A DNA stretch of 41,036 bases from an uncultured bacterium (GTDB lineage Bacteria > Omnitrophota > Gorgyraeia > Ghiorseimicrobiales > Ghiorseimicrobiaceae). Below the pieces are notes generated by a model. It ran no database searches, was not told the origin of the DNA, and was given only the letters and a program-made list of their open reading frames with translations. The stretch spans positions 1 to 41,036 of the forward strand of contig CAJVXN010000018.1 of NCBI GenBank assembly GCA_913009335.1. The letters run 5' to 3'. A program made the position numbers and the translations under genes. This document shows positions 1-41,036 of the stretch, one piece after another (the stretch's first letter is position 1; each line of letters opens with the position of its first letter).

Positions 1-138
1 ATTTTACCAGAAAAAAGGTGATTTACAAAGCTTTTTGTCGTCGAGAAAACGTTCTTTTACCGACGGGAGAAATTGTCAAATATTAACTTTGAGAACAAAT
101 AAGAGGAATTAATTTTTCAGCAATCTCTACCTGTTTAC

Positions 139-167
139 TTGACAGTCTAGATTTGATGTGTTAATCT
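139..167 (+). promoter_or_regulatory. sigma70-type promoter upstream of eno
   Basis: TTGACA at 139-144, a 17-base spacer and TAATCT at 162-167. It lies about 60 bases upstream of the enolase start and points into it. The first 138 bases of the window show no convincing gene. Confidence 0.6.
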
Positions 168-223
168 TATAACTTCAATCTGGGTATTTTTAAAATAACT
201 TAAGCATATGAAAGAGAGGTTAA

Positions 224-1519
<1,296 letters not shown>

Positions 1520-1528
1520 TTTTAAGTC

Positions 1529-1810
1529 ATGCTTAAGAGTCCAAAGCTTAAAATAATAACTTTTATTGCTATAGCTTTACTTTTATTGCTAATAATATTT
1601 TTTCCGGGATTTTCAAAAATCCAGGAGCTAAGGCAGGAGAACAGGGAATTGGATGGTAGGATTTCTGATATAGAGGAAGAAAATATATCCTTAGGTCAGG
1701 AAGGTTTAAGGTTAAAGACAGATGAGTTTTATATAGAAAAAACTGCCCGTAAGAATTTAGGTATAATTAAAAAGGGCGAAACCATCTATAAAATTATCCC
1801 TGAGGAATAG
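1529..1810 (+). CDS. FtsB/DivIC-family septum formation initiator
   Basis: A 93-aa bitopic protein. A short cytosolic N-terminus is followed by one hydrophobic segment at about residues 9-27 (ITFIAIALLLLLIIFFPGF), then a coiled coil rich in Glu/Leu/Arg at about 30-65. The tail motif YIEKTARKNLGIIKKGE is typical of FtsB/DivIC. Family members bridge FtsL and FtsQ in the divisome at the inner membrane. Size, topology and placement just after eno support the call. FtsB and DivIC cannot be told apart from sequence alone. Confidence 0.85.
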   Translation: MLKSPKLKIITFIAIALLLLLIIFFPGFSKIQELRQENRELDGRISDIEEENISLGQEGLRLKTDEFYIEKTARKNLGIIKKGETIYKIIPEE

Positions 1811-1831
1811 GTTGTTTTGGGGATAAAAAAT

Positions 1832-1862
1832 TTGCATTTATTCGAATTTGTGCTAATATAAT
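1832..1862 (+). promoter_or_regulatory. promoter for the split tRNA-fMet
   Basis: TTGCAT at 1832-1837 lies 16 bases before an extended -10, TGCTAATAT (1851-1859); a TATAAT at 1857-1862 is a second possible -10. The expected start is about 30 bases upstream of the mature tRNA 5' end. Confidence 0.5.
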
Positions 1863-1929
1863 ATTTCATGTAGGTTGTTCTTTATTATTATAAATATCGC
1901 GGGGTGGAGCAGAGGTAGCTCGTCAGGCT

Positions 1930-2567
1930 CAATGGATACAAAACTCAAAGCAGACATTGCAGAATCAGCAGTCGCAACGGAATTGCTTAGAAGAGGATTC
2001 AGAGTGTTAAAACCTTTAGGTGATCGATTGCCTTATGATTTAGCACTTGATCTTAATGGTAAACTTCTTCGCATTCAGGTGAAAAGCGCTTGGTTTAATC
2101 CGAAGACAGAGTATTATGCTGTTGATGTTAGGAGAACCAAGACTAATCGCCGGAATATGTTGCGAGAGCGTTATGATAGAGATGATTTTGATTTTGCAAT
2201 TCTGTATATTGATTCCCTAGATGTGTTTTACGTAATGCCTATTTCTGTCTTTTCAACTTATGGTAGTACAATAACTTTGATAGAGACAGATAAGAGGCAG
2301 CGTAAACCAAAATCTGCGCAATACAGGGAACGGTGGGATTTGATATCTAATGGGCTCCTCAGTCGGAAACGACTGAAGGATAACCTGTCAAATTCGGTGG
2401 AACCCTTGGAGTTAATCCAGAGGTAATACCGAGCCAAGTCCGTCAATAAGTTATGGCGGGAAGGTGTAGAGACTAGATGGCAGGGGTCCTGGAATTATGG
2501 ATCAAGGTATAGTCCAGACTACAAACGCCAATGTAATGTTGGAGGCAGTGAAAACTGTAGTGGTACG
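1930..2567 (+). ncRNA. group I intron inside tRNA-fMet
   Basis: The 638-base intron carries recognisable core elements. A GAAA-capped hairpin, CAGTCG/CGACTG, is at 2360-2375 and fits P2. A purine-rich P3-P6 region at 2379-2440 is close in style to cyanobacterial tRNA introns. The P7 strands GACTA (2471-2475) and TAGTC (2510-2514) frame the guanosine site, with the classic GTGTAGAGACTAGATGG and AAGGTATAGTCC blocks. A candidate P1 pairs exon and intron start GGCT|CA with TGGGCT at 2351-2356, including the expected U-G pair at the splice site. That puts most of the endonuclease gene in the P1 loop. Group I introns in tRNA-fMet are known from cyanobacteria; the subgroup here is not assigned. Confidence 0.9.
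1932..2426 (+). CDS. PD-(D/E)XK homing endonuclease of the group I intron
   Basis: A 164-aa protein from the ATG at 1932; an in-frame extension to 1875 exists but runs through the tRNA exon and is not credible. Residues 5-54 carry the nuclease fold: helix KADIAESAVATELLRRGF with Glu11, then LPYDLALDL with Asp36 and LLRIQVKSAW with Gln49-x-Lys51, matching the intron-associated PD-(D/E)XK group whose best-known member is I-Ssp6803I from a cyanobacterial tRNA-fMet intron. The expected role is cutting intronless tRNA-fMet alleles to spread the intron. The start codon is 2 bases inside the intron, so any ribosome site lies in the tRNA exon (GAGGT at 1912-1916, long spacing). About 25 C-terminal residues overlap the ribozyme core. 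Confidence 0.88.
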   Translation: MDTKLKADIAESAVATELLRRGFRVLKPLGDRLPYDLALDLNGKLLRIQVKSAWFNPKTEYYAVDVRRTKTNRRNMLRERYDRDDFDFAILYIDSLDVFYVMPISVFSTYGSTITLIETDKRQRKPKSAQYRERWDLISNGLLSRKRLKDNLSNSVEPLELIQR

Positions 2568-2610
2568 CATAACCTGAAGGTCGTCAGTTCGATTCTGACC
2601 CCCGCAACCA

Positions 2611-2650
2611 AAATTAAAGCCACTCGAGAGAGTGGTTTTAATTTTGCCTT
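2611..2650 (+). terminator. intrinsic terminator after tRNA-fMet
   Basis: A near-perfect 15-bp stem starts directly after the CCA: AAATTAAAGCCACTC pairs across a GAGA loop with GAGTGGTTTTAATTT. The descending strand is T-rich. Confidence 0.75.
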
Positions 2651-2725
2651 AGCCGTTTTGATTTCGACTGATTTTTAGAAGAAATCAGGCGGGGGCAGAT
2701 TGCAGTTAGCTGCACCTAGTGTAAC

Positions 2726-2762
2726 TCCTCGTAACCCAATAAGTTACGGGGATTTTTGTTTA
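2726..2762 (+). terminator. hairpin with T tract, possible terminator
   Basis: TCCTCGTAAC pairs with GTTACGGGGA across CCAATAA and is followed by TTTTTGTTT. It has the form of an intrinsic terminator. The stretch 2651-2997 otherwise holds a small palindrome at 2701-2714 and the first copy of a dispersed direct repeat; no gene is seen. Confidence 0.5.
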
Positions 2763-2780
2763 GTAGTTAACTAATGTCAA

Positions 2781-2828
2781 TTGGTGGTTATTTATGGGGT
2801 TTTATACGAATTATGGGCACGGTACGGG
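2781..2828 (+). repeat. direct repeat, copy 1, flanking the HEPN module
   Basis: A 25-base block beginning TTGGTGGTTATTTATGGGG and a 13-base block GGCACGGTACGGG, about 10 variable bases apart. Both blocks recur identically and in the same order at 4333-4380. The two copies enclose the HEPN/Cas2-like gene pair. Confidence 0.8.
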
Positions 2829-2997
2829 AACGGAGGATTTACCTTATCACTTTTTGATATTAGATATATAGTTATGGTCTCTTCGACATTCGCAGACTAA
2901 ATTTTTAAAACTCCAGGAATGAATTACGAGAAGAAAAGAATAAACGCGATTCTAATTTAATACGAAGAAAATACTAACAATCTTTTTAAAAAATCTA

Positions 2998-3270
2998 CTA
3001 TAGGTTCTCTTGAATCCACTTTTCGACTTCATTCGATAATCCTAGCCATGCTGCTGGTGTAGTTGCAACGCCGACATATAATTTGTCATCCTTATCCAAT
3101 ACTTCGCCTAACTTATCCCGTACAGCAACAGCTGTTGAATCTGTTTTAATTAAATATGAAGACCCGCCAAGTTTTGCCCATGTTTTGTGATCCTTTATTT
3201 TTTTCAATAAGGCTTCATAATTTTGCCCAGGTTTAATTAAATCATATGTTACAATAAAAATACTCATCAT
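2998..3270 (-). CDS. small Cas2-like protein (often named SinR family)
   Basis: A 90-aa protein beginning with a hydrophobic strand, SIFIVTYDL, that ends in an Asp, then a helix with KPGQNYEALLKKIK. SSYLIKTDSTAVAVRDKL follows, then DDKLYVGVAT and a C-terminal Trp-rich helix. This strand-helix-strand order resembles the ferredoxin fold of Cas2/VapD-like proteins, in a group databases usually label SinR family. There is no CRISPR array nearby, so a Cas2 spacer-acquisition role is unlikely. Its start overlaps the HEPN stop by one base (TAATG), which implies translational coupling. The biochemical role is unknown; a partner or antitoxin for the HEPN protein is inference. Confidence 0.6.
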   Translation of the reverse strand: MMSIFIVTYDLIKPGQNYEALLKKIKDHKTWAKLGGSSYLIKTDSTAVAVRDKLGEVLDKDDKLYVGVATTPAAWLGLSNEVEKWIQENL

Positions 3271-4025
3271 TATTTTTCCTTAATATTATTAATATGAGAT
3301 GCTATTATTATAACTAATTTTATGCAATCATTTGCATATTTCTTCGTTATAACATTTTCTACTGGTGGCTTTTGACTTAAATCATAATCGCCTCTATGTG
3401 CAATTGTATGTCTTCTCTCGGTAAAATTGTCTAAATCCTTCCTAAGGGTTTCTTCGTTCATCTTAGCTTTAAGTGCAACCTCATTAAAAATATCATCATG
3501 TCCTAATATTTGCATACCCTCGGTAATATTCTTAGTACCCTGGAAGGATTTCTTATCAAAATCAATCTGCAAAATTTTTTCTACCCTGTCGATTAAATCA
3601 TCTTTTCGGGCAGCATCAATGACGGCATCGTGATTAATATATTTTTTAATTTTCGTTAACAGGGATTCATGCAGGGGTCTAGTTTTATCAGCTAGTATAT
3701 TACGAACTTCGGAGATTACAAGTGTTCTGATAAAAGCATCCAGTGCAGAAATTGCCAAAAGAATTGCTGCTCTAGGCACATCAGAAAACTCTTTCGGAGG
3801 TTTAGATTTTTTTCCATGTACAATTCCATGAATTTTTATAAGATTTTTTGCTCTCTCAATGCAATACTGAAAAATATCATATGATGTTAATTTTATATGA
3901 CCCCTTGTGCTAATATTATCTGTAGACGAAATACTACTTGAAGTACCCCCAACTGGCTGGGAGGAGCTTCCGTTTCGTTTAAGCCCAGATGTCTCTTTTT
4001 TACTCAATGATTTCCTCTTCTGCAT
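3270..4025 (-). CDS. HEPN-domain protein, candidate RNase toxin
   Basis: A 251-aa protein. Residues 1-45 are Ser/Lys/Gly-rich and probably disordered. From about residue 70 it is all-helical: PRAAILLAISALDAFIRTLV is typical of the first long HEPN helix. Near residue 210, ERRHTIAHRGDYD supplies an R-x4-H motif, the catalytic signature of HEPN ribonucleases. The pattern is closest to RiboL-PSP-HEPN-like proteins, which occur in toxin-antitoxin and phage-defence loci. It is the first gene of a two-gene unit with the Cas2-like protein. A palindrome lies 40-85 bases upstream of the start. The family assignment is by motif and shape only. Confidence 0.65.
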   Translation of the reverse strand: MQKRKSLSKKETSGLKRNGSSSQPVGGTSSSISSTDNISTRGHIKLTSYDIFQYCIERAKNLIKIHGIVHGKKSKPPKEFSDVPRAAILLAISALDAFIRTLVISEVRNILADKTRPLHESLLTKIKKYINHDAVIDAARKDDLIDRVEKILQIDFDKKSFQGTKNITEGMQILGHDDIFNEVALKAKMNEETLRKDLDNFTERRHTIAHRGDYDLSQKPPVENVITKKYANDCIKLVIIIASHINNIKEK

Positions 4026-4067
4026 ATGCCTACATATACTTAATTATCCAAAAACACTCAGACTTTT

Positions 4068-4108
4068 CAGCACTAAGAGAGTATTACCTACTTGTAGGTT
4101 TTGTGCTG
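4068..4108 (-). promoter_or_regulatory. nested inverted repeat upstream of the HEPN gene
   Basis: CCTAC-TT-GTAGG (4087-4098) sits inside an outer CAGCAC/GTGCTG pair (4068-4073 and 4103-4108). It lies in the presumed promoter region of the minus-strand HEPN/Cas2-like unit. It could be an operator for autoregulation or an RNA hairpin; neither is proven. From 4109 to 4621 I see no gene, only the second direct repeat and a terminator-like hairpin. Confidence 0.4.
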
Positions 4109-4332
4109 TAATTATTTTAGCTCGAACTATGTAAAAAGACAAGAGTTAAATTAGATATGCTGCTAGCAGGTGGGTAGTGAGTAAAACAGGGGCAGTGTTA
4201 AATCATATTGGAGTATTCTGGATTATTTGATATTTTCTGCGGCGGCTGTGCTTCGCACTCAACTGGAATGAATCCTTCCCTATAAAAACTGATATATTAC
4301 GGTATAATTAAAAGTTTATCTTTGGTGGTTTT

Positions 4333-4380
4333 TTGGTGGTTATTTATGGGGTTTTATGATAATTTAAGGCACGGTACGGG
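4333..4380 (+). repeat. direct repeat, copy 2, flanking the HEPN module
   Basis: Second copy of the element at 2781-2828: the 25-base and 13-base blocks are identical and the middle differs. A partial tandem echo, TTTGGTGGTTTTTTGGTGG, starts at 4321 just before it. Confidence 0.8.
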
Positions 4381-4428
4381 CACGATAGCCATACCTCCCC
4401 CAAGCTACGCCTATTTATATACTTTAAC

Positions 4429-4454
4429 CTGCTCGCTAAATTGCGGGCAGTTTT
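4429..4454 (+). terminator. hairpin with short T tract
   Basis: CTGCTCGC pairs with GCGGGCAG across TAAATT, followed by TTTT. It could terminate transcription entering from the left or relate to the adjacent repeat. Confidence 0.4.
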
Positions 4455-4621
4455 GATATTGACTATCATCTTTTGAGGGCGTATAATGTGGTTCACTTCT
4501 CAAATCAAGGCATAGCATGTATACTCAAGGATTATTATTTAATAGATTAAGAATCAAGGTAAAATATTCCCAAAAGATAAAGAATGGGGCAAGTGTATTT
4601 TTTAAAAAAGATTGGTGATAT

Positions 4622-4834
4622 ATGAATAATTCTACTAGGGCGTTACCTGAGCATCAGTTTTTATTGGATGAGCCAATTCAAGATGATAAATATCTAAAAT
4701 TTGGCCATAGAGAACTCGGGGCAGTTCTTGTTGATATTATTTCTAAGTGTAGAACACCGTTTACTATTCGGCAGTTCCGGGCGGCAGTTCCGGGGACAGA
4801 ACACTTAATTATTGAAACTCCTAAGCTATTTTGA
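4622..4834 (+). pseudogene. truncated KAP-type P-loop NTPase, N-terminal stub
   Basis: The first 49 residues include FLLDEPIQDDKYLKFGHREL and DIISKCRTPFTI. They read like the start of KAP-family NTPases, where this segment leads straight into the Walker A loop. Here the frame instead runs into mobile-element sequence at about 4769 and stops at 4834, so the Walker A motif and everything after it are missing. KAP NTPases are membrane-associated and recurrent in phage-defence loci. An ATG with a GGTGAT-type site precedes it. The match is short, so the family call is tentative; the truncation by mobile sequence is clear. Confidence 0.5.
4769..4794 (+). repeat. 13-bp tandem duplication at the transposon junction
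   Basis: CGGCAGTTCCGGG occurs twice in tandem exactly where the KAP frame is lost. It is probably part of the left end of the RAYT element. Confidence 0.7.
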
Positions 4835-5520
4835 TAAAATGTGACCATGGCAAGAATAGCGAGAGTTGTTATACCCGATTACCCACATCACATAATACAT
4901 CGCGGCAACCGCAGAGAAAAGATTTTCTTCAATGTCGATGATAAACAAGCGTATCTTGATTTCTTAATAAAACAAGCAAAAAGATGTGGAATAGAATTTT
5001 GGGCGTATTGTTTAATGGATAATCATGTGCATTTTATAGCAGTACCTAAAAAAGAGGATAGCCTTGCAAGAGGGTTAGCTCAAACCCATAAAGAATACAC
5101 AAGAAGAATTAACTTTCGTAATAATTGGCGAGGCCATCTATGGGAAGGAAGATTTAAGTCCTGCGTTCTTAGTCAAAAACATTTATATGCCGCAGTCCGC
5201 TACGTGGAACGTAACCCGGTAAGAGCGGGCATGGTGAAGAGAGCGGAAGATTATCTTTGGTCTAGCGCAAAAGCTCATGTGCATAAAACACAAGATAGGT
5301 TTTTATCAGATAGTTTCCTGATAGAGGAGATAAGTAATTGGAGAAATTATTTAGCAGATGATAGCGATGATAAAAAATGCAATATGTTTATAGGGCATGT
5401 AGATACAGGTAGGCCATTAGGTGATAAGGAATTTATTGAAGAGCTTGAGGGAGTTATCGGAAAATCGTTGAAACGGAAGAAACCAGGGCCAAAGAAAAAA
5501 GAGAATTAAGTGTTCTGTGG
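4784..5520 (+). mobile_element. RAYT-type (REP-associated tyrosine transposase) element
   Basis: Unit holding the Y1 transposase and bounded by the inverted repeat CAGAACACTT (4797-4806) and AAGTGTTCTG (5508-5517). The left end interrupts the KAP-like frame and the right end abuts an IS3 remnant. Exact ends are estimated. Confidence 0.6.
4847..5509 (+). CDS. REP-associated tyrosine transposase (Y1/HUH family)
   Basis: A 220-aa HUH-type single-strand DNA transposase of the RAYT group. It opens with [20 protein letters not shown], typical of the family. The HUH pair is in [26 protein letters not shown] and the tyrosine-bearing helix [17 protein letters not shown] follow, then WSSAKAH. The basic C-terminus, [12 protein letters not shown], is characteristic. 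A GTG two codons upstream (4841) is possible, but the ATG at 4847 fits the family start. The frame is complete and could be active. Confidence 0.92.
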
Positions 5521-5759
5521 AATCGTGTATCGGCAGTATGAGCAAGAAAGGCGATTGCTGGGATAATGCCGTAGCCGAGAGTTTTTTTCACGCGCTTAAG
5601 GTAGAGCTTATTCACCGGATGAAGTTTAAAACCCGTGAAGAGGCGAAGATAAAGATCTTTGAGTATGTTGAAATGTATTACAATAGGAAAAGGGCGCATT
5701 CAACGCTTGGATTTTTAAGCCCCTTTGATTACGAAAACGTTCTTTACAATCTTTACTAA
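5520..5759 (+). pseudogene. IS3-family transposase OrfB, C-terminal remnant
   Basis: Only the last ~78 residues of the DDE integrase domain remain. [20 protein letters not shown] contains the catalytic Glu, followed by [20 protein letters not shown], the standard IS3 ending. The first two catalytic Asp residues and OrfA are gone, lost at the junction with the RAYT element. The fragment cannot be active. Confidence 0.9.
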
Positions 5760-5783
5760 CTGTCCACTAAAGAGGGGAAGGCC
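5760..5783 (+). mobile_element. right end of the IS3 remnant
   Basis: CTGTCCACTAAAGAGGGGAA follows the transposase stop directly and resembles IS3-type terminal sequence. No matching left end is visible. Between 5784 and 5933 I see no gene. Confidence 0.5.
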
Positions 5784-5905
5784 AAGGATATAATTTGCTA
5801 ATAACAATATTAAGTTATTTGTTATGTTATTTTGGATATTGTTATTTACTTACTCGTCATAAAGTAAAGGCTCAATTTAGTCCTGAGTAAGATAAGGAAG
5901 ATGTG

Positions 5906-5925
5906 AAGGGAGCAGTTTAATTAAA
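5906..5925 (+). repeat. 20-bp direct repeat, copy 1
   Basis: The sequence AAGGGAGCAGTTTAATTAAA recurs at 6376-6395 with one substitution. The copies bracket the small zinc-ribbon gene. Confidence 0.6.
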
Positions 5926-5933
5926 GAGGTGAT

Positions 5934-6242
5934 ATGAAAAAATGTCCATATTGCGCTGAAGAAGTGCAAGAAGAAGCAATTAAGTGTAAGCATTGTGGGG
6001 AATTTTTAAACAAAAAACCTGGAAGTAAATGGTATCTTAAAACCTCTTTTTTAGTGGTCTCTTTCTTATGCATTGGTCCATTTGCTTTGCCTTTAGTTTG
6101 GTTAAATCCGCATTTTAGCCAAAAGAAAAAGATAGTTATTAGTCTTATTGTAGCTATAGTGAGTTGTTGGTTAGCAATTCAGCTTATGAGCGCTTTTAAG
6201 ACTATAAGTAATTATTATCAGATAATAATTGGAATGGAATAA
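5934..6242 (+). CDS. small zinc-ribbon membrane protein
   Basis: A 102-aa protein of unknown role. Residues 1-24 form a zinc ribbon, CPYCAEEVQEEAIKCKHCGE, with four Cys in two CxxC knuckles. Two hydrophobic segments follow, about residues 35-55 (SFLVVSFLCIGPFALPLVWL) and 65-85 (IVISLIVAIVSCWLAIQLM). Similar zinc-ribbon plus membrane proteins are common and uncharacterised. The GAGGTGAT ribosome site is good. It lies inside the island, so it may be cargo. Confidence 0.7.
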   Translation: MKKCPYCAEEVQEEAIKCKHCGEFLNKKPGSKWYLKTSFLVVSFLCIGPFALPLVWLNPHFSQKKKIVISLIVAIVSCWLAIQLMSAFKTISNYYQIIIGME

Positions 6243-6375
6243 AACACATAATGGCGTAACGAGAGTTGTGAGGAAGAATGAAAGGATGTAAAAATGAAGA
6301 GAATATTTAGCTGGTAGTTAAATAAGGACTTACATCAATATTCTATTCCGGAAGAAGAATAATCCGTTTTAAAGC

Positions 6376-6395
6376 AAGGGAGCAGTTTAAGTAAA
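6376..6395 (+). repeat. 20-bp direct repeat, copy 2
   Basis: Second copy of the 5906-5925 sequence, one mismatch. The stretch 6243-6467 holds no convincing gene. Confidence 0.6.
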
Positions 6396-6467
6396 TGAAA
6401 GGCGGAAAGGCTATAACATGATAGCTCTTCTATGGTATTACGGTAAGGAGTTTTGATGTTTAAAGGC

Positions 6468-6514
6468 GGCTCATAACCTGAATGCCGTCAGTTCGATTCT
6501 GGCCCCCGCAACCA
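6468..6514 (+). pseudogene. truncated tRNA-fMet 3' portion (possible attachment-site copy)
   Basis: From GGCTCATAACCTG to the encoded CCA this copies the spliced sequence of the split tRNA-fMet, with three substitutions in the last 41 bases. The T arm and acceptor 3' strand are kept, but the D arm and acceptor 5' strand are absent, and only two bases of the anticodon-stem 5' strand pair. It reads straight through the U33/C34 junction, so it has no intron. Such a partial tRNA opposite an intact tRNA is what tRNA-targeted islands leave at their far end. Confidence 0.75.
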
Positions 6515-6516
6515 GA

Positions 6517-6559
6517 TTAAGCCTTTTTGTGCCTTAGTGTACGAAAGAGGCTTTTTTAT
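6517..6559 (+). terminator. intrinsic terminator after the tRNA fragment
   Basis: AAGCCT pairs with AGGCTT at the base of a stem spanning 6519-6555, followed by a T run. It closes the island side before the transporter promoter. Confidence 0.55.
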
Positions 6560-6588
6560 TTGACAATAATCAGGTATATGCTTAGAAT
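6560..6588 (+). promoter_or_regulatory. promoter for the transporter gene
   Basis: TTGACA at 6560-6565, a 17-base spacer and TAGAAT at 6583-6588, about 50 bases before the transporter ATG. Confidence 0.65.
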
Positions 6589-6637
6589 AGAATAAGTAAA
6601 AATTATCGGTAGAAAAATATTTTAGCGAGAGGATATT

Positions 6638-8113
6638 ATGTTAAAAAGAGAAAGATGGCCTTCTAAAATAATTTTTATCTTTGCTGCTGTTGGGTCTGCG
6701 GTAGGCTTAGGTAATGTATGGAGATTTCCTTATTTGGCAGGAAAATACGGTGGAGGAGCATTTCTTATTCCGTATCTTCTGATGCTTTTTATTTTAGGAA
6801 TTCCGCTTTTAATTATGGAATTTGCCATAGGTCAGAAAATGCAGCTTGGTGCCGTAGGGTCATTCGGAAATATTAAAGGCAAATTATCCGGAATAGGTCT
6901 AAGCGGAGTATTAAGTGGATTTGTAGTTGTTAGCTATTATGCTGTAGTCATGTCTTGGTGTCTGCTTTACATTATATATTCTCTTACGCTTAAATGGGGA
7001 GATAATACGAAAGAATTCTTTTTCTCAAACGTCCTTCATATGAGCGAGAGTGTTGATTCTATCGGCTTTATATCAGTAGGAATTTTATTTGCTTTGATTC
7101 TTGTTTGGGCAATGATATATTTTTCTGTATGGAAGGGTGTTAAGAGCGTAGGAAAAGTAGTATTGGTTACAATGCCGCTTCCAATTATCCTACTTTTAAT
7201 TTTATTAATAAGAGGGGTTACCTTGCCCGGAGCAATGGACGGCATAATTTTTTACTTAAAGCCTAATTTTGAAGCGCTTTTGGATTTAGAGGTTTGGTCA
7301 GCGGCAATGAGTCAGATTTTCTTCACCTTAAGCCTTGCATTCGGAATTATGATTGCCTATGCAAGTTATCGGCATGTTGAAAGCGATATAGCAAAGAGTG
7401 CGATAACAATATCTTTGGTAAATAGCGGGATTTCGATTATTGCCGGTTTTACGGTATTTTCTACTTTAGGGTATATGTCTTTAAAAAGCGGAGTAGATAT
7501 TTCCGAGCTTGCCGCAAGCGGCCCGGCCCTCGCGTTTATTGTTTTCCCCAAGGCTTTATCTTTAGTACCGTTTGCGCCGTTTTTTGCCGTATTGTTTTTT
7601 GTTATGCTTATTACGCTGGGTATTGATAGCGCGTTTTCTTTGGTCGAGGCAGCCTCTACCGTAATATCGGATAGATGCCCGCATTTAAGAAGGCAGGATA
7701 TTTCTTTGTATGTGTGTGTTTTTGGTTTTCTTACGGGGATTATATTTACTACATTTGCGGGGCTGCATTATTTAGATATTGCCGATCATTTTATAACAAA
7801 CTATGCTTTAGTTATTGTTGGTCTCTTAGAAGTATTGGCAGTCGGCTGGCTATACGGGGCGGATAAATTAAGAGACTATATCAATAAGGTATCCGATATT
7901 AAAATAGGGAAATGGTGGGAAGTATTAATAAAATATATTATACCTGTATTTTTGGTTTTTTTACTTGTTACAACAATTCATAGGGATATTATGCGTCCGT
8001 ATGAAGATTATCCTCATTGGGCATTATTTGTGTTTGGTTGGCTGGTAGTAATTGTTGTGCTTGGCGCGAGTTTTATATTTTCCTATTTTTCAAAACATGA
8101 GCATAGAAAATAG
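6638..8113 (+). CDS. sodium-dependent transporter, neurotransmitter:sodium symporter family
   Basis: A 491-aa inner-membrane Na+-coupled symporter of the LeuT fold, with about 11-12 hydrophobic segments. The diagnostic first helix is intact: AAVGSAVGLGNVWRFPYLAG, followed by GGGAFLIPYLLML and GIPLLIMEFAIGQ. The region FTLSLAFGIMIAYASYR (TM6-7) and the TM8 segment ITLGIDSAFSLVEAAST, which carries Na+-site residues in LeuT, are also present. Substrates of bacterial members are amino acids or related amines; it cannot be specified here. The next gene follows after 14 bases and is probably co-transcribed. Confidence 0.95.
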   Translation: MLKRERWPSKIIFIFAAVGSAVGLGNVWRFPYLAGKYGGGAFLIPYLLMLFILGIPLLIMEFAIGQKMQLGAVGSFGNIKGKLSGIGLSGVLSGFVVVSYYAVVMSWCLLYIIYSLTLKWGDNTKEFFFSNVLHMSESVDSIGFISVGILFALILVWAMIYFSVWKGVKSVGKVVLVTMPLPIILLLILLIRGVTLPGAMDGIIFYLKPNFEALLDLEVWSAAMSQIFFTLSLAFGIMIAYASYRHVESDIAKSAITISLVNSGISIIAGFTVFSTLGYMSLKSGVDISELAASGPALAFIVFPKALSLVPFAPFFAVLFFVMLITLGIDSAFSLVEAASTVISDRCPHLRRQDISLYVCVFGFLTGIIFTTFAGLHYLDIADHFITNYALVIVGLLEVLAVGWLYGADKLRDYINKVSDIKIGKWWEVLIKYIIPVFLVFLLVTTIHRDIMRPYEDYPHWALFVFGWLVVIVVLGASFIFSYFSKHEHRK

Positions 8114-8127
8114 CGAGTGGTGAAAAT

Positions 8128-8784
8128 ATGATAAGCATATTTATTACTGTGTTTCTTATTTTATTGCTTACGGCAATTATGGAGATCGCCGCAAGCGCGT
8201 TAAAACTTACAGGCATGAATATGCAAAGCGCTAGATTTCAAGCGCTTTCTGCTTTAACGGGTACAGGTTTTACCACGCGTCAGGCCGAATATGTTATGCA
8301 TAATAGGCAAAGGCGGATAATCATAATGATTCTTATGGTTGTCGGGCCTATGGGATTTATCGGCATATTGGCTTCAGTTTTATTCTCCTTAAAGGAAGAG
8401 ATATTTCTATATGAATTGACTGCGATACTTCTTGTGTTTTTGCTTATATTACAGGCTTTTAGGAGTAAGGCTTTAGGAAGATTCTTCCGCAAGGCTATAG
8501 AACGTCAGATAAAAAAGAGGGGTTATTACCGCAAGGTAATGCTGGGTGAGGTGTTGCATTTAGATGAAGATTATGGGGTATGTGAGATAAATATTCCGGA
8601 TTCTTCCAAAATTATTGATAGCAAACTCTCTGATAATGATTTTAAACAACAGGGATTTATGATTCTGGCGATAAAAAGAGGTAATTCTTTAATATCCACA
8701 CCTAAGGGAACAGATACAATTCAGAAGCGTGACACCTTGGTAATTTTTGGAAATATTAACAACATCAAAGAATCTTTTGCTTAA
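8128..8784 (+). CDS. membrane protein with TrkA-C/RCK-C-like regulatory domain
   Basis: A 218-aa protein with two or three N-terminal membrane segments (about 2-25, 62-85 and 92-112). FQALSALTGTGFTTRQAE, between the first two, looks like the pore-loop region of Trk/Ktr potassium channels, but only one such unit is present. Residues ~145-218 (IIDSKLSDNDFKQQGFMILA and RDTLVIFGN) match a TrkA-C domain, which binds ligands in K+ and other transporters. It may regulate the adjacent symporter or act as a mini-channel; both are inference. Confidence 0.65.
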   Translation: MISIFITVFLILLLTAIMEIAASALKLTGMNMQSARFQALSALTGTGFTTRQAEYVMHNRQRRIIIMILMVVGPMGFIGILASVLFSLKEEIFLYELTAILLVFLLILQAFRSKALGRFFRKAIERQIKKRGYYRKVMLGEVLHLDEDYGVCEINIPDSSKIIDSKLSDNDFKQQGFMILAIKRGNSLISTPKGTDTIQKRDTLVIFGNINNIKESFA

Positions 8785-8827
8785 ATAGGCATGCCTGTTG
8801 TTTTAAAACTATCTTTTTTATGATAAG

Positions 8828-8853
8828 AATCCCAATGTTTATTGGGATTTTTT
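8828..8853 (+). terminator. intrinsic terminator
   Basis: AATCCCAAT pairs with ATTGGGATT across GTTT, followed by TTTT. It separates the transporter pair from the purine operon. Confidence 0.85.
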
Positions 8854-8890
8854 AGCTTATTTTTATGGGCGGATGCGCCTGCAAATTTAA

Positions 8891-8919
8891 TTGACTAGGT
8901 ATTGGGGTTGTGGTATATT
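8891..8919 (+). promoter_or_regulatory. promoter of the purine gene cluster
   Basis: TTGACT (8891-8896), exactly 17 bases, then TATATT (8914-8919). It is about 50 bases before purB. No purine-riboswitch-like structure was recognised in the leader. Confidence 0.7.
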
Positions 8920-8971
8920 TAAAAGGCTGTATCTAGTAGAAATTGCTTAATTTAGACAAAGGAATAAATTT

Positions 8972-10264
8972 ATGATTGCGCGTTATAGCCTGCCTGAAAT
9001 AACACGAATTTGGCGTGATGAAAATAAATATGCCTTGATGCTTAAGGTTGAAATCCTGGCGGTTCAAGCACAGGTAAAATTAGGAAATGTTCCTAAGTCT
9101 GCCGCCGCAAGCATTAAGAAAAATGCCAAATTTAACCTTGCCAATATTAAAAGAATAGAAGAAAAAACTCACCACGATGTCGTTGCTTTTATTACAGATG
9201 TATCTAAATATATAGGAAAAAATGCCCGGTATTTTCATGTCGGACTTACCTCCTCAGATGTTTTAGATACAGCCTTAAGCGTTCAATGCGTTGAGGCTGC
9301 GGATATTTTACTTAAGCGTTTAAAAGAATTAACAGGCATTGTTTATCGCAAGGCCAGGGAATATAAGAATACGGTTTGTATCGGTAGAACTCACGGTGTA
9401 CATGCTGAGCCGACTACGTTTGGCCTTAAGCTTGCTTCTTGGTATGCGGAACTTAAGCGCGCTCAGGATGTAATGGAACATGCGCGCAGGACAATCGGTT
9501 TTGTCAAAATATCCGGAGCTGTGGGAACATATTCTAATATTGACCCTGAAGTTGAAAAATACATCGCGAATGAACTTAAACTTAAAATCGAGCCTGTTTC
9601 TACTCAGATAATTCCTCGTGACCGTCATGCGGTTTATCTAACAAGTCTAGCTATTGTCGCAGCCAGCCTTGAGAGATTTGCCATGGAGATTAGGCATCTG
9701 CAGCGTACTGAGGTTCTTGAGGCAGAAGAGTCGTTTGTTAAAGGGCAGAAGGGTTCCTCTGCAATGCCGCATAAGAGAAATCCTATAATAACTGAAAGAA
9801 TTTGTGGGCTTGCCAGACTTATCCGGACAAACAGTCTTGCGGCGTTGGAAAATGTGTCTGTATGGCACGAGCGTGATATTTCGCATTCATCAGTTGAGCG
9901 TGTAATCTTACCTGATTCGACAATACTTCTTGATTATATGTTGAATAAGATGCAAGCGGTAGTTGAGGGCCTAATTGTTTATCCGGATAACATGCTTAAA
10001 AACTTGGTAAAGACCGGTGGATTGGTATTTTCTCAGCGCGTTCTAACAGCTCTTATGGATAAGGGTCTTGCGCGTATGTCGGCATATGAAATAGTCCAAA
10101 GAAACGCCTTAAAGACCTGGAATCAGGGTTCTAGTTTCCAGGATAATCTTTTGAATGATCCTGCCCTAAAAAAGGTTTTGAGCGAAAAAGAATTAAAAGG
10201 GTGTTTTAATCTCGGTTACTATCTGCGTAATATCAATAAAATATTTAAAAGATTAGGAATCTAA
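8972..10264 (+). CDS. purB: adenylosuccinate lyase
   Basis: Cleaves SAICAR to AICAR and adenylosuccinate to AMP, releasing fumarate each time. The 430-aa length is that of the compact bacterial form. Landmarks are KTHHDVVAF in the first domain (printed EEKTHHDVVAFITDV), HVGLTSSDVLDTA, the catalytic GRTHGVHAEPTTFG and the fumarase/lyase signature GSSAMPHKRNP. An AGGAATAA ribosome site precedes the ATG. It is the first gene of the purine cluster and is separated from purC by a large palindrome. Confidence 0.97.
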   Translation: MIARYSLPEITRIWRDENKYALMLKVEILAVQAQVKLGNVPKSAAASIKKNAKFNLANIKRIEEKTHHDVVAFITDVSKYIGKNARYFHVGLTSSDVLDTALSVQCVEAADILLKRLKELTGIVYRKAREYKNTVCIGRTHGVHAEPTTFGLKLASWYAELKRAQDVMEHARRTIGFVKISGAVGTYSNIDPEVEKYIANELKLKIEPVSTQIIPRDRHAVYLTSLAIVAASLERFAMEIRHLQRTEVLEAEESFVKGQKGSSAMPHKRNPIITERICGLARLIRTNSLAALENVSVWHERDISHSSVERVILPDSTILLDYMLNKMQAVVEGLIVYPDNMLKNLVKTGGLVFSQRVLTALMDKGLARMSAYEIVQRNALKTWNQGSSFQDNLLNDPALKKVLSEKELKGCFNLGYYLRNINKIFKRLGI

Positions 10265-10272
10265 CATGCGAT

Positions 10273-10347
10273 AGGTTAAGGCTTAGGTTAAGGTTAAGCA
10301 AATACTCTTTTTTTTCTTGGCCTTAGCCTTAGCCTTAACCTCAACCT
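10273..10347 (+). repeat. intergenic imperfect palindrome of GGTTAAGG-like units
   Basis: The left arm repeats GGTTAAGGCTTAGGTTAAGG and the right arm is the near complement, CCTTAGCCTTAGCCTTAACC, around a T-rich loop. It would fold as a long hairpin between purB and purC. The unit sequence is low complexity. Confidence 0.75.
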
Positions 10348-10393
10348 TTAGAATTTTATTATTTTAAGTTTTACTTTTTACAGGAGATCAAGC

Positions 10394-11104
10394 ATGGAGA
10401 GACGTGATAAGGTTTACGAGGGGAAGGCTAAGATATTATACAATACCGATGACGCGGATTTAGCCATACAGTATTTTAAAGATGATGCTACTGCTTTTGA
10501 TGCTACCAAGCGCGGGACAATTGCTTCAAAGGGTATATGCAATAATAAGATTTCCAGTGTGATTTTTAAAGTTATGGAAGATAAAGGTATCCCTACTCAT
10601 TTTGTAAAAGAGCTGGATGACCGCTCTATGCTTGTTAAGAAAGTTGAAATCATTCCCGTAGAGGTAACCTTGCGTAATATTACCGCAGGCGGCATGTGCA
10701 GGCTTTTGGGGATCGAGGAAGGTATAATTTTAGATTTGCCTGTATTAGAATATCATTATAAAGATGACGCGCTTCATGATCCATTGTTTAATGAGTATCA
10801 TATTTTTGCTTTAAAGATTGCGACAAAAGAGGAGATGGATAAAATAGCCGATTTATCTTTTAAAATTAATCAGATCATGATTGATTTTTTTAGTAAACGT
10901 AACCTTGATCTTGTAGATTTCAAATTGGAATTCGGAAGGTACAAGAAAGACATATTACTTGCCGATGAAATATCTCCCGATACCTGTCGTCTTTGGGAAA
11001 AAGGGACAAAGAAAAAGATGGATAAAGATAGATTCCGTCGAGACCTAGGTGACGTAGAGGCAGCCTACCAGGAAGTTCTAAAGCGAGTACTTACTGTAGT
11101 ATAA
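10394..11104 (+). CDS. purC: SAICAR synthetase
   Basis: Ligates aspartate to CAIR using ATP. It has 236 aa, the usual length. It begins YEGKAKILYNT, followed by FKDDATAFDATKRGTI, then RSMLVKKVEIIPVEVTLRNI and AGGMCRLLG. LVDFKLEFGR and the metal/ATP site LADEISPDTCRLW are intact. An AGGAGA ribosome site lies 8 bases upstream. purL follows after 29 bases. Confidence 0.97.
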   Translation: MERRDKVYEGKAKILYNTDDADLAIQYFKDDATAFDATKRGTIASKGICNNKISSVIFKVMEDKGIPTHFVKELDDRSMLVKKVEIIPVEVTLRNITAGGMCRLLGIEEGIILDLPVLEYHYKDDALHDPLFNEYHIFALKIATKEEMDKIADLSFKINQIMIDFFSKRNLDLVDFKLEFGRYKKDILLADEISPDTCRLWEKGTKKKMDKDRFRRDLGDVEAAYQEVLKRVLTVV

Positions 11105-11133
11105 ATTAATAGTATTAAATCAAGTACCCATTC

Positions 11134-14097
11134 ATGTTTTATAGAGTCCAAATAAAAGAAAAGCCCGGAATTTTTGATGCTCAGGCATCGGGTATCATCA
11201 AGGATATCCAGGATTTAGGTATTCAAATTCCCATCTCTCTTGAATTTTGTCAAATATATAATATTGAGGCTGATATTGTTCAAGCTGATATTAAGCGTAT
11301 CTGTGAAGAATTGCTGGTTGATAAAATCACGCAGGAATATTCTGTTACAGAAGATGCTGATTCGTTTTCTGCTCGGAAAGATTGTTTTGTAATCGAGGTT
11401 GCTTATAATCTGGGAGTTATGGATCCGACGGAGGCGTCTGTAAAAAAAGCAATCCGGGATTTGGGAATCAAAGGTATAAAGAGCGTACAAAGGTCAAAAA
11501 AATATATTATTCGAGGTAAATTATCAAGCGCTCAAATTAAAATTATTACTGATAAACTATTAGTAAATAAAGTAATTCAGCATTCGGTAGGTAGGGGCCC
11601 TCAAAAATGCCTATCACAATCGGTCAATGAACTTAAGGCAACAGAGTTAAATTACGTTGATCTTATGAGCGCGACTGATGCGAAATTAATAAACATAAGT
11701 AAGAAGGGCCAGCTATTTTTGAATCTGGATGAAATGCGCGCGATAAAAAAATATTTTACCAAGTTTAAAAGAAATCCTACTGATGTTGAGCTTGAAACTT
11801 TAGCTCAAACCTGGTCGGAGCACTGCGTGCATAAGACCTTTAGAGGTAAGATAGAATATATAGAAAAAATTCCAAATTCCAAATTCCAAATTCCAAATAA
11901 ATCACAAAATCCAAAATCCAAAATAAAAAATAAAAAATTTAAAATTAAAAAGAAAATTATAAATAACCTTCTTAAATCCACCATAATGAAGGCAACTAAA
12001 GAGCTGGATAAGCCTTGGTGCGTATCAGTATTTAGCGATAATGCCGGAGTTATTAAATTTGATAAAAATTATGATGTTTGTTTTAAGGTGGAGACACATA
12101 ATCATCCTTCGGCCCTTGAGCCGTTTGGCGGAGCTAATACCGGCATAGGCGGGGTGATACGTGATCCTATGGGTACGGGTCTGGGAGCAAAACCTATATT
12201 TAATACGGATATATTTTGTTTTGGGACTCCTGATTATCCTGCATCGCGCCTTCCTAAGGGCACTCTTCATCCTAAAAGGATTGCTAAAGGTGTTGTATCC
12301 GGTGTACGCGATTACGGAAATAAAATGGGTATTCCTACATTAAACGGGGCTGTATTATTTGATGAAAGATATATTGCTAACCCTCTTGTTTATTGCGGAA
12401 CAGCTGGTTTAATACCCAAAGGAAAAGTATTTAAAAAAGTAAAACAGTCAGATTTAATTGTTGTGGTAGGAGGCAGAACCGGAAGAGATGGTATACACGG
12501 TGCAACTTTTTCATCGGGAGAATTAACTCAAGAGTCCGAAGATGTTTCAGGTTCAGCAGTGCAAATTGGTAATCCGATTACCGAGAAAAAAGTATTAGAT
12601 ACTTTGATTACCGCGCGAGATAAAAATTTGTATAGTTCGATAACCGATTGTGGAGCGGGGGGATTATCAAGTGCCGTAGGTGAGATGGGCCAGGATTTAG
12701 GGGCAGAGGTTTATTTAGATAGAGTTCCTTTAAAATATAAAGGTTTAAAATACGATGAAATTTGGATTTCCGAGGCTCAGGAGCGTATGGTTTTATCCGT
12801 ATCAAAGAATAATTTGAAGAAATTGCTTAAGGTATTTGAGTCTGAAGATGTAGAGGCAACGGTAATAGGTAAATTTACGAACGATAAAATATTGAGACTT
12901 TTTTATTATGATAAGAAAGTCTGTGAATTAGGTATGGATTTTTTGCATGAGGGAATTCCGCTCTATAAAAAGAAGGCTGTTGTATTAAAACCGAAATTAA
13001 AAGAGCCGCGCATAAAACCGAGCAAGGATTTAACACCGACTTTAAAAAAAGTTTTGTCCGATTATAATGTTGCCAGTAAAGAATGGGTAATAAGGCAATA
13101 TGATCATGAAGTTCAGGGGGGGTCTGTTCTTAAGCCGCTTGTGGGAGTTAATAATGACGGGCCTTCTGACGCGTCTGTTGTGCGCCCGATTTTATCTTCA
13201 AATAAAGGGCTCATTGTTTCTTGTGGCATAAATCCTCGTTATGGTGAGATATCCGCTTATTGGATGGCGGCAACCTGTATTGATGAAGCATTAAGGCAGA
13301 TTATTTGTGTGGGGGGAAGTATTAAGCGTACGGCAATACTGGATAATTTTTGCTGGGGTAATCCTGATAATCCGGACAGGTTAGGCTCTTTGGTGTCCAG
13401 CGCTTATGCTTGTTATGATTTTTCTAAATATTTCGGCGTACCGTTTATTTCAGGTAAAGATAGTTTAAATAATGAATATAGAGTTGATGGAAAAAGCATT
13501 TCTATTCCGGGTACATTGTTAATATCCGCGATTTCGGTAATGGACGATGTTACTAAGGTGATTTCTATGGATTTTAAAAAACCCGGAAATCTTATTTATA
13601 TTGTCGGCGAAACAAAGAATGAGCTCGGAGGGTCCATCTATTATAAAACAAAAAATTCTTTAGGCGTAGATGTCCCCAGAGTAGATAAGAATAAAGCCAA
13701 AAATATTTTAGAGAAATTAAGTAGTGCCACAGATAGATCTTTAGTGCGTTCAATGCATGACTGTTCTGAGGGGGGCATGGCGGTAGCTTTATCAGAGATG
13801 TGTTTTGCCGGGGGTTTAGGTGCTGATATATTTTTAGCTGAAGCTCCGTATAAAACGAAAAATGAAAAAAGAAACGATTATGTATTATTTTCAGAGTCAA
13901 ATTCAAGATTTGTAGTAGAGGTAGAGAGGAAGAATAAAGAAAAATTCGAGAGCATTTTAAAAGGATTACCTTTTGGGATGATTGGTTGCGTTTCTAATAC
14001 GGATATTTTGACTGTATTTGGCTTAGACGCAAAGTTTTGCGTTAAGGCAGACATAAACCAACTGAAAGAAAGTTGGCAGGCACCTCTAAATTGGTAA
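11134..14097 (+). CDS. purL: FGAM synthase, PurS-PurS-PurL fusion
   Basis: ATP-dependent conversion of FGAR to FGAM, with ammonia supplied by PurQ. At 987 aa it is longer than small PurL (~600-740). Residues 1-75 and ~85-150 are two PurS-like ferredoxin folds; the second reads CFVIEVAYNLGVMDPTEASV. The synthase starts near residue 165, with WSEHC (~227), the nucleotide site VETHNHPSALEPFGGANTG (~317), RDPMGTG, DCGAGGLSSAVGEMG and a second half with DHEVQGGSVLKPL. No glutaminase domain is present. Residues ~245-275 are an abrupt Lys/Asn/Pro/Ser-rich insert encoded by a DNA repeat. The fusion explains the absence of a separate purS. Confidence 0.95.
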   Translation: MFYRVQIKEKPGIFDAQASGIIKDIQDLGIQIPISLEFCQIYNIEADIVQADIKRICEELLVDKITQEYSVTEDADSFSARKDCFVIEVAYNLGVMDPTEASVKKAIRDLGIKGIKSVQRSKKYIIRGKLSSAQIKIITDKLLVNKVIQHSVGRGPQKCLSQSVNELKATELNYVDLMSATDAKLINISKKGQLFLNLDEMRAIKKYFTKFKRNPTDVELETLAQTWSEHCVHKTFRGKIEYIEKIPNSKFQIPNKSQNPKSKIKNKKFKIKKKIINNLLKSTIMKATKELDKPWCVSVFSDNAGVIKFDKNYDVCFKVETHNHPSALEPFGGANTGIGGVIRDPMGTGLGAKPIFNTDIFCFGTPDYPASRLPKGTLHPKRIAKGVVSGVRDYGNKMGIPTLNGAVLFDERYIANPLVYCGTAGLIPKGKVFKKVKQSDLIVVVGGRTGRDGIHGATFSSGELTQESEDVSGSAVQIGNPITEKKVLDTLITARDKNLYSSITDCGAGGLSSAVGEMGQDLGAEVYLDRVPLKYKGLKYDEIWISEAQERMVLSVSKNNLKKLLKVFESEDVEATVIGKFTNDKILRLFYYDKKVCELGMDFLHEGIPLYKKKAVVLKPKLKEPRIKPSKDLTPTLKKVLSDYNVASKEWVIRQYDHEVQGGSVLKPLVGVNNDGPSDASVVRPILSSNKGLIVSCGINPRYGEISAYWMAATCIDEALRQIICVGGSIKRTAILDNFCWGNPDNPDRLGSLVSSAYACYDFSKYFGVPFISGKDSLNNEYRVDGKSISIPGTLLISAISVMDDVTKVISMDFKKPGNLIYIVGETKNELGGSIYYKTKNSLGVDVPRVDKNKAKNILEKLSSATDRSLVRSMHDCSEGGMAVALSEMCFAGGLGADIFLAEAPYKTKNEKRNDYVLFSESNSRFVVEVERKNKEKFESILKGLPFGMIGCVSNTDILTVFGLDAKFCVKADINQLKESWQAPLNW
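11870..11952 (+). repeat. AT-rich tandem repeat inserted in frame in purL
   Basis: TTCCAAA units repeat four times, then decay into CCAAAATCCAAAATAAAAAA-type sequence. Translated, it gives alternating I/P/N/S/K/F/Q residues unlike the flanking enzyme. It lies just after the WSEHC segment, where family members have a variable linker. Confidence 0.8.
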
Positions 14098-14108
14098 ATA
14101 AGTGAGGA

Positions 14109-14225
14109 TATAGCTTATGAACGTTTACGCTTCATAAGCTATCCATCCGAACTTACCCCGCCAGAGGCGGGGTCAATTCCGACGTATAAGTTATATCGTT
14201 TTCAACTCTATAACTTGTGTCGTCA
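14109..14225 (+). repeat. mosaic of three intergenic palindromes before the LOG gene
   Basis: Three hairpins in a row: ATAGCTTATGA with TCATAAGCTAT (14109-14142), ACCCCGCC with GGCGGGGT (around 14155-14173), and ATAAGTTATA with TATAACTTGT (around 14184-14219). No T tract follows, so they look more like mobile palindromic units than terminators. Similar mosaics precede the flavodoxin gene and the small gene at 32189. Confidence 0.6.
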
Positions 14226-14241
14226 TTGAAAGGAAAATAAT

Positions 14242-14958
14242 ATGCCTAAGAAAAAACAAACAGTAGATAGCTACGATTTTACTCAAGAAGAAACATGGCG
14301 GGTTTTTAGAATTATGGGTGAGTTTGTAGACGGATTCGAGGTTTTATCTAAGATAGGCAAGGCTGTCTCGATATTCGGTTCAGCCCGCTTAAAACCAAAT
14401 AATAAATATTTTAAATTAGCTGTCGAGACAGCATATCTTTTAGCTAAAGATGGATATGCTATTATTACCGGGGGTGGTGAGGGAATAATGGAGGCCGGAA
14501 ACAGGGGCGCTAAGCGCGCCGGTGGACATTCTATCGGTTTAAATATCCATATCCCTACAGAGCAGAAAGCCAATAAATATATTGATACACTATTGGATTT
14601 TAGATATTTTTTTGTACGTAAAGTTATGTTTGTAAAATACGCCAAGGCTTTTGTGATTTTCCCCGGTGGATATGGTACGATGGATGAATTTTTTGAATCT
14701 ATGACTTTGATCCAAACTGAAAGAATAGGAAAATTCCCCATTGTTTTAGTCGGTAAAGATTATTGGAGGGGAATTATTGAATGGCTTAAAAAAAGTGTAT
14801 TAAAAAAAGACTGTATAAGCCCTTCGGATTTAAATATATTTACCCTGGTAGATAAACCCGAAGATGCAGTAGCAGTTATAAGAAAATTTTATTCTAAGGC
14901 AGGCAATGGTAAAACCAAAAATAATAATTCTGCGCACCGCAGGCACAAATTGCGATAA
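14242..14958 (+). CDS. LOG-family (TIGR00730) nucleoside monophosphate phosphoribohydrolase-like protein
   Basis: A 238-aa Rossmann-fold protein. Key motifs are SIFGSARLKPNNKYF, the GGGEGIMEAGNRGA loop and FPGGYGTMDEFFE, the PGGxGTxxE signature of LOG enzymes, which release ribose 5-phosphate from (cytokinin) nucleoside monophosphates. Lys/Arg near VRKVMFVKYA also fits. It sits between purL and purQ and overlaps purQ by 53 bases in another frame, so it is part of the purine transcript. A role in nucleotide salvage or clean-up is inferred from that placement; the real substrate is unknown. Confidence 0.88.
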   Translation: MPKKKQTVDSYDFTQEETWRVFRIMGEFVDGFEVLSKIGKAVSIFGSARLKPNNKYFKLAVETAYLLAKDGYAIITGGGEGIMEAGNRGAKRAGGHSIGLNIHIPTEQKANKYIDTLLDFRYFFVRKVMFVKYAKAFVIFPGGYGTMDEFFESMTLIQTERIGKFPIVLVGKDYWRGIIEWLKKSVLKKDCISPSDLNIFTLVDKPEDAVAVIRKFYSKAGNGKTKNNNSAHRRHKLR

Positions 14959-15688
14959 AGAAACAAAATTTGCGTTTGATTTAGCGGGGGGGAAAGCCGA
15001 ACTTGTGCATATAAATGAAATCGCAAGTTCCCGGATAGATTTGTCCAGCTATCAGATTTTAGCTATTCCAGGTGGATTCTCTTACGGTGATGATGTAGCC
15101 GCAGGAAAAATATTGGCGAACGAACTCACTTTTAAGCTAAAGGAACAAATAACTAAATTTATCAAGCAGGGTAAATTGATTATTGGTATATGTAATGGCT
15201 TTCAGGTGTTAGTTAAGGCCGGTATTCTTTCGGTTGATTCTCTTTTTAAGCAGGATATCAGCCTGATAAATAATGATTCGGGGAAATTTGAAGATCGCTG
15301 GACTTATCTAAAAGCGCAAAATAAAAAATGTGTTTGGGCGCGAGATTTACCCGAAGTTGTTTATTTTCCCGTAGCTCATGGCGAAGGAAAGTTTGTTCTT
15401 GATAATAAAAAGGTATTAGGTGTTTTAAAGGAAAACGGGCAAATTGTTTTTCAGTATTCGAACAGCAAAGGGACTTTGACGCCTTATCCTGATAATCCTA
15501 ACGGGTCGCTAGATAATATCGCCGGAATATGTGATAAAACAGGGAGGATTCTTGGTCTTATGCCGCATCCCGAAAGGCATATTATGGGTAGTCAGCATCC
15601 TCGGTGGACGCGCGAGGGTTTAAAAAAATACGGTGACGGACTTTTAATTTTTAAAAACGGAGTAGAATATGCGCGGAAACATTTGTAA
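14906..15688 (+). CDS. purQ: FGAM synthase glutaminase subunit
   Basis: A class I glutamine amidotransferase supplying ammonia to PurL. It has 260 aa, at the long end for PurQ (~225-260). The sequence starts KPKIIILRTAGTNCDKE. GGFSYGDDVAAGKI follows, then the nucleophile elbow IGICNGFQVLVKAG with the catalytic Cys. The triad His/Glu are in GLMPHPERH. The ATG lies inside the 3' end of the LOG gene, and the end overlaps purF by 20 bases. Confidence 0.96.
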   Translation: MVKPKIIILRTAGTNCDKETKFAFDLAGGKAELVHINEIASSRIDLSSYQILAIPGGFSYGDDVAAGKILANELTFKLKEQITKFIKQGKLIIGICNGFQVLVKAGILSVDSLFKQDISLINNDSGKFEDRWTYLKAQNKKCVWARDLPEVVYFPVAHGEGKFVLDNKKVLGVLKENGQIVFQYSNSKGTLTPYPDNPNGSLDNIAGICDKTGRILGLMPHPERHIMGSQHPRWTREGLKKYGDGLLIFKNGVEYARKHL

Positions 15689-17096
15689 AAATGATTTGCC
15701 GAAAGAGTGTTGTGGGTTATTCGGAATTTATAATAATTTTGATGCTGCCTGGCTTACTTATTTAGGTCTCTATTCACTTCAACATAGAGGGGAAGAGGCT
15801 TGTGGGATAGTAGCTAGTGACGGAAAGGGTTTGTCTATTTATAAGGGCCTAGGTTTAGTTTCTGATGTTTTTAGCGGGGATGAGATTAAGAGATTATCCG
15901 GGCATTTAAGTATCGGGCATCTAAGATATTCGACTACCGGATCAAGCATATTAAAAAATGCCCAGCCTTTAGTGGTTGATTATTTAAGAGGTTCTTTGGC
16001 TATCGCGCATAATGGCAATTTAGTAAACAGTATAGAATTAAGAAGAAAGCTTGAAAACAGCGGCTCTACTTTTCAGACGACTTCTGATTCTGAGATAATC
16101 GTACAACTTATGGCGCGATTGCGAAACCCTAATGTTGTAAAAAGATTAGTTTATGCGTTAAGGAGGGTAAAGGGCGCCTATTCTTTACTATTGATGACAA
16201 AAAATAAGGTAATAGGCGTAAGGGATCCACATGGATTTAGGCCGCTTGTTTTAGGAAAAATAGGTAAAAGTTTTTGTCTGGCATCGGAAACATGCGCCCT
16301 GGATTTAATCGGAGCAAAGTTAGTCAGGGAAGTTGAGCCTGGCGAGGTAGTAATTATAGATAGAAAAGGTATAAAATCCATACGTGCTTTTCCAAGACAA
16401 AAGAAGCACGCATATTGTATTTTTGAGCATGTATATTTTTCCCGTCCTGATTCTATTGTATTTGGCGAGACGGTTTATTCAGTAAGAAAAAAATTAGGCG
16501 CTCAACTTGCCAGGGAGCATCCGGTTGATGCTGACTTAGTAATTCCTGTTCCGGATTCCGGGACTTCAGCTGCTATAGGCTTTTCGCAGGAATCGGGCAT
16601 CCCGATTGAAATGGCTATTATCAGGAATCATTATGTCGGTAGGACATTTATCCAGCCATCTCAAGCTATACGTGATTTGGGCGTGAGAGTCAAGTTTAAT
16701 ATTGTGCGTGATATGATTAAAGGTAAGCGGGTAGTTATAGTTGATGATTCTATTGTTCGCGGTACAACTTCTAAAAAGCGCATTAAGGAATTTCGCGCGC
16801 TCGGCGCAAAAGAAGTACATTTTAGAATAAGTTGCCCTCCTCATAAATTCCCTTGTTATTATGGTATAGATTTTCCTAATTATAAGGAGTTAATTGCTGT
16901 ACGCCTTAGCCATGAGAGAATGAAAAAATATCTTAATGTTGATAGCTTGGGATATTTGAGTTTAAAAGGGATGCTTCAGAGTGTAAGTTATGATGAGTGT
17001 AATTATTGTACTGCCTGTTGGGTAGGTAAATATCCCATAAAAGGTAGGGATAGGGTTAGAAAGAGCGCTTTAGAGAAAAAGTGTTGCGGGGTATGA
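15669..17096 (+). CDS. purF: amidophosphoribosyltransferase
   Basis: First committed purine step: PRPP plus glutamine to phosphoribosylamine. It has 475 aa. A 14-residue propeptide precedes Cys15 (ECCGLFGIYN), expected to be exposed by self-cleavage as the N-terminal nucleophile. The glutaminase domain has LQHRGEEACGI and GHLRYSTTG. The transferase has the PRPP loop VVIVDDSIVRGTTSK. The C-terminal CNYCTACWVGKYP matches the Cys pair that binds the [4Fe-4S] cluster in the Bacillus-type enzyme, so an oxygen-sensitive Fe-S form is likely. Confidence 0.96.
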   Translation: MRGNICKNDLPKECCGLFGIYNNFDAAWLTYLGLYSLQHRGEEACGIVASDGKGLSIYKGLGLVSDVFSGDEIKRLSGHLSIGHLRYSTTGSSILKNAQPLVVDYLRGSLAIAHNGNLVNSIELRRKLENSGSTFQTTSDSEIIVQLMARLRNPNVVKRLVYALRRVKGAYSLLLMTKNKVIGVRDPHGFRPLVLGKIGKSFCLASETCALDLIGAKLVREVEPGEVVIIDRKGIKSIRAFPRQKKHAYCIFEHVYFSRPDSIVFGETVYSVRKKLGAQLAREHPVDADLVIPVPDSGTSAAIGFSQESGIPIEMAIIRNHYVGRTFIQPSQAIRDLGVRVKFNIVRDMIKGKRVVIVDDSIVRGTTSKKRIKEFRALGAKEVHFRISCPPHKFPCYYGIDFPNYKELIAVRLSHERMKKYLNVDSLGYLSLKGMLQSVSYDECNYCTACWVGKYPIKGRDRVRKSALEKKCCGV

Positions 17097-18106
17097 TGAA
17101 AAAATTAACTTATAAAAAATCAGGAGTTGATATTGAAGCGGCAAATATTTTTGTTAAAAAAATAAGGCCATTGGTTAAATCTACTCAAAGTAAGGATGTC
17201 TTAAGTAATATCGGCGGATTCGGCGGGTTATTTAAATTTGATAAAACAAAATATAAAAATCCTGTATTGGTTTCATCTTCAGATGGCGTGGGCACAAAAT
17301 TAAAAATAGCAATTTCGGCAAATAAGCATGATACAGTAGGTATAGATTTAGTGGGAATGAATGTGAATGATATTTTATGCTGCGGGGCGCGCCCTTTATT
17401 CTTTTTGGATTATATTGCCTGCGGAAAACTTTCTCCTAAAATATTGGCCAGTGTTGTATCCGGTATAGCCAAAGGATGTAAGTTGGCTAATTGTAGTTTA
17501 ATTGGCGGGGAGACTGCCGAGATGCCGGGGATGTATAAAAAAGATGATTATGATTTAGCCGGTTTTTGCGTTGGTGTTGTTGAAAAAAATAAAATAATAG
17601 ACGGTTCTAAGATTAAGAAAGGGGATACGCTAATTGGCATAGAATCAAATGGTCTGCATTCAAACGGATTCTCACTGGTTAGAAAAGCGTTTAGCAAATT
17701 AGAGCTTAAAAAGTATTCAAGTCAATTACTTAAGCCTACTCGTATATATGTTAAGCCGATTTTGTCTCTACTCGCAAATTATGCCTCGCAGCCTTTAGTT
17801 ATAAAAGGTATCGCTCATGTAACCGGAGGCGCGTTTTACGATAAGATAATTAGAGTAGTGCCAAAAGGTTTGGGCATAAGGATACAGAAAGGATCTTGGC
17901 CCCTGCCAAAGATATTTAAGATTTTACAAAAAAGCGGCAACATAGCAGATTCGGATATGTTTAAAACATTTAACATGGGTATTGGTTTGGTTTTGATGGT
18001 TGATAAAAAATATACCACGAAAATAATAAGAAAACTTTATAATTTAGGTCTTAGGTCCTGGGCAATTGGGAATATCTCAGGCAAGAGAAAGGTAGAGATA
18101 GTTTAG
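17093..18106 (+). CDS. purM: phosphoribosylformylglycinamidine cyclo-ligase (AIR synthetase)
   Basis: ATP-dependent closure of FGAM to AIR. About 337 aa. It begins with LTYKKSGVDIEAAN, and SSDGVGTKLKIA and GIDLVGMNVNDILCCGARP follow, the family's dimer and nucleotide elements. LIGGETAEMPGMY, GIESNGLHSNGFSLV and HVTGGAFYDKI complete the set. The ATG at 17093 overlaps the purF stop as ATGA; a GTG 12 bases upstream is possible but less likely. Confidence 0.96.
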   Translation: MMKKLTYKKSGVDIEAANIFVKKIRPLVKSTQSKDVLSNIGGFGGLFKFDKTKYKNPVLVSSSDGVGTKLKIAISANKHDTVGIDLVGMNVNDILCCGARPLFFLDYIACGKLSPKILASVVSGIAKGCKLANCSLIGGETAEMPGMYKKDDYDLAGFCVGVVEKNKIIDGSKIKKGDTLIGIESNGLHSNGFSLVRKAFSKLELKKYSSQLLKPTRIYVKPILSLLANYASQPLVIKGIAHVTGGAFYDKIIRVVPKGLGIRIQKGSWPLPKIFKILQKSGNIADSDMFKTFNMGIGLVLMVDKKYTTKIIRKLYNLGLRSWAIGNISGKRKVEIV

Positions 18107-18112
18107 GATGAA

Positions 18113-18161
18113 CCCCGCCCTTCCTAAAGGCCGGGCTAAATCTGGGAAAGGAAGGGCGGGG
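18113..18161 (+). promoter_or_regulatory. strong GC hairpin covering the purD ribosome site
   Basis: CCCCGCCCTTCCT (18113-18125) pairs perfectly with AGGAAGGGCGGGG (18149-18161). The right arm contains the only purine-rich ribosome site (GGAAGGG) and ends on the first base of the purD GTG. The folded mRNA would hide the purD start. There is no T tract, so it is not a typical terminator. Confidence 0.65.
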
Positions 18162-19495
18162 TGAAAGTTTTAGTTATTGGTTCCGGGGGAAGGGAACATG
18201 CGCTTGTTTGGAAAATAGCTCAAAGTCCTAAGGTAGAGAAAATTTATTGCGCTCCCGGAAATGCGGGGATATTAGCTTTAGCTGAATGCGTAGATATCAA
18301 AGCGGATAATTTAGAGGGGCTGTTTAGGTTTGCGCAGGAAAATTCAATAGATTTGACTGTTGTGGGCCCTGAGATAGCTTTATGCGCGGGAATAGTTGAT
18401 TTATTTAGTGATAAAGGCTTAAAAGTATTCGGTCCGGATAAAGAATCCGCGCGTCTTGAAGGCAGTAAGGTTTTTGCTAAAGAGGCAATGATTAGATTTG
18501 GGATTCCCACGGCAGAATATCGGATTTTTAGTGATAATCAGTATAAAGAGGCACAAGAGTATGCAGCAGGATTAAATAAATATCCCATAGTAATAAAAGC
18601 CGATGGCCTTGCCGCGGGCAAGGGTGTAATTATAGCAATTGATAAAAGTCAGGCAGATAAAGCAGTACGTGATATATTAGTTGATAAGGTATTTGGCGCA
18701 GCCGGAGGAAAAATCCTCATTGAGGAATGTTTGCAGGGAGATGAGGCTTCAATCCTTGCTATTTGCGACGGAGAAGATTTTGTCATACTTCCCGCCTCAC
18801 AAGACCATAAACGCGTCTTTGACAATGATGAAGGCCTTAATACCGGAGGTATGGGTGCTTATTCTCCGGCAAATGTAGTTGATGATAAATTATTGTCTGA
18901 GGTAGAAAATAAAGTAATCAGGCCTTTATTGAGTGGAATGAAGAATGATGGCAATCCTTATCGTGGCGTGTTGTATATCGGATTAATGATAACCCTTAAG
19001 GATATTAAAGTATTAGAATTTAATGTAAGATTTGGCGATCCGGAGACTCAGGCAGTATTGCCGCGGATTAAAACTGATCTTGTTGATATAATGCTTGCGG
19101 CTTGTGAAAATAGATTAAAAGGAAAAGAGTTAGAAATCGATGCGCGCGCATGTGTTAATATTGTAATGGCCTCAGGAGGTTATCCCGGAAAGTACGAAAA
19201 GGGAAAAGAGATTACTGGTTTAGATGAGGCTTTAAAGATGAAAGATGTTTTTGTTTTTCATGCCGGGACCATTCGACTTGGTTCGACTCCGCTCACCACA
19301 AGTCGGTTGGGGCAGGAAGAAAATGAATTTAAATATATGACTAATGGCGGTAGGGTTCTGGGTGTTACAGGATTGGGCGCTAATATAGAAGAGGCGATTA
19401 GTAATACATATGAGGCAGTCGAAAAGATTAATTTTGAAGGGGCGCATTTTCGCCGTGATATAGGTAAAAGGGCAATACATTCGGAGGCATTATGA
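18161..19495 (+). CDS. purD: phosphoribosylamine-glycine ligase (GAR synthetase)
   Basis: ATP-grasp enzyme joining phosphoribosylamine and glycine. 444 aa, slightly longer than usual (~420-430). KVLVIGSGGREHALVWKI opens the N domain. YPIVIKADGLAAGKGV and EEGLNTGGMGAYSP-like residues (printed DEGLNTGGMGAYSP) form the ATP-grasp site, and LEFNVRFGDPETQ the metal site. Between VFHAGT and TNGGRVLGVTG, residues ~370-386 hold an extra stretch (RLGSTPLTTSRLG) encoded by a palindromic DNA insert. The start is GTG, buried in a hairpin. It overlaps purE by ATGA. Confidence 0.95.
   Translation: MKVLVIGSGGREHALVWKIAQSPKVEKIYCAPGNAGILALAECVDIKADNLEGLFRFAQENSIDLTVVGPEIALCAGIVDLFSDKGLKVFGPDKESARLEGSKVFAKEAMIRFGIPTAEYRIFSDNQYKEAQEYAAGLNKYPIVIKADGLAAGKGVIIAIDKSQADKAVRDILVDKVFGAAGGKILIEECLQGDEASILAICDGEDFVILPASQDHKRVFDNDEGLNTGGMGAYSPANVVDDKLLSEVENKVIRPLLSGMKNDGNPYRGVLYIGLMITLKDIKVLEFNVRFGDPETQAVLPRIKTDLVDIMLAACENRLKGKELEIDARACVNIVMASGGYPGKYEKGKEITGLDEALKMKDVFVFHAGTIRLGSTPLTTSRLGQEENEFKYMTNGGRVLGVTGLGANIEEAISNTYEAVEKINFEGAHFRRDIGKRAIHSEAL
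19273..19306 (+). repeat. small palindromic element inside the purD frame
   Basis: CGACTTG (19274-19280) and CAAGTCG (19299-19305) flank GTTCGACTCCGCTCAC. It lies exactly where the PurD protein shows extra residues relative to the family and keeps the frame open. Confidence 0.6.
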
Positions 19496-19971
19496 AAAAA
19501 GTCGTAACTATTATTATGGGAAGTAAGTCGGATTTAGATACAATGAAAGAAACAAGTATTGCTTTAGCTGAATTTGGCATAGGGCATGATATGAGGGTTA
19601 TGTCCGCGCACAGAACACCAAAAGAGGTAATTAAATTTAGTTTAGCCGCGCGTGATAAAGGAATAAAAGTTATTATCGCGGGTGCGGGGGGTGCTGCTCA
19701 TTTAGCAGGAGTGATAGCTGCCCATACAACATTGCCTGTAATCGGAGTACCTATTGAGACAAGAAGTTTAAAAGGATTAGATTCTTTACTTTCAACGGTA
19801 CAGATGCCTAAGAATGTACCTGTGGGGACGGTTGCAATTGGGAAATCCGGCGCAAGAAATGCCGGTATACTGGCAGCGCAAATCCTGGGTGTAGAAGATA
19901 AGAAAATCGCAAAAAAATTAGCGGTTTTTAAGAAGAAGCTGGAAAAGCTGGCAAAGAACATCAGGCTTTAA
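19492..19971 (+). CDS. purE: 5-(carboxyamino)imidazole ribonucleotide mutase
   Basis: 159 aa. Moves the carboxylate to make CAIR for PurC. Core motifs are MGSKSDLDTMKE, VMSAHRTPKEV with the catalytic His, GAGGAAHLAGV and LPVIGVPIET. Class I (uses N5-CAIR, needs PurK) and class II (uses AIR and CO2) differ subtly. No purK lies in the window, so the class is open. It overlaps purD by 4 bases and ends the purine run. Confidence 0.94.
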   Translation: MKKVVTIIMGSKSDLDTMKETSIALAEFGIGHDMRVMSAHRTPKEVIKFSLAARDKGIKVIIAGAGGAAHLAGVIAAHTTLPVIGVPIETRSLKGLDSLLSTVQMPKNVPVGTVAIGKSGARNAGILAAQILGVEDKKIAKKLAVFKKKLEKLAKNIRL

Positions 19972-20046
19972 TAAATTAAGGTTATTTCGCAAATTTTGAT
20001 TTTAGTAATATAATAATTGTTGAATGATTATAAGCTTTTCGGTTTT

Positions 20047-21099
20047 ATGAAGACTCGAGTTATAAAAGTTGATGCGTTGAATCCTGAGATAGATAAGATA
20101 AGGGATGCGGCTTTGGTTTTGGCAAAAGGAGGGTTGGTTGCTTTTCCCACAGAGACTGTTTATGGTCTGGGGGTGAACCTAGAAGATAAAAAAGCTATCG
20201 CGCGTCTTTATGAAGTTAAAAATAGGCCGCGAGATAAACCGCTTTCTATTCATATTGCCCATGAACATGATATAGAGAGATTTGCCGGAGATATTTCGCC
20301 TTATATCTGGCGAATAATAAATAAGTTTTGGCCGGGGCCGTTAACTCTGGTTTTAAGATCACGCTCTAATGGTAATGTCGGCTTGCGCATGCCGAACAAT
20401 AAAATAGCTTTGAGTCTTTTAGCTGAGGCAGGCGTTCCGGTGGTAGCACCATCGGCGAATCTGTCTTCTAATCCGCCGCCTAAGGATGCTGATAGTGTGT
20501 TAAAAGATTTAGACGGCCGCATTGATTTAATTATTGATGGCGGGCAGGTTGAATTAGGCGTTGAGTCAACGGTAGTTGATGTAACAAGTTTGCCGATTAA
20601 AATTCTACGGAGCGGAGCAATAAATATAACTATGCTGGAAAAATTATCTCAATCTAAAGAAGTTTTGTTTGTCTGCACGGGGAATTCTTGCCGTTCCGTT
20701 ATGGCGCAGTATCTTTTAGAAAAAGAACTCAAATCTTTAAAGAAAACCAGTATATGCGTTTCTTCTTGCGGGGTGAGTGCGATAGAGGGGTTGGGCGCTA
20801 GTTCTTCTGTTATAAGTTTGCTTAAGGAAGAAGGGGTGGATGCGAAAAGACATCTGACTGTGAGGCTATCCAGGGAAATTGTCTTACGGGCGGATGTAGT
20901 TTTAGTAATGGAGACAATGCATAAGCGTGAGATAGAAAGAATGTATCCGGAATTTATTGATAAGGTTTATCTTTTGAGTGAATTCGCAGATAATATAGCG
21001 GTAATTGTTGATGATCCGATTGGAAAACCGCAGGAGGGGTATAGAGAATGTTATCTTCAGATAAAAAAGCTGGTAAAAAAAGTAGCCAAAAAAATTTAA
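20047..21099 (+). CDS. TsaC/Sua5-type protein fused to a low-molecular-weight (arginine) phosphatase
   Basis: About 350 aa from the ATG at 20047; an upstream TTG (20017) is less likely. Residues ~1-200 are a YrdC/TsaC domain: GGLVAFPTETVYGLGVN, NRPRDKPLSIHI, WPGPLTLVL, VGLRMPNN and VESTVVDVT. TsaC makes threonylcarbamoyl-AMP for tRNA t6A37. Residues ~205-350 are a LMW protein tyrosine/arginine phosphatase with the C-x5-R loop VLFVCTGNSCRS and general acid Asp in DDPIGKP. In Bacillus the same activities are separate neighbours (ywlC, ywlE) followed by rpiB and glyA, the same order as here. The fusion therefore preserves a known gene neighbourhood. Confidence 0.93.
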   Translation: MKTRVIKVDALNPEIDKIRDAALVLAKGGLVAFPTETVYGLGVNLEDKKAIARLYEVKNRPRDKPLSIHIAHEHDIERFAGDISPYIWRIINKFWPGPLTLVLRSRSNGNVGLRMPNNKIALSLLAEAGVPVVAPSANLSSNPPPKDADSVLKDLDGRIDLIIDGGQVELGVESTVVDVTSLPIKILRSGAINITMLEKLSQSKEVLFVCTGNSCRSVMAQYLLEKELKSLKKTSICVSSCGVSAIEGLGASSSVISLLKEEGVDAKRHLTVRLSREIVLRADVVLVMETMHKREIERMYPEFIDKVYLLSEFADNIAVIVDDPIGKPQEGYRECYLQIKKLVKKVAKKI

Positions 21100-21533
21100 A
21101 GATCGGATTAGCTTGTGATCACGGCGGGTTCAGATTAAAAGAAAGAGTAAAAAAAATTCTGGAATTGAAAGACTATACAACTCTTGATTTTGGGACTAAT
21201 AGTACTCAATCCTGTGATTATCCGAAGCTAGGCGTAAAATTAATAAGGGCAATGTTAAATAAAAAAATCAAACGTGGAATATTGATTTGTCGAAGCGGCA
21301 TAGGGTATTCTATTCTAGCGAATAGATTTAAAGGAATCAGGGCGGCACTTTGCTGTAATCTTCGCGCGGTAAAGCTTTCCCGCAGGCATAATGATTCGAA
21401 CGTGTTGATTTTAGCCGGAGATTTTATTCATATCAAAGATACAAAAAAATTCTTAGATGCCTGGCTGAATACTGATTTTGAATCAGGGCGGCATAATCGT
21501 AGATTAAGGCAGATTGAAAAATTTTCCAAATAA
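21048..21533 (+). CDS. rpiB: ribose-5-phosphate isomerase B (RpiB/LacAB family)
   Basis: 161 aa. Interconverts ribose 5-phosphate and ribulose 5-phosphate, feeding [18 protein letters not shown] and the proton-transfer Cys in [17 protein letters not shown] are visible; the usual form is CGTGIG, so Arg-Ser replaces Gly-Thr. [21 protein letters not shown] and [10 protein letters not shown] follow. The first ~16 residues are Lys/Ser-rich and read from sequence overlapping the phosphatase gene by 52 bases. Confidence 0.92.
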
Positions 21534-21544
21534 GGGGAAAAGTA

Positions 21545-22783
21545 ATGAAAAGTTTACGCGAGGTTGACCCGAAAGTATATGGGATTATAAAAAAAGAAGA
21601 GAAGCGGCAAGAAAATAATTTAGAATTAATTGCTTCTGAAAATTTTACATCATCCGCTGTGCTTGAAGCTCAAGGCTCCTGTCTTACTAATAAATACGCC
21701 GAAGGATATTCCGGCAGGCGCTGGTATGATGGTTGTGAATTTATGGATGATATTGAGACTCTGGCAATTAAACGCGCTAAGAAAATTTTTGGAGGCGAGC
21801 ATGTAAACGTGCAGCCTCATTCGGGCTCGCAGGCAAATATGGCAGTTTATTTTGCCGCATTAGACGTGGGGGATAGAATTCTGGCGCTTGATTTAGCCTG
21901 CGGCGGGCATCTTACTCATGGACACAGGCACAATTTTTCCGGTCGTCTTTATGATGTAGCCTGTTATGGGCTGGATAATAAAACAGAGATGATTGATTAC
22001 GATGAGGTCTTAAAACTTGCGCGTAGTCATAAACCGAAGATGATTTTAGCAGGGGCCTCTGCTTATTCAAGAAAAATAGATTTTAAAAAATTCCGTAAGA
22101 TAGCTGATGAGGTAGGTGCTTATTTGTTTGTGGATATGGCGCATGTCGCGGGTTTAGTAGTAGCGGGCCTTTATCCTTCGCCGGTTCCTTATGCTGAGTT
22201 TGTAACTTCAACGACCCATAAGACACTACGCGGTCCCAGATCAGGATTTATAATATGTAAGAATAAGTTTGCTAAAAGGATAGATATGCAGGTTTTTCCC
22301 GGTATTCAGGGCGGGCCGCTGATGCATGTTGTAGCGGCAAAAGCAGTGGCTTTTAAGGAAGCCTGTAGTGCCGCCTTTAAAAAATATCAACATCAAGTAG
22401 TAAAAAATGCGAAAACCTTAGCAGACAATTTAGAAAAAAAAGGTTTACGTATTGTTTCAGGCGGTACTGATACGCATCTTTTTTTAGTCGACCTGCAGAA
22501 CAGAAATATATCCGGAGCTGATGCAGCTATATGTTTGGATAGGGCAGATATTACGGTTAATAAAAATCTTATTCCGTTTGATTCTACATCAGCTACTATT
22601 ACAAGCGGTATACGCTTAGGTACTGCCGCGATAACAACCCGCGGAATGAAAGAAAAGGAAATGGAGAAAATCGCTGAGTTTATTGATTGTGTGTTGAGTT
22701 CATACGGCGATGATAAAATCTGTAATAGGATTAAGAGGGAAGTTTTAAAATTGACTAATAAATTTCCGTTGCATAATAAGTAA
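21545..22783 (+). CDS. glyA: serine hydroxymethyltransferase
   Basis: PLP enzyme making glycine and 5,10-methylene-THF from serine, supplying both glycine for PurD and one-carbon units. 412 aa, full length. [20 protein letters not shown] and [20 protein letters not shown] are the entry motifs. [16 protein letters not shown] and [17 protein letters not shown] follow. The PLP lysine is in [26 protein letters not shown] and [14 protein letters not shown] close the protein. A GGGGAAAAGT-type ribosome site precedes the ATG. Confidence 0.98.
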
Positions 22784-22797
22784 GAAGAGGAAAGAAA

Positions 22798-23268
22798 ATG
22801 AAGAAGAAAAATAGCCGTCCCAGCTGGGATGAATACTTTTTAGAGGTGGCAGGGTTAGTAGCTAAGAGATCCACTTGTCTGCGCAGAAAAGTAGGGACAG
22901 TATTAGTTAAAAATAAAAGAATTCTTGCTACAGGGTATAATGGAGCTCCTTCGGGGCTTAAGCACTGTATAGATACTGGATGTTTAAGGGAAAAATTAAA
23001 GATTCCTTCCGGGCAGCGTCATGAACTTTGCCGCGGATTACACGCGGAGCAGAATGCGTTATTGCAATCTGCGTTATACGGGGTAAGCGCTAAGGGTTCC
23101 ACTCTTTATGTTACAAATCAGCCTTGTAGTATTTGTTCTAAAATGCTTATTAACGCGGGGATAAAAGAAGTAGTTATTTCCGGGGGGTATCCGGATAAAA
23201 TGGCAGAGGAATTTTTGAAAGAAGCCGGGATAAGAGTTAAAATAAAAAAAAGTAAATCTAAATCATGA
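22798..23268 (+). CDS. dCMP deaminase (ComEB-like)
   Basis: 156-aa zinc deaminase converting dCMP to d[33 protein letters not shown] is the usual opening (only part quoted elsewhere). Zinc ligands are His in [10 protein letters not shown], with its catalytic Glu, and the two Cys in [16 protein letters not shown]. An internal Cys-rich loop, [10 protein letters not shown], is typical of the dCMP group. It overlaps nrdR by 4 bases. Confidence 0.93.
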
Positions 23269-23762
23269 AATGTCCTTTTTGCGGTTTTCAGGAAGATAAA
23301 GTGATTGATTCACGCGCAAGCTCTGAAGGCGCATCCGTGCGCAGGAGAAGGGAATGTACTAAGTGCGCAAGACGTTTTACTACATATGAATATATAGAAG
23401 AGATGCCATTAATGATAGTTAAAAAAGATAATAGGCGAGAAGCGTTTGACAGGAAAAAAATTCAGGCAGGCCTTTTTCGGGCATGTGAGAAGCGCCCTAT
23501 AAGCGTTGAGAAAATTGATGATTTGGTTACCGGTATAGAGAGGGCGATTCTAAAGAAGTTTGATAGAGAGGTGCCTTCCGGATTTGTGGGAGAGTTGGTT
23601 ATGCAGAAATTAGCAGTTTTAGATGAAGTCGCTTATGTTCGGTTTGCCTCTGTATACCGTCAATTTAAAGATGTCAATCAATTTATGAAAGAATTAAAGA
23701 TCATTCTAAGCAAGGGTGGATCCGTTGCCAGCCTATTAAAGAATAAACGTAATAAAAAATGA
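23265..23762 (+). CDS. nrdR: transcriptional repressor NrdR
   Basis: 165-aa zinc-ribbon/ATP-cone repressor of ribonucleotide reductase genes. The ribbon is at residues 3-35 ([17 protein letters not shown] then [13 protein letters not shown]). The ATP cone begins at [20 protein letters not shown] and ends around [13 protein letters not shown]. Length and motifs are standard. Pairing with dCMP deaminase suggests joint control of dNTP supply; no NrdR box was identified here. Confidence 0.97.
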
Positions 23763-23772
23763 GGCGGGATTT

Positions 23773-24183
23773 ATGGTTGAGGTGGAATTAAGTAAGATCA
23801 TTATTGATGAGAAAAGACATGATCAGGTAATAGTTTTAAAAGAGAAAAAAGGTTCAAGGATTTTGCCTATTGTTATCGGGATGGTCGAGGCATCGGCTAT
23901 AAAGATGCAGCTTGCCGGCGTACGTACGCCGCGGCCAATGACTCATGATTTACTTAAGACAGTAGTTGATAATTTAGACGCGCATATTGAAAAAATTATT
24001 ATTGATAAGTTGGAACAAAATACATTTCACGCAAAAATCATAATTAACCTGGATGGTAAAAAAAAGATAGTTGATGCCCGTCCTTCAGATAGCATTGCCT
24101 TGGCAGTAAGAACAAAATCTCCTATATTTGCCGAAGAAAAAGTGTTTACGCAATCTGCGCAATTTGGTAAAGAAGAAAAGTAA
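23773..24183 (+). CDS. bifunctional nuclease family protein (BFN/DUF151)
   Basis: 136 aa. VIVLKEKKGSRILPIVIGMVEASAIKMQL and RPMTHDLLKTVVDNL are the family signature, followed by KIVDARPSDSIALAVRTKSPIFA. Plant members show RNase and DNase activity; bacterial function is poorly defined. It follows nrdR by 10 bases. Its stop is 3 bases from a MITE-like element. Confidence 0.9.
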   Translation: MVEVELSKIIIDEKRHDQVIVLKEKKGSRILPIVIGMVEASAIKMQLAGVRTPRPMTHDLLKTVVDNLDAHIEKIIIDKLEQNTFHAKIIINLDGKKKIVDARPSDSIALAVRTKSPIFAEEKVFTQSAQFGKEEK

Positions 24184-24184
24184 A

Positions 24185-24305
24185 CCCCGTTAGAGATAGG
24201 TCGCCCTTAGGCGACCGTCTAATAGTCTTTGGTTTAGGGGATAAAAGTAGATTTTCCACAATTCACAGTATTAATATAAATGTAAGAGAATCATCTCTAA
24301 CGGGG
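24185..24305 (+). mobile_element. MITE-like element with 13-bp terminal inverted repeats
   Basis: CCCCGTTAGAGAT (24185-24197) and ATCTCTAACGGGG (24293-24305) bound a 121-bp non-coding unit. An internal hairpin, GGTCGCC/GGCGACC, is at 24199-24216. It fills the gap between the BFN gene and the CCA-adding enzyme gene and carries no protein. Confidence 0.7.
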
Positions 24306-24309
24306 TAAA

Positions 24310-25764
24310 ATGTATTCTTTCCTTAGTTTAAAAAAAAATTATATACTTACAAGAATTATTAATATAGCCGGACACTCTAAGCGAGAAGTTTATCTTGTTG
24401 GTGGATTAATTCGTGATTTATTCCTAAGGAGGGAAAGTTTTGATTTTGATTTTGCCGTAGATAAGGACGCGCTTAAATTTGCCCGATTTGTATCACGTAA
24501 AATAGGCGGGAATTTTGTTGTTTTAGACCGAGAGCATGGTTCTGCCAGAGTTATAAAAAAATACAAGGGAGTAATTTACACTTTAGACTTTACTGATTTT
24601 CGCGGCAGAGATATATATCAGGATTTGACAGGCCGCGATTTTACAATAAATGCGATATGTTTTAATATACTTTTGCTTAAAAAAGCTACTAAAATTCAAG
24701 ACATTATAATTGATCCATTCGATGGGGTTAAAGATATAAAGAAGAAAATAATCAGAGTTATTAATAGTAGGACTTTTCTTGATGACCCTTTACGGATGTT
24801 GCGCGCATTTAGCATGCCGGCAACTTTGGATTTTAGCATTGATAAAAAAACGATCAATCTGATAATAAAAAACAGACGAAAAATTTCATCTGTCTCAGCA
24901 GAAAGAATAAGAGAGGAATTATTCAAAATATTAGCTCAGGTAAATACAGCAGAGATTTTTAAAAGGATGGACAAAATCTTATTTTTAGATAAGGTGATAC
25001 TGGAGCTCAATATTACCAGGGGAGTTATTCAGGGGCCGTATCATCATCTTGATGTTATGGAACATTCCTTTGAGGCAGTTTATCAACTAGATAGATTATT
25101 ATTAACCTTAAAGCGTAATAAAAAAATAAGTGCGTATCTTGGTGAGATTATAGCCGGTCAGCATAGCCGCAGGCAACTGTTAAAATTTGCTACTCTTTTA
25201 CATGATATCGGTAAGCCCGGATCATTAACGCGTGAAGAAGGAAAAACAAAATTTCACGGGCATGAATATCTGGGGCGAAAAATCGCTGTCTCTATTTGCG
25301 ATAGGTTAAAGATATCCACAAAGGAAAAAGAGGCGATAAAAACAATGGTTTTCTGGCATCTAAGGCCGGGATATCTAGCGGATAATCTCGAGATAACTAA
25401 GCGCGCGAAATTTCGCTATTTTCGCGATACGGCAGATGAAGGAATAAGTGTTTTATTGTTATCTGTGGCAGATCAACGAGCAACTCGCGGTCCATTAACA
25501 CATGATGAAAGTAGAATTCAGCATGAAAAAACTTGCCGTTGGCTGATGAAAGAATATTTTAAGCGTAAGGAAGAAAAAAGATTACCGCGTTTAATCACGG
25601 GCTATGATTTGATGAAAAAACTCAAACTTCTGCCGGGGCCGGTATTTAGTCTGATACTTAACGAGGTAGAAGAAGAGCAGGCAGCAGGTGAAATTAGTTC
25701 TAAAAAAGAGGCTCTAGATCTTGCAAGGATAGTATTAGCCAAAGATAAGAAGCGTGTCAAATAA
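24310..25764 (+). CDS. CCA tRNA nucleotidyltransferase / poly(A) polymerase family with HD domain
   Basis: 484 aa. The nucleotidyltransferase head has VYLVGGLIRDLFLRRESFDF (GG and DxD motifs) and LTGRDFTINAICFN. DPLRMLRAFSMPATLDF and ISAERIREELFKI-like residues (printed VSAERIREELFKI) are the neck motifs. The C-terminal half carries an HD hydrolase domain (HHLDVMEHSF, LLHDIGKPGS, FHGHEYLG). The HD domain suggests a CCA enzyme with added phosphohydrolase activity. Since tRNA genes here encode CCA, it would mainly repair ends; a poly(A) polymerase role is possible. Confidence 0.92.
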   Translation: MYSFLSLKKNYILTRIINIAGHSKREVYLVGGLIRDLFLRRESFDFDFAVDKDALKFARFVSRKIGGNFVVLDREHGSARVIKKYKGVIYTLDFTDFRGRDIYQDLTGRDFTINAICFNILLLKKATKIQDIIIDPFDGVKDIKKKIIRVINSRTFLDDPLRMLRAFSMPATLDFSIDKKTINLIIKNRRKISSVSAERIREELFKILAQVNTAEIFKRMDKILFLDKVILELNITRGVIQGPYHHLDVMEHSFEAVYQLDRLLLTLKRNKKISAYLGEIIAGQHSRRQLLKFATLLHDIGKPGSLTREEGKTKFHGHEYLGRKIAVSICDRLKISTKEKEAIKTMVFWHLRPGYLADNLEITKRAKFRYFRDTADEGISVLLLSVADQRATRGPLTHDESRIQHEKTCRWLMKEYFKRKEEKRLPRLITGYDLMKKLKLLPGPVFSLILNEVEEEQAAGEISSKKEALDLARIVLAKDKKRVK

Positions 25765-25776
25765 AGAAAAAGAATA

Positions 25777-26547
25777 ATGATTATAAAAGGTATTGAACTT
25801 GAATTTATAAAGGGCGAGATGAGTAGTATTAAAGCGGGGATGATAGTTAAACCCATTACTGCAAAACTAATCAATGAAAAAATAATAAGGGATGCGGCAT
25901 TTAACGCTTTAAAGCTTGCGAAAGAGAGAAAAATTAAAATAGTAGCAATGCCTTCTTTGGGGGCTAGCGTTGGCGGATTTGATTATGCTGCTTCTGCTAA
26001 AATTATGTCTCAGGAGGTTTTCCGCCTAATGCGGGAGAATAAAAATATAAGTATCGCGAAAATAATTTTTGTTTTGCCAAACGATAAAATAAGAAGCATA
26101 TTTGAAAAAACTATATTTAGTTATATTTCTTATATCAGCAAAAAATTAGAAGAGGGCCCATTTATTACCGTAGATATAATAATTGAGGTGTCCGGGAAAG
26201 TTGTGATAATTGAGCGTAGTAATCCGCCTTTCGGTTGGGCCATCCCCGGAGGATTTGTTGATTATGGCGAATCCTTAGAAGAGGCGGCGCTTCGCGAAGC
26301 AAAAGAAGAAACATCACTTGACGTATCGCAATTAAAGCAGCTCCATACGTATTCTAAATACGGACGCGATCCTCGTTTTCATACAGTTACTTGCGTTTTT
26401 ACGGCAAAGGGTAAAGGGACGCCTCGCGCTGATTCTGACGCAAAAAATATTCGCATAGTCAGTGAAGATGAATTAGGAAAACAAGAATTCGCTTTTGATC
26501 ATAAAAAAATATTAAAGGAGTATTTTAAGTGTCAAAAAAAATCTTAA
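25777..26547 (+). CDS. reduced macro domain fused to a Nudix hydrolase
   Basis: 256 aa. Residues ~1-125 resemble the C-terminal half of a macro domain: AMPSLGASVGGFDYAASAKI matches the usual ALGTGVGGF...AA pattern and IAKIIFVLPNDKIRSIFEK the closing strand. The ADP-ribose-binding N-terminal block is shortened. Residues ~130-250 are Nudix, box GFVDYGESLEEAALREAKEE, then TSLDV with Ser in place of the usual Gly. VVIIERSNPPFGWAIPGG and a sugar-nucleotide-type tail suggest an ADP-ribose-like substrate. Both halves point to ADP-ribose chemistry; that is inference. It overlaps rtcA by 19 bases. Confidence 0.8.
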   Translation: MIIKGIELEFIKGEMSSIKAGMIVKPITAKLINEKIIRDAAFNALKLAKERKIKIVAMPSLGASVGGFDYAASAKIMSQEVFRLMRENKNISIAKIIFVLPNDKIRSIFEKTIFSYISYISKKLEEGPFITVDIIIEVSGKVVIIERSNPPFGWAIPGGFVDYGESLEEAALREAKEETSLDVSQLKQLHTYSKYGRDPRFHTVTCVFTAKGKGTPRADSDAKNIRIVSEDELGKQEFAFDHKKILKEYFKCQKKS

Positions 26548-27581
26548 AATTAGATGGTAGTCATTTGGAGGGTGGTGGACAAATTTTACGCACTGCAGTT
26601 TCTTTGTCCTGTATAACAGGCATGCCTGTGCGAATAAATAATATTCGCAAGGGGCGAGAATCTCCGGGCCTAAAACCTCAGCATCTTACAATTTTGAAAG
26701 CTCTCGGTCAATTATGCGCTGCTCGCATAGAAGGGCTTAAGCTTGCCTCTTCTGATATTACATTTATTCCTGGAGAATACGCAAAGAAAACATTTCTAAA
26801 AGTAGATATTGGCACATCCGGTTCTATTGGGTTAGTTTTGCAGGCACTTTTACCTGTAGGGTTTTTTGCCTCAAGCGGCGAATTGAAGCTTGATATTACA
26901 GGGGGGACATGTGGTTTAGGCGCTCCGCCTGTAGATTATTATCCGAATGTTATTTTCCGCTTACTTTACAGGCAAGGCATTCGGGCAAGTATTACGATTA
27001 TAAAAAGGGGGTATTATCCTAAGGGTGGCGGCGAAGTATCTGTTTTGATTAAACCTATTAAGCATTCTTGTGAAATTGATCTTACGAGTAGCGGTAAAGT
27101 TAAACGTATTTCCGGAAAATCAATAGCAAATGTTGCTCTTTCACAAAGATCTGTAGCGCAGAGGCAGGCAGATTATGCGGCAAAAATACTAAAAAGCAAA
27201 TACGCCGATATTCCCGTAGATATAAAGTCGGAATACGTATGTACTGATTCTGTGGGTTCAGAAATAAGTATTTACGCTTACACGAATAAAGATACAATTT
27301 TAGCATCAAGTGCAATAGGGGAATCTAAAAAAGCAGCAGAAACCGTAGGGGGCGAGGCAGCAGATAAATTAATTGAGGCTATTGAATCAGGTGATACATG
27401 CGATACTCACTTGGTAGATAATCTAATTCCTTACCTTGCTCTCTTGGGCGGTAGCATTAAAGCACATAATCTTTCTTCCCATGCACAAACAAATATCTGG
27501 GTAACGGAGGCTTTTTTTGGTAAAATATTTCAGGTGAGCGATGACCGAATTTGCGTTAAGGAGGGGCTATGGCAATCTTAA
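26529..27581 (+). CDS. rtcA: RNA 3'-terminal phosphate cyclase
   Basis: 350 aa. Converts RNA 3'-phosphate to a 2',3'-cyclic phosphate through an adenylylated-His intermediate. GSHLEGGGQILRTAVSLS is the opening signature, followed by RKGRESPGLKPQHLT, GGTCGLGAPPVDYY and GYYPKGGGEV. The catalytic His is expected in NLSSHAQTNIWVTEAFFG. The start is GTG with AAGGAG 9 bases upstream, overlapping the Nudix gene. No rtcB is seen nearby, so its use may differ from the E. coli rtcBA operon. Confidence 0.95.
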   Translation: MSKKILKLDGSHLEGGGQILRTAVSLSCITGMPVRINNIRKGRESPGLKPQHLTILKALGQLCAARIEGLKLASSDITFIPGEYAKKTFLKVDIGTSGSIGLVLQALLPVGFFASSGELKLDITGGTCGLGAPPVDYYPNVIFRLLYRQGIRASITIIKRGYYPKGGGEVSVLIKPIKHSCEIDLTSSGKVKRISGKSIANVALSQRSVAQRQADYAAKILKSKYADIPVDIKSEYVCTDSVGSEISIYAYTNKDTILASSAIGESKKAAETVGGEAADKLIEAIESGDTCDTHLVDNLIPYLALLGGSIKAHNLSSHAQTNIWVTEAFFGKIFQVSDDRICVKEGLWQS

Positions 27582-28105
27582 GGTTATTTAAGAAGATAAA
27601 GAAAGCAATTAAAAAATCAAAAGCTAATACTATCCCTAAGAAAAAAATAAAGCCCGCTAAAAAGAAGCTATTAAAAAGAAAACCTCTAAAGAAAAAACAA
27701 ATAAAGAAAAATCCCGTTAAAAAGAAAGCAGTAAAAAAGTCCGTTAAAAAAAGAGCCAAAAAAGTTATTAGGAAAAAAGTGCCGCTTAAGACAGCTATCA
27801 AGAAGAAAATCAGGAATAAGAAAAAAGTCTTAGCGGGTAAACTACTTCTAAGTAATGAAGAATTATTAGGTGCGGTTACGCATTATTTTCCGAAAGTAAA
27901 AGCCGCGGTATTTAAGCTTACTCGCGGTAATTTGCGCCTTGGCGATAAAATTCTTATCAAAGGACATACCACTGATTTTACCCAGATTGTTAAGTCCATG
28001 CAGATTGAGCATACAGCTATTGATATAGCTAATAAAGGAGATGATATAGGCCTAATGGCTAAGTCACGGGTAAGACTGGGAGATAGCGTGTATAAAATAC
28101 TATGA
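27569..28105 (+). CDS. lysine-rich tail fused to an EF-Tu domain 2-like protein
   Basis: 178 aa. Residues ~1-90 are almost only Lys with Pro/Val/Ala/Arg (KKKIKPAKKKLLKRKPLKKK and similar), like a histone H1-type tail. Residues ~95-178 form a small beta-barrel: GAVTHYFPKVKAAVFKLTRG, DKILIKGHTTDFTQIVKSMQ and GDDIGLMAKSRVRLGDSVYKI, closely matching proteins annotated as translation-elongation-factor-like. The tail probably binds RNA or DNA. It is tightly packed between rtcA (13-base overlap) and ttcA (4-base overlap) in an RNA-processing cluster. Precise function is unknown. Confidence 0.82.
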   Translation: MAILRLFKKIKKAIKKSKANTIPKKKIKPAKKKLLKRKPLKKKQIKKNPVKKKAVKKSVKKRAKKVIRKKVPLKTAIKKKIRNKKKVLAGKLLLSNEELLGAVTHYFPKVKAAVFKLTRGNLRLGDKILIKGHTTDFTQIVKSMQIEHTAIDIANKGDDIGLMAKSRVRLGDSVYKIL

Positions 28106-28920
28106 AAACAAGCGTTTTAGAAGAGTTACCGAAGATCAAAAAATCATTATTGAGCCAAAAGCCTAAAAGATGTATGAAAAAAAGAATATCCGCACCTCGC
28201 CCAAAACAGGGCAATCCGGGGTATTCTCTATCCAAGAAGGTAGGCCGCGCAATAGGTGATTATAATATGATACAAAATAAAGATAAGATTCTTGTTGGTG
28301 TGTCCGGGGGTAAAGATAGCCTAACTCTTCTTAGGATGTTAAGTGATCGCAGGAGCTTCGCTCCGGTAAACTACGAAATTATTGCTATACATATTGATTT
28401 CGGCTATCATTGTACTCCGCCGGATGTTTTAGCCGATTACTTTAAGCGCGAAGGATATGATTATCATATCAAAAAAATCCAAATTCTAAAAAAGGGACAA
28501 ACACGATCTGATGTAACCTGTTTTTGGTGTTCCTGGAACAGGCGCAAGGCGATATTTAAAGAGGCAGCTAAGTTAGGATGTAATAAAGTTGCATTGGGAC
28601 ACCATAGAAACGATATAATTCAAACTACACTATTGAATTTATTTTATTTAGGCGAAATAAGTACGATGCGCCCTAAGCAGGAACTCTTTAACGGTAAGCT
28701 TACGATTATACGGCCGCTTGCTTATGTGGATGAGGAAGAAATTAATAAATTTGCTGCAACATTGGATTATCCTCTGCCTCGTTGCAGGTGCCCTAATTCT
28801 TTTACCTCTAAACGAACATATATTAAGAAATTGATTGCGGATATCCAAAAGGATTGCCCGGAGGTGAAGACTAATATTTTTAACGCTCTTAAACGTATAA
28901 GGAAAGATTATCTATTATGA
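28102..28920 (+). CDS. TtcA-like tRNA 2-thiolation enzyme
   Basis: 272 aa. The PP-loop ATPase motif is VGVSGGKDSLTLLRML. The CxxC pair CFWCSW and the later CRCPNS match the Fe-S cysteines of TtcA, which makes 2-thiocytidine at tRNA position 32. ALGHHRNDIIQTTLLNLFYL is the conserved follow-on. The N-terminus (~1-40) is Lys/Arg-rich with SQKPKRCMKKRISAPRPKQ, longer than usual. Substrate base is inferred from family. Confidence 0.9.
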   Translation: MKTSVLEELPKIKKSLLSQKPKRCMKKRISAPRPKQGNPGYSLSKKVGRAIGDYNMIQNKDKILVGVSGGKDSLTLLRMLSDRRSFAPVNYEIIAIHIDFGYHCTPPDVLADYFKREGYDYHIKKIQILKKGQTRSDVTCFWCSWNRRKAIFKEAAKLGCNKVALGHHRNDIIQTTLLNLFYLGEISTMRPKQELFNGKLTIIRPLAYVDEEEINKFAATLDYPLPRCRCPNSFTSKRTYIKKLIADIQKDCPEVKTNIFNALKRIRKDYLL

Positions 28921-29450
28921 ATAAAATACGGTGTCTGATTAACCTTAGCCGCACTTTTTTGATTTTACTAATTTTTATGTTTTTTATTTGCGGGTGCGTA
29001 AATTACAAATATCTTTACGGAGTTAAGTCTTATGGTGATGGCTATGTAGTCAGCCGTAATAATACGGTAATTGCCGAATATACCATAGGAATTGATAATA
29101 AAGCACCGCAGGATTTAGACTTAGCCAAAGAAAGATTTCAAAGAAGAAGAGGTAAGGTTGAATACTATTATCGAGAAATGGATATTTTTTATCGGCCGCT
29201 TAGCTCATTTTTATCTTATCCCCGCGCTATTTTTGGTGCTTTCTGCGGGGTATTTAAACTCCCCTTTATCATTGTTTCAGATTACCGCTATGAGCATAAT
29301 CCGAAATATCGTAAGATTATTGACGATAGGGATGCAGCTGAGATAAAAAAGGAGAGAGACAAACGTGAGAGTCTAGAGGATGAATTCAGTGCTTTTATAA
29401 AACGGGATTTGAATATAGAAGAAGAATTGAATGTAAAAAGTAACAAATAA
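28917..29450 (+). CDS. putative lipoprotein of unknown function
   Basis: 177 aa, not recognised as a known family. A signal segment at residues ~13-26 ends in ICGC, a plausible lipobox with Cys27 as the lipidated residue. The mature part has aromatic-rich YREMDIFYRPLSSFLSYPRA and a short hydrophobic stretch, AIFGAFCGVFKLPFIIV. The C-terminus is a charged helix (KKERDKRESLEDEF). It overlaps ttcA by ATGA. An envelope location is inferred. Confidence 0.65.
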   Translation: MNKIRCLINLSRTFLILLIFMFFICGCVNYKYLYGVKSYGDGYVVSRNNTVIAEYTIGIDNKAPQDLDLAKERFQRRRGKVEYYYREMDIFYRPLSSFLSYPRAIFGAFCGVFKLPFIIVSDYRYEHNPKYRKIIDDRDAAEIKKERDKRESLEDEFSAFIKRDLNIEEELNVKSNK

Positions 29451-29499
29451 TATTAAACTTTTTCTATCTAACTAGGATGTTATTTAGGCCAAATTGAGA

Positions 29500-29530
29500 A
29501 ATGGCTTTGGCTATCAGTTGCCAAACCATT
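29500..29530 (+). repeat. intergenic hairpin upstream of rmuC
   Basis: AATGGCTTTGGC pairs with GCCAAACCATT around a short loop with one bulge. No T tract follows. Role unclear. Confidence 0.45.
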
Positions 29531-29561
29531 ACCTTCTGGCTTATAGAAAGGTCAATGAAAA

Positions 29562-30494
29562 ATGAATTGGATGATTGCAATAATACTAGTAGTTCTTTTT
29601 ATTATTTTGGCAATAATGGTCAAATTGTATTTTCGTATAAATAGCCAGATTGCCGCAATGAATGTGCAGGTTAATACGCAATTAAAAGACAGCATGCAAT
29701 TGTTGAGGGACGCGCATAGTAATACTAGTGAGGTGGTTACAAATGTGCATACAAAGTTAGGAGAATTAGCCAAATCTTCAGAGATGATTCTTGATGTGGG
29801 TAAGAATATTTCAAGTTTGGGTGAGTTATTGCGCGCGCCAAAATTTAGAGGGCAGATGGGTGAAGAGATGCTTGAGAATTTGCTTTCGCAGGTTTTGCCA
29901 AGGAAGCATTTTAAAATGCAGCATAGATTCAAGAATAATGAAATAGTTGATGCGGTTATAATATTGGGGAATAGCTATGTATCTATCGATGCTAAGTTTC
30001 CCTTGGAGAATTTTAAGAAAATACTGGATGCTTCTGATGAGGCAGAGAAAAAACAGCACCGGAAGAATTTTATTCGGGATGTGAAGAGGCGCATAGATGA
30101 AATAGCTTTAAAATATATCTTACCGGACGAGAAGACTTATGATTTTGCCTTAATGTATATACCGGCAGAGAATGTTTATTATGAGACGATTATTAAGGAA
30201 TCCAATATTATATCTTATAGTACTTCAAAGAAAGTAATACCTGTGTCTCCTAATACGCTTTATGCGTATCTGGAGGTAATATGCCTTGGCCTTCGCGGTA
30301 TGCAGATAGAGAAAAGCGCTAAAGAAGTGATAGCCAATCTTTCCCGCTTACGCCTGGATATTGATAAGTTTAAGGAAAATTTTGATTTAGTGGGTACTCA
30401 TTTAACTAATGCTAAGACAAAGTATGAAGAAGCTCAGACTCGCTTAGGTCAATTCTCGGATAAATTAATTAGTAGTTCTCAAATTGAATCGTAA
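29562..30494 (+). CDS. rmuC: RmuC-family DNA recombination protein
   Basis: 310 aa, shorter than E. coli RmuC (~475). An N-terminal membrane helix (MIAIILVVLFIILAIMV) is followed by a coiled coil at ~25-90. The core resembles a PD-(D/E)XK nuclease: KFRGQMGEEMLENLLSQVLP, IVDAVIILGNSYVSIDAKFP and YIPAENVYYETIIKE. RmuC limits inverted-repeat rearrangement in E. coli, which is of interest in a region so rich in palindromes. C-terminal coiled coil at ~270-300. Confidence 0.9.
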   Translation: MNWMIAIILVVLFIILAIMVKLYFRINSQIAAMNVQVNTQLKDSMQLLRDAHSNTSEVVTNVHTKLGELAKSSEMILDVGKNISSLGELLRAPKFRGQMGEEMLENLLSQVLPRKHFKMQHRFKNNEIVDAVIILGNSYVSIDAKFPLENFKKILDASDEAEKKQHRKNFIRDVKRRIDEIALKYILPDEKTYDFALMYIPAENVYYETIIKESNIISYSTSKKVIPVSPNTLYAYLEVICLGLRGMQIEKSAKEVIANLSRLRLDIDKFKENFDLVGTHLTNAKTKYEEAQTRLGQFSDKLISSSQIES

Positions 30495-30544
30495 AATTTA
30501 ATTTTGGAATGTAAAAAAATAGGGCCATTAAATTTGCAAAATTA

Positions 30545-30760
30545 ATGATAGTTAGTGTTCGCATTAGGCCAAATGCCAAAAAAAATATAATTGTTAAAGA
30601 AGTTGATAATCTAAAAGTATATTTGACTGCACCCGCTGTCGAGGGTAAAGCTAATAAAGCCTTGGTTAAAATTTTAGCGGGTTATTTTGATGTTGCTAAA
30701 TCGCAAATTAATATTGTTAAGGGTAAAAAGTCCCGTGAAAAATTAGTCGAAATTTTATGA
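30545..30760 (+). CDS. YggU/DUF167 family protein
   Basis: 71 aa. VRIRPNAKKNIIVKE, VYLTAPAVEGKANKALVKIL and VKGKKSREKLVEI are the whole-domain signature. Its function is unknown. It overlaps pgeF by ATGA. A short inverted repeat, AAATTTAAT/ATTAAATTT, lies upstream. Confidence 0.92.
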   Translation: MIVSVRIRPNAKKNIIVKEVDNLKVYLTAPAVEGKANKALVKILAGYFDVAKSQINIVKGKKSREKLVEIL

Positions 30761-31464
30761 TAAATACTAGTTTAAATTATCGTTTTAAGATATTTAAAGA
30801 TTCGCCCCTTGTAGTGTCATTTAGTGATAGAAGCCTGGATATGTCTTCCAGACATCCTGATTCAAAGAATAATAGAATGGGATTCCTTAAAACTATAGAT
30901 GTGGATTATTCCAGCATGGTTAGTGCCGATCAGGTTCATGGTGTGCGCGTTGGTTTTGTCTCTGAGGTAGATAAAGGTAAAGTAATTAGCAGTACGGATA
31001 GTTTAGTAACAAACTTAAGAAATATCGCACTTGCCGTATTTACGGCTGATTGTTTACCTGTTTTTATATATGATAAAAAAAATAATGCAATAGGATTAGC
31101 TCACGCAGGATGGAGAGGCACAAAAGATAGGGTAGTTGTAAAGACGATAGAATTAATGCGGCAGAGATTCGGTACTCAAATGCAAGATTTAATTTGCGCT
31201 TTTGGCCCTAGCATAGGAGCTTGTTGTTATGAAGTGGGAACTGAAGTCGCGCGTTATTTTAAAAAAGGTTTAACTTTGCGTAACGGAAATCTATATTTGG
31301 ACCTGGCTGGGATAAATGCCAGGCAACTTTGTGATTTAGGCTTAGCTAAAGAACAAATAGAGAATGTTCGTATTTGTACGGCCTGCTTGATTAATGAGTT
31401 TTTTTCTTATCGTAGAGAAAAAGATAACTCCGGCAGGATGATGTCGGTTATGATGTTAAAGTGA
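30757..31464 (+). CDS. pgeF: peptidoglycan editing factor, multicopper-oxidase-like (PgeF/YfiH)
   Basis: 235 aa. DQVHGVRVGFVSE, FTADCLPVFIYD, LAHAGWRGTKDRVV and FGPSIGACCYEVG carry the conserved His and Cys residues of the family. E. coli YfiH removes mis-incorporated serine-containing muropeptide precursors; older annotations call it polyphenol oxidase/laccase. C-terminal FFSYRREKDNSGRMMSV is typical. Confidence 0.92.
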   Translation: MINTSLNYRFKIFKDSPLVVSFSDRSLDMSSRHPDSKNNRMGFLKTIDVDYSSMVSADQVHGVRVGFVSEVDKGKVISSTDSLVTNLRNIALAVFTADCLPVFIYDKKNNAIGLAHAGWRGTKDRVVVKTIELMRQRFGTQMQDLICAFGPSIGACCYEVGTEVARYFKKGLTLRNGNLYLDLAGINARQLCDLGLAKEQIENVRICTACLINEFFSYRREKDNSGRMMSVMMLK

Positions 31465-31472
31465 ATGAAGCC

Positions 31473-31546
31473 ATAGCTTAGCGAGCCGTAGGTGAAGCTA
31501 AGTTATTTGGGTGAATTTACCCGCCATTGATTTAGTGGCGGGTAAA
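31473..31546 (+). repeat. two intergenic hairpins before the flavodoxin gene
   Basis: ATAGCTTAGC with GCTAAGTTAT (31473-31506), then TTTACCCGCCA with TGGCGGGTAAA (31516-31546). The AAAGGAGG ribosome site follows. The pair resembles the first two units of the 14109-14225 mosaic. Confidence 0.6.
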
Positions 31547-31562
31547 CTGAAAGGAGGTTATT

Positions 31563-32039
31563 ATGTCAAAAGTCTTGATTATTTATTATTCGCGGTCGGG
31601 GACGACTGAGAAAATGGCTAAAATTATTTCTAAAGGGGTAGCTGATGAAGGTATTGCAGTTGATTTAAAGAAAGTTGCTAGTGTGAGTGCGGGTGATTTA
31701 GTAAAGTACGAGGCAATAGTTATCGGATCACCTACATATTATGGTACAATGAGTTACGAGATTAAGAAACTTATCGATGAAAGTGTAAAATTTCATGGTA
31801 AGTTAGAAGGTAAGGTAGGGGGAGCATTTGCATCAAGCGCTAATGTTGCCGGAGGTAATGAAACTACCATTATGGATATGATAGACGCGCTTTTAATCCA
31901 TGGGTGTATTATCCAGGGTGATCCCAGGGGAGATCATTATGGCCCGGTTGCCGTAGGTTCGGTTGATGAACGGGCAAATAAAGAATGTCTGCGGTTTGGC
32001 GCGCGTATCGGACGTTTGGTTAAAAAGATTTATGGATGA
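31563..32039 (+). CDS. flavodoxin/WrbA-like NAD(P)H:quinone oxidoreductase family protein
   Basis: 158 aa. The FMN phosphate loop is IIYYSRSGTTEKMAK. GSPTYYGTMSYEIKKLID and GGAFASSANVAGGNETT complete the flavin site, with the C-terminal DHYGPVAVG. Shorter than E. coli WrbA (198 aa), closer to flavodoxin-like electron carriers. It may serve the ferredoxin-based metabolism encoded nearby, which is inference. Strong AAAGGAGG ribosome site. Confidence 0.88.
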   Translation: MSKVLIIYYSRSGTTEKMAKIISKGVADEGIAVDLKKVASVSAGDLVKYEAIVIGSPTYYGTMSYEIKKLIDESVKFHGKLEGKVGGAFASSANVAGGNETTIMDMIDALLIHGCIIQGDPRGDHYGPVAVGSVDERANKECLRFGARIGRLVKKIYG

Positions 32040-32053
32040 TTATTGATTACGTG

Positions 32054-32169
32054 TTGAATTGCCCCCGACAGCTAAGCGCTGCTCAGATTTCTGCGAAATC
32101 TGCTTGCAGCTATTGGGATCAATTCGCGCATATAATTTATGTCACTTTTTAAGTTCCATAAATTATGCG
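32054..32169 (+). repeat. nested intergenic palindromes before the 32189 gene
   Basis: An outer GAATT/AATTC pair encloses CAGATTTC-TGC-GAAATCTG (32084-32102). It is followed by CGCATATAATTTATG with CATAAATTATGCG (32127-32169). The second hairpin ends in TTCATTGAGG just before the gene, as the third unit at 14184-14225 ends in GTCATTGAAAGG. Confidence 0.6.
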
Positions 32170-32188
32170 TTCATTGAGGAGGATGCTA

Positions 32189-32401
32189 ATGGCTCTCGCA
32201 AGAAAAGATATTCACGATTTAAATAATTATTTAAATAAGATTACTATAACATGCGGTGGTTTGAAGGATATGTTGGAGAATGAGCCGTTGGATACGGTAG
32301 TAGTTGATAAGTTAAAAGAGCTAAATCAGCAATTTATTACTGCTTTTTCAGACATGGAAAAAGCAGCCTTAGATGCGTCTAATCTTGTATTTAAAGCTTA
32401 A
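32189..32401 (+). CDS. small helical protein resembling a histidine-kinase H-box segment
   Basis: 70 aa from the ATG at 32189, chosen because GAGGAGG lies 6 bases upstream; an in-frame ATG at 32165 has no such site. The protein is two predicted helices. DIHDLNNYLNKITITCGGL resembles the H-box helix of histidine kinase dimerisation domains, with His at residue ~9. No ATPase domain is present. It could be a phospho-relay fragment or an unrelated helical hairpin; it is not recognised as a named family. Confidence 0.55.
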   Translation: MALARKDIHDLNNYLNKITITCGGLKDMLENEPLDTVVVDKLKELNQQFITAFSDMEKAALDASNLVFKA

Positions 32402-32418
32402 GTTTAGTAAAGTTAATT

Positions 32419-32742
32419 ATGTATATTGTTGTTTTAGTTACTGCGAAGGATAAAAAAGAGGCCAAGCTTATTGCGGGGGCCTTGCTTAAAGATAAGCTTG
32501 CTGCTTGTGTGAATATTGTAGATGGAGTTTCTTCGTTTTTTTGGTGGGATAAAAAAATAGATAGTGCCGAAGAGATTTTATTAGTGATAAAGGCTAAAGA
32601 ATCTTCTTTTGAACAAATAGAAAGCTTAGTTAAATCATTGCATAGTTATGATGTGCCGGAGATAATCGCGCTTCCCATTGTCCGTGGAAGTAAAGAGTAT
32701 TTGGATTGGATTAGCGAATCGACTAAGGAAGATGCAGATTAA
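32419..32742 (+). CDS. cutA: CutA-family divalent cation tolerance protein
   Basis: 107 aa, standard length. VLVTAKDKKEAKLIAGALLK, LAACVNIVDGVSSFFWWD, ILLVIKAKESSFEQIE and YDVPEIIALPIVRGSKEYLDWI (quoted in part) define the trimeric ferredoxin-like fold. The link to metal tolerance comes from E. coli and is not universal. It ends directly before ccdA. Confidence 0.94.
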   Translation: MYIVVLVTAKDKKEAKLIAGALLKDKLAACVNIVDGVSSFFWWDKKIDSAEEILLVIKAKESSFEQIESLVKSLHSYDVPEIIALPIVRGSKEYLDWISESTKEDAD

Positions 32743-33441
32743 ATGGAAGATATTTTAGTTAATTTAAGTCAAAATCTGAATTTAAATTCTGGTTGGGCAT
32801 TTCTAATTGTTTTTATCAGCGGGGTTCTGGTAAGTTTTACTCCCTGTGTTTATCCGTTAATACCGATAACGGTTAGTTTTATCGGAGCAAATGCTGGGGG
32901 TTCAAGGCTTCGAGGGTTTATTTTGAGCCTGGCCTATGTTTTCGGCATAGCTGTTACATATTCTGTTTTAGGCGCAATTGCCGCTTTAGGCGGGAGGACT
33001 TTTGGTGCAATATTAAATTCAGCATCTGTTTGTTTTATTGTCGCAAATATTTTTCTAATATTAGGACTTTCAATGTGCGGGGTTTTTACTATCCCCTTAC
33101 CTAAGATATTGCGTCGAACGGATATCAAGGGGCAGGGAATTTGGCACGCGTTTTTATTGGGTCTGGTTTCCTGCTTGGTGATTAGCCCTTGCACTGCACC
33201 GGTATTGGGGTCAATCTTAGTTTATGTGGGGACAAAGCAGAATGTTTTATACGGCATGACTCTTTTATTTGTGTTTGCCTATGGGGTAGGGGCGTTGCTT
33301 ATTTTGATAGGAACGTTTACCGGATTAATTACTTCTCTTCCTAAGTCAGGAATCTGGATGGAGAGGATTAAAAAAGTTTGTGGTATAATATTAATTATAG
33401 TAGCAGAATATTTATTTATAAAAACCGGAGGATTACTGTGA
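32743..33441 (+). CDS. CcdA/DsbD-type thiol-disulfide transmembrane protein
   Basis: 232 aa with six hydrophobic segments. The two redox Cys are in SFTPCVYPLIPITVSFIGA and VISPCTAPVLGSILVY, as in the DsbD membrane domain and CcdA. It passes electrons from cytosolic thioredoxin to periplasmic partners. The next gene encodes such a partner and overlaps by GTGA. Confidence 0.94.
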   Translation: MEDILVNLSQNLNLNSGWAFLIVFISGVLVSFTPCVYPLIPITVSFIGANAGGSRLRGFILSLAYVFGIAVTYSVLGAIAALGGRTFGAILNSASVCFIVANIFLILGLSMCGVFTIPLPKILRRTDIKGQGIWHAFLLGLVSCLVISPCTAPVLGSILVYVGTKQNVLYGMTLLFVFAYGVGALLILIGTFTGLITSLPKSGIWMERIKKVCGIILIIVAEYLFIKTGGLL

Positions 33442-33953
33442 GGAAAGTAATAATTTTAGTAATATCAATTTTTTTATCATTTTGCCTTGTTCCTTATAGC
33501 ACGGCAGAAGAAAAGTCTATTAACGGAAAGGATTGCGTCTGTCCCCCGTCATTAGGCAGTGCTCCGAATTTTAACTTAAAAAATATTGAAGGCAAAAAGG
33601 TGAAGTTGTCGGATTATAGAGGTAAGGGTGTAATTATATTTTTTTGGGCAACCTGGTGTACGATATGCCAAAGGCATATAGGAGAATTAAATGAAGTCTA
33701 TGAAGGATTGAAAAAAGAAGGCGTGGAATTGATCTCTATTGCTGTCGGCGATACCGCTAGAAAAGTTAAACGTTATATGCGTAATAATCCAATTGAGTTT
33801 CCCGTTCTTCTTGATACAAGAGAAGATGTTAGTCAGTCTTATGTAGTTGTGGGGGTCCCTACTTTTATTATTGTTGATCAAGCGGGCTATATTCAATTCC
33901 AGAACCATTTTTGGCCGCGTGATTATCAGCAATATTTATGTCAAATAAAATAG
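33438..33953 (+). CDS. TlpA/ResA-like thioredoxin-fold protein, exported
   Basis: 171 aa from the GTG at 33438, with GGAGGA upstream; an earlier in-frame ATG (33378) lies inside ccdA and would spoil the signal peptide. The signal sequence is residues 1-~22 (VIILVISIFLSFCLVP). The thioredoxin domain starts at APNFNLKNIEGKKVKLSDY. The active site is FFWATWCTICQRH (CTIC), and the cis-Pro is in VVGVPTFIIVD. A Cys pair CVC before the domain could be a second redox or metal site. Likely reduced by the CcdA-like protein for cytochrome maturation or disulfide reduction. Confidence 0.92.
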   Translation: MRKVIILVISIFLSFCLVPYSTAEEKSINGKDCVCPPSLGSAPNFNLKNIEGKKVKLSDYRGKGVIIFFWATWCTICQRHIGELNEVYEGLKKEGVELISIAVGDTARKVKRYMRNNPIEFPVLLDTREDVSQSYVVVGVPTFIIVDQAGYIQFQNHFWPRDYQQYLCQIK

Positions 33954-33982
33954 TTGCATAATTTTCTTGATTGTGTTATATT
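33954..33982 (+). promoter_or_regulatory. promoter of the oxidoreductase operon
   Basis: TTGCAT (33954-33959), 17 bases, TATATT (33977-33982), about 90 bases before the gamma-subunit ATG. Confidence 0.55.
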
Positions 33983-34074
33983 ATTTTTTCTTGAACCCGA
34001 ATTATGACTTTGTGTGTTTTAGTATTTGTAAAGATATCCAGATAAACTTTTAATCCAAATAAAAAGTAAATAAG

Positions 34075-34614
34075 ATGAAAGAAATTCGTATTCATGCAAG
34101 GGCGGGACAGGGCGCTATAACTACCGCGACTATTTTAGGGCAGGCTTATTTTATGGATAATAAGTTTGCTTATGCTTTTCCTCATTTCGGGGCAGCCAGG
34201 ATGGGGGCGCCAATGAATGCTTTTGTAAGGGTAGACGATGGGCCCATACGCTTGAGAAGTCAGGTAACTACACCGGATTATCTTCTTGTGGTAGATCCTA
34301 CATTAATGCGTGGTTTTGATTGTTACGCGGGGTTTAACCCAAAGGGTATCGCTGTGATAAATATGCGAGAGGGATTTGATGTTCCAAAACCGAAAGAAGG
34401 CCAGAAAATTCATCTTATTCCGGGTAATGATATTGCCTTAAAAGTAATAGGTAAGCCTTTATGTAATACAGTATTATTAGGTGCCTATGCTGCTGCTACA
34501 GGGGAGATTAAATTAGAGGGTTTAAATCAGGCGATTAAGAAACGTTTTTCAGGTAAAATAGCAGATTTGAATATCGAAGCAGCAAAGCAAGGATATGAAT
34601 ATATAAAGAAGTAA
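34075..34614 (+). CDS. 2-oxoacid:ferredoxin oxidoreductase, gamma subunit
   Basis: 179 aa. IRIHARAGQGAITTATILGQ opens the domain and HFGAARMGAPMNAFVRVDD is characteristic. GNDIALKVIGKPLCNTVLLGAYAA follows. It works with the delta, alpha and beta subunits in the next genes to oxidise pyruvate (or another 2-oxoacid) to acyl-CoA with ferredoxin as acceptor. The four-subunit form is typical of anaerobes. Pyruvate is the default guess. Confidence 0.93.
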   Translation: MKEIRIHARAGQGAITTATILGQAYFMDNKFAYAFPHFGAARMGAPMNAFVRVDDGPIRLRSQVTTPDYLLVVDPTLMRGFDCYAGFNPKGIAVINMREGFDVPKPKEGQKIHLIPGNDIALKVIGKPLCNTVLLGAYAAATGEIKLEGLNQAIKKRFSGKIADLNIEAAKQGYEYIKK

Positions 34615-34623
34615 TAAAAGACT

Positions 34624-34884
34624 ATGAAAGCTAAAGATATAGGAATAGCAAAACCGGGATCAAGCAAGGCTAATAAGACAGGATCCTGGCGCATTGAATC
34701 AAGGCCTAAATTTTTGCAAAAAGACTGTATTGCATGCAATATGTGCTTATTGATTTGTCCTGAAGGGTGTATTACGGGCAAGGAAAAGAATGGTTATATT
34801 TGTGACTACGCGTATTGTAAAGGGTGTGGTAATTGTGCTGTGATATGCCCTAAAGATGATATTGACATGATAAGAGAAGAATAA
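34624..34884 (+). CDS. 2-oxoacid:ferredoxin oxidoreductase, delta (ferredoxin) subunit
   Basis: 86 aa with two [4Fe-4S] motifs: CIACNMCLLICPEGC and CKGCGNCAVICP. The N-terminal GSWRIESRPKFLQKDC is typical of the PorD/VorD subunit. It carries electrons from the TPP-linked site to ferredoxin. It begins 9 bases after the gamma gene. Confidence 0.94.
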   Translation: MKAKDIGIAKPGSSKANKTGSWRIESRPKFLQKDCIACNMCLLICPEGCITGKEKNGYICDYAYCKGCGNCAVICPKDDIDMIREE

Positions 34885-34919
34885 GCCAGCCTTCGGTTGG
34901 AGTAAGACAGTTAACAGCG

Positions 34920-34987
34920 TACAGTTTACAGTGGTAACGCAAGATAAGACTTACGGATTTTTAAAATATTTTTTACTGTAAACAGTA
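34920..34987 (+). repeat. intergenic inverted repeat within the operon
   Basis: TACAGTTTACAGT (34920-34932) and ACTGTAAACAGTA (34975-34987) match at 12 of 13 positions. A smaller CCAGCC-TTCG-GTTGG hairpin is at 34886-34900. No T tract follows the main repeat; the alpha gene starts 31 bases later. Confidence 0.6.
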
Positions 34988-35018
34988 AACATTAAACTTC
35001 TGAACGCAGTGAGGATAA

Positions 35019-36191
35019 ATGAAGCAATTTATTGAAGGATCACAAGCAGTTGCGCAAGTTGTTAAATTATGTAGGCCGGGAGTAATATCAGCTTATCCGA
35101 TTACTCCTCAAACACACATCGTAGAAGGCCTGGCAAAAATAGTAGCTAACGGAGAATTAAAAGCTGAGTTTGTTAATGTAGAGAGTGAGCATTCGGCAGC
35201 CTCACTTGTTTTAGGTTCTGTAGCAAGCGGCGTGCGGTCATTCACTGCTACAAGTTCTCAGGGATTCCTTTTAATGATCGAGGTATTATTTAATATCGCC
35301 GGCATGAGACTTCCTTTAGTTATGACATGCGCTAATAGGGCGATTTCTGCTCCTTTAAGCATATGGAACGACCAGCAGGATTCGATGACTGCCAGAGATA
35401 GCGGTTGGATACAGCTTTACGCGGAAAATAATCAAGAGGCAGCTGATTTGCATATTCAGGCATATCGTATATCTGAAGATAAGGATATCTCTCTTCCGGT
35501 TATGGTTTGTATGGATGGTTTTATTCTAACCCATGGTGCAGAGGTTGTAGATTTACCGGATCAGTCAGAAGTTGATAAATTTTTACCACCTTTTAAATTA
35601 GAGAATAAACTTGACGTAGAAGACCCTAAAACATTAGGCGCGTTTGCTGATCCGTCATATTATACGGAAGCAAGATATGGGATACAGGTTGCCAATAGCA
35701 ATGCTTTAGAGATAATCCCGAAAGTATCCGATGAATTTAAGAAAATATTTGGTAGAGCTACCGGAGGATTAGTCGAAGGATACAAGTTAGAGGATGCAGA
35801 GCAGGTAATAGTTGCTATGGGTTCTATCGTGGGGACTATTAAAGAAACCGTGGATGAGCTAAGAGCCGAAGGTAAAAAAGTAGGTGTTTTAAAAATTATT
35901 ACTTACCGGCCGTTTCCTGTGGATGCGATATATGAGGCGCTAAAGGATGTAAGAGAGGTAGCCGTTTTAGAAAAAGCTGTTTCTATGGGGTATGCCGGTC
36001 CGTTATATGCAGATTTAAAATCTGCGATTTCTTGTAAATCAAAGATAAATAAAATAAGTGGTTTTGTTATTGGTTTAGGCGGAAGAGATATTACAAAAGA
36101 TTCAATACGCCAAGTCTATAGTTTGTTATCCGGTGAAGAGGTAAGGTGTGAATTTATCGGATTAGACCCTTCCTTCGAAGGGAATGGGTAA
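35019..36191 (+). CDS. 2-oxoacid:ferredoxin oxidoreductase, alpha subunit
   Basis: 390 aa. Pyrimidine-binding half of the TPP site: GVISAYPITPQTHIVEGLA and the Glu in FVNVESEHSAASLVLGSV. FTATSSQGFLLMIEVLFNIA and SDSMTARDSGW-like residues (printed QQDSMTARDSGWI) follow. The C-terminal transketolase-like domain has VGVLKIITYRPFP and AVLEKAVSMGYAGPLYADL. Full length. Confidence 0.94.
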   Translation: MKQFIEGSQAVAQVVKLCRPGVISAYPITPQTHIVEGLAKIVANGELKAEFVNVESEHSAASLVLGSVASGVRSFTATSSQGFLLMIEVLFNIAGMRLPLVMTCANRAISAPLSIWNDQQDSMTARDSGWIQLYAENNQEAADLHIQAYRISEDKDISLPVMVCMDGFILTHGAEVVDLPDQSEVDKFLPPFKLENKLDVEDPKTLGAFADPSYYTEARYGIQVANSNALEIIPKVSDEFKKIFGRATGGLVEGYKLEDAEQVIVAMGSIVGTIKETVDELRAEGKKVGVLKIITYRPFPVDAIYEALKDVREVAVLEKAVSMGYAGPLYADLKSAISCKSKINKISGFVIGLGGRDITKDSIRQVYSLLSGEEVRCEFIGLDPSFEGNG

Positions 36192-36238
36192 GGTCTATCC
36201 TTGTAGGATTAAAGAATAGTTAATTCGGAGAAAAAGAT

Positions 36239-37108
36239 ATGGCAACTTTATTTAGCCCGGGACATACAGCCTGCGCAGGATGCGGGCAGGCAATTGCCGC
36301 GCGTCTGGTGGTAGATACTGCAGGGCCGAATACAATTATCGCTAATAATACAGGGTGTCTTGAGGTTTTCTCGACTAAATATCCTGAGTCTTCTTGGGGA
36401 GTGCCCTGGATACATTCTTTATTTGAGAATGCCGCAGCAGTAGCTTCAGGAGTTGAAGCCGCGCTAAAATATTTAGGTAAAAAAGAAAATATAAATGTTA
36501 TCGCTCAAGCCGGAGACGGAGGAACAGGCGATATAGGACTTCAGGCTCTTTCAGGTATGTGGGAAAGAGGACATGATATTCTTTATGTTTGTTATGATAA
36601 TGAAGCCTATATGAATACGGGTATACAGCGTAGCGGATTAACGCCTTATGAGTCTAATACTACTACTAGTCCTCCGGGTAAAGTTTCTTTAGGGAATACT
36701 CGTCCTAAAAAGCCTATGCCTGAAATAGCTGCGGCTCATAATCTTGCCTATGTTGCAACTTCATCGGCAGGTTTTCCCAGAGATGTGCAGAAGAAAGTAA
36801 AAAAGGCCTTAAGTATTAAAGGCCCGAAATATCTCCAGATACATGTTCCTTGTCCTTTAGGATGGAGACATATACCGGGTGCGACCTTAGATATTGCAAA
36901 GTTGGCAGTTGATTGCGGACTCTACCCTTTGATTGAGTATGAATTTGGCAAGTTAACACAGGTAAGAAAAATAGTAAAGCCTAAACCGGTAGAAGAATAT
37001 TTAAAATCCCAGGGGAGATTTAAACATATTGTAAATTTACCGGAAGAAATAAAAGTAATTCAGGAAATCGCGAATAATAATATTGAAAAATACGGGCTTA
37101 TAAAATAG
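36239..37108 (+). CDS. 2-oxoacid:ferredoxin oxidoreductase, beta subunit
   Basis: 289 aa. Pyrophosphate half of the TPP site. FSPGHTACAGCGQAIAARLV starts it, with a CxxC pair for the cluster near TPP. The TPP motif is AQAGDGGTGDIGLQALSGMWERG then CYDNEAYMNTGIQRSG (quoted in parts of 20 or fewer: AQAGDGGTGDIGLQALSG). HVPCPLGWRHIPG is the C-terminal Cys segment. A ferredoxin follows after 30 bases. Confidence 0.94.
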   Translation: MATLFSPGHTACAGCGQAIAARLVVDTAGPNTIIANNTGCLEVFSTKYPESSWGVPWIHSLFENAAAVASGVEAALKYLGKKENINVIAQAGDGGTGDIGLQALSGMWERGHDILYVCYDNEAYMNTGIQRSGLTPYESNTTTSPPGKVSLGNTRPKKPMPEIAAAHNLAYVATSSAGFPRDVQKKVKKALSIKGPKYLQIHVPCPLGWRHIPGATLDIAKLAVDCGLYPLIEYEFGKLTQVRKIVKPKPVEEYLKSQGRFKHIVNLPEEIKVIQEIANNNIEKYGLIK

Positions 37109-37138
37109 AGCCTGTAAGTTTTTAAGGAGGTAGAAATA

Positions 37139-37321
37139 ATGGCAAAGGTAATAGTAGATGCCGAAACTTGTGTAGGGTGCGGATTGTGCGAGCAAAATTG
37201 TCCTGAAGTTTTTGAAATGAAAGACGACGGCATTGCTTATGTAAAAGCAAATGAATGTTCTAGTTGCGATTTAGGAGAAGTAGTAAGTCAGTGTCCTGTT
37301 GATGCAATTAAAGTAGAGTAA
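37139..37321 (+). CDS. ferredoxin, single [4Fe-4S] type
   Basis: 60 aa. CVGCGLCEQNCPEVF provides three ligands plus the Cys before Pro; QCPVDAIKVE provides the distal Cys, with a CSSC pair between. This matches monocluster ferredoxins of anaerobes. It is placed to accept electrons from the oxidoreductase. Its GGAGGT ribosome site is strong, consistent with high expression. Confidence 0.93.
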   Translation: MAKVIVDAETCVGCGLCEQNCPEVFEMKDDGIAYVKANECSSCDLGEVVSQCPVDAIKVE

Positions 37322-37355
37322 TTTTTTAGTTATAGAAAGAATAGAGGCATAAATC

Positions 37356-37390
37356 AACCACGGCTGCAAAGAATAGCAGCCGTGGTTTTT
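37356..37390 (+). terminator. intrinsic terminator of the oxidoreductase operon
   Basis: A perfect 12-bp stem, AACCACGGCTGC with GCAGCCGTGGTT, loop AAAGAATA, then a T tract. The group II intron begins 3 bases beyond the T tract. Confidence 0.92.
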
Positions 37391-37393
37391 ATT

Positions 37394-39311
37394 GTGCGCC
37401 CAGCATGGGCGTTTGCTAGTCGGTGAAAGACCGATATGGGGGTTGATAGTGCCAACCGTTAGCTTAAGACAAGGGTGTCCATCGTGAGGTGGAATCTGAA
37501 GGAAGTCGGCAGCAAAGCTCCGGTCTGAGGAACACGAACTGCATATAAGGCATATACCTGTTGGGTGAATTTGCAATACAAAACAAAAGCCCTAAACTAT
37601 TCGAAACAGGTGATGTAAATGCAGCGGATATATGGAGTGAAAGTAAGCGTTTTTACCTGGGGAGGTCTGAGTGATATGCCGCGGACATAGAATTAGTGGC
37701 GGCAAATCATATAGCGATGTATGGCTGAACACTCAGAAGTCAGCAGAGGTCATAGTATTCGCCAAGAAGTGTGGCGGAGAAGGACTGAACGATAAGAGGT
37801 TTCCAGAATTTGAAGGACACGGAGAAATATGGAAAAAGCAGACAACTTCAAAAATAATAATGGAGGCTACCTGCAGGAGACAAGAGTGGAACTCGGAGGC
37901 AATGCAGGAGCGCGGAGTACTTCTTCCACGTCCGAGAATAAAGGAAACGATGGTAATGAGTATGTCGAAGGATTGCTTGAGAAGATACTTGACCATAACA
38001 ATATGAGTTTTGCATATAAGAAGGTCAGGGCAAACAAAGGAAGCCCCGGAGTAGACGGAATGACAGTAGATGAACTTCACCTATTCCTAAAACAAAACGG
38101 CAGCCAAATCAAGCAATCAATACGGGAGGGGACGTACCGTCCCAAGTCTGTCAGGAGGGTAGAAATACCAAAACCTGACGGGGGAAAAAGGCTGCTGGGA
38201 ATACCTACGGTGCTTGACAGAGTAGTACAGCAAGCAGTAGCTCAAGTTTTAAGTCCGATATACGAAAAGGAGTTTTCCGGGAACAGCTATGGGTTCAGAC
38301 CAAACAGGAATGCGCACCAAGCAGTGAAGAAGTGTAAGGAATATATAGAAGCAGGATACAAGTGGACGGTTGACATAGACCTTGCGAAATACTTTGATAC
38401 TGTAAATCATGATAAATTCATGAGACTGCTGTCAGAAACAATAAAAGACAGTAGGGTATTATCCTTAATAAGAAAATACCTGCAATCAGGAGTTATGATT
38501 AATGGTGTGGTTATGGAAACAGAGGAAGGAACGCCGCAAGGCGGGAATCTGTCGCCATTGTTAAGCAACATCATGCTGAACGAGCTGGATAAGGAACTCA
38601 CAAAAAGAGGCTTAAAATTCTGTCGTTATGCTGATGACTGTAACATATACGTCAAAAGCAGAAAAGCGGCAGAGAGGGTTATGACAAGTATTACGAGGTT
38701 TATTGAGGAAAAGCTTAAGCTTAAAGTCAATAAAGACAAGAGTGCCGTAGAGAGACCGTGGAAGTTGAAATTCTTAGGGTTCTCATTCTACTACAAAAAG
38801 GATGGGATAGGCATACGAGTACACCCAAAGCCTGTTGAGAAGTTAAAGCGAAAACTGAAAGAAATAACAGGCAGAAACAATGCAATGAGTATGAGGCAAA
38901 GAATGTTAAGGCTAAAACAGGTAATAACAGGATGGGTCAATTACTTTGGTATCGCTGATATGGGTAGACTTGTAAAATCATTGGATGAATGGCTCAGAAG
39001 AAGGATAAGAATGTGTTTTTGGAAGCAGTGGAAGAAAATCAAAACCAAATATGACAATCTTGTTAGGCTTGGTATTGTGGATTCTAAAGCTTGGGAGTTC
39101 GCAAACACAAGAAAAGGCTATTGGAGAGTATCTCATAGCCCAATTCTTTCGAGAACGTTTACCAATCAATTCCTAAAGAAAATAGGACTTCCATCAATAG
39201 CGGAAAGATATTCATTAGCACATTAATTTTATCGAACCGCCGTATGCCGGACGGCTTGTACGGTGGTGTGAGAGGACGGGAATTAAAATAATTGATTCCC
39301 TCCTACTCGAT
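37394..39311 (+). mobile_element. group IIC intron
   Basis: The 5' end, GTGCGCCCAGCATGGGCG, fits the GUGYG boundary. Domain V is at 39236-39267 (ACCGCCGTATGCC...GGTACGG-type stem), with the catalytic triad CGC at 39238-39240, the form found in IIC introns. Domain VI follows, with a bulged-A stem around GGGAATTA/TGATTCCC, and the 3' boundary is about CTACTCGAT. It lies straight after a terminator hairpin, the usual IIC target. The exact 3' base is estimated. Confidence 0.88.
37829..39226 (+). CDS. ltrA: group II intron reverse transcriptase/maturase
   Basis: 465 aa in intron domain IV. Reverse transcriptase blocks: NKGSPGVDGMTVDEL, RRVEIPKPDGGKRLLGIPTV, FSGNSYGFRPNRNAHQAVKK, VDIDLAKYFDTVNHD, EEGTPQGGNLSPLLSNIML and the active site FCRYADDCNIYV. 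The maturase domain has VITGWVNYFGIADM and RRIRMCFWKQWKKI. There is no HNH endonuclease, as expected for class C. The frame is intact, so the intron may be mobile. Confidence 0.96.
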   Translation: MEKADNFKNNNGGYLQETRVELGGNAGARSTSSTSENKGNDGNEYVEGLLEKILDHNNMSFAYKKVRANKGSPGVDGMTVDELHLFLKQNGSQIKQSIREGTYRPKSVRRVEIPKPDGGKRLLGIPTVLDRVVQQAVAQVLSPIYEKEFSGNSYGFRPNRNAHQAVKKCKEYIEAGYKWTVDIDLAKYFDTVNHDKFMRLLSETIKDSRVLSLIRKYLQSGVMINGVVMETEEGTPQGGNLSPLLSNIMLNELDKELTKRGLKFCRYADDCNIYVKSRKAAERVMTSITRFIEEKLKLKVNKDKSAVERPWKLKFLGFSFYYKKDGIGIRVHPKPVEKLKRKLKEITGRNNAMSMRQRMLRLKQVITGWVNYFGIADMGRLVKSLDEWLRRRIRMCFWKQWKKIKTKYDNLVRLGIVDSKAWEFANTRKGYWRVSHSPILSRTFTNQFLKKIGLPSIAERYSLAH

Positions 39312-39335
39312 TGTAGGGATAAATTAAGGTTAATT

Positions 39336-40796
39336 TTAATTCTCGGGGATGTAGCTTATGAGATTTGCCTTAGCTTTCAGGTCTTTTAGAAATAAGTTAA
39401 ATGATTCTTGTTTTTTGCGGATAAGTAATTTATCTTTAAATTCTTCTTTTTCCTCTTCGAATTTTTCCTTATCGATTTTTACTAATTGATTAAGCTTTAA
39501 TATGAAAAATCCTTTATCGGTCTCGACTACTTCGCTGATTTTACCTTCGTCTAAAGCGAAAGCAATATTGGAGAATTCTTTGGATATGCCTATTTCTTCT
39601 ATGTAGGCATCACGCTTAAATAATGGCGTTTGTTTTATCTCAAATCCCAGACCTTTGGCTAACTTTGTGAAATTAGCTTTCGGATTATTCTGATATTTCT
39701 CTGTTAACTTTGTAAAAATACTTTTAGATTTTTCCCTTGCGATTATCTTAATTTTATCTTTGGTAAGTATATTTTTTATTTCTTCGTTTACTTCGTCAAT
39801 TTCAGGAATGTAAGTTTCTTTTTTTTCTTTTAACCTTAAGATGTATATTCCTTTTGCAGTATCTATTGGTTGACTGATGCTTTTTTCTGTCAAACTAAAG
39901 GCCGCTGAGCTGAATTCATTTGACCAGCCGATTTGGGGTATGGGTTGATTCTGAAAGAAAAATCCTGTTTCTTCTAAAATAAGAGATTCTTCTTTTATTA
40001 TTCTTTCAAAGTCTGAATAGTTGTTGATTTTATCTCTCAAGGCTTTGAGTTTATTCTTATTATCGATTTTATCCTGATCACTTGCCTCTTTAGGGTAATT
40101 AATTCCGGCATATTGGATATTTCTGCTTACAGGCCGGGCAAAGGTTTCTTTATTTTCTTCAAAATAGGCCTTAATTTCATTTTGTTTTATTTTTTCCTGG
40201 GTAGAATAGTCTTGGGGTGAGATTAATATATAATTGATTTTTACCTGTTCGTTTTCATTTCTGTATTTATCTTCTAGTTCCTTATCGTTGATATTTGCTT
40301 TTTCGGTTATTTTATCGTAAAGCTTAGATATTTTGAACGTATCGCGTAGATTTTCTTCAAAGGCGCGAGCTGAAACCCTAAAGACATAGTGTAAGATATA
40401 TTCATAAAATTTTTGGCTGAATTTACCATTTTCCTGGAAAATGGGCATTGTTTGTATTGTTGAGATGACTTCCTCGTCAGGGATTTTTATTTTTCTTTTA
40501 TTTGCTTCAATAATTAAGAGGATTCTGTGCCATGCTTGCTGGTTTAATCCTAGGTATTTTTCAAGTTTCGCGAAATTGTCCCCATATCGCAATATCGCCT
40601 GATTTCTTACGGCGGCATAAGAATCCTTATAATCTTGCAGACTTATTTTTTTACCGAAGATCTTTCCCGCGTGACCGACTTTTTTATCTCTTATACTGCT
40701 ACTTGCACCCCAAAATACAAAGGCTGGTATAATAACTATCGCTAGAACCCATAGGATTCTTTTTGCTGTTTTACGCTGACGTAATTGTTTGAGCAT
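39336..40796 (-). CDS. PpiD/SurA-like periplasmic peptidyl-prolyl isomerase
   Basis: 486 aa. A short basic cytosolic N-terminus leads into one membrane anchor, residues ~15-33 (ILWVLAIVIIPAFVFWG). Residues ~35-200 resemble the SurA N-terminal chaperone region. Two parvulin-like segments follow: IGWSNEFSSAAFSLTEKSIS with GIYILRLKEKKE, and a second with SKEFSNIAFALDEGKISEVV and GFFILKLNQLV. It would assist outer-membrane protein folding, implying a diderm envelope. It is convergent with the group II intron. Confidence 0.88.
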   Translation of the reverse strand: MLKQLRQRKTAKRILWVLAIVIIPAFVFWGASSSIRDKKVGHAGKIFGKKISLQDYKDSYAAVRNQAILRYGDNFAKLEKYLGLNQQAWHRILLIIEANKRKIKIPDEEVISTIQTMPIFQENGKFSQKFYEYILHYVFRVSARAFEENLRDTFKISKLYDKITEKANINDKELEDKYRNENEQVKINYILISPQDYSTQEKIKQNEIKAYFEENKETFARPVSRNIQYAGINYPKEASDQDKIDNKNKLKALRDKINNYSDFERIIKEESLILEETGFFFQNQPIPQIGWSNEFSSAAFSLTEKSISQPIDTAKGIYILRLKEKKETYIPEIDEVNEEIKNILTKDKIKIIAREKSKSIFTKLTEKYQNNPKANFTKLAKGLGFEIKQTPLFKRDAYIEEIGISKEFSNIAFALDEGKISEVVETDKGFFILKLNQLVKIDKEKFEEEKEEFKDKLLIRKKQESFNLFLKDLKAKANLISYIPEN

Positions 40797-40922
40797 TGTA
40801 TTACCTTTCGTGATTTTATGAGGTTTATATGTTTATAACCTTTTATTATTGTGTATGTTTTGTGCATACATAATACAAAAAAGAGGCAGAAGGGTCAATA
40901 TATATTTTTCTGTCATCCCAAT

Positions 40923-41024
40923 ATGATAATGTCCTATTATGCCAATTTAGAAATGTCCTATTCAAAAGTTGCTATAATAGCTTCTTGCAAAGGAGGTTTT
41001 TATGGCAGGAAAGGACATTATCAT
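40923..41024 (+). repeat. inverted repeat around the start of the rightmost gene
   Basis: ATGATAATGTCCT (40923-40935) is complementary to AGGACATTATCAT (41012-41024). ATGTCCTATT also recurs directly at 40952. This looks like the end of an insertion sequence. Between 40797 and 40922 only a small GTATG/CATAC hairpin is seen. Confidence 0.65.
40970..40978 (+). promoter_or_regulatory. extended -10 promoter of the rightmost gene
   Basis: TGCTATAAT, a perfect extended -10, about 24 bases upstream of the ATG; no clear -35 is seen. Confidence 0.55.
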
Positions 41025-41036
41025 GGCTACGCAGGA
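41002..41036 (+). CDS. start of a transposase gene, cut by the window edge
   Basis: Only about 11 residues (MAGKDIIMATQ) are visible. AAGGAGG lies 7 bases upstream. The opening words resemble the start of ISNCY-type transposases, and the flanking inverted repeat supports an insertion sequence. Too short for a firm family call. Confidence 0.5.
   Translation, partial: MAGKDIIMATQ

Follow-up and report, generated by a model that had tools for sequence, protein, structure and literature searches.

A tRNA-fMet gene in an Omnitrophota genome split by a predicted mobile group I intron with an I-Ssp6803I-type nuclease

Introduction

What interrupts the initiator tRNA gene of an uncultured Omnitrophota bacterium, and by which route did it get there? 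In the open-access literature, the tRNA-fMet intron has been described in cyanobacteria only (PMC1995217, PMC8450103, PMC5733544), and I-Ssp6803I, the lone experimentally characterized member of its nuclease family there, has been described as a cyanobacterial enzyme (PMC3943268). An earlier note on the present locus had nevertheless proposed a tRNA-fMet gene split by a group I intron with a PD-(D/E)XK homing endonuclease, in a stretch of 41,036 nucleotides that we call the window (contig CAJVXN010000018.1). We found no prior report of such a unit in Omnitrophota in the open-access literature. As set out below, it is very likely that the locus holds a mobile tRNA-fMet/I-Ssp6803I-type group I intron that splices at U33/C34, spreads by homing, and was acquired horizontally, most likely from another Omnitrophota lineage.

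Results

The joined exons form an initiator tRNA

On the unspliced window, ARAGORN makes no tRNA call at all; when the two exons (Table 1) are joined, it reports a tRNA-Met(cat) of 75 nt. Annotation tools of this kind overlook the initiator tRNA in intron-bearing genomes. The joined product has the CAU anticodon and, on direct reading of the sequence, C1 opposite A72 in the acceptor stem, leaving 1-72 unpaired as in initiators; the earlier note had proposed exactly this tRNA, and its coordinates were right. Another hallmark of initiator tRNAs, three G-C pairs at the foot of the anticodon stem, is incomplete in the window tRNA, where 29-41 is A-U. Since this A-U pair is also found in the intronless sister tRNAs, it is a lineage trait, and despite it the window tRNA matches tRNA-fMet in sequence and position.

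Table 1. Features of the split tRNA-fMet locus (window coordinates)
Feature	Position	Strand	Basis
Enolase (eno), upstream neighbor	230..1519	+	host yardstick
tRNA-fMet 5' exon (C1 to U33)	1898..1929	+	ARAGORN on joined exons; identity to intronless gene in G160
P1 5' strand GGCU/CA (slash, splice site), partner 2351-2356 (putative)	1926..1931	+	read by eye
Group I intron, 638 nt, at U33/C34, ending in G2567	1930..2567	+	empty site L164/L165; U1929, G2567
I-Ssp6803I-type PD-(D/E)XK homing endonuclease (predicted), 164 aa, in P1 loop	1932..2426	+	profile and structure-database matches
Ribozyme core	2348..2567	+	Rfam match, 40-core alignment, sequence reading
Guide	2351-2356	+	
P2	2357-2378	+	
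P3	2384-2389/2479-2484	+	
P4-P5	2394-2432	+	
P6	2433-2465	+	
P7	2471-2475/2510-2514	+	
P8	2485-2503	+	
P9	2519-2563	+	
tRNA-fMet 3' exon (C34 to CCA end)	2568..2610	+	ARAGORN on joined exons; intronless G160 gene
Putative intrinsic-terminator hairpin after tRNA	2617..2645	+	sequence; alignment with L164

Two genomes of the same family, G160 and G181, carry an uninterrupted tRNA-fMet. In G160 it follows the enolase gene, as in the window, and this common eno locus allows a direct comparison: the joined exons are identical to the G160 gene (L164) over 36 nt 5' and 45 nt 3' of the splice point, indicating that the insertion was exact and left the exons unaltered. The splice point itself has a 2-nt ambiguity from sequence alone, because intron and 3' exon both start with CA. 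Group I introns usually follow a U at the end of the 5' exon and end in G, which places the splice point at U33/C34.

The hairpin behind the tRNA also lies 3' of the intronless tRNA in G160; a partial stem of it is listed on the minus strand. Further downstream, positions 2704-2759 resemble the cyanobacterial NsiR1 RNA at 24.7 bits, below the cut-off of 39, and are probably a terminator hairpin. At 4841-5509, an open reading frame (translation read by eye) resembles a REP-associated tyrosine transposase.

The insert has a covarying group I fold

The group I core blocks that had been pointed out in the intron were borne out by a covariance match to RF00028, the one Rfam family that covers every group I subgroup (59.5 bits, cut-off 50, E 6.8e-14). 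In P1, whose pairing was read by eye, the U that ends the 5' exon (U1929) forms a wobble at the splice site with G2353 of the guide, and the terminal residue is G2567, both as in group I introns; P10 would pair 2350-2352 with the CAU of the 3' exon (2568-2570). A covariation test drew on an alignment of 40 cores of relatives spanning eight phyla and treated P7 as a pseudoknot; the named pairs are formed in 95.2% of cells. Both-side changes occur in 41 of 58 pairs, against a mean of 31.4 after shuffling (no shuffle out of 500 reached 41), and pairing falls to 29-41% once the partner strands are shifted by one to three columns. On this covariation, the insert is a group I intron with a P3/P7 double pseudoknot. 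Group I introns splice themselves with a guanosine cofactor, and the structure suggests that this ribozyme would excise itself from the precursor and ligate U33 to C34 in the anticodon loop.

The intron encodes an I-Ssp6803I-type nuclease

The open reading frame in the P1 loop matches both the family profile PF11645 (PDDEXK_5; E 6e-45) and the structure of I-Ssp6803I (PDB 2OST; E 2.7e-50). D36 and K51 are kept in all 66 orthologues and E11 and Q49 in 65, the remaining row being unreadable at these positions, and the nuclease frame with Asp36 and Gln49-x-Lys51 that the earlier note had described is thus upheld by matches and conservation alike. Judged by these comparisons, the frame is an orthologue of I-Ssp6803I and a predicted homing endonuclease. 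Its dN/dS against relatives is 0.06 to 0.12, which implies purifying selection.

The 3' end of the frame overlaps P2-P5 of the ribozyme, so that translation and folding would compete. At the other end, the start codon lies only 2 nt past the 5' splice site, in line with the 2 to 9 nt found among in-intron copies of Omnitrophota, versus 18 to 70 nt in most other phyla. With a start codon so near the splice site, a ribosome-binding site would have to sit in the tRNA exon, and the nuclease may be produced solely from unspliced precursor. Short matches to residues 125-164 in other genomes were considered as nuclease remnants, a reading rejected since the last ~25 residues are ribozyme core in frame.

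Hallmarks of the I-Ssp6803I type are a tetrameric form and cleavage of intronless tRNA-fMet DNA. By analogy with I-Ssp6803I, the window nuclease would make its cut at the anticodon of tRNA-fMet genes that lack an intron, after which repair off the intron-bearing copy would install intron and nuclease jointly.

A pattern search of the draft genome found no uninterrupted or further tRNA-fMet, although the assembly is 92.6% complete and could lack a second, intact copy. With an interrupted gene as the only tRNA-fMet found, splicing of the intron would be needed for life. Given this incompleteness, and with splicing being a prediction, one could argue for a degenerate insertion past splicing in a cell that uses another initiator tRNA. 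We regard this as extremely improbable, because all core helices are intact, the nuclease frame is open and under constraint, and another tRNA-fMet did not turn up in the search.

The unit occupies one site in at least eight phyla

A scan of ~85,000 species genomes with the window protein yielded 64 loci, mostly in Omnitrophota, a share biased by the Omnitrophota origin of the query. Other hosts are Cyanobacteria and Melainabacteria, Bacteroidota including Kapaibacteria, Deltaproteobacteria/Thermodesulfobacteriota, Acidobacteriota, Nitrospirota, Elusimicrobiota, and Uhrbacteria, so that orthologues occur in at least seven phyla besides Omnitrophota. All relatives with readable exons carry the insertion at U33/C34. 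They include Synechocystis salina (L053), whose common site confirms the proposed likeness to the cyanobacterial tRNA-fMet/I-Ssp6803I arrangement. With these loci, a family that had a lone characterized enzyme comprises dozens of members, which share a single universal site.

Among 285 Omnitrophota genomes, 59 carry an intron at the tRNA-fMet site (filled), 167 have the site empty, and 31 encode a full-length nuclease; genus g22 includes genomes of both the filled and the empty kind. Together, filled and empty sites show the outcome of insertion. Group I introns of any kind scored over the cut-off in 44 of 117 Omnitrophota genomes (38%), and nuclease matches, some of them fragments, were found in 16 of 339 cyanobacterial genomes. 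The earlier note had inferred that the unit exists outside cyanobacteria, which holds for this Omnitrophota host, and had offered a wider ancient spread as one explanation; the range of at least eight phyla, the common nuclease-ribozyme junction, and the 38% of sampled Omnitrophota with a group I intron all speak for such a spread.

The window genome itself holds four group I introns. Besides that in tRNA-fMet, they lie, by exon joins that are not unique and were picked by fit, in tRNA-Tyr(GUA) (L001, G000:C2 33323-33573), tRNA-Lys(UUU) (L002, G000:C10 8641-8888), and tRNA-Asn(GUU) (L003, G000:C29 10192-10498), the last with an HNH-like open reading frame.

The nuclease is less diverged than host enolase

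The other explanation in the earlier note, transfer of the intron/endonuclease unit, can be addressed by comparing silent divergence of nuclease and host genes. The closest nuclease belongs to a genome of another family (G108); it is 86% identical, with a dS of 0.90 (values near 1 are imprecise). The two introns are 84% identical and their upstream flanks 59%. Enolase is 70% identical between these two genomes, with silent sites saturated, and even within the family its dS against the intronless G160 is 3.3. A nuclease dS of 0.9 across families, below the enolase dS of 3.3 within one, argues that the unit moved horizontally, as proposed. That this movement postdates the split of the host lineages is well supported by these sequence comparisons; the donor would most likely have been another Omnitrophota lineage.

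Alternatively, intron and nuclease might have been inherited vertically from an Omnitrophota ancestor and lost in sister genomes. The element is common across Omnitrophota, and in an AU test a single Omnitrophota nuclease clade was not rejected (p 0.45). Yet the silent divergence of the nuclease to another family is below that of enolase to the nearest same-family genome, G160, and this sister holds the identical empty site, which makes vertical inheritance highly improbable. The same AU result leaves a nesting of other phyla among Omnitrophota nucleases unsupported. A nuclease tree with the cyanobacterial homologues, which the earlier note had called for, does not single out a donor phylum. 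Returning to horizontal acquisition, a search for the vehicle placed none of the relatives on plasmids or viral contigs and recovered only distant (~31%) phage proteins.

Nucleases inside and downstream of the intron

The context could be read for 63 distinct copies. In 46 of them the nuclease gene is inside the intron; in the other 17 it sits downstream of the completed split tRNA, in several cases right after the apparent tRNA terminator. Mapped onto the nuclease tree, the architecture changes 10 times (9 to 11 over bootstraps); the lower bound is 7 changes at bootstrap 80 and 4 when only fully supported branches count.

Two observations bear on the direction of these changes. First, the last conserved Trp codon is 15 to 16 nt from the ribozyme guide in 33 of 38 in-intron copies from multiple phyla, a constancy that points to one original nuclease-ribozyme fusion. 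Second, the free-standing Nostoc-type copy L176 ends in a C-terminal tail, AVDKESFVFSPVQFGEA, that aligns with AVQKETFVRTPVKFGEA, the translated ribozyme P2-P3-P4 of the in-intron relative L057; at the DNA level, the two align over 51 nt without gaps, and none of 2000 shuffles scores as high. As P3-P4 belongs to the ribozyme, such a tail indicates exit from the intron in some Nostoc-type cyanobacteria. Clear signals of this kind come from L176, L039, and L045 and weaker ones from L174, L041, and L047; in the cyanobacterial copies L042, L175, and L049, the tail signal is doubtful or missing. No ribozyme-derived tails were found in the downstream copies of Omnitrophota. At three cyanobacterial loci (L060, L186, and L187), a nuclease fragment lies just past an intact tRNA-fMet, as expected after intron loss.

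We therefore consider it probable that one ancient nuclease-ribozyme fusion was repeatedly split, the nuclease escaping downstream about ten times and keeping ribozyme-derived tails in some Nostoc-type copies. In the reverse scenario, a free-standing downstream nuclease would be ancestral in the wider family and the in-intron copies derived by the collaborative-homing route, which has been documented in phages (PMC3984707, PMC6083498). The roughly ten changes of architecture could be read this way, and the distant sisters that adjoin tRNA-Thr are free-standing nucleases; nevertheless, the near-constant Trp-to-guide spacing, as from a single fusion, and the tails of several Nostoc-type free-standing copies that match translated ribozyme core make this scenario unlikely. 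Repeated escape from an ancient fusion, if true, would reverse the published route from free-standing to composite, and the stages of the homing cycle could then be seen at a single site across at least eight phyla.

Several relatives show further arrangements. In six Omnitrophota loci (L166-L171), a distant sister nuclease, 30 to 36% identical and with catalytic residues kept, lies just upstream of tRNA-Thr(UGU), often within a Thr-Tyr-Gly cluster; these nucleases possibly form a free-standing lineage with a different tRNA target. A group I intron is found at the expected tRNA-Tyr place in L166, as it is in the window genome (L001), and tRNA-Tyr is intact in L167, L168, L170, and L171. In L032 and L033, an I-Ssp6803I-type gene, broken in L032, adjoins tRNA-Ser(CGA), and in L033 it lies 1.2 kb past an ORF-less tRNA-fMet intron. 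In L054, L101, and L160, a nuclease lies on the opposite strand next to an ORF-less tRNA-fMet intron of 193 nt; the nuclease frame is open into a protein of 380 residues whose start resembles a signal peptide.

Discussion

Related genomes show the tRNA-fMet site in empty, filled, nuclease-free, and nuclease-adjacent states, so that gain, decay, loss, and relocation of a homing element become countable in cellular chromosomes.

Among known systems, short anticodon-loop ribozymes also interrupt tRNA-Leu UAA, tRNA-Ile CAU, and tRNA-Arg, but these introns use other sites and are mostly nuclease-free (PMC8450103, PMC5733544). Collaborative homing has been described in phages (PMC3984707, PMC6083498), where cyanophage S-PM2 has a free-standing nuclease gene, F-CphI, next to its intron-bearing psbA (PMC6083498). 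The window differs in having its nuclease gene within the intron, whereas some relatives with a nuclease beside an ORF-less intron do resemble that system, albeit on bacterial chromosomes, in a tRNA gene, and with another nuclease family. Moreover, unlike F-CphI, some Nostoc-type free-standing copies look derived from in-intron ones. The closest counterpart is the Synechocystis I-Ssp6803I intron, which shares with the window the tRNA-fMet gene, the insertion site, and an open reading frame in the P1 loop. Its nuclease (2OST) is orthologous to that of the window (~60% identical), and the S. salina ribozyme core (L053) is homologous to the window core (~74% identical). The two differ in host phylum and in the nuclease start, which lies 20 nt past the 5' splice site in Synechocystis and 2 nt past it in the window.

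Follow-up and report, generated by a model that had tools for sequence, protein, structure and literature searches.

What is the function of a HEPN gene that runs directly into the gene of a small Cas2-like protein? The question is raised by two adjacent genes in the window, the whole 41,036-nucleotide stretch of bacterial DNA that was analysed. Both lie on the minus strand, the HEPN gene first and the Cas2-like gene second: a 251-aa HEPN_RiboL-PSP protein is encoded at 3270..4025, and a 90-aa stand-alone Cas2-like protein of PHROG 1090 at 2998..3270. The open reading frames confirm the coordinates given in the original prediction and the TAATG overlap into the 90-aa protein. One base is common to both frames, the HEPN stop codon TAA occupying 3272-3270 and the Cas2-like start codon ATG 3270-3268, which together form a TAATG stop-start overlap at 3268..3272 on the minus strand. 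An AAGGA Shine-Dalgarno-like sequence is located in the 3′ end of the HEPN gene (3277..3281, minus strand), 7-11 bases upstream of the Cas2-like start. As read from the sequence, the TAATG overlap is a translational coupling of HEPN to Cas2-like; toxin-antitoxin operons often have stop-start overlaps of this sort.

The first protein matches PF18735 (HEPN_RiboL-PSP) at E 3.9e-10, with a score of 40.4 bits against a curated gathering cut-off of 28.4, and its two closest relatives, at the Planctomycetaceae loci L100 and L101, reach 56.7 and 59.5 bits. It carries the HEPN catalytic R-x4-H motif as R205-H-T-I-A-H210 (3396..3413, minus strand); the motif reads RHTIAH in the window and RHIIAH in L100 and L101, its R and H being invariant in all three. 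The proposed HEPN protein with R-x4-H is thus upheld by the Pfam match over cut-off and by the conserved arginine and histidine. The assignment rests on this match and this motif because the AlphaFold model, largely helical and built on 3 sequences, is weak (pLDDT 68) and Foldseek returned no useful match. Residues 1-43, approximately, form a Ser-rich tail that is mostly predicted to be disordered, with low pLDDT over residues 1-35. A sequence search of solved structures with the window HEPN gave nothing useful, tblastn found no match to it in plasmids and phages or to the L101 HEPN in plasmids, and viral contigs scanned for HEPN with a single protein and then with a three-row alignment yielded none. 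No PADLOC-DB 2.0.0 family was matched at E<=1 by either window protein. For the PF18735 family, Anantharaman et al. 2013 (PMC3710099) described fusion to endoRNase L-PSP or a shared operon with ParB, and PF18735 domains are present in the tested defence systems PD-T4-2, PD-T4-5, PD-T7-3 and ApeA (PMC10952713). Family membership and the intact R-x4-H together point to a putative RNase. The window protein differs from the architectures listed in PMC3710099, which include no Cas2-like operon partner.

The second protein is recognised mainly through its relatives. Alone, it gives no significant match to any Pfam, NCBIfam or PADLOC model, and a sequence search of solved structures returned sub-significant Cas2 matches only. 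It does belong to PHROG 1090, a family annotated as of unknown function whose phage members are mostly solo genes: the window protein matches at E 9e-25, and 70/70 collected relatives match as well. PF09827 (CRISPR_Cas2) is matched by 39 of these 70 at E<0.1 (best 1.7e-6), and the PADLOC Cas2b model by 43, the window protein itself having no match; two single weak hits aside, the relatives match only Cas2-type models in PADLOC. In the predicted structure of the window protein (pLDDT 91.8) the elements follow the Cas2/VapD order, and Foldseek ranks Cas2 entries and BPSL1038 (7vxr, TM 0.75/0.78) highest, with probability 1.00 and no E below 0.001. A Cas2/VapD-like fold had been suggested from strand order, and the model, the Foldseek matches and the Cas2 profile matches of the relatives agree with it. 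No CRISPR had been seen in the window, and no cas1 was found in the genome (92.6% complete), by which a role as a CRISPR adaptation gene was ruled out. The small protein is a remote Cas2-superfamily member outside CRISPR. Literature searches on PHROG 1090 and on Cas2 as a solo or orphan gene found no paper.

Conservation within the family points to a nucleic-acid site that is probably intact. The dipeptide Y-D is invariant in the 70-row alignment; its aspartate is the Cas2-type Asp of Y-D-L at the end of strand 1 (codon 3241..3243, minus strand; D10 counted from MMSIF..., D9 from MSIF...). L10, Y17, S36, D58 and D61 are each more than 90% conserved, and all are kept in the window protein. Among them is the serine of the turn between strands 2 and 3 (S37/S36; codon 3160..3162, minus strand), which takes the SST position of BPSL1038. 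The latter is a stand-alone Cas2-fold nuclease active on dsDNA through a D-x20-SST site (PMC10491678). It is the closest fold to the window protein, shares with it the strand-1 Asp and the Ser of the strand2-strand3 turn, and likewise comes from a host without CRISPR; the two differ in having only 10% identity, in spacing (D-x26-S in the window versus D-x20-SST) and in that PMC10491678 reports no HEPN partner. The BPSL1038-type Asp and turn Ser are probably common to the Cas2-like family, judging from the alignment.

These features are brought together in a reading to which we give an even chance, that of a two-gene conflict cassette in which a HEPN RNase effector is gated by a dedicated Cas2-fold regulatory partner. 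The HEPN protein would act as a metal-independent RNase, cutting cellular or viral RNA and thereby stopping growth. Its Cas2-fold partner, translated from the shared mRNA through the stop-start overlap, would form a nucleic-acid-binding dimer that either restrains the effector, as an antitoxin, or switches it on, as a sensor; in the sensor version, foreign nucleic acid or translation damage or stress may be the trigger. In related loci the Cas2-like partner is kept and is coupled to a PIN nuclease, a small membrane protein or an MBL-fold protein in place of HEPN. We infer that the two proteins interact, that one controls the other, and that the outcome is either phage defence or a plain toxin-antitoxin role.

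The swap of effectors is visible in the partners of the Cas2-like gene, defined here as its immediate same-strand neighbours. A PIN_8 gene lies upstream of it in Patescibacteria (L120, L128) and downstream of it on an enterobacterial plasmid (L004) and a viral contig (L065), and these PIN_8 partners are mutually homologous (E about 1e-25 to 1e-49) despite the opposite gene order. At L116 (1-730), a PIN_8-like frame upstream of the Cas2-like gene contains one in-frame TAG and represents either a broken gene or an error. A PIN_12 partner occurs in L118. Homologous small membrane-protein partners occur in L113, L119 and L121, a second homologous pair joins L002 and L126 (E 1e-14; the window's class versus Planctomycetota), and further small membrane-protein neighbours were found in L112, L016, L105, L144 and L149. 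The partner in L042 is a metallo-beta-lactamase (MBL)-fold protein that matches PADLOC PDC-M48B at 5e-80. This viral contig is defence-island-like over 766-6037, with the Cas2-like gene, the MBL protein and a further membrane protein; two further ORFs there were recognised by eye, one ImmA-like and the other resembling a cytosine methyltransferase. Restriction-modification-type genes (MmeI, type III-like ResIII, N6_N4 methylase, TdeIII, MutH-type, DpnII and Vsr) are found near several partner loci. Because unrelated partner families recur across phyla and gene orders, the Cas2-like protein appears to be the constant element and the effector the exchanged one.

The same family is also widely found alone, which bears on the strongest alternative: that the operon encodes two independent nucleases, a Cas2-like DNase or RNase of the BPSL1038/VapD kind and a HEPN RNase, with no mutual control. 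The Cas2-like family was found in 76 plasmid records, 50 phage records, 87 viral-contig loci and 33 genome loci. Most phage copies have no coupled partner, and solo copies are also common on plasmids; since most phage-borne relatives stand alone, the Cas2-like protein should have some function without a partner. The P2-like phage R18C has one such solo gene (L015, 3001-3279), flanked by the tail sheath gene on one side and the tail fibre region on the other; P2-like phages are reported to have a hotspot of anti-phage systems (PMC9122126), which may be the same site. Given the invariant catalytic-type Asp, which together with the BPSL1038-like turn Ser favours two nucleases, the Cas2-like partner may itself be a nuclease. 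Against mutual independence, effector-type partners of unrelated folds recur at near-zero spacing, which goes beyond operon sharing, and the TAATG coupling suggests stoichiometric co-expression of the HEPN and Cas2-like proteins. Two uncoordinated nucleases are therefore unlikely, if still a reading of some weight.

Somewhat less likely again is that unrelated genes were joined by chance on a mobile cassette and share no function. The rarity of the pair favours such hitchhiking, as does the usual company of HEPN_RiboL-PSP genes, which are mostly found beside GmrSD/DUF262-like or ParA-like genes, and the mostly solo state of Cas2-like genes in phages. Among 228 genomes of the window's phylum, 17 HEPN_RiboL-PSP matches were found, and only the window's match has a Cas2-like neighbour. 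A GmrSD/DUF262-type gene was seen by eye upstream of about six HEPN loci, one of them outside the window's phylum, and in the single such locus tested, that of the window genome's second HEPN, the upstream neighbour gave a profile match to GmrSD_N. This second HEPN_RiboL-PSP protein (E 1.8e-19; L152 349-2148, contig C3) is encoded directly downstream of the GmrSD_N/DUF262 protein gene, and a similar arrangement was noted by eye in L153, L155, L156, L158 and L169. ParA-like genes stand beside HEPN_RiboL-PSP in L018/L157 and L134; in L018 and L134, from two different phyla, the ParA-like ATPase gene overlaps the HEPN gene. The neighbour survey suggests that HEPN_RiboL-PSP is a general effector for which a Cas2-like partner is an uncommon one. 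The Cas2-like family is itself patchy, with matches in 8/333 genomes of a Patescibacteria-centred sample, 6/246 Planctomycetota genomes (one weak match being a true cas1-adjacent cas2), 2/229 genomes of a gammaproteobacterial class sample (both already among the 33 genome loci) and, by single-sequence search, 2/285 genomes of the window's phylum.

What argues against chance is the recurrence of the same pair in Planctomycetota, a phylum to which the window's genome probably does not belong: the sample of its own phylum comprises genomes of 1.0-2.3 Mb and has no entry in common with the Planctomycetota sample in the lists compared. The closest Cas2-like relatives occur in three Planctomycetaceae assemblies, at 53-56% identity, and in L100 and L101 a HEPN gene lies directly upstream of the Cas2-like gene (phmmer 5e-48 and 6e-55). 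Gene order is the same in all three pairs, and the spacing is -1 in the window, -4 in L100 and +6 in L101. The Cas2-like proteins of the three form one clade (support 100/99), the coupling has been kept across phyla at about 45% identity for HEPN and about 55% for Cas2-like, and purifying selection acts on both genes, the dN/dS between L100 and L101 being 0.29 (HEPN) and 0.10 (Cas2-like). L100 and L101 count as one setting because both pairs lie downstream of groES-groEL. The HEPN pair is thus known from two independent genomic settings only, the window and the site downstream of groEL in Planctomycetaceae, and a HEPN profile run over 147 order-mates of the Planctomycete recovered only the Planctomycete's own protein. 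Recurrent co-occurrence, the check attached to the original prediction, accordingly holds in part: the pair recurs in L100 and L101, but it is rare and is absent beside the 16 other HEPN_RiboL-PSP matches of the phylum.

The gated-effector reading is accompanied by signs of mobility. Two copies of a 52-bp direct repeat, 87% identical, are located downstream (2781..2832, plus strand) and upstream (4333..4384, plus strand) of the module and bracket only the HEPN and Cas2-like genes; none would be expected by chance, and no third copy exists in the 1.88-Mb genome. Because these unique repeats enclose nothing but the two genes, they probably arrived and moved as a single cassette. No recombinase is encoded between the repeats, no comparable direct repeats surround L100, L101, L120, L128 or L121, and searches of viral contigs for the repeat and of the surroundings by distant BLAST gave nothing meaningful. 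Cas2-like proteins have been mentioned as integron cassette cargo in an unpublished observation of Anantharaman et al. (PMC3710099). The cassette lies just downstream of an initiator-type tRNA-Met gene (CTCA/TAACC) at 1898-2610 (+), whose anticodon loop is apparently interrupted by a group I intron. The intron matches Rfam RF00028 at 2337-2537 and encodes a PD-(D/E)XK endonuclease (PF11645, E 8.6e-45), and ARAGORN reports no tRNA in the window. We take this intron to resemble the Synechocystis I-Ssp6803I intron. Elsewhere in the window are an IS200-like Y1 transposase with part of an rve-type integrase core after it (4841-5759, plus strand) and group II intron domains D1-D4 (RF02001, RF01998; 37478-37785, plus strand).

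Evidence on the direction of control comes from the third Planctomycete, where the order is groEL, Cas2-like, dnaJ-like, without HEPN. This joint is inferred from two contig ends: L117 (groEL, contig end) and L099 (contig start, dnaJ-like) have a stretch of some 120 bases in common, identical in both, where the Cas2-like gene begins. The HEPN-less copy is constrained, with dN/dS of 0.02-0.06, and its retention indicates that the Cas2-like protein is tolerated without HEPN. Such a copy fits an antitoxin, a regulator or an independent role of the Cas2-like protein, and argues against a Cas2-like toxin held by HEPN. Of the original interpretation, both proteins and their pairing are supported, and the small protein may be any of the three things proposed for it, an antitoxin, a sensor or a second nuclease.

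A signalling role for the small protein was also considered, in which, as in Panoptes (OptSE, PMC12657218), a ferredoxin-fold protein would make a nucleotide signal that gates a HEPN or membrane effector. Panoptes is likewise a two-gene unit with a small ferredoxin-fold protein and, in related operons, exchangeable HEPN or 2TM effectors; among the effectors in mCpol operons are 2TM and, more rarely, HEPN proteins (PMC12657218). However, the window-type partner is Cas2-type, no mCpol being among the listed Pfam matches of the 70 members, by which membership in mCpol/Panoptes was ruled out. In addition, D58 and D61 are located before strand 4 and not on the strand2-strand3 hairpin, and no recognised CARF, SAVED or S-2TM-beta sensor domain is present in the effector partners, all of which leaves this signalling reading improbable. 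The least probable reading is that the Cas2-like protein is a VapD-like toxin and HEPN its antitoxin, for although VapD is a Cas2-fold toxin (PMC7180214) and a stop-start overlap is present, the HEPN active site is intact, solo Cas2-like copies abound and the L117/L099 gene is conserved without HEPN. VapXD is also a two-gene unit containing a Cas2-fold protein, but VapX is a small antitoxin and not HEPN, and the roles are probably reversed in the window pair; membership in VapXD was ruled out because the coupled neighbour is HEPN and not a VapX-type small antitoxin. HEPN-MNT toxin-antitoxin pairs similarly join a HEPN RNase to a small partner, which there is a nucleotidyltransferase and in the window a Cas2 fold.

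Extending the gated-effector reading to the whole family gives a broader and more tentative proposal, which we regard as possible but clearly less probable than the reading of the window itself. PHROG 1090 Cas2-like proteins would be the constant sensor or regulator of a widespread CRISPR-independent immune or addiction system with exchanged HEPN, PIN, membrane or MBL effectors, the window would hold the HEPN version, and solo phage copies would serve as a counter-measure or in inter-phage conflict.

No described system of the HEPN and Cas2-like kind was found in the literature and libraries searched, and within that scope the earlier statement that no named system consists of these two parts stands. 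Beyond it, the analysis adds the exchange of partners (PIN, membrane and MBL) and the flanking direct repeats. A toxin-type nuclease has been proposed as the ancestor of Cas2, and to our knowledge little is known of Cas2 relatives working outside CRISPR. If the proposal is true, a mobile unit of a Cas2-like protein and a swappable effector would provide a use of the Cas2 fold that is independent of CRISPR and can be tested directly, in a compact module suited to phage-challenge tests. It would also attach a role to PHROG 1090, a large family of phage proteins annotated as of unknown function.
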